From Acidimicrobiia bacterium (lineage in GTDB: Bacteria; Actinomycetota; Acidimicrobiia; ATN3; PSLF01), in the NCBI GenBank assembly GCA_040289475.1, contig PSLF01000012.1, positions 1-60,509 of the forward strand: a stretch of DNA of 60,509 bases. Direction: 5' to 3'. Numbering within the stretch: position 1 is the first letter of the stretch; every line of letters begins with the position of its first letter. Positions 1 through 60,509 of this stretch are shown here, piece by piece. The notes under the pieces were generated by a model that ran no database searches, was not told the DNA's origin, and worked only from the letters and a program-made list of their open reading frames with translations. The position numbers were made by a program, and so were the translations under genes.

Positions 1-782
1 TGGGGAGTGACCTTGCCCAGTTTGACCTCGAGCCGCTTGCACGATCGAGCAACATCGCGGCGCGTCATGGGGTTACCTCGCTTGTTGAGAAAAAGAGGAT
101 CCGAGCCGGAGATCTCCTTGCCACTTTGTATCCGTTTCGAACGGCTCAACATTTCCAAAACTGGCCTCCCTTCCCTCAGATAGGCCTCTACCACCATTCG
201 AGATGGATAACTAATGGGAACCAGCCGCTCTTTTCCGCCCTTTCCTCTTACGCGGGCGGAATCGGAAACCTTGTTCCAAGCGGACAAAGTAAAGGAGAGA
301 GCTTCGGATACTCGAAGTCCGCTTCCGTACAAGAGCTCAAAAAGAGCAATATCTCGAAGCATCAAGGCTCTTTCAACCGCATCGTCTTCTGGGGGTATCA
401 GTTCGTCGAGGGCCTTCAAGAGGTTCCTAGCCGCAGGTACCTTGGGAAGCCTGCGAGGAACCTTAGGGGCCTCCACTAATGATGATGGATCCTGGACAAT
501 GATTCCTCTTTTGTGGCAGTACCGAAAGAAGCTTCGAAGCACATATGCCCGCCGTGCAATCGTGGCCGTAGACAAGCCCAGAGTGCCCAAAAGAGAGAGG
601 TAGCTGCGAACAAGGCGCCGGTCAAGGTCTTCCAACGATCTATTGGCTTTTCGGAGATAGCCCAGGAAGTTACTAAGGTCACGTCGGTATGCCTCTCGGG
701 TGTTCCAAGACCGGTTTTGCTCTACATATAGCCATGTCAGGTAGGCCTCAAAGATGGCCTCGGCAGCCCCGATGTCCTCCAT
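1..782 (-). CDS. xerC: Tyrosine site-specific recombinase, XerC/XerD type (partial, C-terminus outside window)
   Basis: I translated the reverse strand by hand from the ATG at 782. The frame is open to base 1, giving 260 residues. Residues 10-95 match the SAM-like core-binding domain (YLTWLYVEQNRSWNTREAYR, later RSFFRYCHKRG). The catalytic domain follows with box I at about residue 160 (LLYGSGLRVSEAL, catalytic Arg) and the beta-strand Lys region (RGKGGKERLVPIS). The window edge cuts the gene at VTP, just where the HxxR box and the Tyr nucleophile should follow, so catalysis cannot be fully confirmed. The family resolves chromosome dimers at dif, or acts as a phage or element integrase. Its place next to dprA-yifB is the housekeeping Xer position in many actinobacteria, which favours XerC/XerD over a mobile integrase. 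Which of the two it is cannot be told from this part. Confidence 0.9.
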   Translation of the reverse strand, partial: MEDIGAAEAIFEAYLTWLYVEQNRSWNTREAYRRDLSNFLGYLRKANRSLEDLDRRLVRSYLSLLGTLGLSTATIARRAYVLRSFFRYCHKRGIIVQDPSSLVEAPKVPRRLPKVPAARNLLKALDELIPPEDDAVERALMLRDIALFELLYGSGLRVSEALSFTLSAWNKVSDSARVRGKGGKERLVPISYPSRMVVEAYLREGRPVLEMLSRSKRIQSGKEISGSDPLFLNKRGNPMTRRDVARSCKRLEVKLGKVTP

Positions 783-818
783 TGTGTCTTACGCTCTCTT
801 ACATAGCTTTCTCTGTAC

Positions 819-2075
819 TTACCTCCAGTATGAGGGTTGCGCTCTAGCATGGGGGGAACTAGAAGCGACAAAACGCTCCCCGCCGTAAGGAACGACGAGA
901 CCCGCTCGACTCAAACCGGCTAGCGCGTCTATCACCGATGCCGGGGTCATTTCACACCTGGCTGATAACTCGGCCAAGGTTCTAGGCTCCCCGTCCCCTA
1001 AGAGGAATAAAATTTCCGATTGCGCCTGCGTCAGATTCAAAGACTCAATTCGTTGGTCATTTGCCCTACAGCTGGCCGGCACGTTTTGACATGTCGCATT
1101 ATCGAGGAGTTCGGCGTGCGAAGGTAGCGCTAGCGCAGAAAGGCATTCCACTACATCTTCGGCAGAGCGCACAGGTGCGGCGCCCTCCCAGATCAACTGG
1201 TTGGTTCCCGAGGCGGCCGGACTGAGCACCGAACCTGGAACCGCCATCACCTCTCTTCCGATCTCGTTGGCAGCGGCTACGGTTGAAAGTGCACCACCCG
1301 ACAAAAAGGATTCCACTACGACCACTCCAACGGAGAATCCGGCTATCGTTCGATTTCGCTCGGGAAATCGCCACTTTTCCGGCGGGGCCCCTAGCCCGTA
1401 CTGACTGACCACAACACCTTTATTCAGGAGAGAGCGATATAACTTGCTATTGCACTTGGGATAGACAACGTCTATTCCGCACCCGAGCACGGCAACTGAC
1501 AGAGCTGTACCAGCGTGGGACTCGACCTCCAAGGCTCCCAAGTGAGCCGCCGCGTCGATCCCTCTCGCCATCCCCGACACCACTGTGATCCCGCGCTCTG
1601 CGAGCCCTAGTCCTAGCCGAAAGGCAACCTCGAGGCCGGTCACGCTAGCCCGCCTCGTACCCACGACAGCCACGCAGCCGACGTTGGGAAGCTCACCGTT
1701 GCCTGCGAGAACTAAAAACGGTGGAGCAACCGGAGAAGATGCGAGGAATTCAGGGTAGGCTGGTCCTCCCTGGAAGATCACCCTCCCCCCAAGCTCGGCC
1801 AATGCTGTTCTCGCGCGTTCATAGTCATAGCCCGCCAGGTAGCTGGCGACGCGCTTAGCCTGAGATGGAGTGACTCGGTCCCGCCTAGTTGAAAGGGCCA
1901 CTGCTTCCCCCGCCGCCAAAGCATCGACCGCGCCGGCAGGACCCTTGAAGAATTCGACGGCCCGTCGAAGACGGGCGGTGCCTAGGTGTGGGCATGACAT
2001 AAGCGCTAGCGCGCACAGTTCGATATCTGTGTTTACCGACTCCTTTGAAGGGGGCGAAAAAATGCGAGCCTCCAC
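819..2075 (-). CDS. dprA: DNA processing protein DprA (Smf family)
   Basis: 418 residues, starting at a GTG behind a GGGAG SD. The central Rossmann domain is clear: VAVVGTRRASVTGLEVA, VVSGMARGIDAAAH, then SVAVLGCGIDVVYP and the PERNRTIAG segment. The C-terminal ~65 residues form the DprA winged-helix domain (LTQAQSEILFLLGDGEPRTL). The family binds incoming single-stranded DNA and loads RecA during transformation, and is also kept in bacteria not known to be competent. It begins 13 bp after the yifB stop and runs towards the recombinase, so yifB-dprA-xer is probably one operon. No key residues appear to be missing. Confidence 0.95.
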   Translation of the reverse strand: MEARIFSPPSKESVNTDIELCALALMSCPHLGTARLRRAVEFFKGPAGAVDALAAGEAVALSTRRDRVTPSQAKRVASYLAGYDYERARTALAELGGRVIFQGGPAYPEFLASSPVAPPFLVLAGNGELPNVGCVAVVGTRRASVTGLEVAFRLGLGLAERGITVVSGMARGIDAAAHLGALEVESHAGTALSVAVLGCGIDVVYPKCNSKLYRSLLNKGVVVSQYGLGAPPEKWRFPERNRTIAGFSVGVVVVESFLSGGALSTVAAANEIGREVMAVPGSVLSPAASGTNQLIWEGAAPVRSAEDVVECLSALALPSHAELLDNATCQNVPASCRANDQRIESLNLTQAQSEILFLLGDGEPRTLAELSARCEMTPASVIDALAGLSRAGLVVPYGGERFVASSSPHARAQPSYWR

Positions 2076-2088
2076 CGTCTAGCTCCCG

Positions 2089-3648
2089 CTAGCTTTCCGA
2101 AAGCTCAGCCGGCAGGACGAACATGCTCAATGCCTCTTCTACGTGGCAGAGCTCGGGCTCTTCTGCACCGTCCAATGCTGAGAGTGCCCATGACAGTCGC
2201 ATCATCTTGTGAATGCGCCTTGCTGAAACTCTCTGCAGAACCGCCCACCTCTCCAAGAGGCTCCGGGCGGTTGCCCGAAGCGGCAACAATTCTCGTAAGG
2301 CCCTAGCTGGAAACCACGCCAACGGAGTCGTGGAGCCGGTGCGGGCTGCTAGCAGTGCACGGGCCTCTTCGATCATGGAAGCCATCGAACGGCGATCAAA
2401 CTCCGATTTAGACTGCAGCAGCTCAGCGGGATCAGGCGGATGCATGTGTAACGCTAAGTCGAAGCGGTCAATAAAAGGGCCGCTTATCTTGCGCAGAAAT
2501 CTCACTCTTTCCTGCTCACTACAGCGACATGACTGATCCCCGTTTCTCTGAGACCGCCTAGAGGCCCCACAAGGACAGGTGTTTGTCGCAGCAACTACCA
2601 TTGGGCGTGCCGGGTACTCAACCGTCATCTTCGCCCTGGCGATTCGAACGACTCCGTCTTCGAGCGGTTGTCTGAGTGCGTCTAGGGCCGGAGATGAAAA
2701 CAGCGCCAGCTCATCCAGGAATAGCACCCCATGATGTGCCAAGCTCACTTCCCCGGGTCTAGGCACTCCACCTCCACCTCCAACGAGAGCAGCCGGAGAC
2801 ACCGTGTGATGCGGCCCTCTAAAGGGCGGCCTTTTTGGGAGCTGGTTATCGAATCGATCGGATACTAGGCTATGTATCATGCGCACTTGCAGAGAAGCGT
2901 TGGTGTCTAAGTCCGGGAGAAGCGCGCAGAATCCTCTTCCGATGAGTGTCTTGCCAGATCCCGGCGGCCCCCACAAGAAGATGTTCAGCATTCCCGCTGC
3001 CGCAGCAGCGATTCCCCGTCCTAGAGGGGCCTCGACCATGACCGACGCGATCTCGGCTTCGCCGACTCGCTCTTCCCCCGATGGCTTAGGCAGAGGTTCG
3101 CGGTTATCCGAAGGCATGAGAAGCGAAGGCCTAGACTCGCCCTTCATCAAAGAAACGAGGCCGGAGAGGTCTTCCACGGGAACAGCCTCTACCTCCTCCA
3201 CTAGAGCCACCTCCCAGGAGTTGTGAACGGGAAAGACAAGCTTCGATCTCAACTGCCGACAGTAAGCTGCAATCGGCAAGATGTCTCGACATCGCTTGAG
3301 ACCGCCGTCGAGCCCCAGCTCCCCAACCACCACAGCACCCTCTAAAAAAGTGGGTGGAGCAATTCCCGAGGCAACCGCTATTGCTGCTGCGATCGGTAAA
3401 TCGAAAGCCGCTCCCGCCTTGGGAAGATCCGCGGGAGCGAGGTTTATAACGATCTTTCCCCGTGGCCATTGAAGTCCAGAAGACTCAAAGGCAGCTTTGA
3501 CCCGATCCCGGGCCTCTCGAACGGCTGTATCGGCCAAGCCGACAACTGAGGCCTGTGGGAGTCCTCTACCTATGTGAACCTCTACGGTAGCAGGGTACGC
3601 CTGGATGCCAAGGACCGTAACAGTCTGCACCTTGGCAAGAGTTGACAT
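2089..3648 (-). CDS. comM: YifB/ComM family Mg-chelatase-like AAA+ ATPase
   Basis: 519 residues. The ATG at 3648 follows a strong purine-rich SD (GAGGGGGG). The N-terminal domain of about 180 residues has the YifB/ComM S5-like/Lon-like fold (VEVHIGRGLPQASVVGLAD, INLAPADLPKAGAAFDLP). It is followed by an AAA+ module with Walker A GPPGSGKTLIGR, Walker B GVLFLDELALF, a CPCG zinc-like motif (TNTCPCG) and sensor/arginine regions. The C-terminal Mg_chelatase_C domain ends the protein. ComM is a hexameric helicase that promotes branch migration during natural transformation. The pairing with dprA just downstream fits a shared role in handling taken-up DNA, though both are also widespread in non-competent actinobacteria. 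Confidence 0.93.
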   Translation of the reverse strand: MSTLAKVQTVTVLGIQAYPATVEVHIGRGLPQASVVGLADTAVREARDRVKAAFESSGLQWPRGKIVINLAPADLPKAGAAFDLPIAAAIAVASGIAPPTFLEGAVVVGELGLDGGLKRCRDILPIAAYCRQLRSKLVFPVHNSWEVALVEEVEAVPVEDLSGLVSLMKGESRPSLLMPSDNREPLPKPSGEERVGEAEIASVMVEAPLGRGIAAAAAGMLNIFLWGPPGSGKTLIGRGFCALLPDLDTNASLQVRMIHSLVSDRFDNQLPKRPPFRGPHHTVSPAALVGGGGGVPRPGEVSLAHHGVLFLDELALFSSPALDALRQPLEDGVVRIARAKMTVEYPARPMVVAATNTCPCGASRRSQRNGDQSCRCSEQERVRFLRKISGPFIDRFDLALHMHPPDPAELLQSKSEFDRRSMASMIEEARALLAARTGSTTPLAWFPARALRELLPLRATARSLLERWAVLQRVSARRIHKMMRLSWALSALDGAEEPELCHVEEALSMFVLPAELSES

Positions 3649-3834
3649 GTCCCCCCTCTTTAGTCACTCGAAAAGACGCTGCCTTCATCCAAATCGATAG
3701 CGACTCCGTCGAAAGTCTGAGACCTTCACAGCGAAGACGGCAGTCGAATCAAGCGAGCCTAAGGTCGAATCCTCTCAGCCAAGACTACTCTGGAGGTATG
3801 ACAAAACGCGCCCGGCCAAGACTATATCGTTTCG

Positions 3835-4125
3835 TCATCCGCCTGGACAGCACTCGAAGCAAAACGCACCGTATCGAGCGTGAATCGCCGATACCTCGGC
3901 ACCAGCATCCAGGTACTGGCGCACTCTTGAGGCCACGTCTTCGGCCGAGCCGAAACAAGCTAAATCGGTGCAGATCTCCAAGGGCACAGAGTCCAAAGCT
4001 CCCTTTCGGTCCCCTGCATCCCAACGGCGCCTTATCTCCGACACAACCTCTGCGTACCCAGCCAATCCGAACGCATTAGCGTAAGCGCCGACGATCGCGT
4101 AATTGACTCCGAGTTGAAGAAGCAA
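3835..4125 (-). pseudogene. C-terminal fragment of an LLM-class (F420/FMN-dependent) oxidoreductase
   Basis: Only about 96 residues remain. The stretch FGLAGYAEVVSEIRRRW, then VPLEICTDLACFGSAEDV and VRQYLDAGAE, matches the last quarter of luciferase-like flavin/F420 oxidoreductases, including the conserved (F/G)GxxExVxxRLxxYxxAGxx end. The rest of the ~340-residue TIM barrel, with the cofactor and substrate sites, is absent. The only start available is a TTG at 4125 with no SD, 5 bp after the SCP-2 stop. The last residues (HARYGAFCFECCPGG) do not look like a normal family C-terminus. I read it as a decayed remnant. Expression of a short peptide by coupling to the SCP-2 gene cannot be excluded. 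The 186 bp from here to yifB show no gene. Confidence 0.65.
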
Positions 4126-4130
4126 TTCGC

Positions 4131-4535
4131 TCAGTCGGTCTGTGCTCTGATCTTGGCCGTGAGCTCTTGCACAACCGGGTGCTTTTGCTGAGTGGCAAAA
4201 GCGACCAGCTTTGCTATGTCGCCCTCGATCTTCACTCTCCCCTGAGTTATCACTGCCTCAGCAGAGATCTCCCCCAAAAGCAGCTCCTTAGCCGTCTGAA
4301 AGTCTCCCTCGACCACAGCGTCTGCCTCCACAGGCGGGTCTCCCCGGCCCATGTCTATTACAAGCCCCTCGTCAACGATTACAAAAAAGCGCTGGTGTGG
4401 ATCGCCGTGGGGACACCCATTTACCCTCACCGACACTATCGCCGAAAGCTGTCGGAGCTCCTCTGGCACCTCATCTACCTCTTCGTAAATAGATCTAGCA
4501 AGCTCAATCCATTCATCCGTCAAAAACGCGGCCAT
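4131..4535 (-). CDS. SCP-2 sterol-transfer-family protein
   Basis: 134 residues from the ATG at 4535, chosen because GGGAGG lies 8 nt upstream. The frame stays open further upstream, but that part has no such signal and would overlap the divergent sORF. The sequence shows the SCP-2-like fold: an N-terminal helix (FLTDEWIELARSIYEEV), strands with DPHQRFFVIVDEGLVIDMG, then DAVVEGDFQTAKELLLGE and the hallmark C-terminal segment AVITQGRVKIEGDIAKL. The family binds lipids or acyl-CoAs in a hydrophobic tunnel and is common in actinobacteria next to lipid-metabolism genes. The substrate cannot be predicted. It is probably cytoplasmic, as no signal peptide is seen. It may once have been an operon partner of the truncated oxidoreductase downstream. 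Confidence 0.85.
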   Translation of the reverse strand: MAAFLTDEWIELARSIYEEVDEVPEELRQLSAIVSVRVNGCPHGDPHQRFFVIVDEGLVIDMGRGDPPVEADAVVEGDFQTAKELLLGEISAEAVITQGRVKIEGDIAKLVAFATQQKHPVVQELTAKIRAQTD

Positions 4536-4580
4536 ACCTTGCCTCCCTAGAATGTTGAGAACTCTGATAGCATAAGATCT

Positions 4581-4688
4581 ATGGGATTCAATCCGTTCTC
4601 CCGTCGCATAAAACGGCGGTCCGACCTTTTCTTCGCAGTAGGCGGGCTTATCATAGTAGCAGCACTGGTCGTGTGGGCATTGCAGTAA
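4581..4688 (+). CDS. Candidate 35-residue single-span membrane protein
   Basis: This short frame starts at ATG 4581 and stops at TAA 4686-4688. It encodes a basic N-terminus (MGFNPFSRRIKRRSD) followed by one hydrophobic stretch of about 18 residues ending in VVWALQ. A positive-inside anchor of this shape in so short a frame is suggestive of a real small membrane protein. No clear SD is visible, and the 5' end lies 46 bp from the divergent SCP-2 start, so both would share a promoter region. A perfect inverted repeat follows 4 bp after the stop. It may form a unit with the membrane-anchored protein downstream. No family is recognised. Confidence 0.4.
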   Translation: MGFNPFSRRIKRRSDLFFAVGGLIIVAALVVWALQ

Positions 4689-4691
4689 GAT

Positions 4692-4716
4692 ACCCACTCA
4701 GAATTAGCGAGTGGGT
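4692..4716. repeat. Perfect 8-bp inverted repeat (hairpin) after the small membrane sORF
   Basis: The arms ACCCACTC (4692-4699) and GAGTGGGT (4709-4716) are exact complements with a 9-nt loop. It lies just downstream of the sORF stop and 37 bp upstream of the ATG at 4753. No T-run follows on either strand, so it is not a classical intrinsic terminator. It could be a weak terminator, an mRNA-stabilising stem or an operator. It covers the alternative GTG at 4711, which argues against that GTG as the start of the next gene. Confidence 0.5.
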
Positions 4717-4752
4717 GTTCAAAGCAAGACGAGGGCGCCGCGTAGAGTACCA

Positions 4753-5895
4753 ATGAAGAGCCCGGTTATAACTAGACCCATCCAAATGTTCGCAATAGAG
4801 TTCTCTGCTGCGTTCGTTATGGTTTTGCTAGTTCCTGGTGACAAAGGCTTCGATCTCTTCACCAAACCGCTGATCGCAGGCGCCGCAGCAGGCATCGCCG
4901 GGTTTGGTATCGGCCTTTACGAAAAGCAGCTCCTGGCTAAAGAGTATGGACCGGCGGGACCGGTGATTTCGGGCTCAGCGTCCCGACCGAAAAAGAAGAG
5001 ACAAGAGAAAAAAGAAGAGGAAGTCGAGACTCGTCCCCAACCTGTCATAAGGGCGATCGGTGCCCAGCCGTCTGCCGGACCGCAAGTATCTCCAGGAGTA
5101 GCAGGTCGCCGCGAGCGTACCGCTTTCAAAACTTCGCTACCTCCAGCCGCCAGCGCCCAGCCAGCCGCCCATGGCCAGGCTTCCACCGGGTCATCTCTCC
5201 AACCTGAGCAGACATCCCCAACTGTGGCGGGCGACAAATTACCAGCCTGGATGGAAAAGGCAATGGCCCAGGCGAAACAGTCTCAAGAGGGAGTAGCCCC
5301 ACCACAGGGTACTTCAGGAGACGAAGAGCTGACCCAAGAACAGTTGCGGGCCCAGCTGGAGCAGCCTGTCAACCTAGGAATGCCAGTCAAGGCTGTGCCG
5401 ACCGATGCAGCGTCGCTGGAGGGAGCCAGCAGCATCGACGATCTGGTTGGAATCGGTACTCCCTCCCGAAGCAGCGCAGATACAAGGAGCCAAATAGATT
5501 CGCTTCTGGCAGACAAGCCATCGGGACAGGTTCCCGCAAAGCCTTCCGAAGTAGGCGGGTCTATCCAGGTGGCGGTGGTCCATCCTGACCCTGACCACAG
5601 ACGCCACATTTCCTCGATGTTGGCTGGAATTGGGCTATCTATCGTCCTAGAAACCGACTCAGAAGAAGGAGCCCTTTTAGGCCTCCTCGACACTAACGCA
5701 GACGTGATAATAACGGCCTTAGACGAACTATCCCACAATCCGTTCGAGTACGTTGCAAAGCTCAGGAAAGCATCTCAGTTCGCCCTGATAGTTGGGTATG
5801 GCGATCGAAGCTACGAGAGGATCCGGGAGATCGCAGCGGTTTGGACACCTGGAGGTCCGGTCCCTCCAGATCTAGCTAGGATGCTCGGAATCTGA
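4753..5895 (+). CDS. Membrane-anchored protein with degenerate receiver-like C-terminal domain
   Basis: 380 residues from ATG 4753. A longer frame from GTG 4711 exists but starts inside a hairpin. Two hydrophobic segments lie at about residues 12-28 (AIEFSAAFVMVLLV) and 36-52 (LIAGAAAGIAGFGIGL), so the protein is a membrane hairpin with a cytoplasmic tail. About 200 residues of Pro/Gln/Ala/Ser/Lys-rich, low-complexity linker follow. The last ~115 residues resemble a CheY-type receiver: VAVVHPDPDHRRHISSML matches beta1 with its acidic pair, and NADVIITALDEL aligns with beta3. At beta3 the phosphoacceptor Asp position is Ala, so ordinary phosphorylation is unlikely. Function is unknown; a phosphorylation-independent docking or scaffold role is only an inference. 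It sits in an insert between yifB and yraN. Confidence 0.7.
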   Translation: MKSPVITRPIQMFAIEFSAAFVMVLLVPGDKGFDLFTKPLIAGAAAGIAGFGIGLYEKQLLAKEYGPAGPVISGSASRPKKKRQEKKEEEVETRPQPVIRAIGAQPSAGPQVSPGVAGRRERTAFKTSLPPAASAQPAAHGQASTGSSLQPEQTSPTVAGDKLPAWMEKAMAQAKQSQEGVAPPQGTSGDEELTQEQLRAQLEQPVNLGMPVKAVPTDAASLEGASSIDDLVGIGTPSRSSADTRSQIDSLLADKPSGQVPAKPSEVGGSIQVAVVHPDPDHRRHISSMLAGIGLSIVLETDSEEGALLGLLDTNADVIITALDELSHNPFEYVAKLRKASQFALIVGYGDRSYERIREIAAVWTPGGPVPPDLARMLGI

Positions 5896-5955
5896 TCATT
5901 CGCAACGCTTATAGCCAAGGATTTTATGCAGAAGCCGTCCCCATTGCTGCTCAGC

Positions 5956-6339
5956 TCAGAACGCATCCTCCAAAATGGTCACTTCTGGAGGACCGTCTCT
6001 AGGAACGATCACGCAAGCGACGTCGAATCGAACTTGAAACTCGCCACGCGGCGCTTTCGATCGTTCCACGTTAGACAAAAACTCGCTCGCTAACTCTCTC
6101 AGCTTTTTTTGCTTGGCCATCCCTACAGCTTCTTCGGGATATCCAACAGCCAAAGACGATCTGGTCTTCACCTCACAAAAAACAACCTCGTCGCCGCGGG
6201 ACGCGACGATATCTAGTTCACCGCGGCAACACCGCCAATTGCGCGCAAGAATTCGGTATCCCGCTGACTCGTAGCGTAAAGCGACCAATTGCTCGCCAGA
6301 CCGAGCTAGTGCACGACCCGAGGCACCTGAAGCCGTCAC
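5956..6339 (-). CDS. yraN: YraN/UPF0102 family nuclease-like protein
   Basis: 127 residues. It carries the UPF0102 signature: GEQLVALRYESAGYRILARN, then CCRGELDIVASRGDEVVFCEVKTR. The E-LD-EVK arrangement resembles a PD-(D/E)xK nuclease core. The biological role of the family is not settled, though it is widely conserved near rnhB, yifB and dprA. It starts 6 bp downstream of the DUF2469 stop, so it is translated as part of that operon. The length is normal for the family. Confidence 0.92.
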   Translation of the reverse strand: MTASGASGRALARSGEQLVALRYESAGYRILARNWRCCRGELDIVASRGDEVVFCEVKTRSSLAVGYPEEAVGMAKQKKLRELASEFLSNVERSKAPRGEFQVRFDVACVIVPRDGPPEVTILEDAF

Positions 6340-6345
6340 AGCTAA

Positions 6346-6636
6346 TCAGGGCTCTTTTGCGAGCTCTTCTATGTTGACGTCTTTGAAAGTCACGACCCGT
6401 ACTTTGTTGACGAAGCGCGCAGGCCTATACATATCCCACACCCACGCATCTTCGAGATCGACCTCAAAGTAAGTGCGCCCATCGGCGTGCTTCACCTGCA
6501 AATCTACGTTGTTGGCGAGGTAAAAACGACGCTCCGTCTCTACGACATACCTAAACATCGGGAGTACATCCCGATACTCCTTATAAAGCTGGAGCTCGAT
6601 CTCGGTCTCGTAGCGTTCAAGGTCTTCAGCGGACAA
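6346..6636 (-). CDS. DUF2469 family protein
   Basis: 96 residues. The start is a TTG at 6636 with GGAGGT 6 nt upstream, which decides it. The sequence (MSAEDLERYETEIELQLYKE, then RFYLANNVDL and YFEVDLEDAWVWDMYR) matches DUF2469, a small acidic protein almost confined to actinobacteria and usually found between rnhB and yraN. Function is unknown. Here rnhB is not beside it; lepB lies upstream instead after a 209-bp gap. This gene is one of the better lineage markers in the window. Confidence 0.88.
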   Translation of the reverse strand: MSAEDLERYETEIELQLYKEYRDVLPMFRYVVETERRFYLANNVDLQVKHADGRTYFEVDLEDAWVWDMYRPARFVNKVRVVTFKDVNIEELAKEP

Positions 6637-6845
6637 TTAGACCTCCAGGGTGCGATTGCAGAAGCGGGAAGAAATCGCCCGGATACACGACCGGCCAGCC
6701 GCATAGGCGCAGCAGACATCGCCCAGGAGAGAACGAGACGCCTTCACGCCATAATGATATGTCCGCAGCGGACGATAGCCGTGTGAATTCCTACACACTT
6801 TATACGCACCAAACAATTTTGAAGTGCTGCGCCCCGATTCGCCTA

Positions 6846-7550
6846 CTAGCAGGTGCCCTGACCCCCTGGGAGTCCACCGAACGCCGAGGGGGGCCAGATT
6901 CTCAAAGAAGCGCGACCCACGACCTCGTTCAACTTCACGGGTCCAAAAACCCGACTGTCTGCCGAGGCGTTCCTGTTGTCCCCCATGACAAAGATCTCGT
7001 CAGGGCCCAGCTTAACGGTTCCTTCCCAGCTGGTAGTGATTCCCAAAGGCAGATAAGGTTCGTCAATGCGCTTTCCGTCAATGAAAATTTGGCCGGACCT
7101 GCCCTGCACAAGCTGGCCCGGGCAGCCAATAACCCGTTTTATGAGATGGCGATTGCGCCCTTCGCCCCCCAGCGCCTCTGCGAGTCCATCGCGCACTTTT
7201 TCAAGATAAGATCTCGTGTCTTGCTTTCCCCGCTCTCCAGGATCGACAAATACAACTATGTCTCCTCGGTGTAGCGTGGATGGATCGAAAAACAGCTTAG
7301 CCACGACCACCCGGTCCCCCACTTGCAGAGCGGGATACATAGAAGCGGATGGAATTTTGAACACCTGAAAAGCGAATGCCTTGACGGCCACGGCGAGAGC
7401 GAGTGCGACCAAAATCAATACAGGTAATTCGACCCAAAAAGGAAGGTGCGTACTCTCCGGCGCTGTGGGTTTTTCAGCCTCCTCGTGTAGGGATACCTGT
7501 GTTTTTTGTTCAGGCGCTTGAACTGCTCCGCTGGTGTCGGCGGATTTCAA
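6846..7550 (-). CDS. lepB: Signal peptidase I
   Basis: 234 residues. It cleaves Sec/Tat signal peptides on the outer face of the membrane. After a ~38-residue cytoplasmic stretch there is one membrane span (residues ~40-60). The catalytic Ser is in [10 protein letters not shown] (about Ser70), the general-base Lys is in [12 protein letters not shown] (about Lys138), and the box E motif is [11 protein letters not shown]. The start is a TTG whose TTGA overlaps the rplS stop, so the two genes are translationally coupled. This is the usual rplS-lepB arrangement. It ends 209 bp before DUF2469. Confidence 0.95.
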
Positions 7551-7894
7551 TGGGGCCGCTTTTCCTTTACTTTTGCGGCTTTGCCGACCCGGGAGCGCAG
7601 ATAATACAGCTTCGCTCTGCGCACGTCCCCTCGCGTAACGACTTCTATTGAGGCGATGGAGGGAGAATGTAAGGGGAAGATCTTCTCGACACCGACTCCA
7701 AAACTAACCTTGCGCACTGTAAAAGTTTCTTTTGTCCCCGATCCTCTCCGGGAAATGACTACCCCTTGGAATGCTTGCAGGCGTTCCCTGTTTCCTTCGC
7801 GGATTCTTACCGATACCTTTACAGTGTCGCCAGGTCCGAACTGTGGAATGTCTTCGCGCAGATAAGGCTTCTCGATGAAGTCGAGCTTTTGCAT
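7547..7894 (-). CDS. rplS: 50S ribosomal protein L19
   Basis: 115 residues from ATG 7894 ([13 protein letters not shown]), the usual family length; the frame is open 17 residues further but that part does not match L19. The family core is evident: [40 protein letters not shown] and the C-terminal [20 protein letters not shown]19 sits at the 30S-50S interface. The start is preceded by AAGGGG at a rather long spacing. The gene is followed by lepB with a 4-bp overlap. Upstream, 103 bp separate it from trmD. Confidence 0.96.
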
Positions 7895-7997
7895 GGCTTG
7901 AAAGCCCCTTCTTAGGTAGTCCGTTACGGTGACTGGAAACAGCAAGACAGCCCAGACTGGGCGGTATCGAAGTCTAATCTACCTGTATCCTGCAATC

Positions 7998-8807
7998 CTA
8001 GGGTTTTGACCGCTCTACTCGCTCCTTGCCATGAGCCTCCGATAAACAGGCTGGGCCCGCTAACCTAATCCCTTGCTCTTCAAGCCACTTCGCTTCGTCC
8101 GGGGAAACCAATCCCGCTTTGATCGCCTTTGAAAGAAGGTCCATTCGGTACCGCGCTGTCTTCAGTAGAGACTGCTCACGACGCCAACGAGCCACCGCGT
8201 CGTGGTCACCCGATACGAGAACCGGAGGAACCTCAAGACCGCGTATAACCCGAGGACGCGTATAGTGGGGATACTCGAGAACTCCGGTGACATGCGACTC
8301 GTCTTCTGCGGATTCGAGGTTGCCCATGACTCCTGGAATCAGCCTTATTGTGGCTTCCGCGACCACGAGAGCTGCCGCTTCCCCGCCCGCAAGAACACAG
8401 TCCACAACGGAAAACTCTTCGGCCCCTAATAGCTCGAAAGCTCGTTGGTCGATTCCCTCGTACCTTCCGCAGATAATTGTCACCGCGCTCGATCTACTCA
8501 GTTCTTCAGCCTCGGACTGCCGAAAAGGCCTTCCCGCCGCTGACATAGCCAGAATTCGACCCCGTCTCGAAGAAGGGATGCTCTCCACCGCCCGAATCAC
8601 CGGCTCTGCGCGGACAACCATGCCAGCGCCTCCTCCATATGGATAGTCGTCGACGCGCTGCCCCGCCTCGACGAAATCCTTGGGGTTCAAGATCGAGACA
8701 TGAACTACTCCCCGCTCCCTCGCTCTGCCTACTAGGGAAACGTCAAGGGGTCCATCGAAGTATTGAGGAAAAATAGACACGATGTTGAGGGTGAAACGAG
8801 GATTCAA
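7998..8807 (-). CDS. trmD: tRNA (guanine-N1-)-methyltransferase
   Basis: 269 residues. It forms m1G37 in tRNAs using S-adenosylmethionine, which prevents +1 frameshifting. The SPOUT trefoil-knot regions are present: YPYGGGAGMVV, TIICGRYEGIDQRA and the VVDCVLAGGEAAALV knot with the catalytic Asp kept. The C-terminal domain contains HYTRPRVIRGLEVPPVL, typical for TrmD. The start is a TTG with GAGGG 4 nt upstream, 5 bp after the rimM stop. The rimM-trmD-rplS order is the normal one. A short tail (EAHGKERVERSKP) extends beyond the usual end. Confidence 0.95.
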   Translation of the reverse strand: MNPRFTLNIVSIFPQYFDGPLDVSLVGRARERGVVHVSILNPKDFVEAGQRVDDYPYGGGAGMVVRAEPVIRAVESIPSSRRGRILAMSAAGRPFRQSEAEELSRSSAVTIICGRYEGIDQRAFELLGAEEFSVVDCVLAGGEAAALVVAEATIRLIPGVMGNLESAEDESHVTGVLEYPHYTRPRVIRGLEVPPVLVSGDHDAVARWRREQSLLKTARYRMDLLSKAIKAGLVSPDEAKWLEEQGIRLAGPACLSEAHGKERVERSKP

Positions 8808-8812
8808 GTCCC

Positions 8813-9370
8813 TCAGTCCTCGTCTTCTCCGGACTCATCGAATACGCCAAGGGGAGGATTTACAACTATCCGCCCAGCATCCAGATCTACATTGGGCACT
8901 AGTTGCTCGACAAAGGGCAGCAGCCTCCGGCCTGCGGGAGTATTGATTTCTAAAACGTCCTGAGCTGGATAGGTAAGAACCTCGACGACCTCGCCCAACA
9001 CTCTCCCCTTCGTATCCACCACAGTTAGACCATATAGATCCTTGATCCATACCTGGTGATCGTGGGGACGTGTGTCTTTTTCCGAGATACAAAGCGCAAC
9101 TCCTCTCAAAGTCTCGGCTTCGTCTCTCGTCTCGAATCCCGAAAAGCGGACTATGTAACGACCCCTGTGTATTCTGGATGCGGAAACGACAACCTCTTCG
9201 AGATAAATGACGTTTTCCCTCACTGCTACCAGCCGAGAACCCGGCGAGAGTCGACCAGGGTTCTCTCCCACAAGCTCGACCGAAACCTCCCCTTTCACTC
9301 CGTGAGGCCTGTGCACTAATGCCACCAGCAAGAGGCCGTCTGGAATGGAGACGTGCGATTCCCTGCTCAT
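8813..9370 (-). CDS. rimM: 16S rRNA processing protein RimM
   Basis: 185 residues. It helps mature the 30S head domain and binds S19. The N-terminal beta-barrel shows VALVHRPHGVKGEVSVEL and VRFSGFETRDEAETLRG. The C-terminal PRC-barrel shows DLYGLTVVDTKGRVLGEV and YPAQDVLEIN, then LLPFVEQLVPNVDLDAGR and the family end IVVNPPLG. It lies between khpA and trmD. A longer overlapping frame (8835-9383) is a shadow. The acidic tail DESGEDED is unremarkable. Confidence 0.94.
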   Translation of the reverse strand: MSRESHVSIPDGLLLVALVHRPHGVKGEVSVELVGENPGRLSPGSRLVAVRENVIYLEEVVVSASRIHRGRYIVRFSGFETRDEAETLRGVALCISEKDTRPHDHQVWIKDLYGLTVVDTKGRVLGEVVEVLTYPAQDVLEINTPAGRRLLPFVEQLVPNVDLDAGRIVVNPPLGVFDESGEDED

Positions 9371-9478
9371 TCTGGGCCACCAATCCTATCTGAGAGCAGT
9401 TGTCGAGATCCTGTCGACGTCTTCGCCGGGCGAGACCCCGTCCTTCACAGACATTTACTGCTGCAAGATATGTAGGTT

Positions 9479-9796
9479 TCAGTCGATTATCTCTACAGTG
9501 GCCTCGGTTTTGTCGAGGTATGCAGCAGCCCTGGCGAGCTGCCGGAGAGCGGATGCGACCCGCCCGTTGCGCCCTATGATTCGGCCTACGTCTTCCTGAG
9601 CAGCGTGCAGCTCTAGAACTATTCCGTTCGGTCCCTCGAGGACCTCCACGAATACTTCCTCGGGCTTGTCTGCGATCGCGCAGGCCGCATAGTGCAGCAC
9701 TGCCCGGGCAGTAGCGCCAGGGAGACGATTGCCCTCTGGAGCAACCTCATCAAAGTCGTCCATTTCGTCGTAGTCTTCGTAGTCGTCTGCCCGCAA
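9479..9796 (-). CDS. khpA: KhpA-type KH-domain RNA-binding protein
   Basis: 105 residues. The C-terminal ~75 form a single KH domain with the GxxG loop in VGRIIGRNGRVASALR and the usual VLHYAACAIADKPEEV start. KhpA partners with KhpB/Jag in RNA binding and cell-envelope control in Firmicutes; in actinobacteria it sits, as here, between rpsP and rimM. The N-terminus carries an unusual, very acidic Asp/Glu/Tyr-rich extension (RADDYEDYDEMDDFDE). The start is taken as TTG 9796, behind GAGAAAGG; starting at Met12 would remove half the extension but has no SD. Confidence 0.88.
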   Translation of the reverse strand: MRADDYEDYDEMDDFDEVAPEGNRLPGATARAVLHYAACAIADKPEEVFVEVLEGPNGIVLELHAAQEDVGRIIGRNGRVASALRQLARAAAYLDKTEATVEIID

Positions 9797-9917
9797 CTTC
9801 TTGCCTTTCTCTATGCATTGTTCCAGAAGTCCTCGTTACGGATTGCCCGAGGCCTCAGCACTCTTGTTCACCGCTGCCTTGGTCACTCTGGCCTATTCGG
9901 CCCTTACCCTTCTAGGA

Positions 9918-10271
9918 TTACGCGCTTTTTTCGTCGTTTGTTGCTTTGGTCCGCGCCCTGGAGTCGGCCCGAGTGGCGCCCTTGGATTTTGTAGTACCCG
10001 AAGATTTGTCCCGAGCACTCTCAAACTCGTCAAAGGCTCCCGAAATCTCTAGCAGTTTCCGAACAGCCTCCGATGGCTGGGCCCCCTTCATAAGCCATCC
10101 CACGGCCTTCTCGTTGTCGATTTCCACTACCGACGGGTCTGGCCTCGGATCGTAACGCCCCAAAATATCGATGAATTTTCCGTCTCGCGGGCTTCTAGCA
10201 TCGGCAACTACCACCCTGTAGGTAGGAACCTTGCTTCTTCCAGTTCGCGAGAGCCTTATTCGGACCGCCAT
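9918..10271 (-). CDS. rpsP: 30S ribosomal protein S16
   Basis: 117 residues. The S16 core covers residues 1-80: MAVRIRLSRTGRSKVPTYRV, then RDGKFIDILGRYDPRP and the GAQPSEAVRKLLEISG helix. A Lys/Ser/Thr/Arg-rich tail of about 30 residues follows, as seen in several actinobacterial S16 proteins. S16 stabilises the 5' domain of 16S rRNA. It lies between ffh (112 bp upstream) and khpA (121 bp downstream). Confidence 0.96.
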   Translation of the reverse strand: MAVRIRLSRTGRSKVPTYRVVVADARSPRDGKFIDILGRYDPRPDPSVVEIDNEKAVGWLMKGAQPSEAVRKLLEISGAFDEFESARDKSSGTTKSKGATRADSRARTKATNDEKSA

Positions 10272-10382
10272 GCCTCGCTCTCCTGTTTGTCTACATAGGT
10301 GTTTCTCTCGGTATGTGACGTGGATCAGGATACTGAAGGGAGCGCCGCGTTAGTACCAAATTCGCTACTCGAATCCGCACCC

Positions 10383-11825
10383 TTATCTCTTGCGTCGTTT
10401 TTTTCTCTGGCTGCGACTGGACTTGTGCCTGGATCGGCCAGTAAAAGCGGAAGGAAGGCCTGTGGGAGTCGGGCGGGCCAAAATGTCGATGCCGTCTCCC
10501 CTCGCCATCTTCATCGCCTTTATAGGAGATGCCACCGAGGCGAGCTGTCGCATCATCTTTTGCACCTCTCCAAACTGGCGCAGCAGGGCATTCACATCTT
10601 GAGGGCTAGTACCAGAACCCCGAGCGATACGCCGTCTCCTAGATCCATCGATCACTTTTGGATTGCGCCGTTCCTCGGGTGTCATCGAAAGGATGATAGC
10701 CTCCACCCGGGACAACTCTTTGTCGTCGAGGTCCTCTTCTTTAATCTTTCCGACTCCGGGAATTCCCGGGAGCAAGGAGAGCAGTTTTGTGAGCGGTCCC
10801 GCCTTCTTTAGCTGGCGCATTTGCTGAAGAAAGTCTTCTAAGTCGAATCCTCCTGCTGCGATCTTCTCCTGGAGAGTGAGAGCCTGCTCTCGATCGATTG
10901 CCTGCCCTGCCTTGTCAATAAGAGTGAGGACGTCACCCATTCCCAGGATCCGCCCAGCCATCCGATCGGGATAGAAAGGCTCCAGATCTGCAAGACCCTC
11001 GCCTGTACCGGCAAAGTAGATAGGTGCACCGGTCACCTCCCGCACCGATATCGCTGCTCCGCCCCGGGCGTCTCCGTCAAGCTTCGAAAGGATCACTCCG
11101 TCTACCCCGACGCGCTCAACGAAATTCTGAGCTACGCTTACCGCATCCTGGCCTGTCATTGCATCTACAACAAGAAGCACCAGATGAGGAGCGAGACTCT
11201 GGCGGAGCCTGCTCAGCTCTTGCATCAGCTCTTCGTCGACGGCAAGCCGGCCAGCTGTGTCTACGATCATCACGTCGTGGTCGGTGGTCCGCGTGTACTC
11301 CAAAGCCCTCATCGCTACATCAACAGGATTCTGAGGAGGAACCTCGGAGTACACGGGCACACCGGCTCGGTCACCGACCTTGACCAACTGCTCGACGGCT
11401 GCGGGCCTTTGCAGATCACACGCCGCTAAGATGGGTTTCTTGCCCTGGCGCTTTAGGTAGTAGGCCAGCTTACCGGCAGTGGTTGTTTTGCCCGAACCTT
11501 GAAGTCCAACCATAAAAATGATCGTGGGAGGAATAGAGGCAAGGCGGAGCTTGACAGGGTCTTGCCCCAAAGTCCTGATGAGTTCTTCGTGGACGATCTT
11601 GACAACTTGGTGTCCAGGCTGGAGACTCGTTTGGACTTCGGCACCAATAGCCCTCTCTCTGACCCGCGATATCAAATCTTTTGCGACTTTGTAATTGACA
11701 TCGCCTTCTAATAGCGCTACACGAATCTCTCGCAAGGCTTCGTCTACGTCCGCCTCGCTCAACCGGCCACGCGAGCGAAGACGTCGAAACGCAGCTTCGA
11801 GGCGATCGCTGAGGGCCTCGAACAA
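10383..11825 (-). CDS. ffh: Signal recognition particle GTPase Ffh (SRP54)
   Basis: 480 residues. It binds signal peptides of nascent membrane proteins and, with 4.5S RNA, delivers ribosomes to FtsY. The N domain covers residues 1-90. The G domain has GLQGSGKTTTAGKLAYYLK (G1), DTAGRLAVDEELMQEL (G3), TKLD-equivalent SKLDGDARGGAA and GTGEGLADLEPF. The methionine-rich M domain follows (RNPKVIDGSRRRRIARGSG, QFGEVQKMMRQLASV). The C-terminus is basic. It starts 17 bp after ftsY, so the two halves of the SRP pathway are co-transcribed. Confidence 0.97.
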   Translation of the reverse strand: MFEALSDRLEAAFRRLRSRGRLSEADVDEALREIRVALLEGDVNYKVAKDLISRVRERAIGAEVQTSLQPGHQVVKIVHEELIRTLGQDPVKLRLASIPPTIIFMVGLQGSGKTTTAGKLAYYLKRQGKKPILAACDLQRPAAVEQLVKVGDRAGVPVYSEVPPQNPVDVAMRALEYTRTTDHDVMIVDTAGRLAVDEELMQELSRLRQSLAPHLVLLVVDAMTGQDAVSVAQNFVERVGVDGVILSKLDGDARGGAAISVREVTGAPIYFAGTGEGLADLEPFYPDRMAGRILGMGDVLTLIDKAGQAIDREQALTLQEKIAAGGFDLEDFLQQMRQLKKAGPLTKLLSLLPGIPGVGKIKEEDLDDKELSRVEAIILSMTPEERRNPKVIDGSRRRRIARGSGTSPQDVNALLRQFGEVQKMMRQLASVASPIKAMKMARGDGIDILARPTPTGLPSAFTGRSRHKSSRSQRKKRRKR

Positions 11826-11842
11826 GGTACCGCTCCCTGGCG

Positions 11843-13081
11843 TCAGACCGGCCGAATGCTCTCGTTGAAGAGAGCCTCGGCAAATTCTTCTGGATCAAAG
11901 GTGACAAGGTCGTCGGCTGACTCGCCGACTCCTACAAGCTTTACCGGAACACCCAACTCGTCTTCTATTGCCACTACTATCCCGCCTCTTGCTGATCCGT
12001 CGAGCTTGGTGAGAAAAATACCCGTTATCTGCACTGCCTCTTTGAACCGGGCTGCTTGAGAGAGACCGTTCTGGCCGGTGGTCGCATCGATAACCAACAA
12101 GGTCTCTGCTGGAGCCGCCCCAGCCTTCGATGCTACCCGAGCAATTTTTTTCAATTCCTCCATCAGATTCTGATTAGTGTGGAGCCTGCCAGCTGTGTCC
12201 ACCAAAAGATAATCCGCTCCATGTGCACGCGCATACCCTATGGCATCGAAGACAACCGCGCCCGGATCGGCCCCTTCTGAGCCTTTGACAACATGAGCCC
12301 CAACGCGCTTTGCCCATATCTCCAACTGCTCGGTTGCAGCAGCTCTAAATGTATCGGCGGCTGCTATGACCACTGTTTGGCCAGCATCGCCAAAACGCTT
12401 GGCAAGTTTGGCGATCGAGGTAGTTTTGCCCGTGCCGTTGACGCCTGCGAACAGGTACACAGTGGGAGGAGTCTTTGATCGAACGAGGGTTCTGTCCTTT
12501 CCCTGTAGAACGGAAACTGTCTCGCTCTTTACTAACCTAATGAGATCTTCGGAAGTAGACAGGTTCTCAGCCCGCGCGCGTTTTTCGACTCTAGAAACCA
12601 AATCCATGGTCATCTTCACGCCTACATCCGCGGCTAGGAGGGCCTCTTCTAGGGCATCCCATGTTCCGGCATCAATCTTTTGTCTTCGCGCCACCCCAGC
12701 TAGAGCGGCTCCCAAGGCATCGCGAGCCTTCTTTAGCTTGGCCTTCCACAGCCTATCGGCTGATGCTGCGACTCCTCGACCAGAGCCAGGTTTCTTTAGG
12801 TTCTCACCACCCTCGCCCGAAGAAAGGGTGGCGGAATTGGAGAGGGCTTCCTCGAGCCCGACATCGGCATTCCTCACAGAGACACCCGCCTCAGCTGAAG
12901 CGTCGAAGCTTTCGACGTCATCCCGAGATTGAAAAGCCTTTTGAGGCGTGGAAGTCGCCGGTGGTGCAAGCAGGCTTCCGCTAGAAACACGCGTTACGCG
13001 CGTCCTGGCATAGATCATCACAGCGACTATCGCGATGGCTAGTACGACAGCGATCCCTAAAACTAAAAACAGTACGTTCAT
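11843..13081 (-). CDS. ftsY: SRP receptor FtsY
   Basis: 412 residues. The protein begins with a real transmembrane segment (FLVLGIAVVLAIAIVAVMIY, residues ~5-25), as in actinobacterial FtsY, so it is an integral membrane receptor. An acidic/Ser-rich linker to about residue 110 follows. The NG domain then has GVNGTGKTTSIAKLAKRF, DTAGRLHTNQNLMEEL, TKLDGSARGG and VGVGESADDLVTFDPEEF. The GTPases FtsY and Ffh form the twin heterodimer that hands the ribosome to SecYEG. It lies 51 bp after smc and just before ffh. Confidence 0.96.
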   Translation of the reverse strand: MNVLFLVLGIAVVLAIAIVAVMIYARTRVTRVSSGSLLAPPATSTPQKAFQSRDDVESFDASAEAGVSVRNADVGLEEALSNSATLSSGEGGENLKKPGSGRGVAASADRLWKAKLKKARDALGAALAGVARRQKIDAGTWDALEEALLAADVGVKMTMDLVSRVEKRARAENLSTSEDLIRLVKSETVSVLQGKDRTLVRSKTPPTVYLFAGVNGTGKTTSIAKLAKRFGDAGQTVVIAAADTFRAAATEQLEIWAKRVGAHVVKGSEGADPGAVVFDAIGYARAHGADYLLVDTAGRLHTNQNLMEELKKIARVASKAGAAPAETLLVIDATTGQNGLSQAARFKEAVQITGIFLTKLDGSARGGIVVAIEDELGVPVKLVGVGESADDLVTFDPEEFAEALFNESIRPV

Positions 13082-13132
13082 TCGAAGAGTAACCGCTCTA
13101 TCTCGGCGAGCATAGATCGGCCCCTAGGACGA

Positions 13133-16100
13133 TCAGCTGTAACTCAAGGACTCGGATACTTTATAGGAGACGACTTTTGATACACCTTCGCTTTGCATCG
13201 ATACCCCATATAGACAATCCGCAATCTCTACCGTTCGCTTCTGGTGGGTGACTATCACAACTTGGCCGTGATCACGGAAGTCCCGTAGGAGTCTCAAAAA
13301 CCTCTCTAGATTAGTGTCGTCAAGTGCAGCCTCTACCTCGTCGAGAATGTAAAAAGGTGAGGGACGCGCCCTGTAGATCGAGAACAAAAAAGCAAGAGCA
13401 GCGAGAGATCGCTCTCCACCAGAAAGAAGGGACAACCGCTTGACCGCTTTCCCAGCAGGCTTTGCTTCCACCTCGACACCCGAGGTGAGTGGATCCGAAG
13501 GATTTTGAAGGTATAGTCGTCCAGAACCCCCTTCGAAAAGCATCTGGAAGGTCGTCTCGAAAGAGCGGGCAATGTCGTCGAAGGCATTGCGGAATAGCAG
13601 TTCAATCTGGCTATCGACGGCTGCGATGACCTTTTGCAGCTCCCGCTTGGACTCCTCCAAGTCTTGCGCCTGAGCAGCGTAAAACTCCAACCGAGAAGAG
13701 GCCTCCTCGTAATCCTTTAACGCGAGCTGATTTATGGGACCCATCTTCTCGAGATCTCTCTCTACTGCGTTCAACTGGGCCTGGACCGTTTGATCGTCGA
13801 GCTCATCTAGCTCCGGTGGGAAAATTGGTGCCCCTGTTCCAGCCTGCAAATAATCGCGACTTGATGGGGCCTCTTCGCCGGTAACGCTCTTGTACTCCGA
13901 TTCAACCTGTTCTAGTACTGTCGCCGTGCGTACCGCTTCAATCTCGGCCGCCTGGAGGGATTCTGCTGCCGCCGCCAAGCTCTGAGACGTCTCCTCGAGC
14001 CGCTTTCGCAAAACTCCGAGACGGCGTGAGCATGTGTCGTCCACTGGCCTCACAATGTCACACACCGAATAGGCGTCTTTCTCTAGTGCAGATATTGACG
14101 CCAACAAGCCGCCCGCGGCCTCTTCAATAGCCTGTGCCTTCCTCGCTAAATAAGATGCTAAATGCCTTTTTCTGTCTTCGGCAGCGAGCCGTTGTTGCTC
14201 TGATTGAAGCTTCTTGGCGATCTGCTCACGCCTGGATGCCAGCATCGAATGGCGCTCCTCAGCCCCTGTCAATGCCTTCTCGAGTTCGCGTCGCTTCTCC
14301 CTTGACGACGCCAGGGCTTCTTCTACCTCCGACAGCCGGGGTTCGTCGGCGCCGGCCAGGCTGTATGCGTGGCTCTCCTGGGATGGCGCCCCTGCCTTAA
14401 GTTGTTCTAAGAGCTTTTCGATCTCCTCTAACTTCTGGCGGTCCTTTTGAATGCGGGCGACAAGGCTCAATTCAGCCTTTTTGAGCGTAGCCCGCTCCGC
14501 GTCGACCCTCGAGAGTTCGGGATCGACACGCCCAAGCTCGTTTGCTGCCGCGGTAAGAGCGGCATCGCACTCGGCGAGAGCGGATCGGGTCGCTTCAAGA
14601 TCTCGCTCCAAGGAGTGCAGATCTTTGCGCCGGCGAGCTAAATTCGCAGTGACAGCCCGCAGACGGTTCTCCGCTGCCCTGGCCTTTGTAGCTACATCCG
14701 TGAGAAGCGCGAGTTGAGAGAAGGGACCTGAAGCCTGGGCTCCCACCCTATAGACGCCAGCGCCGGCGATACCGCCCTGGGGGGTCACAAAGGTCAACTC
14801 TGGATATCTTTCGGCTAACTCCACAGCTGACTTCCAGTTGGCGACCAGATATGACCTAGAGAGTAAGATCTGAACCAGGGCGTATATTCGCTCGTCGCCC
14901 CCGCGAACCTTTACAGCCGTGACAAGAGGGCGGGCCTCTGAGGAAGGGGGAACCTGGGTAACTGGCCCAATTCGGAATCGCACCTTGATTCCCCTGTCGT
15001 TCTCGACTGATTGCGCGTCCAGAAGCCAGGCCGCTTCTTCTCCGTCTTGAAGCACCGCTGCAGCAGAAAGAACACCTGAGGTTCCGTTCACAACAACAGC
15101 TCGGCTAAAGTCACCGAGGGCGGCCTCAACAGCAACCTCGCTCCCCCGCTCTACCTCCAGCAAATCCCAGAAAGTACCTATGAAGCCATCAGGAGATGCT
15201 TCCGCTATCCGAGACGGGCCTTCAGTCGACGAATACTGTGCAGCCAGCTCTTTGAGGGCTTCTAGTCTCCCATTCCAAATAGACAGCTCTGCCTGAGCCT
15301 CCTCCCGCTCCCGCTCGAGTTCCTCGATCTCTCTTTGGGCAACCTCTCTAAGATCCACGAGGCGAGACACCTCTTCACTGAGAGGCTGGGAGCGAGCGTC
15401 GAGACGCCGGATCTCTTCGTCGAGCCGGTTTCGCTCTTCGACCAATTCCAGCCGCCTTTGGTCAAGTGCCCGTGCCCTTTCTACCACTTGAGAAACCTCG
15501 ATTTCCGCCCGGGCTATGGAAGACTCTAGAGAGGACCGCTCTCCGGCGGCCTCAGCAGCCCGTAACGCCGCTTCGCTACCAGCAGCCATCTCCATCCTCA
15601 ATGACTCGGCCTCGGCAGCTAGCCGGCGCTCTTCCGTGATAGCTGCTTCTAACTCCTCTCTAAGAACCGGAAGAACTGCCTCGATTTCCGCGAGTTTCTC
15701 GTCCAGCTGATCTTTTTCAGCACCAAGAAGGTCGAGGTGCTGGGCGGCAGACCGCAGGGAGACGGCTTCGAAGAATTTCTTCTTCTCCCGGGCTATGTCA
15801 CCCAAAGATCCGCATGCCTGGCGAAGGTCGCGCAGTTTTGATAACGCCTCGTCGCCACTGCGGCGCACCGAGGAGACTTTGTTTCGGTCGGACGCTACAG
15901 ACTCTATCTCTTCGCTCAAGGAAGATGAGAGCGACTCCAACCTTTCGACTTCCTTGCGCACCGCTTCTAGCCGCTCTTGAGCCTGCCTGCGTGCTTCTCT
16001 TGCTGCAGCCAGTCTTCTCCAGGCGAGAAGCTTACGGAGCAGAGCCGCCTCTGCGCTCACCTCCCTATAACGCTGTACGGCAGCGGCTTGCCGCTGGAGA

Positions 16101-16711
16101 GGACGTATTTGACGTTTGATTTCTCCCATGATGTCGTAGATCCGAGATAAGTTTTCCTCCGTAGTAGCGAGGCGTCTCGAGGCACGCTCTTTTCTTTTCT
16201 TGTACTTGAGGATCCCTGCTGCCTCTTCGATCATTGACCTGCGATCCTCGGGGGTTGCCGTCAACACGGCGTCGAGTTGCCCCTGGCCCACAATCGTGTG
16301 TAATTGGCGGCCCACACCAGTGTCCGACAGCAGCTCCTGGATATCCACGAGCCTGCAGGAAGCTCCATTGATCGCGTACTCGCTCTCCCCGTTTCTGTAC
16401 AGAGTTCGCGAGATGGCAACCTCACTAAAGTCGACGGGAAGCGTCCCGTCGGAGTTGTCGATAGTAATCGTGACTTTAGCCCGCCCCAAAGGCTTGCGGA
16501 CTCCAGAGCCGGCGAAGATGACCTCTTGCATGGAGCCCGTTCTCAGTGTCGAGATTGCCTGGGTACCCATAGCCCAGCAGATGGCATCGACGATGTTGGA
16601 CTTGCCCGACCCGTTCGGTCCCACGATGACGGTTATGCCGGGCTCGAACTCGATCGTGACAGGGTCGGCGAAAGACTTGAAGCCCTTTATTTCCAAGGAC
16701 TTAAGGAGCAA
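13133..16711 (-). CDS. smc: Chromosome segregation ATPase SMC
   Basis: 1192 residues, a full-length bacterial SMC. The N-terminal head starts at once with LKSLEIKGFKSFADPV and Walker A GPNGSGKSNIVDAICWAMG. Two long coiled coils flank a hinge (IGTFWDLLEVERGSEVAVEA to about residue 650, with TPQGGIAGAGVYRVG). The C-terminal head has the signature LSLLSGGERSLAALAFLF and Walker B FYILDEVEAALDD. It compacts and aligns sister chromosomes together with ScpA/ScpB, which are not in this window. The smc-ftsY-ffh order is usual in actinobacteria. Confidence 0.97.
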   Translation of the reverse strand: MLLKSLEIKGFKSFADPVTIEFEPGITVIVGPNGSGKSNIVDAICWAMGTQAISTLRTGSMQEVIFAGSGVRKPLGRAKVTITIDNSDGTLPVDFSEVAISRTLYRNGESEYAINGASCRLVDIQELLSDTGVGRQLHTIVGQGQLDAVLTATPEDRRSMIEEAAGILKYKKRKERASRRLATTEENLSRIYDIMGEIKRQIRPLQRQAAAVQRYREVSAEAALLRKLLAWRRLAAAREARRQAQERLEAVRKEVERLESLSSSLSEEIESVASDRNKVSSVRRSGDEALSKLRDLRQACGSLGDIAREKKKFFEAVSLRSAAQHLDLLGAEKDQLDEKLAEIEAVLPVLREELEAAITEERRLAAEAESLRMEMAAGSEAALRAAEAAGERSSLESSIARAEIEVSQVVERARALDQRRLELVEERNRLDEEIRRLDARSQPLSEEVSRLVDLREVAQREIEELEREREEAQAELSIWNGRLEALKELAAQYSSTEGPSRIAEASPDGFIGTFWDLLEVERGSEVAVEAALGDFSRAVVVNGTSGVLSAAAVLQDGEEAAWLLDAQSVENDRGIKVRFRIGPVTQVPPSSEARPLVTAVKVRGGDERIYALVQILLSRSYLVANWKSAVELAERYPELTFVTPQGGIAGAGVYRVGAQASGPFSQLALLTDVATKARAAENRLRAVTANLARRRKDLHSLERDLEATRSALAECDAALTAAANELGRVDPELSRVDAERATLKKAELSLVARIQKDRQKLEEIEKLLEQLKAGAPSQESHAYSLAGADEPRLSEVEEALASSREKRRELEKALTGAEERHSMLASRREQIAKKLQSEQQRLAAEDRKRHLASYLARKAQAIEEAAGGLLASISALEKDAYSVCDIVRPVDDTCSRRLGVLRKRLEETSQSLAAAAESLQAAEIEAVRTATVLEQVESEYKSVTGEEAPSSRDYLQAGTGAPIFPPELDELDDQTVQAQLNAVERDLEKMGPINQLALKDYEEASSRLEFYAAQAQDLEESKRELQKVIAAVDSQIELLFRNAFDDIARSFETTFQMLFEGGSGRLYLQNPSDPLTSGVEVEAKPAGKAVKRLSLLSGGERSLAALAFLFSIYRARPSPFYILDEVEAALDDTNLERFLRLLRDFRDHGQVVIVTHQKRTVEIADCLYGVSMQSEGVSKVVSYKVSESLSYS

Positions 16712-16829
16712 ACGAAAGCCTCCTCCGACAAGCTATATCTTGGAAACCATCGATGCGGCGAAAATGCAACCTCATCGTGGGATGCTAGCAAACGATGCAC
16801 CCGTGCCTTGGTATTTCGGTCTCGACGCC

Positions 16830-17918
16830 TCACCGAGAAAGCAAACCTCCAGTAGGGCCTGGAGCTACTCCACGTCCCGTGGGCGACGGAGACGGCGAGG
16901 CGCTGGGTAGCGGAGATGGCCCCGCTCTCGGAGGAGGAGTAATTGGTTTTGGTTGTCCAGGAAGAGGCTTTCCAGCAACCGATGCGAACGAGTCTATTAG
17001 AGCGTTTACGTCGTCGGCTCTTTCATCTTGAGGTATGTGCCCAGCCCTGTCCAAGACCACAAGACGTGCCCCTTTTATGAGGGATGCAAGCTCCTCGCCG
17101 TTTCGAAGAGGAATCAGTCGGTCATATTTTCCCCAGAGAATAAGCGTAGGAATAGATATCTGCTGGAGCTCGGACCTGTTGAGCTGGGGAGCTGTTGTTC
17201 TAATCATTCGCCACAACATTTCTTCGGCTCTTTCGACATCCAATGGATCCCTATAAGCTGCGATCATCGCATCGTTCACCAGGCTGCGGTCGTAGAAGGC
17301 CTGACTCAGGCCCGCTCGCACAATTCTTTTCGAGGTAGCGAGCCGCAACAGCATCGTCTGCAGGGGCTGCGGAACGGGAGGAACCTGGAAACGACGCTCC
17401 ATTGGAAGTCCCGCAGAATCAATGAGCACGAGTCCCGCTATATCGTTGGGACGCTGAAGCGCAATTCTCATAGCGACCTCGCCCCCCAACGAGTGGCCCA
17501 CAAGGATTGGGCGGCGCACGCCGAGAATGTCGAGAAACGTCGACACGTGGGTGGCGTATCCCCTCGGGCTGTACTCTGCTGCGGGGTCCCTTGAGGTATA
17601 GCCAAATCCGCGCACGTCTAGGGAGATAACGGTGTACTTGTGTGCTAGATCTTCCAAGTTCTCTCGCCAAGAGTAGGTAGAGCCGCCGAATCCGTGAATA
17701 AAGACAATTACGGTATCGCCGTCTCCTTGCTTTATGTAGTGAGTGCGAACCCCCGAACCGCTAACGAAGGAGCCCTCTACTTTCTTCACCTCGATCGCCC
17801 GTTCTGGGTCGAGCTGTGCTTTGGCTGTAACTGCGTTGAAGAGCACAGCGAAGGTTAGTAGACCCGCTAAAGACGGTGTTACGACCTTGAAGAAAAACGC
17901 CGTTACAGCGCGTTTCAT
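16830..17918 (-). CDS. Exported or membrane-anchored alpha/beta hydrolase
   Basis: 362 residues. A basic N-terminus and a hydrophobic segment (residues ~12-33, ending in VTAKAQ) look like a signal peptide or anchor. The alpha/beta-hydrolase core follows: oxyanion region IVFIHGFGGSTYSWRENL, nucleophile elbow VGHSLGGEVAMR, acid in ILWGKYDRLIPL and His in LDRAGHIPQDERADD. The triad is complete. Substrate unknown; the fold fits an esterase or C-C hydrolase. The last ~45 residues are a Pro/Ser/Gly tail (SPSPTGRG), unusual for this fold and suggestive of a cell-wall or surface tether. Its ATG overlaps the acylphosphatase stop by ATGA, so it is coupled to mutM-acyP rather than to smc, which lies 118 bp downstream. 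Confidence 0.85.
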   Translation of the reverse strand: MKRAVTAFFFKVVTPSLAGLLTFAVLFNAVTAKAQLDPERAIEVKKVEGSFVSGSGVRTHYIKQGDGDTVIVFIHGFGGSTYSWRENLEDLAHKYTVISLDVRGFGYTSRDPAAEYSPRGYATHVSTFLDILGVRRPILVGHSLGGEVAMRIALQRPNDIAGLVLIDSAGLPMERRFQVPPVPQPLQTMLLRLATSKRIVRAGLSQAFYDRSLVNDAMIAAYRDPLDVERAEEMLWRMIRTTAPQLNRSELQQISIPTLILWGKYDRLIPLRNGEELASLIKGARLVVLDRAGHIPQDERADDVNALIDSFASVAGKPLPGQPKPITPPPRAGPSPLPSASPSPSPTGRGVAPGPTGGLLSR

Positions 17919-18199
17919 CCTAGAATCCTGAAATCAGTGTGACCATAGACCTCGGCGTCCTCTACTAAGATCCTGTCGACACGGGCAGCCGGCGGGCCCT
18001 CGTGACAGAAGTCGATCACCTTGCCCACCGGCTCCGGAGATCCTTCGAGATGAGCCAAGACCGCTCCGTCTGGCAGATTCCGGACCCACCCATATACCCC
18101 GAGTCGTGAGGCGAGCGATCGAATACTGTCCCTAAAGAATACGCCCTGAACTCGCCCTTCTATCCTGATCCGTCTTGCTATCTTTGTCTCCTGGCTCAC
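17915..18199 (-). CDS. acyP: Acylphosphatase
   Basis: 94 residues from a GTG at 18199 whose GTGA overlaps the mutM stop. The family motif is complete: RRIRIEGRVQGVFFRDSIRS with the phosphate-binding Arg, YGWVRNLPDGAVLAHLEGS with the catalytic Asn, and a C-terminal TDFRIL. It hydrolyses acyl phosphates such as carbamoyl phosphate or acetyl phosphate. A longer frame running back into mutM adds no homologous residues. Stop and start overlap the hydrolase downstream (ATGA). The placement between mutM and smc is common in actinobacteria. Confidence 0.93.
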   Translation of the reverse strand: MSQETKIARRIRIEGRVQGVFFRDSIRSLASRLGVYGWVRNLPDGAVLAHLEGSPEPVGKVIDFCHEGPPAARVDRILVEDAEVYGHTDFRILG

Positions 18200-19032
18200 G
18201 ACTGGCACTGTGGGCAGTACCAAGTGTGCCGTCCACCGAACTTGGCTCTCTCGATAGGCGTTCGGCATCGAGGGCAGGGCTTTCCCGTCCGTTGATAGAC
18301 CTGAGCGACCGTCTGGAAACTGCCTGGCTCTCCAAAGAGATCTACGTACTGCTCGTCCTCGGCAGTGGTGCCACGGTGCTTGATTGCTTCGTGTAGAACC
18401 TCTTGGATAGCTCTGGAGAGACGTCTGACCTCTTGGGAAGTTAGCGAGTCCGAGCGCCTGTCATACCGAAGTCCGGCCTCGAATAGAATCTCGTCAGAGT
18501 AAATGTTTCCGATCCCGGAGATGAACTCCTGGTCCATTAGTAGGGACTTCAACTTTGCCTTTCTCTCCGAGATGCGCCTGCCGAAGTCGATCCATGAGAT
18601 CGGATCTTCGATCGGATCAAATCCTAGATGTTGAAGCTCGGGAATGTTGTCCAACTCGTCCAGAGAGGTCACGAACATCTCTCCGAATTGACGAGGGTCG
18701 ACAAAGCAGAGCTTGCCACCTTGAGTAAAAGTAATGACAACCTGAGTATGGGGAAGGGTCGCGGATTTTTTCGACTTTTCCCGCAACAACCTCCCCGACA
18801 TTCCTAGATGAATAACTAGAGCACTCTCGTTGTCGAGTCTGAGGACCAGGTACTTACCCCGACGGCCTACTGAGATGATTTTTCTTCCCACTAAAGCAGT
18901 TTTAAAGCGCGTTTTGTTCGGATGGCGCCTAATGGTCCGCATTCTGTAGACCTCGACGTCAGCGATTTTTCGACCAACGACCTCGCGCTCTAGGTCTCTA
19001 CGGATCACTTCTACTTCAGGAAGTTCGGGCAT
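18196..19032 (-). CDS. mutM: Formamidopyrimidine-DNA glycosylase (Fpg/MutM)
   Basis: 278 residues from ATG 19032. This start is required because the enzyme uses the N-terminal Pro exposed by Met removal (PELPEVEVIRRDLE; Pro1, Glu2). The central domain carries the lesion-recognition and beta-hairpin regions (LVIHLGMSGRLL, FVDPRQFGEM), then the H2TH motif region (QEFISGIGNIYSDEILFEAG). A C-terminal zinc finger follows (CPRCRTPIERAKFGG and YCPQC). It excises 8-oxoguanine and formamidopyrimidines. The first bases overlap the end of rnc by 17 bp. No active-site residue is missing. Confidence 0.95.
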   Translation of the reverse strand: MPELPEVEVIRRDLEREVVGRKIADVEVYRMRTIRRHPNKTRFKTALVGRKIISVGRRGKYLVLRLDNESALVIHLGMSGRLLREKSKKSATLPHTQVVITFTQGGKLCFVDPRQFGEMFVTSLDELDNIPELQHLGFDPIEDPISWIDFGRRISERKAKLKSLLMDQEFISGIGNIYSDEILFEAGLRYDRRSDSLTSQEVRRLSRAIQEVLHEAIKHRGTTAEDEQYVDLFGEPGSFQTVAQVYQRTGKPCPRCRTPIERAKFGGRHTWYCPQCQS

Positions 19033-19759
19033 CTTGTTGCTGTCCCTCTGATCCAAGCGACTCGAGAGCCGCACGTGCCGCTTCTTGCTCAGCTTGTTTT
19101 TTGGAGCGCCCTTCCCCCGAACCAGTGCCGGACCTGCCTACCCAAACCGTAGCGTAAAACTTCTTGGCGTGGTCTGGCCCCTCCTCTTCGATCGAGTACT
19201 TCGGCAGTCCCCAGCCATTTGCCAAAGCCAGCTCCTGAAGACGTGTCTTGTAATCGCTGCCTCCAGGACCCTCGGCAGCCTCACGGATTCGCTGACCCAG
19301 CAGTCTCATAACTAGTGCGTTAGCCGGCTTCCAGCCGCCATCCAAATACACCGCACCTATGAGGGCCTCCATCGCATCCGCCAAAATTGACGGCTTTTCT
19401 CGTCCGCCAGAGGCCTCTTCGCCCTTGCCCAAAAGGACGTGTTCTCCCAATCCGAGCTCGTCTGCGACCTCCGCTAGCGACGAGGAGGACACAACAGATG
19501 CGCGCACCTTTGCGAGCATCCCCTCGGTAAGTGCGTCGTATGTCTTGTAAATGTGAACAGTTACAGCTAGCTGAAGGACCGCGTCTCCTAGAAACTCGAG
19601 ACGTTCATTGGAGGGAATGGGAGAGTCCTTTTGCTGGCTGGCTTCGGAAGCAAAAGAGCGATGGGACAGTGCCTGCCTGAGAAGCTCCCTTCGGGCGAAT
19701 CTGTACCCGATCGCCTCTTCGATCTCATGGTCAGAAGAGTCGGGCTCTGGAGCTGTCAC
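19016..19759 (-). CDS. rnc: Ribonuclease III
   Basis: 247 residues. The endonuclease domain has the signature ERLEFLGDAVLQLAV with its acidic metal ligands, then the second acidic cluster in ADAMEALIGAVYLDGG. The C-terminal dsRNA-binding domain reads DYKTRLQELALANGWGLP to SKKQAEQEAARAALESLG. It processes rRNA precursors and double-stranded RNA. The start is GTG, with GTGA overlapping the stop of the carrier-like gene, so those two are coupled. The plsX-acp-rnc-mutM-smc order is the usual one. Confidence 0.95.
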   Translation of the reverse strand: MTAPEPDSSDHEIEEAIGYRFARRELLRQALSHRSFASEASQQKDSPIPSNERLEFLGDAVLQLAVTVHIYKTYDALTEGMLAKVRASVVSSSSLAEVADELGLGEHVLLGKGEEASGGREKPSILADAMEALIGAVYLDGGWKPANALVMRLLGQRIREAAEGPGGSDYKTRLQELALANGWGLPKYSIEEEGPDHAKKFYATVWVGRSGTGSGEGRSKKQAEQEAARAALESLGSEGQQQDARTS

Positions 19760-20064
19760 GACTCTCCTTTCGATCTATCCAGACCAGCAGCGACAGCCAG
19801 CAACAATACAAAGTCCCCAACTGTTTCGCACTCTGCTAGCTCGGAGCCGTCAAGATGAGCAAGGCCTCTCTCCCCGAGATCTTCTGCAACCATCTCGGCG
19901 AGATCCAACAAGTCGACGTCGTCGATTTCCAAAGCATCGAGACGAGTATGGAGATCGATAAATCCCCCGGCAGAAAGGCCAGCGCTCTCGAAGGCTACGA
20001 GTACCGCCTCTACGAGCGACTCGTACGAGCGGGCTGGCCCATGTGAGAGCGTCTCAGATGGCAT
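19756..20064 (-). CDS. Acyl-carrier-protein-like protein lacking the phosphopantetheine serine
   Basis: 102 residues at the exact acpP position between plsX and rnc, overlapping both (11 bp with plsX, 4 bp with rnc). The helical pattern and the segment DLHTRLDALEIDDVDLLDLA follow ACP, where the family has D-S-L-(D/E) at the start of helix 2. Here the codons read Asp48-Asp49-Val50-Asp51 (GAC GAC GTC GAC), so the Ser that carries 4'-phosphopantetheine is Asp. The protein therefore cannot be a normal holo-carrier. It may be a regulatory, PlsX/FabD-binding or degenerate paralog, with the working AcpP encoded elsewhere. I base the family call on position and pattern; the sequence is otherwise divergent. 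The SD is weak. Confidence 0.72.
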   Translation of the reverse strand: MPSETLSHGPARSYESLVEAVLVAFESAGLSAGGFIDLHTRLDALEIDDVDLLDLAEMVAEDLGERGLAHLDGSELAECETVGDFVLLLAVAAGLDRSKGES

Positions 20065-21217
20065 CTGCAGCTGCAGTCCAGGGGGCTACTTCGGCGATTC
20101 TCTGCTGAATTCCAGCTGCTCGCTCACTGCTTGCGAAGAGTATGGCCCTGCATATCGACTCCGAGTTAGAAGAACCGTGCGCTATGACTGTCAAGCCATT
20201 CACTCCAAGAAGGCATGCGCCTCCCCTTCCGTCAGCGTTAACCTTCTGACGTAACTCCAGCAACGCTCCTACGGCCTGGGCTTGAGTCTCCCCCGTAGTC
20301 TTAGAGGCAATTGCGGATACAATCTCTTGAATGAGGCTTCGAGCTATTCCCTCGGAGAGTTTTAGCACGACATTTCCGGTGAACCCGTCGGTTACTACAA
20401 CGTCCGCTTTTCCATGGGGAAGATCATAACCCTCGACGTTCCCTACGAACTCGAAGGGGCACTCACTGAGCGACGCTACAGACCGCAATATATTGAACGC
20501 GGTCTTATACAAGGCCGACCCTTTGGATTCTTCCTCACCTATGTTGAGAAGACCTACTCGAGGCGGGGAGTGTCCCAAGGCTGCTTCAGCAAAAACAGAT
20601 CCCATAACGGCGAAATCTAAAAACTGCCCCGGCTTGCAATCGGCATTCGCTCCGGAGTCGATAAGGATGATCGGGTGAGCGGGAAACGGTACAACAGTCG
20701 CTAATGCAGGCCGCGAAATTCCCTTTATCCGACCGAATTTAAACACGGCGCCCGCAACAGCAGCTCCGGTAGATCCAGCCGATACGACGGCTGATGCTTT
20801 GCCCTCGGCCACCAGAGAGCACGCAACAGCTATCGAAGATCGGGGTTTCGAACGCACGGCTCGCGCGGGTTCCTCTCCCATTCCCACAGTATCTGGGGCG
20901 TCCTCGATGCGTAGAGATCCCCTGTTGGTTTTGGCCCAAGCCTCAGAGTTTGCTGGCTCCGTAGAGCCCCCCGAAATCTCCGACGCGCCCGAAGGATAAG
21001 AAATCATGGAATCCAAGTCTAGATCGAGCTTTTTAGCGCAGGATTCGAGATGACGACGTATCTCGCCCTCCGGCCCAGTGATAACCACGTGCGCGCCGCT
21101 GGCCACGGCCTTCAAGGCTCCTTCTACTGTGGCCTCCGGGGCGTGGTCACCACCCATCCCATCTAGCGCAACCGGAGACCGCGCCCTTTCACCCCCGACC
21201 GAGTTGGCTCCAGACAT
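20054..21217 (-). CDS. plsX: Phosphate acyltransferase PlsX
   Basis: 387 residues. It converts acyl-ACP and phosphate to acyl-phosphate, the acyl donor for PlsY in phospholipid synthesis. The family hallmarks are present: VALDGMGGDHAPEATVEGAL, a glycine-rich SAGSTGAAVAGAVFKFGRI, ILIDSGANADCKPGQFLDFA, GLLNIGEEESKG and DVVVTDGFTGNVVLKLSEG. It starts 17 bp downstream of rpmF and overlaps the carrier-like gene. A ~12-residue N-terminal leader precedes the family start. Confidence 0.95.
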   Translation of the reverse strand: MSGANSVGGERARSPVALDGMGGDHAPEATVEGALKAVASGAHVVITGPEGEIRRHLESCAKKLDLDLDSMISYPSGASEISGGSTEPANSEAWAKTNRGSLRIEDAPDTVGMGEEPARAVRSKPRSSIAVACSLVAEGKASAVVSAGSTGAAVAGAVFKFGRIKGISRPALATVVPFPAHPIILIDSGANADCKPGQFLDFAVMGSVFAEAALGHSPPRVGLLNIGEEESKGSALYKTAFNILRSVASLSECPFEFVGNVEGYDLPHGKADVVVTDGFTGNVVLKLSEGIARSLIQEIVSAIASKTTGETQAQAVGALLELRQKVNADGRGGACLLGVNGLTVIAHGSSNSESICRAILFASSERAAGIQQRIAEVAPWTAAADAI

Positions 21218-21234
21218 TCAGTACTTTTCTGCGT

Positions 21235-21411
21235 CTACTCTGTCTCTACGACCGTCCTGCCAGCGTACTTCCCGCAGTTCGTGCACATTCTGTGCGGGAG
21301 CTTGGGCTTATGACAGTGAGGGCACTCCGCGTACGGGGCTAGATGCGCCTTCCACTGAGATCTACGATGCCTTGTGTTGGATCGGGACTTCTTCTGCTTT
21401 GGTACTGCCAT
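21235..21411 (-). CDS. rpmF: 50S ribosomal protein L32
   Basis: 58 residues, read by hand from ATG 21411 to TAG 21235. The sequence MAVPKQKKSRSNTRHRRSQW followed by CPHCHKPKLPHRMCTNCGKY is a standard zinc-binding L32 with four Cys. It is followed after 17 bp by plsX, the conserved rpmF-plsX pair. The YceD/DUF177 gene that usually precedes rpmF is missing here; the next gene upstream is the SepIVA-like gene after a 101-bp gap. Confidence 0.95.
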   Translation of the reverse strand: MAVPKQKKSRSNTRHRRSQWKAHLAPYAECPHCHKPKLPHRMCTNCGKYAGRTVVETE

Positions 21412-21512
21412 AGCGCGGCTCCTCAGAATCCCAGTAATGAGAGGCAGACTTTTTTGGGTTATAGACGACTACCGAACAGGTGCCAGGATACCCCCTCGAG
21501 CATTCGAAACCC

Positions 21513-22247
21513 TCAGGTTTGGTCTTGATCGAAGAAATCGCTGCTGTACTCTTCTTCCGTTTCGACGAGCCCAGAGCGTCGTTGGGGTTGTCGAACCGCA
21601 AAATCTTGGCCCTGGTTGGCCACATCGTCGACCTCACCAGCATCTCTGGACGGAGAAGTCTCTACTTCAGGGACGGCTCTAAGCCTCTCTCGTCCCGCCA
21701 CAATTGTCTCGAGCATCCGCCTGAGCAGCATCTCGAAAGACGCCAGTTTGGAGTCGATGTAGCCATCGGTCTCAGCCTTGAGAGATCGCGCTCGCTCTTC
21801 TGCCTCGCTCAGGACCAAACCGGCCTTCCACTCGGCCTCTCGCATGATCTCGGTCTCGCTTACGATACGGGACGCCTCTGATTGAGCCTCCTCGACGATC
21901 AACTCAGCCTCCCGACGAGCCCTGGCAATGAACTCGTCTCTCTCCCTTAAAATCCAGCGTGCGTGACGTAGCTCCTGGGGAAGCGACTCCCTGACATCTG
22001 CAAGATACATGAGAAGTTCGTCTTTGGGTACTAGCACCGAAGACGAGAGGGGCATGGATTTGGCGTTGTGAACCATCTCCTCGATTCTTCGAATCTTAGA
22101 CTCGATATCCTCTTCGGGAGTGGTAGGAATCGACGCCTCGATAAAGCTCCTCTCTTGGGAAGATCCCTCGGAAACAACATCGGGAATTCCCGATCCGGCA
22201 GCGCTTCGGTTCCGGTCCGAGTCGGGTGGGGTTTCAGCCAAACTCAT
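21513..22247 (-). CDS. SepIVA/DivIVA-like coiled-coil cell-division protein
   Basis: 244 residues. Residues ~45-190 are strongly predicted helix/coiled coil by heptad pattern and charge (EEDIESKIRRIEEMVHNAK, then DEFIARARREAELIVEEAQS and AEERARSLKAETDGYI). N- and C-terminal tails are polar and disordered-looking. The pattern fits the actinobacterial SepIVA (MSMEG_2416/Rv2927c) group, which acts in septation and is encoded near rnc-fpg-smc and coaD. It starts 11 bp downstream of the coaD stop. No membrane segment is seen. A plain coiled-coil ATP-synthase-b-like annotation would describe the same feature. Confidence 0.72.
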   Translation of the reverse strand: MSLAETPPDSDRNRSAAGSGIPDVVSEGSSQERSFIEASIPTTPEEDIESKIRRIEEMVHNAKSMPLSSSVLVPKDELLMYLADVRESLPQELRHARWILRERDEFIARARREAELIVEEAQSEASRIVSETEIMREAEWKAGLVLSEAEERARSLKAETDGYIDSKLASFEMLLRRMLETIVAGRERLRAVPEVETSPSRDAGEVDDVANQGQDFAVRQPQRRSGLVETEEEYSSDFFDQDQT

Positions 22248-22258
22248 CGCCTCATGTC

Positions 22259-22738
22259 CTAAGAAAATTTCGCTTTGAGTCGTTCGGCGACTCCGCGCGG
22301 CACAAGGGATGACACATCTCCACCGAACCGTGCGATTTCTTTTACCAATGATGAAGAGAGGTACGACGTGACCGGGCTCGCTGCCATAAAGAATGTCTCG
22401 ATCCCAGATAACTTGTTGTTCATCTGAGCCATCTGTATCTCGTAGTCGAAATCAGAAACCGCTCTCAGCCCTTTGACAATTACATCTACACCTATCGATT
22501 TGGCGAAGTCTACTAGTAGGCCATCGAAGCTTGAAATCTCGACATTCGGTAAGTGGCCTACGGCTTCTTCGAGAAGGCCCATCCTTTCTTCGGTGTTGAA
22601 CAGAGGTGCTTTGGATGGATTTGTAACGACCGCTACTACCAAGCTGTCGAAGCGTGCCGAAGCCCTTTCGATAATGTCGACGTGCCCGATCGTGACAGGA
22701 TCGAACGACCCCGGACAGAGCGCTTTGGTCATCGTCAA
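22259..22738 (-). CDS. coaD: Pantetheine-phosphate adenylyltransferase
   Basis: 159 residues. It transfers AMP to 4'-phosphopantetheine in CoA synthesis. The nucleotidyltransferase motifs are present: CPGSFDPVTIGHVDIIERA (TxGH with the catalytic His), VKGLRAVSDFDYEIQMAQMN and the ISSxxVKE-equivalent SYLSSSLVKEIARFGGD. The ATG overlaps the rsmD stop (ATGA). The rsmD-coaD pair is almost universal. Confidence 0.96.
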   Translation of the reverse strand: MTMTKALCPGSFDPVTIGHVDIIERASARFDSLVVAVVTNPSKAPLFNTEERMGLLEEAVGHLPNVEISSFDGLLVDFAKSIGVDVIVKGLRAVSDFDYEIQMAQMNNKLSGIETFFMAASPVTSYLSSSLVKEIARFGGDVSSLVPRGVAERLKAKFS

Positions 22739-23364
22739 GATCCTTCGTAAGTTATCTCTCCAACACCAAGTACAGAACCGCCGTAAGCGCGCTCGAAGAG
22801 TACTCGATAACGCGCCGGCCAGGGAAGCAACCTCGGCTCCGATCCGTCGCGTCGGCCGGCGCCTCTCGACCTCGCTCCGACATATTGTCTCGGAGGCCCG
22901 AGCCGCGCTCGCTCCCTATGCAAGCATACGGTAGCCCCGTGCCGAAGCCGAGAACCAAGATCCTCGAGAAGCTTGGCTATCCTCTTGTCTTCTATCGCAT
23001 AAGGAGGGTCGACGAATACAACATCGAAATTGTAAGAGGACTCTAATCGGCAAACGAAGCGCCAGACATCGTCACAGAAAAAACTTGCTTTGTTGTCGAA
23101 CCCACAGCGTATCGCGTTGTCTCTAGCTACTCTGATAGCCGACTTTGAAGCGTCTACCATGACAGCGCTTGAAGCTCCCCTAGAGAGAGCCTCGATTGCG
23201 AGCGACCCGCTTCCTGTAAATAAATCGAGTACCTTTGCTTGGTGCAAGCGGTCACCCAAATGCGAAAACAGCGCCTCTTTTGCCCGGTCGGTCATGGGCC
23301 TCACAGAAGCTAACTTGGGCGCTGCCAGTGGTGTACCCTTGGCCTTGCCTGCAATTACGCGCAT
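22735..23364 (-). CDS. rsmD: 16S rRNA (guanine966-N2)-methyltransferase RsmD
   Basis: 209 residues from ATG 23364 (MRVIAGKAKGTPL, the usual family start); a frame open 34 residues upstream has no homology. SAM-binding motif I is VLDLFTGSGSLAIEALSRG and the catalytic motif IV is VVFVDPPY. It methylates G966 of 16S rRNA. The C-terminal third is more divergent and arginine-rich than usual but returns to a family-like end (FERAYGGSVLGVG), so I do not call a frameshift. The 30-bp stem-loop upstream separates it from the pilin-like genes. Confidence 0.92.
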   Translation of the reverse strand: MRVIAGKAKGTPLAAPKLASVRPMTDRAKEALFSHLGDRLHQAKVLDLFTGSGSLAIEALSRGASSAVMVDASKSAIRVARDNAIRCGFDNKASFFCDDVWRFVCRLESSYNFDVVFVDPPYAIEDKRIAKLLEDLGSRLRHGATVCLHRERARLGPPRQYVGARSRGAGRRDGSEPRLLPWPARYRVLFERAYGGSVLGVGEITYEGS

Positions 23365-23405
23365 TGAACTTTCGCTCTTATCTCTTACCTTACTGGCCAA
23401 GAATA

Positions 23406-23435
23406 CAGAGCCCCGCCATAGAAGGCGGGGCTCTG
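23406..23435 (-). terminator. Strong stem-loop, probable terminator of the prepilin-like unit
   Basis: Two arms of 12 bp (CAGAGCCCCGCC at 23406-23417 and its exact complement at 23424-23435) enclose a 6-nt loop ATAGAA. It lies 81 bp after the stop of the leftward pilin-like gene and 41 bp before the rsmD start. On the minus strand the stem is followed by TATTCTTGG, only moderately T-rich. On the plus strand no T-run follows. The stem is GC-rich and perfect, so termination of the leftward transcript is the best reading. Confidence 0.7.
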
Positions 23436-23516
23436 CGTGGGTGGGTCCGGGTGCGAACACCCTCACGTTTCGAGGAGGATTGCTCCTCGCAAACGATCGG
23501 GAACTGTATCAGGCTG

Positions 23517-24665
23517 TCATGGAGCTGTGGTTGGATCAGGTACAGGCGGAATTTCCCTCCAATCCTTGATTCGAAACTTCCGGGTCGTAATCTGTGCTAG
23601 CTGACGGTCGTAAGCGAGCACCCTAAGAGAGCCGTTGTCGGTGTACTGATCCAACAAGGCTGCACCGAAGAGATAGAAGTGGGGGCCGCCATTGACAACC
23701 ACCTTAGAACACATTGCATCCAACACCATCGAAGCCCGAGGTATGTGGCTTCCACTTCCAACATCTATCGCTTGAGGATTACTGGGGCAAGTCCTCACGA
23801 TTCGCAATCCCCCAGGCTGGGTAGTGGGCCCCCATCCATCGATAACTGGACCTACGAATGGCCTATTGATACAGCCCTGAGTGTTACCACTATCTCTGAC
23901 ATTTATAAGTGCCCCTCCCTGGATCGTGAGGCTTCCCGTGACGTAAATAACCACCGGATTGCTCTGGCTGATATTTGCAGCGCTGCACAAAGATTGATCG
24001 GTACTGCTCCCCAGAGTTAAGTTCTGAACCCTATAGGTGACACCGCCTTGCAATGCTGCAAAATCAGCTGGGCTCAACGTACAAGTAGCATTTATAGATC
24101 CGCATGACGGCAACGGTTGTGCACTCGGGGGCGGTTGCTGCTGATCTACCGTAAAGGGAGCAGGAGCCCGCTGCACGTTACCTCCCTCGACCCCACATCT
24201 AAACTGTTGTCCATCGGGAGGAAAAATAACCATGGGAATTTCCGCCCACGCAGTACTTGCGCACCTCAACTGGCCCGCTGCTCCCAAAATGGGTTCTTGT
24301 GGTGGGCACACTGGCTCTCCCCCCTGCCTACTATCGGCTGTATCTGGTGATTGCCCACGTGGTCCGACCACAAGACCTTGACTACTACCAATTTGTAGGC
24401 TCTCGAATACCTTTGGCCGGTCAGTGTGTCGGTGAGAGGCACATAGTATGTTCTGGAAAATTTGATACGAGACACCGGCCAGCACGATAGGTTCCCTACG
24501 AACGGGCACAGCGTATTGGGCAGTGTCAGTCGTTACAGTCTCGGTGGCTGTACTTGAGAGCGGCCTGAGTGCAAAATTGGGATCGTTCTGCCACAAGGCT
24601 ATCTGGTTGTAAGGGCGAGCTCTCACGTCCTCGAAAGCGCGATTTGCAGCAAACACTGCGTTCAT
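23517..24665 (-). pseudogene. C-terminal part of a PilV-like pseudopilin, cut from its N-terminus by an in-frame TGA
   Basis: 382 residues, in the same frame as the prepilin N-terminus and separated from it only by one TGA (24666-24668), directly followed by ATG. The first residues (FAANRAFEDVRARPYNQIA) look like the helix that normally follows the pilin transmembrane segment. The rest is extracellular in character: Gln/Pro-rich (QQQPPPSAQPLP), Cys-containing and beta-rich, with VTYRVQNLTLGS, VVIYVTGSLTIQGGALINV and IDVGSGSHIPRASMVL. Alone it has no export signal, so if made by reinitiation it would stay inside. Either the gene is disrupted, or readthrough makes a ~440-residue pseudopilin. 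No known adhesin domain is recognised. Confidence 0.6.
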
Positions 24666-24839
24666 TCAGCCTCTTTGAGTACCAGCGGCCCTCGCGGCCA
24701 CAACGAGGGTCCCCAATAGAGCTACGATTCCAATAGCCAAGACAGTGAGCGATGCTAACAACTCCACGATCGAGAAACCGTCTTCGTCGTCGCTCCTTCC
24801 TCGGCGATGAGTTCCGAGGACGCTGGTGAACCAGATCAA
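24666..24839 (-). CDS. Type IV prepilin-like N-terminus (GFxxxE), ends at in-frame TGA
   Basis: 57 residues from TTG 24839, which has GGAGGG 6 nt upstream; the frame is open to 24890. The leader SDDEDG is followed by FSIVELLASLTVLAIG, the class III prepilin pattern: cleavage after Gly, Phe1, Glu5 and a ~22-residue hydrophobic helix. A prepilin peptidase would cut after the Gly and the helix would enter a pilus or pseudopilus. The frame stops at TGA after TQRG, exactly where PilV-type proteins continue. The gene diverges from the sensor kinase at 24914. No other pilus gene is in this window. Confidence 0.7.
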   Translation of the reverse strand: MIWFTSVLGTHRRGRSDDEDGFSIVELLASLTVLAIGIVALLGTLVVAARAAGTQRG

Positions 24840-24913
24840 GTTCAGCCCTCCTCGCTCTTGGCTGTCTTGGACCTTTATGACCCGACGCACTTCAGAGAGA
24901 TTTACACTTCTTA

Positions 24914-26512
24914 GTGTCGGAGAACCTAGAAGCGAGGACCATCCGACGATCGGAGATAATTAGATCCCCCAAATGGAGTAGCAGGAATTACTTCTTTTTG
25001 AACGCCCGTACCAAGCTCACGTTCATACTTGTGATGGCGATCGTATCCATCCTGGGGCTCCAGGGCTTCTCCTTCTTTCAAGAGCGAAGGAGAGCGATCG
25101 ACACCGTCAGAGCACAAGCCGAGAGCGCAGCCACTGCAGCTGCGATAGGTATCTCGGCAATGCCAGAGCGACGGACACTTTCGTCTGGCGATGCCGCAGC
25201 CGCCACTGCTATCCAGACAGCACTGTTGAGAGCCCAAACGGTCTCGAGCTACGTTCTCCAAACGGCACTCGTCATACCTCGCCCACCCATAGAGGGCCTG
25301 GACTCGGCCGGAGACAAAACCAGAACCGGCGACGTCGTAGCTTCGGTAGGTGAGCCAACTTCGCTTCTTGCTTCAGGCGAAGTCCGGCTCGATTTACTTC
25401 CCCTGCCCCAACCGCCAAGGTTTTCAGATGCCAGAAACATCGGAAGTCAAATAGCTGCCGTCGCCGTAACCGAGGTCGACGACTCTCGAGAGGCCTACGT
25501 GGTTGTCATTGCTACCCTGGATGAAACGATAACTGCAGGCCGAGGGGTAGCGATACTTCTCGGTGTTGCAGCCGTCGCCACACTCATTTTTTTGGTTGTC
25601 GTGTCCCGAGGGTTTACTCGACGCCTCGAAAAGCTCGCCGAGGCTGCCAAACGCCTTGGGGAAGGAGACCTTAGCTACCGAGTAGATGTAGAGGGACGAG
25701 ACGAGATCGCCGCATTAGGCGAGGCTTTCAATCGTATGGCCGAAGCAGTTCAATCGAACAGAGTCGCTCTTGCCGAGGCAGTTTCGGACCTAGCACGGGC
25801 ATCCGCTGAGCTGGAAAAACAGGTGGACGAGAATCGCCGATTGCTAGAGCAAACGGTCGGCGCTGTAGATGAAGAGAGAAGAAGATTGGCCACCGAGCTT
25901 CACGACTCCACAATCCAGTCACTGCACAGTGCCGCGATGCAAGCCGAGTACCTCGAAATGCTGATACGCCGAGGGCGAGTAGAGGACGCAGCACAATCTC
26001 TGTCCGAATTGACCAAAAGGCTTAGAGACGCCACCGACGAGCTGCGCCGGATCTTGTTTGATCTGCGCCCACCTACCCTGGACAGAGGTGGTTTGCTTTC
26101 GTCGCTCGAAAACAGATTGAGAGAGGCGGCGGAGATAGGGCAAGTGCGTTGCACTCTCGAGGTCGCGGAGGGACTCGAAATCCCCCAGGACAAGGAGGCG
26201 GTTATCTATCGCTTCTGCCAAGAAGCTATAGCCAACGCAGTAAAGCACTCTTCCGCGTCGACGATCTCGGTGCGGATGTGGAAGTCCTCGGACACGCTGC
26301 GAGTCGAGGTAAAAGACGATGGCAAAGGGTTCCGAGCTGAGGATCAGGCCCCACCCGGCCACTTTGGTTTGGCCGGGATGCGCGAGCGGGCCAAGATGGC
26401 GGGCGGACGGGTAGAAATTCGATCCGCCCCGGGGCAGGGAACGAGGGTGGAGCTGATCCTTCCCGTGGGCGGAGGAGGAAGATCGAACACTCACGAGCCA
26501 GACGCTACCTGA
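24914..26512 (+). CDS. NarL-type membrane sensor histidine kinase
   Basis: 532 residues. TM1 lies at about 34-55, followed by an extracytoplasmic domain of ~150 residues and TM2 at ~211-231. The HAMP domain (RRLEKLAEAAKRLGEGDLSY) and a coiled coil follow. HisKA_3 carries the phospho-His in RRRLATELHDSTIQSL (about His330). The HATPase domain has CQEAIANAVKHSSA, VKDDGKGF and GHFGLAGMRERA. It should phosphorylate a LuxR-type response regulator, and one is encoded at 28589-29215. The start is taken as GTG 24914; TACACT 6 nt upstream could be a -10 box of a leaderless mRNA, and TTG 24998 is an alternative. Its 3' end overlaps recG by 22 bp in convergent orientation. Confidence 0.9.
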   Translation: MSENLEARTIRRSEIIRSPKWSSRNYFFLNARTKLTFILVMAIVSILGLQGFSFFQERRRAIDTVRAQAESAATAAAIGISAMPERRTLSSGDAAAATAIQTALLRAQTVSSYVLQTALVIPRPPIEGLDSAGDKTRTGDVVASVGEPTSLLASGEVRLDLLPLPQPPRFSDARNIGSQIAAVAVTEVDDSREAYVVVIATLDETITAGRGVAILLGVAAVATLIFLVVVSRGFTRRLEKLAEAAKRLGEGDLSYRVDVEGRDEIAALGEAFNRMAEAVQSNRVALAEAVSDLARASAELEKQVDENRRLLEQTVGAVDEERRRLATELHDSTIQSLHSAAMQAEYLEMLIRRGRVEDAAQSLSELTKRLRDATDELRRILFDLRPPTLDRGGLLSSLENRLREAAEIGQVRCTLEVAEGLEIPQDKEAVIYRFCQEAIANAVKHSSASTISVRMWKSSDTLRVEVKDDGKGFRAEDQAPPGHFGLAGMRERAKMAGGRVEIRSAPGQGTRVELILPVGGGGRSNTHEPDAT

Positions 26513-28599
26513 AGATCTTCTCCGTAGATGCTTTCGATCTCCCTTTTTAGAGCTGGATGCGCTTCTAGAAGAGGGTCTTCTTCGAGCAGGCGAACCGCCC
26601 ACTCTTTGCATCTGGCAATGAGCGGGGCATCTTTTACGAGACGAGTGAGCTTGAGGTCGGTACGACCAGTCTGCCTAGCACCGAAAACGGTCCCCTCTCC
26701 CCGGATACGAAGATCCTCCTCGGCCAGTTCCATTCCGCTGGACGAGTGGACCAGAGCTCTCAAACGCTCGGAGCGAGCCGCATCAGCATTAGAGGCGATT
26801 AGATAGCATTTGCCTTCCACCGAGCCTCTTCCAACCCTTCCTCTAAGCTGGTGTAGCTGAGCTAGCCCGAAACGCTCCGCGCTCATGATGGCCATTACGG
26901 TCGCATTCGGAACGTCAACGCCCACTTCGACAATGGTGGTGGCGACGAGTACATCAACTTCGCCAGCCCGAAACGCTGCCATCTGGGCCTCTCTTTCGGC
27001 TGGGGGCATCCTCCCGTGCAAAAGCCCCAGGCGCAGTCCGGCTAAAGGACCATATGCGAGCTGATCGTACACCTCCTCCGCGGCGGAGGCCTCTAGCTTG
27101 TCGGACTCCTCTATGAGAGGACACACAACGTAAGCTTGTCTACCCCGTGAGACTTCTTCACGTATCGCCAAGTACGCTTCGTCGGCGTGGGGCTCCTCCA
27201 AGATTTTTGTATCCACTGGCTTTCGCCCCTGGGGGAGTTCTTCGATCGTCGATACGTCCAGATCTCCATAGAAGGTCAGAGCAGCCGTTCGAGGGATCGG
27301 AGTAGCCGTCATGATCAACACGTCAGGAACAATACCTCTGGGGGCTTTTTCCCTCAGTCTAAGGCGCTGATGAACCCCGAAGCGATGCTGCTCGTCGACG
27401 ATCACAAGTCCCAAAGATGCGAACTCCACGTCTTCCTGAAACAGTGAGTGGGTCCCTACAACAACATCCACGCGGCCCGAGCGAATCTCTTCAAGCACAG
27501 CTTTTCTACGCGGAGCACCAATCCCAGAGGTGAGAAGCCGAACTCTCAAGCCCTGAGACTCCAGATAGGGCCGCAGTCCGAAGTAGTGCTGGCCTGCAAG
27601 CACCTCGGTCGGAGCCATAAACGCCGCCTGGTGCCCACCCGATACCGCAATGCAGATAGCTGCGGCCGCAACTACGGTCTTTCCCGACCCCACCTCTCCT
27701 TGCAGCAATCTGTGCATGGGACGTCCTGCAGCCATGTCACTAGCGATCTCTGCTAGCGCCTTTGATTGGTCGGAGGTGAGCCTGTATGGAAGTCCCAGCA
27801 AGAACCGCTGGGCAAGCTCGGATGGGTAGGGGTGTCGTATCGCGGTTTTGTCCTCTTCTGCTGTGTTTCGTAGGAGCCGTAATGCAACCTGAAGCGAAAA
27901 AACCTCGTCCACCACGAGTCTGCGGCGGGCTTGGGCGAGGTGCTCGAAGGAGTCTGGAAAGTGAATACCTCTAAGGGCTCTGGCACGATCTAGAAGAGCG
28001 AGCTCCTTTCGCATCGCCTCAGGGAGTGGGTCTTCAAGGTCCGCAAAGGTTTCTAGAGCCTCCCAGATGAGACGCCTGAGATACCCGGAAGAGACGCGCG
28101 CTTTCAAGGAAGCGGGATACACAGGGACTATTCTGCCGACCTCCAATGAGTCGGAAATCCCCTTGTAGCTGAGAACATCGTACGAGGGATTCGACAGTTG
28201 AAGGCGGTAGCCAAAGCGCTCCACTTTCCCAGAGAAAGCTACTTCATCGCCCTCAGAAAAGTCGGAGGCTCTGAAGTCTTGGTTGAACCAAATGCACTCT
28301 GCTACGCCGGAGTCGTCGGAGACGGTAACGGTAAGAATCGAAAGTTTGGGCCGGGGACGCTTCACCGTGACTTTTTCAACAGTTGCCACAATGGTTGCCT
28401 CTTCGCCCACCCTCAGCCGGCGGATAGGGAGAAGTGACGACCTGTCGATGTACTTTCTAGGATAGTGTTGCAGTAGGTCCTTTACTGTCTCGAGACCCAT
28501 AGAGCGAAGACGACGCTGGCCGTTGAAGCCAACCCTCCTAAGCGCCCCCACAGATTTGGAGGCCAACGTGTACCATCCCATTCCTCCTTTACTCGACAA
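26491..28599 (-). CDS. recG: ATP-dependent DNA helicase RecG
   Basis: 702 residues. It remodels stalled replication forks and Holliday junctions. The N-terminal wedge/OB domain (DRSSLLPIRRLRVGEEATIV) precedes helicase motifs: LLQGEVGSGKTVVAAAA (I), VGTHSLFQEDV, VIVDEQHRFGVHQ (II), LIMTATPIPRT (III), then VATTIVEVGVDVPNAT and QLHQLRGRVGRG (VI). The TTG start at 28599 has GAGGT 6 nt upstream and overlaps the response regulator by 11 bp, so recG is coupled to that regulator. Confidence 0.95.
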   Translation of the reverse strand: MSSKGGMGWYTLASKSVGALRRVGFNGQRRLRSMGLETVKDLLQHYPRKYIDRSSLLPIRRLRVGEEATIVATVEKVTVKRPRPKLSILTVTVSDDSGVAECIWFNQDFRASDFSEGDEVAFSGKVERFGYRLQLSNPSYDVLSYKGISDSLEVGRIVPVYPASLKARVSSGYLRRLIWEALETFADLEDPLPEAMRKELALLDRARALRGIHFPDSFEHLAQARRRLVVDEVFSLQVALRLLRNTAEEDKTAIRHPYPSELAQRFLLGLPYRLTSDQSKALAEIASDMAAGRPMHRLLQGEVGSGKTVVAAAAICIAVSGGHQAAFMAPTEVLAGQHYFGLRPYLESQGLRVRLLTSGIGAPRRKAVLEEIRSGRVDVVVGTHSLFQEDVEFASLGLVIVDEQHRFGVHQRLRLREKAPRGIVPDVLIMTATPIPRTAALTFYGDLDVSTIEELPQGRKPVDTKILEEPHADEAYLAIREEVSRGRQAYVVCPLIEESDKLEASAAEEVYDQLAYGPLAGLRLGLLHGRMPPAEREAQMAAFRAGEVDVLVATTIVEVGVDVPNATVMAIMSAERFGLAQLHQLRGRVGRGSVEGKCYLIASNADAARSERLRALVHSSSGMELAEEDLRIRGEGTVFGARQTGRTDLKLTRLVKDAPLIARCKEWAVRLLEEDPLLEAHPALKREIESIYGEDLQVASGS

Positions 28600-29215
28600 T
28601 TCGGGACCTCAGTGCGATCGCTACAGCCTGGGACCTGTCCTTAGCTCCGAGTTTGGCAAAAATGGATTGCAGGTGCGTCTTTACGGTCAGCGGTGAGATG
28701 TGAAGGGAGGCAGCAATTTGCTTGTTCGATTTTCCCTGACACAGGTTGCGCAACACTTCCACCTCCCTTGGAGATAGTCCAAATCGTTCGGCGGGAGGGC
28801 GCTCCGAGAGGGCATCTAGGAGAGCCTTAGCTGCTTCTGGGTGTAAAGAAACCTTTCCTGAGGCCGCATTCCTAATTGCATCTACAATCTCGTCGGCAGA
28901 AGCGGTCTTTAGGAGATAACCCGCCGCACCAGCGTCAAGGGCAGTCTTCACGAGATCTCTGTCGTCGTAGGTAGACAGCACCACTACTGCAGTGTCTGGA
29001 TAGCTAGTTCTAATCTCTTTGGTTGCCTCGATTCCGTCTACGCCGGGCATCCTCACATCCATAAGGACCACATCGGGCTCAGTTTGCCTCACTACTTCGA
29101 TGGCCTCTTTTCCATTGCGCGCCTCGCCAACTACCTCGATATCAGGAAACAACTCGAGACGCATCCTGACTCCATCTCGTACGATCCCGTGGTCGTCAGC
29201 GATCACTACTCTCAC
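28589..29215 (-). CDS. NarL/LuxR-family response regulator
   Basis: 208 residues from a GTG at 29215 with GAGGG 8 nt upstream; a much longer open frame upstream is not homologous. The receiver has the acidic pair in VVIADDHGIVRDG, the phosphoacceptor at about Asp53 in DVVLMDVRMPGVDG, the Ser/Thr switch in VVVLSTYDDRDLV and the Lys in GYLLKTASADE. The LuxR helix-turn-helix is LSPREVEVLRNLCQGKSNKQ to TVKTHLQSIFAKLG. It is the obvious partner for the sensor kinase at 24914, although recG lies between them. Its transcript continues into recG. Confidence 0.9.
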   Translation of the reverse strand: MRVVIADDHGIVRDGVRMRLELFPDIEVVGEARNGKEAIEVVRQTEPDVVLMDVRMPGVDGIEATKEIRTSYPDTAVVVLSTYDDRDLVKTALDAGAAGYLLKTASADEIVDAIRNAASGKVSLHPEAAKALLDALSERPPAERFGLSPREVEVLRNLCQGKSNKQIAASLHISPLTVKTHLQSIFAKLGAKDRSQAVAIALRSRIVE

Positions 29216-29335
29216 TGCAATACCCTCTTTTCGTCGCCGATCCGATGTTAGACTAGGCGCTCGCCAGGTCGGTGCTTCCGAGTGGAAGTGTCGAGACTGA
29301 GAAGGGCTTAGCGAACTGGCAGGAGTATTTTCATC

Positions 29336-29530
29336 ATGGCAGCGGTGTGCGATATCTGCGGAAAAGGGCCCGGCTTCGGAATGCGAGTTAGCCATTCCCA
29401 CCGTCGCAACAGACGGCAATTTGGGACAAACGTCCAAAAGCGTAGAGTTGTAGTCGAGGGAACTCCCAAAAGACTCTACGTGTGTACTGGTTGTTTGAAG
29501 GCAGGAAAGGTAGAAGCTAGAAGGGTCTAG
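29336..29530 (+). CDS. rpmB: 50S ribosomal protein L28
   Basis: 64 residues. [37 protein letters not shown] and [13 protein letters not shown] are typical. Both Cys pairs (CDIC, CTGC) are kept, so it is the zinc-binding form. It is preceded by GGCAGGAG. It diverges from the response-regulator gene and converges on thiL with a 4-bp overlap of ends. The DAK/FakA-type gene that often lies between rpmB and recG is absent. Confidence 0.95.
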
Positions 29531-30588
29531 TCTATGCCCGTTGAATGGGGACTTCGGGCCGTAAAAGTACCATAAAAGTGCTGCCAACCTCCCGTTTCTA
29601 AATCTTCTGGGACAAGATCGACAGGCTGCAATCGCACTCCAGATCCAGTATCGACGGTTCCTATTACGGAGAGAGGAGCGAGCTCCTCGCTCCATGCCTC
29701 GAACAAGCGATCCAGATCCTGCTCTGGGATTGTGAACAACAGCTCGTAGTCATCTCCCCCCAACAGAGCAGCTCGGAGAGCCAATCGATACAGCTCAGAT
29801 GACTCGCGCGGCTCATGAGAAGTCTTTTGCGATGGGTTCAAGGCTAGCGGAAGCGTCGACAGATCGAGCGCAATGGAGACACCGGACGCCGCAGCGAGGC
29901 GGGATGCATCGAGTACAAGGCCGTCGGAGACGTCGATCATCGACGCGGCTCTTCTTGAGGCAGCCGTAGTCCCCTCTTTGATACGAGGAGTCGGGCGACG
30001 ATGGGCCATAACGAAGGCGTCTTCTTTGTTCTTTCCCGCTAAAGCCGCTTCCAGGCCTAGCTGGGCTGCACCGAGACAACCGGTCACTACCACCCGATCC
30101 CCCGGCCGCGCGCCGGTTCGCAGCACCGGCCTTGTTTTAGGCGGCATCGATCCAAGCGCCGCTACAGTTACGACAAGCAGTGGAGCCTCTCCTGTGTCAC
30201 CGCCAACGACCGCTGCTTGGTATCGACTCGCGCACTCGCTCGCACCCTTTACCAACTCGCCCACGGCGGCTACGTCTGTATTGCCTGGAGCCGATACCGA
30301 AAGCACTGCCTTGGAGGGATAGCCTCCCATGGCGGCAATGTCACTAAAGTTGACGGCCACCGCCTTCCATCCCACGTCGAAAAAGCTGGAGATGTCGAGG
30401 CGGAAATGAACGCCTTCGACCAAAGTATCGATACAAAAAAGAAGGGTGGATCCCGATTCTGTATAGACCACCGCCGCATCGTCTCCAGGACACTCTCCTG
30501 GATCCCCGCAACGAGGTAGGGAGCGTATGATTTGCTCAACGAGTAAGGCTTCGCCTATATCGGAGAGTTTTTCTGAGGAAAGACTCAT
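29527..30588 (-). CDS. thiL: Thiamine-monophosphate kinase
   Basis: 353 residues from ATG 30588, preceded by AGGGA. The frame is open 38 residues upstream without homology. It phosphorylates thiamine phosphate to the diphosphate cofactor. The AIR-synthase-type fold is shown by [90 protein letters not shown] and [13 protein letters not shown]. All Asp-rich metal/ATP motifs are intact. It stands alone, convergent with rpmB, divergent from the cold-shock-like gene. Confidence 0.94.
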
Positions 30589-30739
30589 CTCGACGTCCCT
30601 AACGAATCGGGCAATTGTCCCACGGGCAACGCGCACTCCTCGATTTGGGAACCCATCGATGTAGCGCCGGGTGCGCGAGAAATGTAGATTGCATCTGGCC
30701 ACTCGAGAGCGTGCAGCTAGACGACCAGAAGGAGGTCGA

Positions 30740-30949
30740 ATGCAAGGAACGATAAAAGCCTACGATCCAGCGACCCGACAGGGTGAGGTTCTCGCGGACA
30801 ACGGGGAAGAGATTCCTCTCGCTCCCGACGCCCTCGAAGGCTCCATCTTTAGGACACTTCGGCAGGGTCAGAGGGTCGTCTTCGATCTCACCGAAGTCAA
30901 CGGGGTAAAAACAGCGACGAGACTGAGGCTGGGTCAAGACGGTCGCTGA
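30740..30949 (+). CDS. Small cold-shock-domain-like protein
   Basis: 69 residues from ATG 30740, which has AAGGAGGT 4 nt upstream, a very strong SD. The layout is that of an OB-fold cold-shock domain: MQGTIKAYDPATRQGEVLAD at beta1-2, PDALEGSIFRTLRQGQRVVF and a C-terminal TRLRLGQDGR. The aromatic RNP1/RNP2 residues of CspA are mostly missing, so binding to single-stranded nucleic acid is uncertain. Similar short proteins are found across actinobacteria without a fixed function. It diverges from thiL and converges on the phosphoribosyltransferase. Confidence 0.75.
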   Translation: MQGTIKAYDPATRQGEVLADNGEEIPLAPDALEGSIFRTLRQGQRVVFDLTEVNGVKTATRLRLGQDGR

Positions 30950-30972
30950 GGAACCAGGTGTGTCCTTTTTTT

Positions 30973-31665
30973 TCACTGCGCCTCGTCCCCTCGTCTGAAC
31001 TCTTCGAGGATAGCTCGTACCTCGTCGTCACCTGTCTGACCAAAGTCGACATACCACATTCCCACGGCTTGGAAGTCGGCTCTGACTGCTAGGCAAAAGA
31101 CCTCATCTGCCACCTCGTCGAGAAGTCCTAGAGCCTCCGGAGGAGCCACCGGCACGGCCACCCACACCTCAGCAGCTCCCAGCTGAACCAAGGCATTACA
31201 AGCGGCCAACGCCGTGGCCCCTGTGGCCGTTCCGTCGTCTACAACCACGCATACTTTGTCGGTGAGGTACAAATACTCGTCGCTTTTTCGGAACAGGCGT
31301 ATCTGCTGGGCTACACGGGCTCTTTGGGCCTCGGTCTCTCGCCTTATCCACTCTTCGGAGGCAAAGCGGAATGCCGACGGCGACAGATATGGATCACCTG
31401 CAACTGACACGGCGCCTATTGCTAGCTCGGGGTTGGAAGGAGCTCCTAGTTTGCGGCTGGGTAATACGTCAAGATCAGCCCCAATGACTTTTGCGACTTC
31501 CGAAGCAACAACTACACCGCCCCTAGGAAGCCCCAACACGACTAAGTCTGAGGGGGAAGGTCCAAACTGTCGAAGGTATCCCTTCAGATACTCGCCCAAA
31601 AGGCGACCGGCCTCTTTGCGCCCGGCAAATGGAAGAGCGGAGTATCTGGGTGTGTGCAATGACAT
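30973..31665 (-). CDS. Phosphoribosyltransferase-domain protein
   Basis: 230 residues. Type I PRTase fold: VVLGLPRGGVVVASEVAKVI, LPSRKLGAPSNPELAIGAVS and the PRPP loop VCVVVDDGTATGATALAA. The family of stand-alone PRTases with an early RKLG.P.NPE motif is common in actinobacteria and often annotated only by domain; the base substrate is unknown. The middle insertion (WIRRETEAQRARVAQQIRLF) is the helical hood typical for this subgroup. No operon partner; it is convergent with the cold-shock-like gene. Confidence 0.85.
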   Translation of the reverse strand: MSLHTPRYSALPFAGRKEAGRLLGEYLKGYLRQFGPSPSDLVVLGLPRGGVVVASEVAKVIGADLDVLPSRKLGAPSNPELAIGAVSVAGDPYLSPSAFRFASEEWIRRETEAQRARVAQQIRLFRKSDEYLYLTDKVCVVVDDGTATGATALAACNALVQLGAAEVWVAVPVAPPEALGLLDEVADEVFCLAVRADFQAVGMWYVDFGQTGDDEVRAILEEFRRGDEAQ

Positions 31666-31881
31666 ACGTCAATTTTTTCAGGTAAACGGCGCCGATGCCG
31701 AATGTTGGTACCAGACGAGCGGTGATTCGTAGGGCGCGATTAGTTGGAAAAGGATGAGGAAACCACAAAGCTTCCGCAATGAAGTAGGCACGAGGCGAGC
31801 GGCGATTCTTAGAATTGAGACGGCTGCCCTTTAGTATTGCTGGGCTGCCTGTTGGAAAGACCTGAGCACGGAGGTGAACAC

Positions 31882-32115
31882 TTGGCTAGGGCGTTCGTGT
31901 TGATCCAGACAGAAGTAGGAAAGGCTGCACAAGTTGCAGAGGATGTAAAAAAGATCGAAGGGGTTACTTCTGCAGATGACGTCACCGGCCCCTACGACGT
32001 GATCGTGCAGGCAGAGGCCGACACCTTGGACGATCTAGGCAAACTGGTTGTCTCGAAGATCCAGCTGGTGGAAGGTATTACGAGAACGCTCACCTGCCCA
32101 GTAGTGCACCTCTGA
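31882..32115 (+). CDS. Solitary Lrp/AsnC-type ligand-binding (RAM) domain protein
   Basis: 77 residues from TTG 31882 with GGAGGT 6 nt upstream; the frame is open 15 residues further without support. The whole protein is one RAM domain: FVLIQTEVGKAAQVAEDVKK, GVTSADDVTGPYDVIVQAEA and QLVEGITRTLTCPVVHL. There is no DNA-binding helix-turn-helix. Such stand-alone domains bind amino acids or small molecules and oligomerise, and are frequent in actinobacteria. The 216-bp upstream region holds two imperfect 17-bp direct repeats (31716-31732 and 31796-31812). Confidence 0.85.
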   Translation: MARAFVLIQTEVGKAAQVAEDVKKIEGVTSADDVTGPYDVIVQAEADTLDDLGKLVVSKIQLVEGITRTLTCPVVHL

Positions 32116-32204
32116 TCCTATCCGAGCTATCAAAGCCAAGTCGTGCAGCTGGCGAGCAGAATAACGGGCGCTTTTAGGTCGACGAGGTGTGCGGTGGGGC
32201 ATTT

Positions 32205-32576
32205 TTAGCCAAAACCAGTGATGATCCCACGCACCCCCATGCCCGCGAAAGCGAACATCACGATGGTCATGACCGAAGCCATCCTAGGCTCGATCGATTT
32301 CTTCGAAGCCTGTAGCACCAGGATCACCACTGCTGGCGTTATGCCATACAACACATGGGTTACATCTCCCGGCCGCAAACCACGGCCATAGAGGATCGCT
32401 CCCAGCGCCACCTGGCAGTAGACCAATGCGTAACAACCTACGTACCAGACCCGCAGTAGCCGCGCAGGATTCTTCTTCTTTGCCCAACAGTAGGCTGACC
32501 ATATACCGCCGACCGCACAAGCCCCAGTGAGTAAAAACGCCACGAAAATGTGCGCTCTATGAATCGCCGAAATCAT
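32205..32576 (-). CDS. Small polytopic membrane protein
   Basis: 123 residues with four hydrophobic segments at about 8-28, 42-64, 73-92 and 99-119. A basic loop (WAKKKNPARLLR) lies between the first two. I recognise no family. Its ATG overlaps the stop of the upstream gene by 4 bp (ATGA), and that gene overlaps the acyl-CoA synthetase, so it is the last member of a three-gene unit. A role at the membrane linked to lipid activation is only an inference from position. Confidence 0.7.
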   Translation of the reverse strand: MISAIHRAHIFVAFLLTGACAVGGIWSAYCWAKKKNPARLLRVWYVGCYALVYCQVALGAILYGRGLRPGDVTHVLYGITPAVVILVLQASKKSIEPRMASVMTIVMFAFAGMGVRGIITGFG

Positions 32577-33088
32577 GCCTCAGGACACCCCCGAATGCCC
32601 ACAGAGACGGGGTCGGCTCCCAGATCGACCTTCCAAGACCTCTCTTCGTACACCAAAATAAAGGCCTTCCTTTTGACCGATGAGTCCGGGTTGTGAATCT
32701 CGCTCACCACGCAGGCCTTGGTCCCTTCTCGCAACGTCTTTTCCACGCTGAGGGTACCGATGAAATTGCGGCTTCCAATGACCTGGCACCAGTTGTCCTT
32801 CTCTCCGAGCACACTGGAGTCTTTCACGGAGGCCGACAAGCCCTCGTAGCTCGCGTCGCAGTCCCCTTCTCTTGTTGCCTCTGCCCACCGCTCCAGAGCC
32901 CGTGCGGGACTGTCAACCCAAAAATAGCGGTAAAACGAAAACGAGACCGCTGTAGTAGCGATTCCCAAAGCAATTCCTGCTATCGCCAAAGACCCTTTGC
33001 GTCGTAGCCTTGGTTCGGACGCTTCAGGGTGTGCTTCTTCCGCTTTTTTCCGGCGCTTACGCTTGGGCTTTTCAGAGCGCAGAGTCAC
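32573..33088 (-). CDS. Membrane-anchored protein with extracytoplasmic domain
   Basis: 171 residues. A very basic N-terminus (KPKRKRRKKAEE) is followed by one membrane span (about residues 34-53) and an extracytoplasmic domain of ~115 residues with four Cys (GDCDASYEGLSASVKDSS, DNWCQVIG, TKACVVSEIHN, IRGCPEA), which could form two disulfides. The pattern of a small-residue helix plus SYEGLS...FILVYEERSWKVDLG resembles NTF2-like/DUF4878 extracytoplasmic domains. It overlaps the acyl-CoA synthetase by 17 bp and the next membrane gene by 4 bp. Confidence 0.72.
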   Translation of the reverse strand: MTLRSEKPKRKRRKKAEEAHPEASEPRLRRKGSLAIAGIALGIATTAVSFSFYRYFWVDSPARALERWAEATREGDCDASYEGLSASVKDSSVLGEKDNWCQVIGSRNFIGTLSVEKTLREGTKACVVSEIHNPDSSVKRKAFILVYEERSWKVDLGADPVSVGIRGCPEA

Positions 33089-34865
33089 TGTCAGCGTCTA
33101 TCGAAAACGACGTATTCGATCCCCTGAGAGCTGGCTTTAGCACCTTGCCAGCCGGGTTTCTAGGAAGCGGCTCTGTCCGCACCTCGACTTGCTGAGGAAC
33201 CTTATAGTCGGCCAAGCGCTCGGCACAGTACCTTTTGATCTCCTCGGGAGTTACGCTCGCTCCATCTTTTGGGACAACAAAAGCTTTGACCACTTCTCCC
33301 CAGTCTGGATCGGGCACGCCAACAACTGCGCACTCAGAAACTGCGGGATGAGAGTAAATGACGTCTTCTACCTCGATCGAGTATATGTTCTCGCCACCTC
33401 GAATGATCATATCCTTGGCCCTGTCTACGACGTACAAAAAGCCGTCTTCGTCCAAGTAGCCAATGTCTCCGGTGTGAAGCCATCCGTCTGTGTAGGAGGC
33501 AGCGGTCGCATCGGGATCGTTCCAGTATCCAGGAGAGACAATCGGACCCTTCAGCCAGATCTCGCCGCGCTGGCCAGGAGCGAGCTCATTTCCCTCCGCA
33601 TCGACTATCTTGATTTCTACCGTCGGAACGGCCTTTCCAGCGGAGTTCGGCCGTCTGAGATAGTCCTCGCCGACGTTGATGGTGGCCACTGAGGACGTTT
33701 CTGTGAGCCCATACGCTTGACCCGCTCCGCCGCGTAGTGCGACATTGGGGAACTTTTCCCGGATCTTAGTTGCCAATTCCGCAGGGGGTGGTGAACCCCC
33801 GAACGCTATTTGCGTCACACTGGAGGTGTCGAACTCGGAAAATTTTGGGTGGTCGACAACCCGTTGGACGACGGTGGGAACTCCCCCAAATGACGTGACT
33901 CGTTCCCTCTCTATGAGCTCCAATGCCGCCAAGGGATCGAACTTTCCAGGTTCCATCAGCACGATGCGATTGCCGGTAGCGAAATACACGACAAGCACCG
34001 CAAAGCAGCCCGTTACATGAAAAAACGGGACTACCAACAGGTTGACCATCTGGCCATCTTGCCCAGCAGAACCGCTTTTTTCCCCTACTCGGGCATCGAG
34101 CATGCGATTGAGCAGTCCGATCAACATAAGGTTCTGCAAGTTGGCGATGACGTTGCGCTGCGTGGCAATCGATCCCTTCGGCTTGCCCGTAGTGCCGGAG
34201 GTGTAAAAGATCGCCGCGTAGTCGTCCTCTTCTACAGAGACATCGGGCAGAGAGGCTTCCTCTTCAGAGACCAGCTCGGAAAAGGAAGCGACTCGCTGTT
34301 GAGGGCGCGCCAACGAGCGAGCGTGTTCGAGAGACTCTTCGCTAGCTCCGATAACGTAGATGGCGCGCAGTGAATCCAGCCGCGCCAAGATTGGTTCGAC
34401 TACCGCCAAGCGCCGCAGGTCACAGACGAGTACCGAGGTCGCCGAGTTGGTAAGCGCGTACTCGAGCTCTTTAGCTTTCCACCAGGCGTTAAGAGGCACT
34501 GCCACTGCCCCCAATGCCTGGGCAGTCCAGAACGCCACCGACCATTCGGGGTTATTGGCAGACAGGATCGCAATACGGTCACCGGTGCGCACCCCCACCT
34601 GATGCCGGAGCGTCTGGGCCGCCGAAGACACGAGCGAAAAGTGCTCGGCAAAACTGATCCTCCTCTCGCCTTGGACGATAAAAACCTTGTCGCCGTGGCC
34701 CTTTGAGCCTTCGAGTACTTGTCGCAGGCTCTTCATTCTGTTCTTGTAGACGCGGGTAGGTATTCCCCTAACCTTTTCGGTTACAACCTCGAATGGGCCA
34801 CCCGGCCCTGTGAGCATGGAAATAGGATCGGGGCTTTGACTCACCTCACCTCCCCTCTCGGCCAC
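33072..34865 (-). CDS. Acyl-CoA synthetase (AMP-forming, fatty-acid CoA ligase type)
   Basis: 597 residues. It activates a carboxylic acid to acyl-AMP, then acyl-CoA. The adenylate-forming motifs are intact: IFYTSGTTGKPKGSIATQRN (P-loop), GQAYGLTETSS (A5), GWLHTGDIGYLDEDGFLYVV (A7), DRAKDMIIRGGENIYSIEVE (A8) and the catalytic Lys in NPAGKVLKPALRG (A10). The substrate is probably a medium/long-chain or aromatic acid; this cannot be fixed from sequence. It is followed, with overlaps, by two small membrane genes. It diverges from DUF2905. Confidence 0.9.
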   Translation of the reverse strand: MAERGGEVSQSPDPISMLTGPGGPFEVVTEKVRGIPTRVYKNRMKSLRQVLEGSKGHGDKVFIVQGERRISFAEHFSLVSSAAQTLRHQVGVRTGDRIAILSANNPEWSVAFWTAQALGAVAVPLNAWWKAKELEYALTNSATSVLVCDLRRLAVVEPILARLDSLRAIYVIGASEESLEHARSLARPQQRVASFSELVSEEEASLPDVSVEEDDYAAIFYTSGTTGKPKGSIATQRNVIANLQNLMLIGLLNRMLDARVGEKSGSAGQDGQMVNLLVVPFFHVTGCFAVLVVYFATGNRIVLMEPGKFDPLAALELIERERVTSFGGVPTVVQRVVDHPKFSEFDTSSVTQIAFGGSPPPAELATKIREKFPNVALRGGAGQAYGLTETSSVATINVGEDYLRRPNSAGKAVPTVEIKIVDAEGNELAPGQRGEIWLKGPIVSPGYWNDPDATAASYTDGWLHTGDIGYLDEDGFLYVVDRAKDMIIRGGENIYSIEVEDVIYSHPAVSECAVVGVPDPDWGEVVKAFVVPKDGASVTPEEIKRYCAERLADYKVPQQVEVRTEPLPRNPAGKVLKPALRGSNTSFSIDADSDSAL

Positions 34866-34919
34866 TTCATAATAACTTGAGGTAGAAAAAGATCCCGATG
34901 TTGAGATGGAGGTGTGAGA

Positions 34920-35141
34920 TTGGACTCGAAAGCGCTTGGCACTTTCCTCGTAACTATAGGGATCGTGGCAGTAGTGCTCGGTGCTTCCATTTACTTTGGG
35001 TGGCTGTCTTTCATTGGCAGGCTGCCCGGAGACATTCGCATAGAAACCGAGAACACGAAGATTTACATCCCGCTCGCTTCTATGCTGCTTCTCTCTGTCT
35101 TTCTAACCCTCGTCCTTAATTTGTTGCGACGGCTTTTCTAA
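34920..35141 (+). CDS. DUF2905 family small membrane protein
   Basis: 73 residues. The start is TTG 34920 because GGAGGT lies 6 nt upstream; the GTG at 34914 would sit on the SD itself. Two membrane segments (ALGTFLVTIGIVAVVLGASI and the C-terminal IPLASMLLLSVFLTLVLNLL) flank the DUF2905 hallmark FIGRLPGDIRIETEN. The function of this widely distributed family is unknown. It diverges from the acyl-CoA synthetase. The 192 bp to the next gene show no feature beyond the short palindrome CCTCTAGAGG just after the stop. Confidence 0.88.
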   Translation: MDSKALGTFLVTIGIVAVVLGASIYFGWLSFIGRLPGDIRIETENTKIYIPLASMLLLSVFLTLVLNLLRRLF

Positions 35142-35333
35142 GTCCTCTAGAGGTCGAAAGAGCCGGCAACCTCGCTCTACCTTGAAATCCGGTAGACCTC
35201 GCTTGCAGCATGGGCCTTCACAAATAGGGCACAATATGCCTCGCCCGTAGTTGTGAATGAATAGCACGCGACTTCAATCCAGCTCCGTCGCCCAAACCCA
35301 GAGCCAAATAGCAACACAAAATCCGGGGTAGCA

Positions 35334-37718
35334 ATGTTTGATCAAAAACGTGACAAAAAGTTCGTCTTTCCCGTCCTCGACATTACCGACATAGACTCAC
35401 TTCGAGGAGAGGCTCGCCGTGTTCTAGCGCGCACCGATGGGACCGTGGTACTAAAGGGGCTGATTGCAAACGTAGAAGTCCTGAGAGACCGCTGGGGGGT
35501 CCCGCACATCTTCGCCAAAAACGAAGAGGACCTCTTTTTCGCCCAAGGATTCGTGACCGCCCAAGACCGATTGTGGCAGATGGAAGTGAGGCGCCGAATG
35601 GAGTGGGGCCGCCTCGCCGAGGCATTTGGGCCTGGCGCCCTGGCACTCGATATCTTCGTGAGAACCATAGGCCTCAAGCGGCGCATCCGAGAGGCATTCG
35701 AAGCGTTGGACCCTGAATCTCAAATGGCATACAGCCGCTACTCAGAAGGAGTGAATGCGTTCATTGAGTCCCATACTGACAGACTGCCTATCGAGTACTC
35801 CCTAACAATGCTTGAGCCGGAGCCTTTCGACCCCTACGACCTCATCGGATACGGGATGGCTTACAACCAGGCGGGGTTCTGGCCCGGAATCGTATTGAGA
35901 GCACGCCTTCTAGAGCACTTCGGTCCCGAGCGACTAAAGGACATAGATCCCAAGGACCCTGCAGATCCGCTCCATATTCCAGTCGGGCTCGACTACTCCT
36001 GGATAGGGCCGGAGGCGGTTTTCGGCCACTATCGCTTTGCGGGATACACCGACCAGATACTCGAAACGGCTTACATCGGATCGAACTCCTGGGTAGTGGA
36101 CTCACACCTTTCCAAAACAGGAACCCCGATTCACTGCACAGATCCGCACATGGCTGTTTCCAATCCATCGACATGGTACGAAGTCCACCTCAGCGGTGGG
36201 CGATACAACGCGATAGGCTGCACTACACCTGGTACCCCTGGAATTGTCATGGGTCACAACGAGCACCTCGCATGGGGCATGACTAACGCCTCTGCTCACG
36301 TACAAGATGTGTACGTCGAAAAGCTTGACCCCCACGACAAGACGGCGTACATCAGGAACGGAACGCGGGAGCTGCTAGAGGTCGAGGTTCATGAGATACC
36401 AATAAGAGGCGCTTCCGAGCCCCACAAGCTTGAAGTAAAGCTTACCTGCCACGGGCCAATTGTTTACCAAAGTTCCGACAACAAATTCGGACTGTCGGTC
36501 GCATGGACTGCACACCACGCCCGGCCACAAGAGTCCACCTTCGCCGCAGCCCTTCGCTACGCAACAGCCAGCACTGTCGAAGAGTTTCAGGAAATCTTAG
36601 AGGAGGGATGGTGCGCCCCGGCTCTCAACTTCACCTTTTGTGATCGTTCCGGACGCATAAGACGAGTAACTGCCGGTCGGGTTCCAATTAGAAAAACCGG
36701 GGATGGGCTACTTCCTCAACCCGGGTGGAATTCCGCTTATGACTGGGATGGGCTCACTGGGCCCGAAGAAATGCCCAAAGAGTTGGGAAAGCGGAACCAT
36801 GTTATTCTCTCGGCTAACGAGCGGATAACCACAGACACCTCGCCCCACGTAGTTTCCAGAGATTGGGATCCGGGATTCAGAGCAAACCGCATCCGGGCTT
36901 TTCTGGCTATACGACGTAAGGTTGGAATAGAAGACATGATTCGACTCCAAACCGACGTCGAATCTCTGCCAGCCCGGGAATTCGTTCCTTATGTGTTGGC
37001 GCTCCGAGAGCCTCCTGACGATGTTCGCCTTGCCCAGAAGCTCCTCTCCGAGTGGAACTACAGGCTCGACTCGCATTCGGCTGCCGCAGCAGTCTATGAG
37101 GCGACTCTGAGACGAGCCGTACTGCTGATCTTTGAGGACAAGTTCAAAAGAGTCGACTTCGCGCACTGGCTGGAGGGTTCCAAGGGTCCGTGGACGTCGC
37201 TTCTCGATCTTTTAGCGGCCCCCAACGAATACTGGTTCTCCAAGTTTGACAGCGACAATCCTGTTCTAGGACGCGACATAGCCCTAACGAGAGCCACGGA
37301 GGAGGCAATGCAATTTCTGCGGAAAACGCTAGGCAGTGATATTGCTCAGTGGCGATGGGGCCGTCTCCATACGCTTTACTATCGACACAGTGCAGCCCGA
37401 ACACCCGTATTGAGAGAGCTGTTCGATATAGGGCCGTTCGAGATGGGCGGCGATATCCACACGGTCAACAACACTGGTTATCTAATGCGATTCGGATTCC
37501 GCCAGCTAGCCTGTGCTTCGTACCGACACATAGTGAACATGGCCGACTTCGACACTTCGCTCTCGGTGAATCATCCCGGACAGTCGGGACAGCCAGAGAG
37601 CCCTCACTACAAAGACTTAGCCGAGCTGTACTGTGCCGGTATCTACCATCCACAGCTTTTTACTAGGCGCGCAGTAGAAGGCTCAGCAGAGGCCAGACTG
37701 GAGCTCAAGACCGAGTAA
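35334..37718 (+). CDS. Penicillin-acylase-family N-terminal-nucleophile amidohydrolase
   Basis: 794 residues. Family features in order: VEVLRDRWGVPHIFAKNEED and FAQGFVTAQDRLWQMEVRRR of the alpha chain, then the self-cleavage site AYIGSNSWVVDS with nucleophile Ser250, and GHNEHLAWGMTNASAHVQDV of the beta chain with the oxyanion Asn region. The C-terminal ~350 residues complete the beta chain (NNTGYLMRFG, SLSVNHPGQSGQPESPHYKD). Members hydrolyse amides such as beta-lactam side chains, acyl-homoserine lactones or lipopeptides; the substrate is unknown. Most homologs are exported, but this N-terminus (MFDQKRDKKFVFPVLD) shows no signal peptide. It is convergent with the GH84 gene (25-bp gap). Confidence 0.9.
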   Translation: MFDQKRDKKFVFPVLDITDIDSLRGEARRVLARTDGTVVLKGLIANVEVLRDRWGVPHIFAKNEEDLFFAQGFVTAQDRLWQMEVRRRMEWGRLAEAFGPGALALDIFVRTIGLKRRIREAFEALDPESQMAYSRYSEGVNAFIESHTDRLPIEYSLTMLEPEPFDPYDLIGYGMAYNQAGFWPGIVLRARLLEHFGPERLKDIDPKDPADPLHIPVGLDYSWIGPEAVFGHYRFAGYTDQILETAYIGSNSWVVDSHLSKTGTPIHCTDPHMAVSNPSTWYEVHLSGGRYNAIGCTTPGTPGIVMGHNEHLAWGMTNASAHVQDVYVEKLDPHDKTAYIRNGTRELLEVEVHEIPIRGASEPHKLEVKLTCHGPIVYQSSDNKFGLSVAWTAHHARPQESTFAAALRYATASTVEEFQEILEEGWCAPALNFTFCDRSGRIRRVTAGRVPIRKTGDGLLPQPGWNSAYDWDGLTGPEEMPKELGKRNHVILSANERITTDTSPHVVSRDWDPGFRANRIRAFLAIRRKVGIEDMIRLQTDVESLPAREFVPYVLALREPPDDVRLAQKLLSEWNYRLDSHSAAAAVYEATLRRAVLLIFEDKFKRVDFAHWLEGSKGPWTSLLDLLAAPNEYWFSKFDSDNPVLGRDIALTRATEEAMQFLRKTLGSDIAQWRWGRLHTLYYRHSAARTPVLRELFDIGPFEMGGDIHTVNNTGYLMRFGFRQLACASYRHIVNMADFDTSLSVNHPGQSGQPESPHYKDLAELYCAGIYHPQLFTRRAVEGSAEARLELKTE

Positions 37719-37743
37719 ATCCGAAGACCCCATGATGGCCGCT

Positions 37744-39198
37744 TTAGTCAGTCCCTTGTATCTCGCTATCCCTGTCTCGGCACACACGCTTTAGAACCAA
37801 AGCAAAAAAGCGGTCGACAGCAGAGCGGTTTTCTACGATGGCTCCTGGATGGACGCGCCAGCCGTCTCCAACTGTCTCGACTACTGCCCTGAATCCCAAA
37901 GATGCGCCGTGGACTACCTTTCCCGTTCCGCCCGGCTGTGTTCTCTGTAGTATTGCAGCGATGACTGAAAACATATGCTGGGGGGTCATGATACCCGATG
38001 ATCTTTCGGGTTTAGCTGCCTCCCATGCTTTGGCAAGAGTGTACATTGCCGTAAGATTGCGACCCATCTGATCGAGCCAAGGATCTAACTCCTTTAGTAG
38101 GCTCTTGTCCTCTAGGCATTTACGAACTTCCGCAAGTGCTTTTGATTGGCGTTCCAGTTCCGACACGATCCTAGAGCGAAGGTCGTCTACGTGCTCATCG
38201 GAGGCAATCTCTAGTTCGTCCAAAAGAGTCCAGAGGGTAGGTGATGGAATAGGCTGGCAAACGGAGTCTGACATCTGCTCCGCCACTATCCTGAATGCCT
38301 CGGGAGCTCCCCTACCAGTCTCCAAACAAGCCCTCACCCAAGCGCTCATTGGATCGTAATCCTCTTTGTCTCGTATTAGCTGACCTAACTGACGAAGGCC
38401 TACCATGGATGCCCGCGCCTGTTGCATACCGTTTACAAAAAGACCGGCGGCGGACTGTATCAAACGCCAGTCCCTCCCCTGCCAAGGACCCAAATGACAC
38501 CACACCCCCATAGGCCCGTCGTTGACCGGAAAGTTGTCCCACACGAGAATTGGATGCTGAAGGCTTGCCTCCCGTTCGGCAACTTGTTCTGCAGTAATTT
38601 CAGGCGAAAGGACATACAGTCCCGTCCAGGCAATCGGGACTTCAGAAGGTAGCTCGGCGGCTAGGTCTTGGAGGTAGGGAGTAATGTAGTTGCCTGTGTA
38701 CTCTGTAGGCGCGATCGCAAGCCTGGCGCCGTGTACAGATATAAATTCGAATATCTTAGCTCCGGTTGCCCCGTGCGCCTGCCCTAAACTCTTGAACTTA
38801 CCCTCGTCTTGTACTAGGAGTACCTCGGGAACATCATCGAACAGAACCGCCATATCCGATATTCCCATATCCAAAAAGGGGCGAATCTTTTCCTGTAGCA
38901 ATGCAAAATCATCTTCGGAAGAAAACACCATTCCCATCGGGGAAATGGAAAAACAAAAGGATACTCCTTGAGACTCGGCCTTCTGCTTTAAGTGGCGAAA
39001 TTGATCGAGCTCTTCTACTGGGTACGGCTCGCGCCAGCGGTCCCTGTGGTAGGGGTCGTTTTTCGGCGCATATACATAAGCGTTTAGTCCTTCTGAAGCT
39101 AGAACATCTACTATGTAGTGGCGGTCTTCCCAAGAATGAGGCGGGCCGTAAAAACCCTCCCCATATCCCAACAGTTTTCTCTCAGCTGCTATCGGCAT
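37744..39198 (-). CDS. GH84-family beta-N-acetylhexosaminidase (O-GlcNAcase/NagJ type)
   Basis: 484 residues, start after AAAAAAGGAG. The GH84 catalytic domain is evident from GYGEGFYGPPHSWEDR at the very N-terminus, NAYVYAPKNDPYHRDRW with substrate contacts, and the catalytic pair Asp121-Asp122 in DMAVLFDDVPE. HPILVWDNFPVNDG further on is also typical. The enzyme removes terminal beta-N-acetylglucosamine by substrate-assisted catalysis. It has no signal peptide and no carbohydrate-binding module, so it probably acts on an internal substrate such as cell-wall turnover products or glycosylated proteins. The C-terminal ~180 residues are helical. A perfect 16-bp palindrome lies in its upstream region. 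Confidence 0.88.
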   Translation of the reverse strand: MPIAAERKLLGYGEGFYGPPHSWEDRHYIVDVLASEGLNAYVYAPKNDPYHRDRWREPYPVEELDQFRHLKQKAESQGVSFCFSISPMGMVFSSEDDFALLQEKIRPFLDMGISDMAVLFDDVPEVLLVQDEGKFKSLGQAHGATGAKIFEFISVHGARLAIAPTEYTGNYITPYLQDLAAELPSEVPIAWTGLYVLSPEITAEQVAEREASLQHPILVWDNFPVNDGPMGVWCHLGPWQGRDWRLIQSAAGLFVNGMQQARASMVGLRQLGQLIRDKEDYDPMSAWVRACLETGRGAPEAFRIVAEQMSDSVCQPIPSPTLWTLLDELEIASDEHVDDLRSRIVSELERQSKALAEVRKCLEDKSLLKELDPWLDQMGRNLTAMYTLAKAWEAAKPERSSGIMTPQHMFSVIAAILQRTQPGGTGKVVHGASLGFRAVVETVGDGWRVHPGAIVENRSAVDRFFALVLKRVCRDRDSEIQGTD

Positions 39199-39285
39199 TT
39201 GTACTCCTTTTTTGCCTCGTCACGGATTTTATGTGCTGGTCATAACGCCGAGTTGGCAGAACCAATTGCCCTAATCGCGGATTGT

Positions 39286-39301
39286 TATTTCTGCAGAAAT
39301 A
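39286..39301. repeat. Perfect 16-bp palindrome upstream of the GH84 gene
   Basis: TATTTCTGCAGAAATA reads the same on both strands. It lies in the 107-bp gap between the ppdK stop (39306) and the GH84 start (39198). With no loop it is a poor terminator but a good dimeric operator. A regulator binding site for the GH84 gene is the likeliest role; this is inference. Confidence 0.5.
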
Positions 39302-39305
39302 CTGC

Positions 39306-41969
39306 TTATTTACTGGCATCCCCCTGGTAACCAAGGCTTGCCTGTGCAGCAGCGAGTCTAGCCACAGGAACTCTATATGGAGACGCGCTCACATAGTCGA
39401 CTCCAACACGCTGGAAAAACGCAATCGACCTCGGATCGCCACCGTGCTCTCCACACACACCAGTCTTGAGGTTGGGCGAAGCTTGCTTGCCTTCTTTTAC
39501 AGCGAGTTCCACGAGTCGTCCCACCCCACTCACATCCAGCGCCTCAAAGGGACTTTCCTTCAAAATTCCGCCGTCTATGTAGCGGGGCAGCAGTTTCGCT
39601 TCTACATCATCTCTAGAAAACGCCCAGGTCATCTGGGTCAAGTCGTTGGTGCCGAAGCTGAAGAAATCCGCGACCGATGCAATCTCAGCAGACGTGAGTG
39701 CGGCCCTGGGGACCTCTATCATCGTTCCGATCGTGTATTTCAGCGAGTCCCTTCCGGCAGCGGAGATAGCTTGTGCTGCGGCCTTGTCGACCTCCTTCCG
39801 AAGTACCGATAGTTCAGAAGCATCGGCCACTAGTGGGATCATGATCTCTACGACAGGCTTTCCCCCTGCAGCAATGCGAGCACAGGCCGCCTCTACAATT
39901 GCCCGCACTTGCATACCGTACAGCCCAGGCTTTAGGAGACCTAGCCTGCAACCTCGGATCCCAAGCATTGGGTTGGCCTCTTCCCAGTGATCGAGGGCGT
40001 GTAAAAAAGCCTTCTTTTGAGCGTACTCAGGCGAGTTGGCCTTGCCTTCCTTTTCCAGAAGGGCTAAGGCCCCCTCTAGCTCTTTCCTTTTGGGCAAGAA
40101 CTCGTGAAGAGGAGGATCGAGAAGCCGCACCGTGACCGGAAGCCCATCCATTGCGGCAAAGATTTTTACAAAGTCTTCCCGCTGTACCTCCAAGAGATCC
40201 GCCAGTGCAGCGGCCTCCTCCTCTTCGCTTTCGGCGAGAATGAAGCGTTGGACTATGGGAAGTCGGTCGCCTAAAAACATGTGCTCGGTGCGGCACAGCC
40301 CTATCCCTTCAGCCCCGAAGCGTCGTGCTAGTTCGGCATCTCCGGGGGTGTCGGCGTTCGCCCGCACTCCCATTCGGCGGAACTCGTCGGCCCATCCAAG
40401 GACAACCTCTAGTTCACCGGAAAGCTCGGGCTCCACTAGCGGAACCGCTCCTAGTACAACTTCTCCTGTTGCACCGTCGATAGAGACGACCTCACCTTCT
40501 ACGACTACGTGCTCCCCAACAAAGAAACGCCTCTGCTCTTCCTCCACTTTTATCTGGTCGCACCCAACCACACACGGCTTTCCCATTCCTCGGGATACCA
40601 CCGCTGCATGAGAAGTCTTCCCCCCCTGAGACGTCAGCACCCCTGCGGCAGCGATCATCCCGGCCAGGTCGTCGGGGTCTGTCATGCGCCTCACTAAAAT
40701 TATCTTTTTCCCCGCTGCGGCCTTGCGCACCGCCTCCTCGCTGCTAAATACAACTTCACCGACTGCTGCACCCGGAGACGCCGGGACTCCTTTTGCCACC
40801 ACCTCATAGGAGGCCGACCGGTCAAACTGCGGATGGAGGAGCTGATCCAAAGTCTCGGGTTCTATCCGCAAAACCGCTTCCCACTTCTCAATTAACCCCT
40901 CAGAAACCATGTCGGCAGCAATCTTGAGGGCTGCTTTGGCGGTCCGCTTCCCTACCCGGGTCTGAAGCATGTACAAGCGGCCCTGCTCGATTGTGAACTC
41001 GATGTCGCACATGTCTCGATAGTGCTTTTCGAGGAGGTCAATAATCTCTTCGAGTTGGCGATAAACTTCCGGCTGAATACTAGCTAGCTCAGAAAGGGGT
41101 ATGGTGTTGCGGATCCCAGCAACGACATCCTCCCCCTGCGCATTAGGCAAGAAGTCACCGTAGAGACCTCGCTCCCCAGTCGCTGGATCACGAGTGAAGG
41201 CGACCCCGGTGCCAGAAGTCTCTCCTTTGTTCCCAAATACCATCACCTGTACGTTCACTGCTGTGCCGAGGTCGTCGGGGATACGCTCTTTGCGCCTGTA
41301 GACCTTTGCTCGCTCGTTGTTCCAAGATTCAAAAACCGCTTTGATAGCGGCTTCAAGCTGTGCAAGGGGATCTTGTGGGAAACTTTCGGATGTCTCGTTC
41401 TCGTACAGTCTCTTGTAGGCGTCTATGATCTCCTCTAGCGCATCTTCGCTCAGGGCTGCATCGGAATCGACACCTCTTGCTTCTTTTACTGCAGTAAGTA
41501 TTTCCTCGAAGCTATCTCCGGGAATGTCGCGGACGATTTTGCCGAACATCTGGATAAAACGTCGGTAGGAGTCTAGAGCGAAACGAGGGTCAGATGTCTG
41601 AGCAGCCAAGCCCTGTAGGGAGGCATCGTTGAGACCCAGGTTTAGGATCGTGTCCATCATTCCCGGCATAGAGAACTTTGCGCCAGATCGCACCGAGACG
41701 AGCAAAGGATCTTCGGGGTCTCCCAGCCTTTTTCCTTGACAGGCCTCCAGCCACGACAGAGCCTCGAGCACCTGATCGTACAACCCTTCTGGGAAGCATC
41801 CTTCCTTCAAGTAAGCGATGCATGCCTCGGTCGTTATAGTGAATCCAGGAGGCACAGGCAGTCCGAGGTTGGTCATCTCCGCGAGATTCGCGCCCTTGCC
41901 CCCCAACAAATCCTTCATTTCTTTGGATCCCTCGGAAAACTTGTAAACCCATTTGTGGCCGGTGCCCAT
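39306..41969 (-). CDS. ppdK: Pyruvate, phosphate dikinase
   Basis: 887 residues, full length. It interconverts pyruvate + ATP + Pi and PEP + AMP + PPi. The N-terminal ATP-grasp domain has LLGGKGANLAEMTNLGLPVP. The swivelling domain has the phospho-His in GGKTSHAAVVSRGMGKP. The C-terminal PEP barrel has GIGLCRTEHMF, GIRGCRLGL, FSFGTNDLTQM and KTGVCGEHGGDP with the catalytic Cys. It begins at the base after the glyS stop, so the two are tightly coupled. Confidence 0.97.
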   Translation of the reverse strand: MGTGHKWVYKFSEGSKEMKDLLGGKGANLAEMTNLGLPVPPGFTITTEACIAYLKEGCFPEGLYDQVLEALSWLEACQGKRLGDPEDPLLVSVRSGAKFSMPGMMDTILNLGLNDASLQGLAAQTSDPRFALDSYRRFIQMFGKIVRDIPGDSFEEILTAVKEARGVDSDAALSEDALEEIIDAYKRLYENETSESFPQDPLAQLEAAIKAVFESWNNERAKVYRRKERIPDDLGTAVNVQVMVFGNKGETSGTGVAFTRDPATGERGLYGDFLPNAQGEDVVAGIRNTIPLSELASIQPEVYRQLEEIIDLLEKHYRDMCDIEFTIEQGRLYMLQTRVGKRTAKAALKIAADMVSEGLIEKWEAVLRIEPETLDQLLHPQFDRSASYEVVAKGVPASPGAAVGEVVFSSEEAVRKAAAGKKIILVRRMTDPDDLAGMIAAAGVLTSQGGKTSHAAVVSRGMGKPCVVGCDQIKVEEEQRRFFVGEHVVVEGEVVSIDGATGEVVLGAVPLVEPELSGELEVVLGWADEFRRMGVRANADTPGDAELARRFGAEGIGLCRTEHMFLGDRLPIVQRFILAESEEEEAAALADLLEVQREDFVKIFAAMDGLPVTVRLLDPPLHEFLPKRKELEGALALLEKEGKANSPEYAQKKAFLHALDHWEEANPMLGIRGCRLGLLKPGLYGMQVRAIVEAACARIAAGGKPVVEIMIPLVADASELSVLRKEVDKAAAQAISAAGRDSLKYTIGTMIEVPRAALTSAEIASVADFFSFGTNDLTQMTWAFSRDDVEAKLLPRYIDGGILKESPFEALDVSGVGRLVELAVKEGKQASPNLKTGVCGEHGGDPRSIAFFQRVGVDYVSASPYRVPVARLAAAQASLGYQGDASK

Positions 41970-43388
41970 CTATGCCTCCGTATCGTTATCGCAATGGCCC
42001 GATTCTAGAAGCGTCAGGATTCGAGAGTGCAACAGTGAGATGGGAACCCGCTCCTGGGCCATCGAGTCTCTGAATCGGACAGTGACAGCACTGTCTTTGA
42101 GGGAGTCGAAGTCGAACGTAACGCACAGCGGCGTACCGATCTCGTCCTGACGCCGGTACCGTCTCCCTATGGATCCCGTATCGTCGTACTCGACACTTAT
42201 CTTTCCTCTAAACGATGCGGCGATCTCTCTGGCCGGCGGGGCCAAGTCTGGGTTTTTAGATAAGGGGAGCACCGCTACCTTTACTGGGGCTAGGCGAGAA
42301 TCTAAACCCAGCACCACCCGGCGCTCTCCTCTCACTCGCTCCTCCCGGTAGGCGTCGATCAAGAATGCTAGGGTGGCCCGGTCGGCCCCCGCCGATGGTT
42401 CGATTACCCACAAGAAGTATTTCTGGTCTTTTTCCTGATCGTAGTAGCGAAGGTCCTTACCCGAGTACTGTGAGTGTTGCCTCAGATCGAAGTCCGTCCT
42501 GTTGGCGATTCCCTCGAGCTCTCCCCATCCCCAAGGGAACATATATTCGATGTCGGTGGTGGCGGCAGAGTAGTGAGAAAGCTCCTCTTTGTCGTGGGGA
42601 CGTGTCCTAAGACGCCCCGGATGGATGCCTAGCGAGCGATACCAACCGATGCGTTCTTCAACCCAGTATTCGAACCACTTTTCCGCTTCTTCTGGGGGGA
42701 CGAAGTACTCGAGCTCCATCTGTTCGAACTCCCGGGTCCTGTAAGTGAAATTTCCGGGTGTTATCTCGTTGCGAAATGCCTTGCCAATCTGAGCTATGCC
42801 AAAAGGCGGCTTTTTGCGCGTGGTCTCTCTCACTAGCTCGTAATCGACAAAAATGCCTTGTGCTGTCTCGGGCCTCAAGTAAGCGATGGAGGCCTCGTCC
42901 TCTACGGGTCCCAGGTACGTCTTGAACATCAGATTGAACTGACGAGGCTGGGTTAGGCTGCCTTCGGCGCCGCATGCCGGACAGAGCGACGGGTCTTCAA
43001 GTTGATCCGCACGAAAGCGCTGTTTGCACACGCGGCAGTCAACAAGCGGATCGGTGAACGAGTCGACGTGTCCAGAAGCCTCCCAGACTTTCGGCGACAT
43101 GATGATCGCAGAGTCGAGGCCGACAATGTCGTCCCGCATCCCGACCATAGACTTCCACCACTCGGCTTTTACGTTGTTCTTGAAAAGCACACCGTAGTGG
43201 CCGTAATCCCAGCTTGAACGAAGTCCGCCATAGATCTCTGACGACTGGAAGATGAACCCTCGTCTCTTCGCCAGCGATACAACTCTATCCATCAACTCAT
43301 CGCCCGAGACCGCGACTGACTCGACCGCCTCTGGCTCTTTTACGACGATTATCTCCTCGAGTCTTCGAGCCTCAACCACTGTCTCCAA
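41970..43388 (-). CDS. glyS: Glycyl-tRNA synthetase (alpha2 dimeric type)
   Basis: 472 residues. It is the eukaryote/actinobacteria-type homodimer, not the alpha2beta2 form. Class II motifs are present: VVSLAKRRGFIFQSSEIYGG, motif 1 region WDYGHYGVLFKNNVKAEWW, motif 2 IAQIGKAFRNEITPGNF and motif 3 with the anticodon-binding domain KVAVLPLSKNPDLAPPARE. A zinc cluster CRVCKQRF/CPACGAEG is kept. A ~25-residue acidic N-terminal extension precedes the family start. It ends flush with ppdK. Confidence 0.96.
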   Translation of the reverse strand: METVVEARRLEEIIVVKEPEAVESVAVSGDELMDRVVSLAKRRGFIFQSSEIYGGLRSSWDYGHYGVLFKNNVKAEWWKSMVGMRDDIVGLDSAIIMSPKVWEASGHVDSFTDPLVDCRVCKQRFRADQLEDPSLCPACGAEGSLTQPRQFNLMFKTYLGPVEDEASIAYLRPETAQGIFVDYELVRETTRKKPPFGIAQIGKAFRNEITPGNFTYRTREFEQMELEYFVPPEEAEKWFEYWVEERIGWYRSLGIHPGRLRTRPHDKEELSHYSAATTDIEYMFPWGWGELEGIANRTDFDLRQHSQYSGKDLRYYDQEKDQKYFLWVIEPSAGADRATLAFLIDAYREERVRGERRVVLGLDSRLAPVKVAVLPLSKNPDLAPPAREIAASFRGKISVEYDDTGSIGRRYRRQDEIGTPLCVTFDFDSLKDSAVTVRFRDSMAQERVPISLLHSRILTLLESGHCDNDTEA

Positions 43389-43411
43389 CCCCGTCTATGC
43401 GAACTATCCGA

Positions 43412-44071
43412 TCACCCTCTATGCGAAAGATCATTGGACAAGCCAGCACTGAACGCAATGACCCTACCCTCGAAAGTGTAGATAGTGAGACTCAAGTTCT
43501 GCTCCTCATACACAAAGGCCTTGGTCGTTCTCCCCAGGGAGTCATTCGGACGGACCCCGGTCGGATCTCCAAAGGCTGCGGTGATCGATTCCTCGGTGTC
43601 ACCCACTCGTACGTCGCCAATCGAGTCGAATGAAATCTTGTACGGGCCTCGCGCTCGATCCAGTCGAGAATTCGACAGGGGCGCGGACGTTTTAGTGACC
43701 ACCGCATCATCAGCGCTATCACTGATCGTTGGCTGCTTTCCGACCAAGAGGGGCGACGCATCAGGCGAGACTAGTAATGCAGGCTCCTCGATGATCGGGG
43801 ACGGGTTGCCGATCTCTCCAGGACCAGCAAGGTACACGCCCACCCCTACAGCCGTGCCAAATAGTGCAAGAGAAGCCGTATAAAGAGACATACGAGCGAG
43901 GCGAAAAGAACGAACAACGTTCGTTTTCTTTGCTCGATCGGCTCGACTCTTCCACCACAAGACAGCAGCGGTTATCGCCATGACCGTCGATGCTGCCCAG
44001 ATTGCAATAGCAGTGACCACAAAGGGGTGTTCATATCGCACCGCTTCGATCTCCCTTGTCAGAAGAGCCAT
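43412..44071 (-). CDS. Membrane protein with C-terminal SmpA/OmlA-like domain
   Basis: 219 residues from ATG 44071; the frame is open upstream but would overlap uppS further. Two membrane segments lie at about 18-40 and 61-82, with a basic loop between them (KSRADRAKKTNVVRSFRLAR). An extracytoplasmic Ser/Pro-rich linker follows. The last ~75 residues (ISFDSIGDVRVGDTEESITA, then AFGDPTGV) resemble the SmpA/OmlA or YgiW-like pattern IGxxRxGxTxxxVxxxxGxP found in envelope proteins. Function unknown. It overlaps the uppS end by 41 bp and precedes glyS. Confidence 0.7.
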   Translation of the reverse strand: MALLTREIEAVRYEHPFVVTAIAIWAASTVMAITAAVLWWKSRADRAKKTNVVRSFRLARMSLYTASLALFGTAVGVGVYLAGPGEIGNPSPIIEEPALLVSPDASPLLVGKQPTISDSADDAVVTKTSAPLSNSRLDRARGPYKISFDSIGDVRVGDTEESITAAFGDPTGVRPNDSLGRTTKAFVYEEQNLSLTIYTFEGRVIAFSAGLSNDLSHRG

Positions 44072-45065
44072 CTTTACTCTGCTCGAGCCCCTCCCTTTCT
44101 TTGCTAGGCGCGATTGCCCCAAATCGTCTCTCTCGCCTCTGATACTCTCGAACCGCTTCCCATAAAACGTTCCTGTCGAAGTCGGGCCAGAGGACTGGCA
44201 GAAAGACGTACTCGGAGTAAGCAGCTTCCCACAGCAAGAAGTTGGAAATACGAATCTCTCCGGATGTCCTTATTACTAAATCCGGATCGGGAATGTCAGG
44301 GTTGTAAAGGTATTTTCGAAACTTGCGCTCGTCTATTTTGTCGAGAGATATCTTCCCTGTTGCAACGTCGGCCGCCAGCTTTCTCGCTGCGTCCACTATT
44401 TCTGCCCTTCCACCGTAGTTGACGGCGATTTGCAACACTATGTTCCGGTTTTTTCTCGTGTACTCGATGGTCTCATCCATCATTTCTAAGAGCCTCTTCG
44501 GCACTCGCCGCTCTCGCCTCCCCGCAAATACGATCCGGACTCCCTTTTGGGCCAATTCTTCTCTGCGCCGCTCGAGAACTCCCCGGGCGAATGCCATCAA
44601 AAAGTCCACCTCTTCTTTGGGACGCTTCCAGTTCTCTGTAGAAAAAGCGAATACGGTCAGATACTGAATGCCGACCTCGAGCGCGCCCTCCACGCAATCC
44701 AGCAGTGCCAGCTCCCCAGCGCGGTGTCCCTCAGTGCGAGGGAGTCCCCTTCGTTCGGCCCATCGACCGTTCCCGTCCATCACGATTGCGACATGACGGG
44801 GAATGTTCTCGGGATTTATGCGAAGGAGGCTAGCCCTTGCCTGTCGCTCCTTGTTATCCAGTTCTACCCACCAGCGACCTCGTAGCGAGGATGCGTTGCG
44901 CGGATGCACTGTCGAGGCTGTCCCAGCGGACTTGTCTTCTATGCTGGCAGCGAAATTCCCGGGTGAAACATCTCTGCCGTTTTCAGGCACGAGACGTCCT
45001 TGCTCTAGTGCGGGATCGCAGGTCAAATACTCCTCCAAGAAAATGCGGGCAAACCAGGGCCTCAA
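44031..45065 (-). CDS. uppS: Isoprenyl (undecaprenyl/polyprenyl) diphosphate synthase
   Basis: 344 residues as drawn. The Z-prenyl synthase core starts near residue 85: IPRHVAIVMDGNGRWAERRG with catalytic Asp97, then GHRAGELALLDCVEGALEVG, FAFSTENWKRPKEEVDFLM, NYGGRAEIVDAARKL and DPDLVIRTSGEIRISNFLLW. It elongates farnesyl or geranyl diphosphate to the cell-wall carrier lipid. The first ~80 residues are not conserved; the TTG at 45065 has a poor SD, so the true start may be internal, though no well-placed ATG/GTG is seen before the core. It has an acidic/Lys tail (EGLEQSKDGSSDKGD). Confidence 0.92.
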   Translation of the reverse strand: MRPWFARIFLEEYLTCDPALEQGRLVPENGRDVSPGNFAASIEDKSAGTASTVHPRNASSLRGRWWVELDNKERQARASLLRINPENIPRHVAIVMDGNGRWAERRGLPRTEGHRAGELALLDCVEGALEVGIQYLTVFAFSTENWKRPKEEVDFLMAFARGVLERRREELAQKGVRIVFAGRRERRVPKRLLEMMDETIEYTRKNRNIVLQIAVNYGGRAEIVDAARKLAADVATGKISLDKIDERKFRKYLYNPDIPDPDLVIRTSGEIRISNFLLWEAAYSEYVFLPVLWPDFDRNVLWEAVREYQRRERRFGAIAPSKEREGLEQSKDGSSDKGDRSGAI

Positions 45066-45111
45066 TTCTCACTGCGAAGGCTAGCAGAGAAAAGTAGGCC
45101 GCCCGCTTTTG

Positions 45112-45453
45112 TCAAGTCTGAGTGGTGCGGTATTCCTTGTACCCGCTTGGATAGCACCGCACGTAAATGACAGCTGGGTTGTCGATTCCGGAAGGCCCGT
45201 TTATAGGATGCCCTAAGGTCGACCCAATTGTGGTCAACTCCTGGCCGTGTGGGAGCGCCTTGCACCCCGATACTGCCTTGTACTCAAGGCCTCTAAAAGC
45301 TACCGCAGCCCTGGTCCTCACATAAACCTCAAGCACAATCACGGCAGCGAGGGCAATCGATACGGCAATTGCCGCCACAATCCACACAGAGTTACGGCGA
45401 GCGCCGGTTCCCGGATCGCTCGCCATCCTCCTGCCGGCGGTCTGAGCGTGCAT
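45112..45453 (-). CDS. Small single-span membrane protein
   Basis: 113 residues; the ATG at 45453 has GGGAGG 8 nt upstream, whereas the next Met sits directly on an AGGAGG. A Tat/Sec-unlike basic start is followed by one span (VWIVAAIAVSIALAAVIVLE, about residues 23-43). The ~70-residue outer part has two Cys (SGCKALPHG, YVRCYPSG) and IGSTLGHPINGPSGIDNPAV. No family recognised. It lies between recO and uppS, 46 bp upstream of the latter. Confidence 0.65.
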   Translation of the reverse strand: MHAQTAGRRMASDPGTGARRNSVWIVAAIAVSIALAAVIVLEVYVRTRAAVAFRGLEYKAVSGCKALPHGQELTTIGSTLGHPINGPSGIDNPAVIYVRCYPSGYKEYRTTQT

Positions 45454-45520
45454 CTATCGAACCTCCCGGGACCGAGTCGGGACAGCCTCTTTGCTGACCG
45501 ACACTTAGTCGCAACAAATT

Positions 45521-46252
45521 TTATTTGGCCATTCCTAAGCCACTAACCACACGAAACGAGCGAAGGCGATCCTCTAGATGATATTCGAAGAGTTTGATCG
45601 ATGCATGCGTTGCGACGCGAGCCACATCGGGAGGAGGCGCCGTTGATCCCGCGTCATCCGAAGCAGAGCGCATGACCTCGAGCACCTGTGGATCGATCTT
45701 GAAACAAGAGTACCGACTTCTACACTGGCGGCAGACTGCACCGCCATCGGGTATGGATAAAAACTCAAGTTGACTATCGGCTCCACAGCCCACACAGCAG
45801 CCGAGGTGAAACGCGAAGCCCGAGATCCTGGAAAGCACCATCAAAAACCAGACAAAAAAAGTGGGGCCTGGATCGCACTTGTCCAGAGCTCGCAGAGCCT
45901 CGAGAAGATGAGCGAATTGGGGGGCAGCTGGCTGCCCCTCGTGGACAGCGCGCGCCGCTGCTTCCGCGCACGCCAGACCCGCTTCCAATCGAGCGAGGCT
46001 GGCGCGCATCCTTGGAAAAACTTCGATGCAGTGGGCAGATGTCACCGTGTACAAACTCTTGCCCTGGTACAGGGAAATATCTAGATGGTTCAGAGCTTCT
46101 AAGCGTCCTCCGAAGCGCGACTTGGTCTTGCGAACACCCTTGGCGACTGCCTTTACCCGCCCCGCCTTGGGAGTAAGCAGGGTCAAGATCTTGTCTGCTT
46201 CCCCTAACCTGGATCCAGATACTACGATTGCTTCGTGATCGAATACGCGCAT
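45521..46252 (-). CDS. recO: DNA repair protein RecO
   Basis: 243 residues from ATG 46252 (MRVFDHEAIVVSGSRLGEAD, the usual start); no SD is visible. The OB-fold N-terminus is clear (ILTLLTPKAGRVKAVAKGVR, RLEALNHLDISLYQGKSLY). The zinc-finger region is kept with four Cys (GCCVGCGA and VCRQCRSR). RecO loads RecA onto SSB-coated gaps with RecR. It lies in the era-recO-uppS region, but era is separated from it here by the divergent kinase and dehydratase genes. Confidence 0.92.
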   Translation of the reverse strand: MRVFDHEAIVVSGSRLGEADKILTLLTPKAGRVKAVAKGVRKTKSRFGGRLEALNHLDISLYQGKSLYTVTSAHCIEVFPRMRASLARLEAGLACAEAAARAVHEGQPAAPQFAHLLEALRALDKCDPGPTFFVWFLMVLSRISGFAFHLGCCVGCGADSQLEFLSIPDGGAVCRQCRSRYSCFKIDPQVLEVMRSASDDAGSTAPPPDVARVATHASIKLFEYHLEDRLRSFRVVSGLGMAK

Positions 46253-46316
46253 AGCGTACGAATGGTAATAGAACAACATACGACGACCGATTATCGTAAA
46301 GCACACGGAGGCAAAC

Positions 46317-47258
46317 ACGACATCGAGTCGAGCTTACACGGTCATCTTCAACCCTTCGTCCAATCGTTACAAAGCTAGTCGCCTCGCTGACCCTGTTCGC
46401 AAGGCAATAGACAGAGCATCCCTGGATGTCGTGTTCGCGCAGAGTCCCTCTGCTGAAGCGGTTGGCCATATAGCCCTTGAAGCCTGGCAGTCCGGGCGCA
46501 TACCCGTGGCAATGGGCGGTGATGGAACCGTCAACATGGTCGCTAGGGGGCTCCTGGGGGGTGAAGGCGCCTCTTATACGAGGGAGAACGGATCCAGGCC
46601 GGCGATGGGAATCATCGCATGCGGGTCAGGGAACGACACGGCAGCCTCTCTGGGTCTACCTGTCAAAGACCCCGAGAGGTCTGTACGAGTTCTAGCGTCG
46701 GAAAAGGCCGAGGCGATCGATGTATTAGTGGCAGAGTGCGAGTCGGGAGAGATTGGCGTCTCCCTGTCGGTAGTAGCAGCAGGCTTCGACTCTGAGGTAA
46801 CCGAGGCGGCGGAAAAGATCAAACTGATCAAGGGTCCACTGCGCTATACCGTAGCTGTCTTCACCACCCTGGTCCGCTCCGAGCCGGCTCTTTTTGAGAT
46901 GGTGCTCGACGAAAATGAAGCCGAGCGGTTTACAGCGTGGCTGGTCGCAGTGGCGAATGGACCCCGCTATGGTGGGGGGATGCGGGTAGCGCCAGAAGCG
47001 TCCTTTACCGACGGTGTTGCCGATTTGTGCATAGTGGGCCCAATAAGCAGAAGGCACTTCATGCGGACATTTCCAAAAGTGTTCAAAGGTACGCACGTGG
47101 AGGATCCCCAGATACGTGTGGTACGTGCAAAAAGAGTCCGACTTTCAGCTTCTCGTCCTTTTGCCTGCTACGGAGACGGAGAGCGCATTGGCCCGCTTCC
47201 GGCTAAATTAGAAGTCAAACCTTTAGCAATAGAGATAGTGGGAGCCCGTGTCGCTTAG
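46317..47258 (+). CDS. Diacylglycerol/lipid kinase-family protein, apparent ACG start
   Basis: 314 residues when read from 46317. The DAGK catalytic core is clear: PVAMGGDGTVNMVARGLLG (GGDGT), ACGSGNDTAASLGLP, VSLSVVAAGFDSEVTE and ANGPRYGGGMRVAPEA with SFTDGVADLCIV. The first ATG/GTG/TTG in frame is GTG 46431, but the frame upstream encodes a proper family N-terminus (YTVIFNPSSNRYKASRLAD, the first strand and NPxS motif) and runs back to a stop at 46269 with no standard start. GGAGG at 46307-46311 is followed after 5 nt by an in-frame ACG (46317). So either ACG is used or an ATG has mutated. It shares its promoter region with divergent recO and precedes the dehydratase gene. Confidence 0.8.
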   Translation, partial: TTSSRAYTVIFNPSSNRYKASRLADPVRKAIDRASLDVVFAQSPSAEAVGHIALEAWQSGRIPVAMGGDGTVNMVARGLLGGEGASYTRENGSRPAMGIIACGSGNDTAASLGLPVKDPERSVRVLASEKAEAIDVLVAECESGEIGVSLSVVAAGFDSEVTEAAEKIKLIKGPLRYTVAVFTTLVRSEPALFEMVLDENEAERFTAWLVAVANGPRYGGGMRVAPEASFTDGVADLCIVGPISRRHFMRTFPKVFKGTHVEDPQIRVVRAKRVRLSASRPFACYGDGERIGPLPAKLEVKPLAIEIVGARVA

Positions 47259-47275
47259 GAGGTTGGTGTTTCTAA

Positions 47276-47563
47276 ATGACAGTTCTACAACATGATGAGC
47301 TTGAAGCAATTATGGCGGAACTTGAGGGGTGGGATGGCGACACCTCTTCAATCGAAAAGTCATTCCGATTCGACAAGTTCATGGATGGAATTGCTTTTGT
47401 CTCGCGCATTGCAGAAATAGCGGAAGAGAAAAACCATCATCCCGACATAGATATCCGATGGACAACGGTGAGAGTAGTTCTCTCTACTCATTCAGAGGGA
47501 GGCGTGACCGAAAAAGACATTGAGCTTGCCAAGGCAATTGATGCAGCAGCCCATACCCGCTAG
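47276..47563 (+). CDS. phhB: Pterin-4a-carbinolamine dehydratase
   Basis: 95 residues with a strong SD (TAGGAGG) upstream. The family motif is complete: IEKSFRFDKFMDGIAFVSRI, AEEKNHHPDIDIRWTTVRVV (the HHP...W active site) and STHSEGGVTEKDIELA. It dehydrates 4a-hydroxytetrahydropterin; in bacteria it also serves as a folate/moco-linked accessory protein. It lies 17 bp downstream of the lipid kinase and converges on era. Confidence 0.94.
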   Translation: MTVLQHDELEAIMAELEGWDGDTSSIEKSFRFDKFMDGIAFVSRIAEIAEEKNHHPDIDIRWTTVRVVLSTHSEGGVTEKDIELAKAIDAAAHTR

Positions 47564-47582
47564 AGCTCTGAAAATGAGCCTC

Positions 47583-48569
47583 TCATAGCCCCAACTTATC
47601 CAAGATCTTGGGATTTTTTTGCCAATTTTTTTCAACAACGACTCGCAAGTCCAAAAAGACTCTGCTTCCTAATAAAGCCTCTAATTCCAGGCGTGCTTCG
47701 GTCCCTGCCTTCTTCAGGGCCTCTCCCTTGGAACCTATGACTATGGCTTTCTGTGACTCTCTCTCCACTAAAATTTTTACAGAAATCTCTATTAGCTCCC
47801 GACTTCTACCATATTGTGTACCGGTCTGGTCGCTCTCTGTCTCTACCTCACCTGTCTTTTTTGCCTCGCGCACGTTTATATCCTCGACAATGACAGCGAT
47901 CGAATAAGGTAACTCTTCTTTTGCGTTTCGAATGAGCTTTTCTCTGATAATCTCGGCAATTCTTCGATGCAACTCGTTGTCGTCACCAAGACCGAGCGAT
48001 TCTTCGCCCGAGTACAGGTGGTCACCCTCGGGAAGAATCGAGGCTACTGTATCCAGGAGAGTTCTGATCCCAGAACCGGTCTTTGCAGATATGGGAACGA
48101 AATCTACAAAAGCCTTCCCTCCGGATGCTTCGCACTCTTCTGAAACCTCTCTCATCTTCTCGAGAGCCAGGGCGATCTCAGCTTTGCTAGCCACATCTAC
48201 TTTGTTCACCGCACACACCGCTGGCACTTGTGTGGTGAGAATAGTGCGGGCAAGGTATAAATCTCCGCGTCCGACTCCAGCAGCCGCATCTACGAGCAAG
48301 ATGCATGCATCCGAGTCTGCCACCCAACCCGATACGGCCTCGTTCAACCTCTTCCCAACGAGCGTCTTCGGCTTAGCGAAGCCAGGAAGATCCACCAGGG
48401 CAATTTGCGAATCCCCCAAATTGATTACGAATCTGACCGGATGTCTAGTGGTTTGAGGAACATTCGACACGATCGACAGTTTCTGGCCCGCAACCGTGTT
48501 CAACAGGGTTGACTTGCCGGTGTTTGGTCTTCCAGCAATTGCGACATAGCCAAAACGGGACATACTCAA
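47583..48569 (-). CDS. era: GTPase Era
   Basis: 328 residues. It binds the 3' end of 16S rRNA and couples 30S assembly to growth. The G domain has VAIAGRPNTGKSTLLNTVAG (G1), VPQTTRHPVRF (G2), IALVDLPGFAKPKTLVGKRL (G3), AVNKVDVASKA (G4) and VPISAKTGSG (G5). The C-terminal KH domain has EISVKILVERESQKAIVIG and the GSKGEALKKAGTEARLELE loop. There is a short charged insertion around GEVETESDQTGTQYG in the linker, not usual for Era. Its ATG overlaps the CNNM/CorC stop. Confidence 0.95.
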   Translation of the reverse strand: MSMSRFGYVAIAGRPNTGKSTLLNTVAGQKLSIVSNVPQTTRHPVRFVINLGDSQIALVDLPGFAKPKTLVGKRLNEAVSGWVADSDACILLVDAAAGVGRGDLYLARTILTTQVPAVCAVNKVDVASKAEIALALEKMREVSEECEASGGKAFVDFVPISAKTGSGIRTLLDTVASILPEGDHLYSGEESLGLGDDNELHRRIAEIIREKLIRNAKEELPYSIAVIVEDINVREAKKTGEVETESDQTGTQYGRSRELIEISVKILVERESQKAIVIGSKGEALKKAGTEARLELEALLGSRVFLDLRVVVEKNWQKNPKILDKLGL

Positions 48570-49897
48570 GAGGCTTCGCTCTGGTCATTTTCCTCATCGT
48601 ATCTAGTGATGCGCTTCGATACGCCCTTTATGAGGACGCTCATGATGCGCCGTTTGAGAATCCGCTCCGAGACAAACTCAAGCCCATCAAAGTGCACTGC
48701 CTCGCCCTCTTCTGGTAATCGTCCGAGTTGTTTCAAAATCAGTCCTCCTACGGTGTCGAATCCGTCAGCCTTGATCTCCAGACCTAGGGCATCGTTCAAG
48801 TCGTCAATCGAGATCCTACCTCGCACCCGCACTGTGTCTTCGTCCACTACTTCTATGTTGGGCTCTTCCACATCGAACTCATCGGCGATCTCTCCAACGA
48901 TCTCCTCTAAAAGATCTTCCAATGTGACCAGCCCCGTGGTAGCCCCGTGCTCGTTCACCACTATCGCCATATGGAACTTGTCTTGCTGCATCTCGTGGAG
49001 CAGCTCGGCGACCCTTTTTTGTTCGGGCACAAAATGTGGTCGCCTGCAGATGTCTTTTGCCAGCAACTGTGAGTTGCCCTCGTGAATGCTCCTGAGGACA
49101 TCCTTGGAGTAGACGATTCCGGTTATTGAATCAAGGTCTCTGTTGTACACCGGGATCCGCGAGTAGCCTTTTGAGACCACTACATCTCGCACTTCGGCGA
49201 GGGTCGCTGTGTCAGGAACTGCCACCATATCCAGGCGAGGAGTCATGACTTCTCTCACGATAGTTTCTCCAAACTCAAAGATCGAATGGATCATCCTCTT
49301 TTCTTCGGCTTCGACATCTGGAGCGGCCTTGTCGACGATGGTCCTTATCTCGAGTTCAGAGAAAGCGCCCTCTGGGGAGCCTTTACCCGGAAGTATCACG
49401 TTGGATAATCCAACCAGCACCCTGACAAGTGGATAAAGCAAAGCCGTCAACGCTGCGATAGCTGGTGCTACGACCAACGCGACTTTTTCGGGATGCTGGA
49501 TCGCATAAGTCTTCGGCATAGATTCAGCGAAAACGAACAGTACGAGGGTGAGGGCGAAGGTTGCGACTGTGACATACGGCCTTCCAAAAAGCACCTCCAC
49601 AGCCACTGCGGTGAGTGAGGCCGAAAAAAGCTGGATCAGCAAGGTAGTTAGCAGAATTACGTTCAGAAAGCGGGCTGGTTCTTCTAGCAGCTTTCTTACC
49701 CGGGCTGCCCATTTATTGCCCTCCTCTTCCATAGCCCGCATTCGGATGTAAGAAACCCTCGTCAAAGCCGTCTCCGACATTCCTAAGAATGCGTTGAGCA
49801 CCAAAAGGGCGACGACCACGACCCAAGTGATAGTAGGAGAAAGCGAAATTGCGGCCTCCGCAGCCAGAAAACACGGCATTGATAAATCCGATGTCAT
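48566..49897 (-). CDS. CNNM/CorC-family membrane transporter-like protein (hemolysin-type)
   Basis: 443 residues. The N-terminal CNNM (DUF21) domain has four hydrophobic segments in residues ~15-165, with FLGMSETALTRVSYIRMRAM. Two CBS domains follow: REVMTPRLDMVAVPDTATLA to RIPVYNRDLDSITGIVYSKD, and ELLHEMQQDKFHMAIVVNEH to GLVTLEDLLEEIVGEIADEF. The CorC_HlyC domain closes the protein (VVDEDTVRVRGRISIDDLND, GGLILKQLGRLPEEGEAVHF). The family is linked to Mg2+/Co2+ efflux. It is the standard gene between ybeY and era, and overlaps era by 4 bp. Confidence 0.93.
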   Translation of the reverse strand: MTSDLSMPCFLAAEAAISLSPTITWVVVVALLVLNAFLGMSETALTRVSYIRMRAMEEEGNKWAARVRKLLEEPARFLNVILLTTLLIQLFSASLTAVAVEVLFGRPYVTVATFALTLVLFVFAESMPKTYAIQHPEKVALVVAPAIAALTALLYPLVRVLVGLSNVILPGKGSPEGAFSELEIRTIVDKAAPDVEAEEKRMIHSIFEFGETIVREVMTPRLDMVAVPDTATLAEVRDVVVSKGYSRIPVYNRDLDSITGIVYSKDVLRSIHEGNSQLLAKDICRRPHFVPEQKRVAELLHEMQQDKFHMAIVVNEHGATTGLVTLEDLLEEIVGEIADEFDVEEPNIEVVDEDTVRVRGRISIDDLNDALGLEIKADGFDTVGGLILKQLGRLPEEGEAVHFDGLEFVSERILKRRIMSVLIKGVSKRITRYDEENDQSEAS

Positions 49898-49964
49898 TCC
49901 GTGCTCGCTTCAGAAATGCTTTCGCAAGCTACTTGAAATGAGCACAGCGAAATCGGCAGGTTGT

Positions 49965-50507
49965 TCATGTCCCCGCCCCCGATTCGGACGAAGCCTCTTC
50001 TAACTTTGAGTAGAAATTGTCAAGAAGAGCGTTTTGTAGCTCGTTCATGACTGCCTCTTCGTCTTTGGTGGCATGGTCGTACCCGAGCAAATGCAACAGA
50101 CCGTGCACCACCACTAGGTCGATCTCACTCTGGAAGCTCTTTTGGTTCTCCTCTGCGTAGCGTCTGGTGACGGCGGGACAAATCACTACATCGCCCAATA
50201 GGACAGGTCCGTCTTCAGGCCAAAGCACTCGACCACCCGGAGCAGTCTCCACAGTTTCTTCTTCCACTTCCCCGTCGATCGGAAAAGCTAATACGTCTGT
50301 GGCTTCGTCGATTCCCAAAAACCGTTGCGACAATGACCTCATCGATGCTTCGTCTACGCAGATGACAGACACCTCCGTCGGCTCGGGAGCCTCCTGGCGA
50401 AGTAGTACCTCCTCGGCCAGCATACGGATGCGCTCAAGGTCGATTTCCTCGTCACTCTGCTCGTTTGCAACAAAGACTTCAACGGCGCGCACAAGCATTC
50501 CCCGCAA
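49965..50507 (-). CDS. ybeY: Endoribonuclease YbeY
   Basis: 180 residues. The zinc site is intact in VVVHGLLHLLGYDHATKDEE. The preceding EVSVICVDEASMRSLSQRFL, ATDVLAFPIDGE and GDVVICPAVTRRYAEE are typical. YbeY matures the 3' end of 16S rRNA and takes part in 70S quality control. A short acidic insertion (GEVEEETVETAPGGR) is present after the AFP motif. It lies 3 bp downstream of phoH, as usual. Confidence 0.94.
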   Translation of the reverse strand: MRGMLVRAVEVFVANEQSDEEIDLERIRMLAEEVLLRQEAPEPTEVSVICVDEASMRSLSQRFLGIDEATDVLAFPIDGEVEEETVETAPGGRVLWPEDGPVLLGDVVICPAVTRRYAEENQKSFQSEIDLVVVHGLLHLLGYDHATKDEEAVMNELQNALLDNFYSKLEEASSESGAGT

Positions 50508-50510
50508 AAT

Positions 50511-51533
50511 TCAGGCAGAGACCTCAGGATCGCCATTCAGGCGAGCCATGAATTTACCTTTCTCGGCTGCCTCGTAGCGGTCGTAGGCCTCGATGATTCT
50601 CTTGACTATCTCGTGTCGGACAACGTCTTTTCCGTCTAAATGGACGAAAGCAATGCCTGGGACCCCCGCCAACACCCCCTCTACATGAACCAACCCAGAG
50701 CGGTGACCTGCCGGCAGATCGATCTGGGTAACGTCGCCGTTTACTACCGCTTTAGAGCCGAAACCTATGCGTGTCAAGAACATCTTCATCTGTTCAGGAG
50801 AGGTGTTTTGTGCCTCGTCTAACAAAACAAAGCTGTCATTTAGAGTCCTTCCTCGCATATAAGCGAGCGGCGCGATCTCTATCGTTCCTCTGGAGATAAG
50901 TTTCTGGACCTCCCCTGGATCCATAATGTCGTATAGCGAGTCGTAGAGGGGCCGCAGGTATGGATCTACTTTCGCAAGAATGTCACCAGGAAGGTACCCA
51001 AGCTTCTCCCCCGCCTCGACCGCAGGTCTGGTCAGAATTATGCGACGAGTTTGGCCGTCTTGGAGGGCTTGCACGGCTGCCGCTACCGCCAAATAAGTCT
51101 TACCTGTACCCGCAGGTCCAATAGCGAAGACGACGGTGTTATCTCTTATCGCATCGACATACGCCTTTTGCCCGATGCTTTTGGGTCTGACCTGCCGCCC
51201 TCTTCCACTGAAAACCCTATCTCCAAAGACCTGGGATGCCTGCAGATCAGGGCGCTCTTTGACGAGCTGGATAGATTTTCCAACTTGATCTGGGTCTAGC
51301 GTGTGACCACCTCTCACGAGGTCGATGAGTTCTTCGAAGAGCGTCGAGACCCGCTCGGCTTCTTCGCGATTCCCTTTTATGGTGATCTCATTGCCGCGCA
51401 CCGCCACGGCGACGTCGAAGGCGTCCTCGATCGTGCGGAGAAAACGGTCATGCTCGCCCAGAATAGCGAGCATTAGATGCTCTCCAGGAACGACAACTTT
51501 GACCTGTGTGTGAGCGGGTTCTTCCAATGGCAC
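50511..51533 (-). CDS. phoH: PhoH-like ATPase
   Basis: 340 residues. An N-terminal KH-like segment (EITIKGNREEAERVSTLFEE) precedes the P-loop: TVVFAIGPAGTGKTYLAVAA, IILTRPAVEAGEKLGYLPGD, DSFVLLDEAQNTSPEQMKMF and LTRIGFGSKAVVNGDVTQID. It binds ATP and RNA; the family is thought to work with YbeY in RNA handling. The phoH-ybeY-corC-era order is conserved. Confidence 0.95.
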   Translation of the reverse strand: MPLEEPAHTQVKVVVPGEHLMLAILGEHDRFLRTIEDAFDVAVAVRGNEITIKGNREEAERVSTLFEELIDLVRGGHTLDPDQVGKSIQLVKERPDLQASQVFGDRVFSGRGRQVRPKSIGQKAYVDAIRDNTVVFAIGPAGTGKTYLAVAAAVQALQDGQTRRIILTRPAVEAGEKLGYLPGDILAKVDPYLRPLYDSLYDIMDPGEVQKLISRGTIEIAPLAYMRGRTLNDSFVLLDEAQNTSPEQMKMFLTRIGFGSKAVVNGDVTQIDLPAGHRSGLVHVEGVLAGVPGIAFVHLDGKDVVRHEIVKRIIEAYDRYEAAEKGKFMARLNGDPEVSA

Positions 51534-51676
51534 CCTGGCCGAGCAGGATTTACACAGTGGGAGCAGCGATAGTGTTCATAGGACGACGAAATCTCTCCAA
51601 GAAATTATAAGTGAGGATCCATGCTGAAAGCGTCGACGATTCATGGAATGAAAAAATCTCTTTTGACTAGTGTGCA

Positions 51677-52024
51677 TCATCCGGGAGGCCAAGTCATGGG
51701 TCGGCCGCCGAGAAGATGGAAGTGAAGGTGGAACACCGTCTGCCCAGCGTTGCGACCGACGTTGGTGACAATGCGATACCCCGAGGCATCGATCCCCTCT
51801 TCTTTAGCCACCTTGTTGCATGCGTCAAAGATCTCGCTCAGCTCTTCGGCGTGCTCCGCCCCAAGCTCAGCTGCTGATCCCACGTGTCGCTTGGGAATCA
51901 CCAAAACATGGGTGGGGGCTTGAGGGTTAATGTCACGAAATGCCAAAACGTGCTCTGACTCGTAAACCTTCTCGGAAGGCACCTCGCCAGAGACGATCTT
52001 GCAGAAAAGGCAGTCGATTGCCAC
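51677..52024 (-). CDS. hinT: HIT-family protein (HinT)
   Basis: 115 residues from GTG 52024, chosen because GGAGG lies 7 nt upstream; an open frame extends 32 residues further without homology. The zinc-like N-terminus CLFCKIVSGEVPSEKVYESE, ALAFRDINPQAPTHVLVIPK region and the histidine triad QTVFHLHFHLLGGRP are complete. HinT hydrolyses purine nucleoside phosphoramidates. It precedes phoH by 143 bp, an arrangement common in actinobacteria. Confidence 0.94.
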   Translation of the reverse strand: MAIDCLFCKIVSGEVPSEKVYESEHVLAFRDINPQAPTHVLVIPKRHVGSAAELGAEHAEELSEIFDACNKVAKEEGIDASGYRIVTNVGRNAGQTVFHLHFHLLGGRPMTWPPG

Positions 52025-52131
52025 GATGAGCCTCCCATTTTTGCCCGTTGTTACCGGCCGCGTTCCCCTCGTGATGGCAAGGCCGGAGTCGCAGCCATAC
52101 CGTCCGCCCTTGCTGATCATACGCCATCTCT

Positions 52132-52189
52132 AAACTAGAGGCGCTGCAAAAGATAGCAACAAACTAGAGGCGTTCCAAAGAATCGCAAC
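52132..52189. repeat. Two tandem 29-bp imperfect direct repeats upstream of hinT
   Basis: Copy A (52132-52160) and copy B (52161-52189) start with the same 12 bases AAACTAGAGGCG and end in GCAAC; 24 of 29 positions agree. They abut with no spacer in the 221-bp gap between hinT and the toroid-like gene. A tandem duplication or a double protein-binding site would look like this. No hairpin or T-run is associated, so it is not an evident terminator. Confidence 0.6.
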
Positions 52190-52245
52190 GACAATCATCG
52201 TGACAACTACTCGACAGCCATGACCGATAAAGCAGCGACGTTTTC

Positions 52246-53145
52246 TCACGCCTCCGACGGGATCACCGGCACCGGGCCAGCCTGTGGATGTGTGTACTCC
52301 AGAATGGCGAGTAGTCCCCATGCGGCGGTTAGATCGTCCGCATCTGACCCAGACGCCCCGGCCTCATTCCATGTTCCATCGGGCCTTTGATGTTCAATTA
52401 GGTACATTGCCCAGGCATCTTTTACGTAAGACCCACCTAATGCAAAAAAAATTCCCCCGACGGTCTCGACGAACTCCGCTCCAGGAGGAGCTTGGGAGGC
52501 GACGATTTCGTCGAGAAAAACACGGTATCGGACAAGCAGCTCGGTTGCGATCCCGCTCCAATCAGATTCTTGAAGGCAGCCGTTCGCCTTGAGGTATGCC
52601 AAGGCCACAAGAGAAGAGACGCGCCAATGCTTGAGACTTGCCTTGTCTTCTAGCAAAAAAGTACGGAACTCGGCAGGCGGCGGAGCCCAGTCGCAGTACA
52701 ACCCCTGTAGCACCGCATACGTCGTGGGAATCGGCCTAAAAGACTCGATCGTCTGCGTGATCGATGGCTTCAGCGCCCTGGCAGGGACAGGGTCTACCAT
52801 GCGGGCAAAAACTCCAACGGTTGCGAATTCTTTCGGGTCGGAGAGCTTTGCCAAGACAGTGTCGACCAGAGGGCGTGCCCAGTCTAGGTTGAATTTTCGC
52901 CTCGGGTAATCGAGAAGCAGAGCAGCACCCGGCAGAAGGTAATTTCCTCTAGATATCAAATAGGCTGTTGTTTTGGAGGAGGGATCGTCACCCGTAACAA
53001 CCGGCCGCAGAGGAACTTGGGGTCGGCAGGACCAAAGGAGAATGGTCGCTACGACCACTACCCAAGTGAAAACTGCCTGCCCGCGACGTAGACTATTGGC
53101 CAAGACCTCTAACACTCTTCTTCTCTTGTAATTAGGGCAGCTCAT
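52246..53145 (-). CDS. Membrane-anchored alpha/alpha-toroid-like protein with a QW motif (copy 1)
   Basis: 299 residues from ATG 53145, whose ATGA overlaps the stop of its paralog. A basic start and one hydrophobic span (AVFTWVVVVATILLWSC, about residues 22-39) precede an extracytoplasmic helical domain; WSC could be a weak lipobox. Near the C-terminus AMYLIEHQRPDGTWNEAG matches the squalene-cyclase/prenyltransferase QW repeat (aromatic-L-x3-Q-x3-G-x-W), followed by DDLTAAWGLLAILEYTH. The DxDD catalytic acid of squalene-hopene cyclase is not seen, so this is more likely a binding or structural toroid than a cyclase. Segments shared with the next gene include AYLISRG...LLLDYPRRKFNLD. Confidence 0.65.
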   Translation of the reverse strand: MSCPNYKRRRVLEVLANSLRRGQAVFTWVVVVATILLWSCRPQVPLRPVVTGDDPSSKTTAYLISRGNYLLPGAALLLDYPRRKFNLDWARPLVDTVLAKLSDPKEFATVGVFARMVDPVPARALKPSITQTIESFRPIPTTYAVLQGLYCDWAPPPAEFRTFLLEDKASLKHWRVSSLVALAYLKANGCLQESDWSGIATELLVRYRVFLDEIVASQAPPGAEFVETVGGIFFALGGSYVKDAWAMYLIEHQRPDGTWNEAGASGSDADDLTAAWGLLAILEYTHPQAGPVPVIPSEA

Positions 53146-54080
53146 CTTTGTACCAGAGGAGGACCGGCTGGCGGCCCCGGGGCCACGATCCATCCATCAG
53201 GCGATCTTTCCGGATCGCTGTGTTCGAGAGCGCCCCATAGAGCCAAAGTTGTCGCGTGCGTGGAACCCATCGGCTCGGATCGCGAATATGGGATAGATCC
53301 GTCCTCTAACTGCACCTGGGCCACTCTGTCGAGGATCGACTCAGGTACTGGTTCTTCGCTCATGAACTCGTAAAGGGCTAGCGCCTCGACGTATAAATCT
53401 CCTGGGAATGATTCGGTAGCAATTGTTTCTGACAACACTCGTAAGTGCTCGTTGTACAGGTCGGTGGTCGAAGTGCGATCGATGCATCCCTGCTCATATC
53501 CCCAGAGCAGAGCTAAAGCTGAGTGAGTACTTCTGTATCCCCCTTTGGGAGCTTCCGAGCGTAGGCCGTCAAGAAACGCTGGCTGTAAAGGGAATCGATC
53601 ACAGTTGAGAGCAACAACCGGGTAGTAAACTATGGACCCTGCCGCCTCTAGCGTAGGAAGAGGCGCACTGCGGACCCTCTCGGGAAGCTCGGAGGCGGGC
53701 AGTACTAGTCTCACATACAACTTGTTAGGCCCTTCTTCATCGATTAGATTTTCCACGGCCCTTGAGGTAAAGCTACGCAGCGTATCGATGCCGAACCGCC
53801 GGCCCACAAAGTCAAGCACTAGAACATCTAGGGGCTCGCCAGCCAAATCCTTGGACATAAGAAAGGCATACGCGCGCACTGCTACCGGTCCGGCATTCGC
53901 TACCACAGTTGGCACCGGTTCCTTACTCGCCGGTGGAGAGTTGCCAGATGACAACCTTTGAACGACAATCGCTGAGATGAAAGACGCAGTGACGACCAAG
54001 ATCGGGACAATGTAATGGAAGCGCCTGAGAGATTTGGCAGGTTTGGTATGTACTTTTGCTTTAGTCGAGCCTCTATCCAT
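53142..54080 (-). CDS. Membrane-anchored alpha/alpha-toroid-like protein (copy 2, paralog)
   Basis: 312 residues. Basic N-terminus, one span (YIVPILVVTASFISAIVV, about residues 24-44), then an extracytoplasmic domain. It parallels its neighbour along its length: VRAYAFLMSKDLAGEPLDVL with VLDFVGRRFGID, a GYEQGCIDRTSTTDLYNEHL block against the neighbour's CLQESDWSGIATELL block, and the end VAQVQLEDGSIPYS with HATTLALWGALEHSD. The QW motif here is degenerate, lacking the Trp. A Pro-rich tail closes it (VAPGPPAGPPLVQ). The two genes overlap by 4 bp and look like a duplicated, co-translated pair. No function is recognised. Confidence 0.65.
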   Translation of the reverse strand: MDRGSTKAKVHTKPAKSLRRFHYIVPILVVTASFISAIVVQRLSSGNSPPASKEPVPTVVANAGPVAVRAYAFLMSKDLAGEPLDVLVLDFVGRRFGIDTLRSFTSRAVENLIDEEGPNKLYVRLVLPASELPERVRSAPLPTLEAAGSIVYYPVVALNCDRFPLQPAFLDGLRSEAPKGGYRSTHSALALLWGYEQGCIDRTSTTDLYNEHLRVLSETIATESFPGDLYVEALALYEFMSEEPVPESILDRVAQVQLEDGSIPYSRSEPMGSTHATTLALWGALEHSDPERSPDGWIVAPGPPAGPPLVQR

Positions 54081-54122
54081 CTGCGCGCAGTATAGATCTG
54101 TTTGGCGACTAACCAGAACGCG

Positions 54123-55340
54123 TCAGCCTAGTTGAGGGTCGAAGACAACCTTAATAGAGGAAGAAGTTGCGTGATCCTTAGCCGTCGCTAGTGCGGCCCG
54201 GTACTCGGAGAGAGGAAACTCTGCGCTCACCACTATCTTGTAGGGCAACCTTCCGGCTGCCAGCATCTCCAGTGCAAGCTCGAGAGAAGAAGTAGTGTTT
54301 TCTACTGTCTCGCTCGAACGCCCCGCCCATGCACTGGGGTGAAACCCATGACAAAAAGACCCTTGAATTCTGATTTCCTTCAGCCAGACCGGTGTTAGGT
54401 CGATCTCTGTTTTTCCGGCCACACCCAAGAACAGCAGCGTCCCCTTAGGCGATGTGCACCGGAGCGCGGTATCGATTGCATCACGGGTTCCAGCTGCCTC
54501 AATTACATAGGGAAAGCCAACTGCAAGCATCGCGTCGTTCCCAGTCCTTACAAGGCGCGACTCGGCGAGTTGTGCCAGCTCCTCGATAAGCTCTGCCTGG
54601 GGCCGGAGACTGCCTGCATCGTCTCGCCCCAATACAACCAGGTTAGCTCCTAGAGCTTCGGCTGCCTCAGCTTGGTGACGATGACGAGCGAGGGCAACAA
54701 CAAAGTTATCCGGGAACATATATCTCAGCGCTGCGATAGCGGCAAGACCGATGATTCCGCAGCCTACTACCAAGGCCTGGCCGTCTTCGGGTGGTGGAGA
54801 GCCAAGGATTCCATGCACAGCTACTGAAAGCGGTTCAGCAAGCGAAGTGGATTCGTCCGGCACCCCTTGGGGTACCTCGTAAGCCATCGACGAGTGAACC
54901 GCCACCATCTCGGCCCATCCTCCACCGAGCCCATTCGTATAACCCAAAGCGAAGCCCGGAGTTAGAGCCCGAGAAGACAAATTCTCACAGCAGGAAGGAG
55001 AACCGGAAGCACAGTAAGGGCAGGCCGGTGTGATCCCCCTTGCAGCACAACCTATGACGGGGTCCACCGCTATCCTCGTCCCTCGTTTGAACGGAAAGTC
55101 TGAACCTGGATCCTCTACCACAGCGCCAATCTCATGTCCCATGTCCATGGGAAAACCCACGAAATTGGCCATTAGGGGACTGACGGTTTTTCCCTTTAGT
55201 ACCCCCAGATCGCTTCCACATATACCCCCACGAATCACCCTGCACAATGCCCACTCCGAGTTAGGAATAGGGGGATTGTCCGCCTCGACCAAGGAGATTG
55301 GAAAAGAAGGATCTTTGAAATCTAGTCGTAGAAGGCGCAT
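54123..55340 (-). CDS. Zinc-dependent medium-chain alcohol dehydrogenase
   Basis: 405 residues from ATG 55340, preceded by AAGGACCAGG; the frame is open 45 residues upstream, into the shared promoter region. Catalytic zinc ligands are in GGICGSDLGVLKG and MGHEIGAVVEDPG. The structural zinc cluster is ACPYCASGSPSCCENLSS. The Rossmann fold has ALVVGCGIIGLAAIAALRY and the later VIEAAGTRDAIDTALR. It oxidises or reduces an alcohol/sugar-alcohol type substrate with NAD(P); which one is unknown. It is divergent from the cyclase-family hydrolase and may share its regulation. Confidence 0.88.
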   Translation of the reverse strand: MRLLRLDFKDPSFPISLVEADNPPIPNSEWALCRVIRGGICGSDLGVLKGKTVSPLMANFVGFPMDMGHEIGAVVEDPGSDFPFKRGTRIAVDPVIGCAARGITPACPYCASGSPSCCENLSSRALTPGFALGYTNGLGGGWAEMVAVHSSMAYEVPQGVPDESTSLAEPLSVAVHGILGSPPPEDGQALVVGCGIIGLAAIAALRYMFPDNFVVALARHRHQAEAAEALGANLVVLGRDDAGSLRPQAELIEELAQLAESRLVRTGNDAMLAVGFPYVIEAAGTRDAIDTALRCTSPKGTLLFLGVAGKTEIDLTPVWLKEIRIQGSFCHGFHPSAWAGRSSETVENTTSSLELALEMLAAGRLPYKIVVSAEFPLSEYRAALATAKDHATSSSIKVVFDPQLG

Positions 55341-55561
55341 CACCTGGTCCTTACACACATCTCCATGCCAAGCTACACTGGGCCTAGTAGTGAGTCCTTG
55401 ATCTTCTTCATCCCAGATGCCTTCCTGGATACGAATCAGCGAGCTCGGCCCAGCAAATTCTTGCGGATATAACATAGCCCCATATGGTTACAACAGCGAA
55501 CGCGCGTTTTGCGTCGACCCTTTTCGAGTAAGAAGCCCCAGATACCTAAAGGAGTGCTGCA

Positions 55562-56587
55562 GTGAGCGAGGAAGCAATGTCGTCTCATGCCGAAGCTGAC
55601 CGGAAGTCGAAAAATCTTCCCGTCCTCCCGGCATTTGATGAGCTACCCCGGCTCGACGGGGTTCCATGCAGCTGGGAGGTTTGGGGACCAAACGACACCT
55701 ATGGATCCCTCAACCTGTTGACAGCTGAAAAAGTACTACGAGCAGCCTCCTTGGTGCAGGAGGGAAAAGTCTTCCCGTTAAACTGGACTCTCAGCCTGCC
55801 CGACCCTCCGCTTTTCGCGAGGACAACTCTTCAGCACAAGGTGACGAAAACCCCGATATCCGCCGACGATCACATCGACGGGTTCAACACTCAATCTTCC
55901 AGCCAATGGGACGGGTTCTTACACATCCGTCACCCCTCCCATGGACACTATGGAGGCAGCGAGAGAGAAGGGCTCCTCGGAATCGACCGATGGGCGGAAA
56001 GAGGAATCGTTGGGCGCGCTGTACTGGCCGATGTGGCTAGATGGCGGCAACAACAAGGACGGCCACTAGAGCAGGGAAGTCCTGATGCCATAACAGTGGA
56101 AGACTTGGAGGCGACCTTGGAGGCTCAAGGATCTTCTCTCGAAGCGGGTGATATCTTGCTAGTACGGACAGGTTGGATCGAGTGGTACGAGTCGCTTTCG
56201 GCGCAAGAACGGGCTGAGCGTTCGAACATGGCAAACTTCGCATGCCCGGGGCTGGTGCCTGGCACCGGGACAGCGCGCTGGCTATGGGATCGGCACATTG
56301 CCGCGGTCGCCGCTGACAACCCTTCCTTGGAGATATGGCCCCCGGGAAGTACCTTGGAGGAACCTCAGAGATCTCGCTTCTGGAGCGACCCACAACTAAT
56401 CCACGAAGGGTTCTTGCATACTATCCTTTTGCCGATGCTCGGCATCCCAATTGGAGAGATGTGGTATCTCGACAGCCTTGCGGAGGACTCTGCCAAAAAC
56501 GGTCGGTTTGAAGCGATGCTGGTGTCTGCGCCCCTAAACCTTAGAGGGGGAATCGCTTCTCCCCCCAATGCTATAGCGATCAAATGA
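55562..56587 (+). CDS. Cyclase-family (kynurenine-formamidase-like, PF04199) hydrolase
   Basis: 341 residues from GTG 55562. The fold is that of the metal-dependent cyclase family: WEVWGPNDTYGSLNLLTAEK, VFPLNWTLSLPDPPLF, GRAVLADVARWRQQQGRPLE, LEAGDILLVRTGWIEWYESL, CPGLVPGTGTARWLWDRHIA and LHTILLPMLGIPIGEMWYLD. At the usual HxGTHxD metal site it has SSSQWDGFLHIRHPSHG (around residues 112-127), the variant seen in a subgroup of actinobacterial and fungal members. Metal binding is therefore altered or uses other residues. Neighbouring ADH suggests a shared catabolic route. Confidence 0.85.
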   Translation: MSEEAMSSHAEADRKSKNLPVLPAFDELPRLDGVPCSWEVWGPNDTYGSLNLLTAEKVLRAASLVQEGKVFPLNWTLSLPDPPLFARTTLQHKVTKTPISADDHIDGFNTQSSSQWDGFLHIRHPSHGHYGGSEREGLLGIDRWAERGIVGRAVLADVARWRQQQGRPLEQGSPDAITVEDLEATLEAQGSSLEAGDILLVRTGWIEWYESLSAQERAERSNMANFACPGLVPGTGTARWLWDRHIAAVAADNPSLEIWPPGSTLEEPQRSRFWSDPQLIHEGFLHTILLPMLGIPIGEMWYLDSLAEDSAKNGRFEAMLVSAPLNLRGGIASPPNAIAIK

Positions 56588-56618
56588 GACGGGCTTCAAA
56601 GTCGGCATAACTGCAAGA

Positions 56619-57968
56619 CTAAGGTCGGAGGGGCCCGCGGTTGACTCCTTTTGAGATCCAAACAGCTGCGATTATGCTTGCTGCAATGCTCTCACACATC
56701 ACCGAAAACACGACCAGGGCTACCATGCTAATCCCGTACAAATACCCCATCAAGGCGCTACCCAGAAACCACGAGATGCCAAAGACGGCTCCAAACAGGC
56801 CGTAGGCAGAACCGCGGAGTCGTTGCGGGGTGAGCGTTGCTACTCCGGAGCGCATTATCGACTCCTGCGCACCAAGCCCGATCCCCCAGAGCAAGACACC
56901 GGAGACGAACAGTCGGGAGTCGCGAGCGAATGCAGCTACAGCAAAAGGTGCCGACAACACCACTGCCAAGCAAAGAGCTTTCAACCCAATCTTGTCGAAA
57001 AGGCGCCCGAAACCAAGAGCCGAAGCTCCGTCTACAGCCATCGCGGCGGCAAAGACAAGCGGAATCGAGGCAGAAGAGACAACATTTTTCTGCTCGGCGT
57101 GGTATGCGATTAGCGCAAAGTCTGCAAGTCCGGCTGCAGAGAAAGCCGTGGCCAAGAGATAAACCCCAAAGGACCCACGGATTAGCGCACGCATGGGCAC
57201 CGAAGCCTCGCCTGGAGCACGAAGATCGCGGGCTAGAGATTGGTCTTGAGCAAGAGAGGATCCTTTAGGAGCCTCCAACTCCTCTGTACTTCGACCACAG
57301 TCCTTACCGACTTCTACAGCCATCGCCATACTGTTGGCCGTATCTGCTTCACTGTCTTCTTCGCTGGCGGCGAGCTTTCGCGCTACACCCAAAGCAATCA
57401 GAGCTAGGGCTACAGGTATTGAGAGCCATAAAAATCCGGTTCGATACGACGCTCCAGATGCAAGAACTAAAGCAAGACCTAGCGGGCCTGCTACTGCACC
57501 GATCTGATCAAGAGCCTCGTGGACCCCAAATCCCCATCCCTCTCCAACAAGACGAGTTGCCTTTGAGAGCATCGCGTCTCTGGCAGGCGTTCTGAGCGCT
57601 TTCCCGAAACGCTCTGAAACTACAAGTCCCGCGAGCAACGCCCAAGAGCGGGCCAGCGCCATCGCCGGTATCGACAAGAGGTTCACAATGTAACCAGCGC
57701 CGGTCAACAGCCAATATCTACGCGTTCTGTCGGCGAGAGGGCCAAAGCCCGCTCGCGCCAGATATCCCAAAAGTTCGCCTCCCCCCACCACAACACCCAC
57801 TACAACAGGTTTCGCCCCAAGGCGGGCCATGTATGCCCCCAATATGGATCTCGCCCCTTCATACGATGCATCAGCGAAAAGGCTTACCATCCCCATCGTG
57901 ACGATGAACGACATCGCTGCTCGCTTGGGGTTTTTGGCAGTAGAGCCGGCCATTCGCTCAAGTATCAA
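56619..57968 (-). CDS. MFS transporter
   Basis: 449 residues with about 12 hydrophobic segments. The N-half has FADASYEGARSILGAYMARL and the GLVVSERFGKALRTPARDAM loop between TM4 and TM5, typical for drug/metabolite MFS carriers; the cytoplasmic TM6-TM7 loop is long and acidic (EEDSEADTANSMAMAVEVGK). The C-half has GFGRLFDKIGLKALCLAV and GIGLGAQESIMRSGVATLTP. Substrate unknown. The TTG at 57968 overlaps the CopD-like stop; the ATG at 57953 is an equal candidate. Confidence 0.85.
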   Translation of the reverse strand: MILERMAGSTAKNPKRAAMSFIVTMGMVSLFADASYEGARSILGAYMARLGAKPVVVGVVVGGGELLGYLARAGFGPLADRTRRYWLLTGAGYIVNLLSIPAMALARSWALLAGLVVSERFGKALRTPARDAMLSKATRLVGEGWGFGVHEALDQIGAVAGPLGLALVLASGASYRTGFLWLSIPVALALIALGVARKLAASEEDSEADTANSMAMAVEVGKDCGRSTEELEAPKGSSLAQDQSLARDLRAPGEASVPMRALIRGSFGVYLLATAFSAAGLADFALIAYHAEQKNVVSSASIPLVFAAAMAVDGASALGFGRLFDKIGLKALCLAVVLSAPFAVAAFARDSRLFVSGVLLWGIGLGAQESIMRSGVATLTPQRLRGSAYGLFGAVFGISWFLGSALMGYLYGISMVALVVFSVMCESIAASIIAAVWISKGVNRGPLRP

Positions 57969-58402
57969 GACACAAGAGCCGCGCCCATGGCGGTGAGTGC
58001 GAGAGATCCGCCGAGAGCAAGGTACGCAAGGATCCGGGATGCGTTCTTAGCTGACCTTGCAGAAGCTACACCGTGAGCCGCAGATATAGCTATTACCACG
58101 AAGAAAATCACAATCTTGGTAAGGATAATCGTGCGGTACAGGCTTGAGCTAGATCCGACGACGGTAAATCCCCGGTGTAGAAGAAGCGCCATGCCACTGA
58201 ACAACTGAAGGGGAACGAGGATTGCTGCGATAAAAAAGCCTATCTGTCTGCCTGACCGATTGATAAGTTCCTCTGAGTCGGCGGGACCGAGCGTTCGCTG
58301 TGCGCCAGGTCGCACGAAGAATGTGAATGCCACGAGGCTGCCTACCCATATGCAGGCCCCTAGAACATGTGCGATTCTCACGATTGTCCACCATCCAGCC
58401 AT
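57965..58402 (-). CDS. CopD/DUF4149-like four-span membrane protein
   Basis: 145 residues with four membrane segments. IVRIAHVLGACIWVGSLVAF is the first-helix signature of the copper-resistance D/YozB-like family, with the His inside the span. VPLQLFSGMALLLHRGF and IILTKIVIFFVVIAISAAHG (another intramembrane His) follow. Heme or copper ligation is possible but unproven. It is translationally coupled to the MFS transporter downstream. Confidence 0.78.
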   Translation of the reverse strand: MAGWWTIVRIAHVLGACIWVGSLVAFTFFVRPGAQRTLGPADSEELINRSGRQIGFFIAAILVPLQLFSGMALLLHRGFTVVGSSSSLYRTIILTKIVIFFVVIAISAAHGVASARSAKNASRILAYLALGGSLALTAMGAALVS

Positions 58403-58744
58403 GATTGGTCGGCCTTTCGAAGTCTGACTATAAGAATGGCTCCTAGCACCGTCTAAGTAGCCTCCTTAGACTCCCTGCCAAAAGATTCTTCTAATAGTCT
58501 CAAAGGAAAACGAGGGAACCAGCTCACAAGCCGAATCGGAACTTGTGTCCCGTCTCAATCTAGACGGGATCCTGGAAAGAATGAAATCGTGCAACGCGGG
58601 GTCTATATGAGGTTGGAAGACCGAGCCGGAATACAATCGTGCTCCCGGCCCGGTCAATCCTCCAAAATCTACTGCCCTAGCTCGATCACCCCCTAGGCCT
58701 AGGGAGTTAGGCTATAGCCCGAGGCAGCCTAAGAGAGCCATAGG
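58403..58744. other. Intergenic region with three inverted repeats
   Basis: 342 bp without a gene between the CopD-like start and the end of the surface protein. It contains TTAGGCT/AGCCTAA (58707-58713 and 58726-58732, 12-nt loop) right after the surface-gene stop, the perfect palindrome CCCTAGGCCTAGGG (58691-58704), and TCCCGTCT/AGACGGGA (58548-58555 and 58562-58569, 6-nt loop). The first could end the surface-gene transcript. None is followed by a T-run, so intrinsic termination is unproven. The CopD-like promoter must lie at the left end. Confidence 0.55.
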
Positions 58745-60509
58745 TCAGCATCCAGAGTTTTCTGTGCCCTGGCCGTTCCAGGTCTGGGCCCTCCACCAGA
58801 TGAACAGGAAACGAGCATCGGCATACCCATACATCGGCGGATTGGTGCTACTGAGCCAGTTGTAAATATCGACGTGTCCCCGAGCACCAAACAGGCCAAT
58901 CACCCACGATCCAGTGAAATCGACTTGTAAAACATTCTGACTTCCCCAAGCGTGGATCCTGAAATCCAGCTCCCTACAGCCGAGAACCGGGATGTTGACT
59001 ATGACATTCATCTGGCCCGTAGCGTCATAGCTCATGCTACCGGCAATTATGTCGACGGTAAGGGCGGTCCCCGACGTGGGACCAACATCAACCCAGGTAA
59101 TTGTTTTATTGACGTTGTTGAGGGTGATGCGGTAACTAGTCGACCTGAGTTGAGAACCATTGAGCGTGGCGGCCCCCGAGCCAGAGAGCCATCCATTCCC
59201 CAGGGGGCCATTCACAGTTACGCTGCCCGATCCCGATACTGAAACGGTCCCACCGGAGACGCTGAAGTTAATAGATGTGTTGCTCAGCGTGATTCCGAAG
59301 TCTGTGTAGTTGAAACGCAAAGAGCTTGTCGAAGCACTTCCTGAGATCGTGGTCGACGAAACGTTGACGTTGAACGTAACTGTCCCGCTGATCGGCTTCC
59401 CCCACATCGTTCCCGATCCGGTGGTCACCGAAACCGAAAGCACATTCGTGGAGACGTTGTACGAGGCGCTTCCCGACAGCCCCACCGTTAGTCTGAACGG
59501 ATCCCCCACATTCAGCGTCGACTCTATAGATGCGTTTACAGCCGAGGACGAAGCCGTGAAGTTGATGGTGGTGCCGTTAAGAGACGCCACACCGTAGCTG
59601 ATGTTCCCTACGGTTATATTACCGGTGATGTTTCCAGATCCGGGCCAGGTGACGGTGGCAGAGACCCCGCTTACGTTCCAAGAGCCCACCCTTCCGGATG
59701 CCTGCAGGGAAAGGGTAGCCACACCAGTAGAGGAGTTGTAGGTGAGGGTTCCAGATACGGTTCCAGAGACTAGCGTTCCTACCGTCAAAGAAGTGGGTCT
59801 CAAGCTGGCCTGAACCGAAGTGGAGCTGGCCGTGAAGTCAACTATTGCATTAGAGAGGGTGACCTGTCCGTTAGAGATCTGGCCTACGGTTATATTACCG
59901 GTGATGTTTCCAGATCCGGGCCAGGTGACGGTGGCAGAGACCCCGCTTACGTTCCAAGAGCCCACCCTTCCGGATGCCTGCAGGGAAAGGGTAGCCACAC
60001 CAGTAGAGGAGTTGTAGGTGAGGTTTCCAGATACGGTTCCAGAGACTAGCGTTCCTACCGTCAAAGAAGTGGGTCTCAAGCTGGCCTGAACCGAAGTGGA
60101 GCTGGCCGTGAAGTCAACTATTGCATTAGAGAGGGTGACCTGTCCGTTAGAGATCTGGCCTACGGTTATAGAACCGGTGATGTTTCCAGATCCGGGCCAG
60201 TAGACGGTGGCAGAGACCCCGCTTACGTTCCAAGAGCCCACCCTTCCGGATGCCTGCAGGGAAAGGGTAGCCACACCAGTAGAGGAGTTGTAGGTGAGGT
60301 TTCCAGATACGGTTCCAGAGACTAGCGTTCCTACCGTCAAAGAAGTGGGTCTCAAGCTGGCCTGAACCGAAGTGGAGCTGGCCGTGAAGTCAACTATTGC
60401 ATTAGAGAGGGTGACCTGTCCGTTAGAGATCTGGCCTACGGTTATATTACCGGTGATGTTTCCAGATCCGGGCCAGGTGACGGTGGCAGAGACCCCGCTT
60501 ACGTTCCAA
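58745..60509 (-). CDS. Large repetitive beta-rich surface protein (N-terminus outside window)
   Basis: The frame is open from the right edge to the stop at 58745, so at least 587 residues are encoded; no start is needed inside the window. It is Ser/Thr/Gly/Asn/Val-rich and beta-predicted, very unlike the rest of the window. From the edge inward there are copies of a 92-residue repeat (LRPTSLTVGTLVSGTVSGNL to DFTASSTSVQAS), then weaker repeats (SGSASYNVSTNVLSVSVTT, GSASTSSLRFNYTDFGITLS) and a distinct C-terminal ~100-residue domain rich in Trp (IYNWLSSTNPPMYGYAD, FLFIWWRAQTWNGQG). No LPxTG or membrane anchor is seen at the C-terminus, which ends TENSGC. A secreted or surface-layer/adhesin role is likely. 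Confidence 0.85.
   Translation of the reverse strand, partial: WNVSGVSATVTWPGSGNITGNITVGQISNGQVTLSNAIVDFTASSTSVQASLRPTSLTVGTLVSGTVSGNLTYNSSTGVATLSLQASGRVGSWNVSGVSATVYWPGSGNITGSITVGQISNGQVTLSNAIVDFTASSTSVQASLRPTSLTVGTLVSGTVSGNLTYNSSTGVATLSLQASGRVGSWNVSGVSATVTWPGSGNITGNITVGQISNGQVTLSNAIVDFTASSTSVQASLRPTSLTVGTLVSGTVSGTLTYNSSTGVATLSLQASGRVGSWNVSGVSATVTWPGSGNITGNITVGNISYGVASLNGTTINFTASSSAVNASIESTLNVGDPFRLTVGLSGSASYNVSTNVLSVSVTTGSGTMWGKPISGTVTFNVNVSSTTISGSASTSSLRFNYTDFGITLSNTSINFSVSGGTVSVSGSGSVTVNGPLGNGWLSGSGAATLNGSQLRSTSYRITLNNVNKTITWVDVGPTSGTALTVDIIAGSMSYDATGQMNVIVNIPVLGCRELDFRIHAWGSQNVLQVDFTGSWVIGLFGARGHVDIYNWLSSTNPPMYGYADARFLFIWWRAQTWNGQGTENSGC
59528..60509 (-). repeat. Near-identical 276-bp tandem repeats inside the surface protein gene
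   Basis: Each unit is 276 bp = 92 codons. Units lie at 60080-60355 and 59804-60079, a partial unit at 60356-60509 runs off the window, and a fourth (59528-59803) is alike only in its first ~65 codons. Between units the DNA differs at few positions, e.g. VYWPGSGNITGS against VTWPGSGNITGN, and GNLTY against GTLTY. Such conservation at synonymous sites points to recent duplication or gene conversion. Copy number may vary between strains or be collapsed in assembly. Confidence 0.9.

Follow-up and report, generated by a model that had tools for sequence, protein, structure and literature searches.

The gene order plsX-acpP-rnc is common among Gram-positive bacteria, and the functional reason for the pairing of acyl carrier protein (ACP) with rnc, which adjoin in many of these bacteria, is not known. 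ACPs moonlighting as protein subunits are already known, and carrier domains without the phosphopantetheine Ser are known in general terms. In Escherichia coli, MukB is stimulated alike by apo- and holo-AcpP (PMC8602292), and binding of IscS by ACP needs Ser36 (PMC13343975). Mitochondrial ACP is a subunit of the Fe-S biogenesis complex, with acyl-phosphopantetheine required for full activity (PMC4991935). Enterococcus faecalis has an auxiliary ACP, AcpB, which PlsX loads preferentially from acyl-phosphate; AcpB retains its Ser and presumably functions as an acyl-AcpB ligand for FabT (PMC6509188).

Our analysis of the window, a 60,509-nt stretch of DNA from an Acidimicrobiia bacterium, reveals a Ser-less ACP-like protein (ACPL) encoded at this same position. 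The ACPL gene (19756-20064, minus strand; 102 codons, 102 aa, ATG start) lies between plsX (20054-21217, minus strand; acyl-ACP:phosphate acyltransferase, 387 aa) and rnc (19016-19759, minus strand; ribonuclease III, 247 aa, GTG start). As the original prediction had stated, it overlaps both neighbors: its start overlaps the end of plsX by 11 nt (20054-20064, minus strand), and its stop overlaps the start of rnc by 4 nt (GTGA; 19756-19759, minus strand). The identities of the flanking genes are secure, with NCBIfam matches to TIGR00182 for PlsX (6.9e-85) and TIGR02191 for RNase III (3.8e-73) and with agreement from Pfam (PF02504 for PlsX), and the catalytic motif of the window RNase III, NERLEFLGDAVL, is intact. 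ACPL is strongly acidic (pI 4.05; 22 Asp/Glu and 5 Lys/Arg) and is a separate ORF, unfused to RNase III. In-frame homologues across Acidimicrobiia rule out a spurious overlapping ORF. The same gene run contains, as named by eye, a coaD gene (phosphopantetheine adenylyltransferase; 22259-22738, minus strand), an acylphosphatase-like gene (17915-18268, minus strand) with a substrate class that includes the PlsX product, and, downstream of rnc on the same strand, an SMC-type ORF (13133-16711).

The predicted structure of window ACPL, obtained with AlphaFold from an alignment of 45 locus homologues (pLDDT 80.7, pTM 0.71), has the four-helix ACP fold, with the helices in ACP order. Nearly every one of the top 50 PDB matches in Foldseek is an ACP or an ACP domain, with probabilities of ~1 and E-values of only 0.01-0.3. 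The sole Pfam match is PF00550, below cut-off (15.7 versus 20.8 bits), and this cut-off is passed by other Ser-less homologues (for example, 43.2 bits in G122 and 34.9 bits in G019). The fold and the Foldseek matches rule out placement of the protein outside the ACP superfamily. Helix II of the model begins at residue 49, where Ser36 sits in AcpP. Residues 47-50 read I-D-D-V, and alignment with homologues shows that Asp49 (codon GAC, 19918-19920, minus strand), the first residue of helix II, replaces the Ser of the D-S-L motif of functional AcpP; no Ser or Thr is present within two residues of position 49 (I-D-D-V-D). The two structural claims of the original prediction, membership of the ACP superfamily and Asp-Asp-Val in place of D-S-L, are thus borne out, the former by the predicted fold. 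Read from the sequence, phosphopantetheinylation of window ACPL at the usual Ser is impossible.

The window genome (G000; 1.97 Mb, 24 contigs, 97% complete) contains one PF00550 match over cut-off, an AcpP with D-S-L encoded in a fabG-acpP-fabF cluster (L001; G000:C3:87152-87349). With this canonical AcpP, the FabF encoded by the adjoining gene, and AcpS, which was also found, ordinary ACP chemistry is independent of window ACPL, and the possibility that ACPL is the sole ACP of the genome is ruled out. The original prediction had suggested both a second acpP with D-S-L, which is the gene found here, and a loss of catalysis after that gene arose. The D-S-L acpP of the fab cluster fits the latter suggestion, but most Ser-bearing genomes also have, among the matches listed, a second, weaker match consistent with another ACP, and Ser loss as a simple sequel to gain of a second acpP therefore holds only partly. 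In four f28 genomes (G086, G094, G176, and G189; loci L155, L178, L193, and L171), the Ser-bearing ACP at the rnc locus is the sole discrete small ACP, and neither a PlsX match nor a FabF match over cut-off was found. In two f28 members, a phosphopantetheinyl transferase is encoded next to 3000-aa ketosynthase frames, suggestive of type I fatty acid synthase; together with the lack of FabF over cut-off, this indicates that the f28 ACP may not serve type II fatty acid synthesis either. In G023 (f12, 95% complete), the Ser-less protein is the only PF00550 match, the canonical acpP being either missing or in a gap.

A search with window ACPL as query returned 11 significant matches in 60 relatives, all 11 flanked by plsX and rnc and none a canonical AcpP. 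A family profile gives strong matches across Acidimicrobiia, and the named homologues place the group in that class. An Acidimicrobiia-type locus is also present in three records (L046, L090, and L107) that bear the names Bifidobacterium breve, Acidobacteria bacterium, and Ferrithrix thermotolerans; the Bifidobacterium label of L046, which matches family f22, is probably wrong.

The homologue alignment reveals four invariant residues outside the Ser site: P2, E4, T5, and R66. The first three lie in the N-terminal motif, MPSETLSHG in the window (20038-20064, minus strand) and MPAETH in the family, which is predicted to be disordered (mean pLDDT ~50 for residues 1-10 of window ACPL). Conservation across the family is highest in the MPAETH tail (alignment columns 1-9), though some families lack this tail, and, as judged from alignment and model, it resembles a short linear docking motif. 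R66 lies in the G-E-R (residues 64-66; 19867-19875, minus strand) of a second family motif, GER[TS]VGF, located between helices II and III and not present in the canonical AcpP of the window genome. Window ACPL has both the MP[AS]ET tail and the GER motif of the rnc-locus family; it retains P2, E4, T5, L45, D48, GER, and V82 and is otherwise strongly divergent, with 22-38% identity to its homologues.

To survey the Ser site, we examined the plsX-rnc interval at 138 loci. The ACPL gene is absent at 39 of these, and in the 99 proteins at the locus the Ser column contains Ser in 75 (including one, L190 of G118, with R-S-T in place of D-S-L), Asp or Glu in 18 (including the window protein), and another residue in 6; homologues without Ser have D/E or A/T/K at the site. 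The 18 acidic proteins are spread over six families, and every one of the 12 f12 genomes included in a tree of Rnc and PlsX (LG+G4, short search, SH-aLRT support) has the acid state. On this tree, there are at least six changes between Ser and acid and at least seven losses of Ser of any kind; families f32 and f35 branch at open forks, and the safe range is therefore four to six Ser-to-acid changes. Ser is encoded mainly by TCG or TCC and acid by GAC, and each Ser-to-Asp replacement thus requires at least two nucleotide changes, although single-step replacements were available. Position 49 therefore seems to favor a negative charge or a residue suited to a helix N-terminus; the acid there may act as a charge mimic of phosphate or simply cap the helix. 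The original prediction had also held that relatives with D-S-L at this locus would point to a sequencing error. Most relatives are indeed Ser-bearing, but an error is not implied, because other relatives share the Ser loss; indeed, the need for at least two base changes and the 18 Asp/Glu proteins rule out an error at Asp49.

In the Ser-less f12 trio G083/G110/G169, dN/dS (Nei-Gojobori) is 0.04-0.09, comparable to values for Ser-bearing pairs (0-0.25), and the frame is intact in 12 of 12 f12 genomes; the trio indicates that the Ser-less protein is maintained in at least one clade. Values are higher for the f17 pair (0.35) and for the more distant f12 pair G106/G110 (0.37). In G001, the sole order-mate of the window genome among those compared, the ACPL gene has been lost and plsX and rnc are still adjacent. 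Thus, the claim that selection has kept an apo-only protein stands for f12 relatives and extends to the window gene by homology only, with its function argued from its open frame and retained motif residues. At loci that have lost the gene, plsX and rnc stay close, with ~20-150 nt between alignments; loss in many families, including that of G001, indicates that the gene is dispensable.

Genome-wide, family matches lie within 1.5 kb of rnc at 91 of 91 loci and within 1.5 kb of plsX at 83 of 91. The eight loci away from plsX include those of the four f28 genomes, in which a PlsX match is absent, and of two f4 genomes (G003 and G156), in which plsX is ~6-9 kb off and ACPL is still beside rnc. ACPL is likewise kept in G010 and G020, in which no PlsX match was found. 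The invariable adjacency to rnc may be operon inertia.

In five genomes from two families, including G010 and G020, Ser-less ACPL forms an in-frame fusion with RNase III, with the ACP-like domain N-terminal. In particular, fusions are present in f12 at L039 (G141; 1501-2538, plus strand) and L266 (G214; 1501-2535, minus strand; TTG start, GAGDL at the Ser site), and in f6 at L128 (G015; 1310-2368, minus strand), L129 (G010; 1414-2508, minus strand), and L132 (G020; 1162-2220, plus strand). The RNase III catalytic motifs are intact, the linkers comprise roughly 15-35 residues, and only one RNase III match is present per fusion genome; the linkers in G141 and G020 contain no ATG, GTG, or TTG, indicating that these two genomes make RNase III solely in fused form. 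In a structure model of the fusion, the domains fold well and linker residues 100-109 are disordered. All five fusions are Ser-less, and none of the 75 Ser-bearing proteins is fused (4/24 versus 0/75, p 0.003, in a test that ignores phylogeny). Counts of neighbor fusions are 4/99 for ACPL-Rnc (G214 having been found later), 0/89 for PlsX-ACPL, 0/37 for PlsX-Rnc, and 1/126 for Rnc-Fpg. The excess of ACPL-Rnc fusions over these controls is suggestive and corresponds to about two independent events; five fusions from about two events, set against one Rnc-Fpg fusion, would also be compatible with near-neutral fusion of neighbors through loss of a stop. The Rnc-Fpg case, a possible fusion with RNase III and Fpg/MutM in one open frame, is at L137 (G081, f27) and is the only one at 126 loci. 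In a 246-genome sample of the phylum, no clean ACPL-RNase III fusion was present, among the matches listed, in other classes of Actinomycetota. The proposal that PlsX is the likely partner, part of the original prediction, is weakened and not supported by these comparisons: adjacency is stricter to rnc, the gene is kept without PlsX, and its neighbor fusions are all to RNase III.

We propose, with a probability of about 0.5, that ACPL is an ACP paralogue that has been de-functionalized repeatedly and retained, in apo form only, as an acidic module for protein binding, with RNase III the most likely partner. According to this proposal, ACPL is an ACP-fold paralogue that sits where acpP would be expected. 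It is still Ser-bearing in most of the Acidimicrobiia with the gene, and fatty acid synthesis commonly uses its own AcpP encoded elsewhere. Replacement of Ser by Asp or Glu in the window lineage and about five others would make the protein permanently apo, and the job retained would be to bind a protein, not to carry acyl groups. Together with the conserved MPAETH tail and the GER loop, the acidic bundle of ACPL would most likely dock on RNase III and adjust RNase III folding, dimerization, localization, or RNA access. RNase III is the favored partner because of the translational coupling in the window and the fusions in relatives; for unfused species, including that of the window, we infer both the physical contact and the effect on the enzyme. 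More tentatively, it is possible that ACPL is a dedicated cofactor-less subunit of RNase III in which the ancestral Ser coupled acyl or lipid status to double-stranded RNA processing, which about six lineages then locked in a charge-mimicking apo state and two fused as an obligate N-terminal domain.

The main competing account is that ACPL is a drifting relic of redundancy, deprived of its cofactor site, with its frame held for now only by plsX-rnc translational coupling. The canonical AcpP supplied from the fab cluster, the whole-gene loss at 39 of 138 loci (G001 included), the relaxed dN/dS of the f17 pair, and the high divergence of the window protein all accord with drift. We nevertheless regard drift as rather unlikely, since it does not account for the low dN/dS of the f12 trio and the intact f12 frames, the invariance of P2, E4, T5, and R66 away from the Ser site, or the favoring of D/E over one-step replacements, and since coupling as the reason for an intact frame sits poorly both with loci where plsX and rnc stay close after loss of the gene and with genomes that keep ACPL without PlsX. 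That same persistence, in G010, G020, and four f28 genomes, counts against a regulator or decoy that would occupy, as apo protein, the ACP site of PlsX (or of PlsY, PlsC, or AcpS) and throttle acyl-phosphate formation as a cofactor-less counterpart of AcpB. Such a decoy would fit the overlap with plsX, the plsX neighbor of 83 of 91 homologues, the retained acidic surface of helix II, and the precedent of AcpB (PMC6509188); however, ACPL stays with rnc when plsX is kilobases away (G003 and G156), PlsX-ACPL fusions number 0/89, and AcpB acts through an acylated Ser, and we consider this account doubtful.

Improbable, in our assessment, is another partner, with apo ACPL activating the SMC complex (gene at 13133-16711) or binding SpoT or IscS. 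The equivalence of apo- and holo-AcpP in MukB activation (PMC8602292) and the SMC-type ORF, named by eye, downstream on the same strand speak for SMC, against which no ACPL-smc fusion was seen; E. coli IscS binding requires Ser36 (PMC13343975). It is highly improbable that ACPL is a carrier after all, with another residue or a non-covalent ligand replacing the phosphopantetheine Ser: the ACP fold is kept and AcpS is encoded in the genome, but window ACPL offers no nearby Ser or Thr, and the remaining Ser-less homologues have D/E or A/T/K at the site.

Literature searches on a Ser-less ACP at rnc, or on a link between ACP and RNase III, found nothing on point, and the papers searched describe no case in which an ACP at the rnc locus has recurrently lost its Ser and is naturally fused to RNase III; the novelty would be greater if the proposed contact with RNase III is true. 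A Ser-less, rnc-linked, and sometimes fused ACP provides a clean route to ask what the ACP fold does in RNA processing apart from carrier chemistry, and Ser-less ACPLs are natural cofactor-dead ACPs for the study of ACP protein-protein functions.

ACPL shares with canonical AcpP (PF00550) the four-helix fold, the acidic surface, and the Asp that precedes the attachment site where helix II begins, and differs in having no attachment Ser, in having the MPAETH tail and a GERTVGF insert between helices II and III, and, for the window protein, in scoring below the PF00550 cut-off. Like AcpB, it is a second, divergent ACP in a genome with its main ACP (AcpA in the case of AcpB) encoded in a fab operon; AcpB, however, has a functional tie to PlsX and is Ser-bearing and acylated, whereas window ACPL has no Ser and no acyl chain at the usual site. 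Mitochondrial ACP offers the parallel of an ACP that is a stable component of unrelated machinery, but acyl-phosphopantetheine is needed there for full activity. The AcpP that activates MukB is similar in that its ACP fold acts as a protein partner independently of phosphopantetheine; in that case, one AcpP works in fatty acid synthesis as well and its partner is an SMC protein, whereas ACPL is a dedicated Ser-less paralogue tied to rnc.
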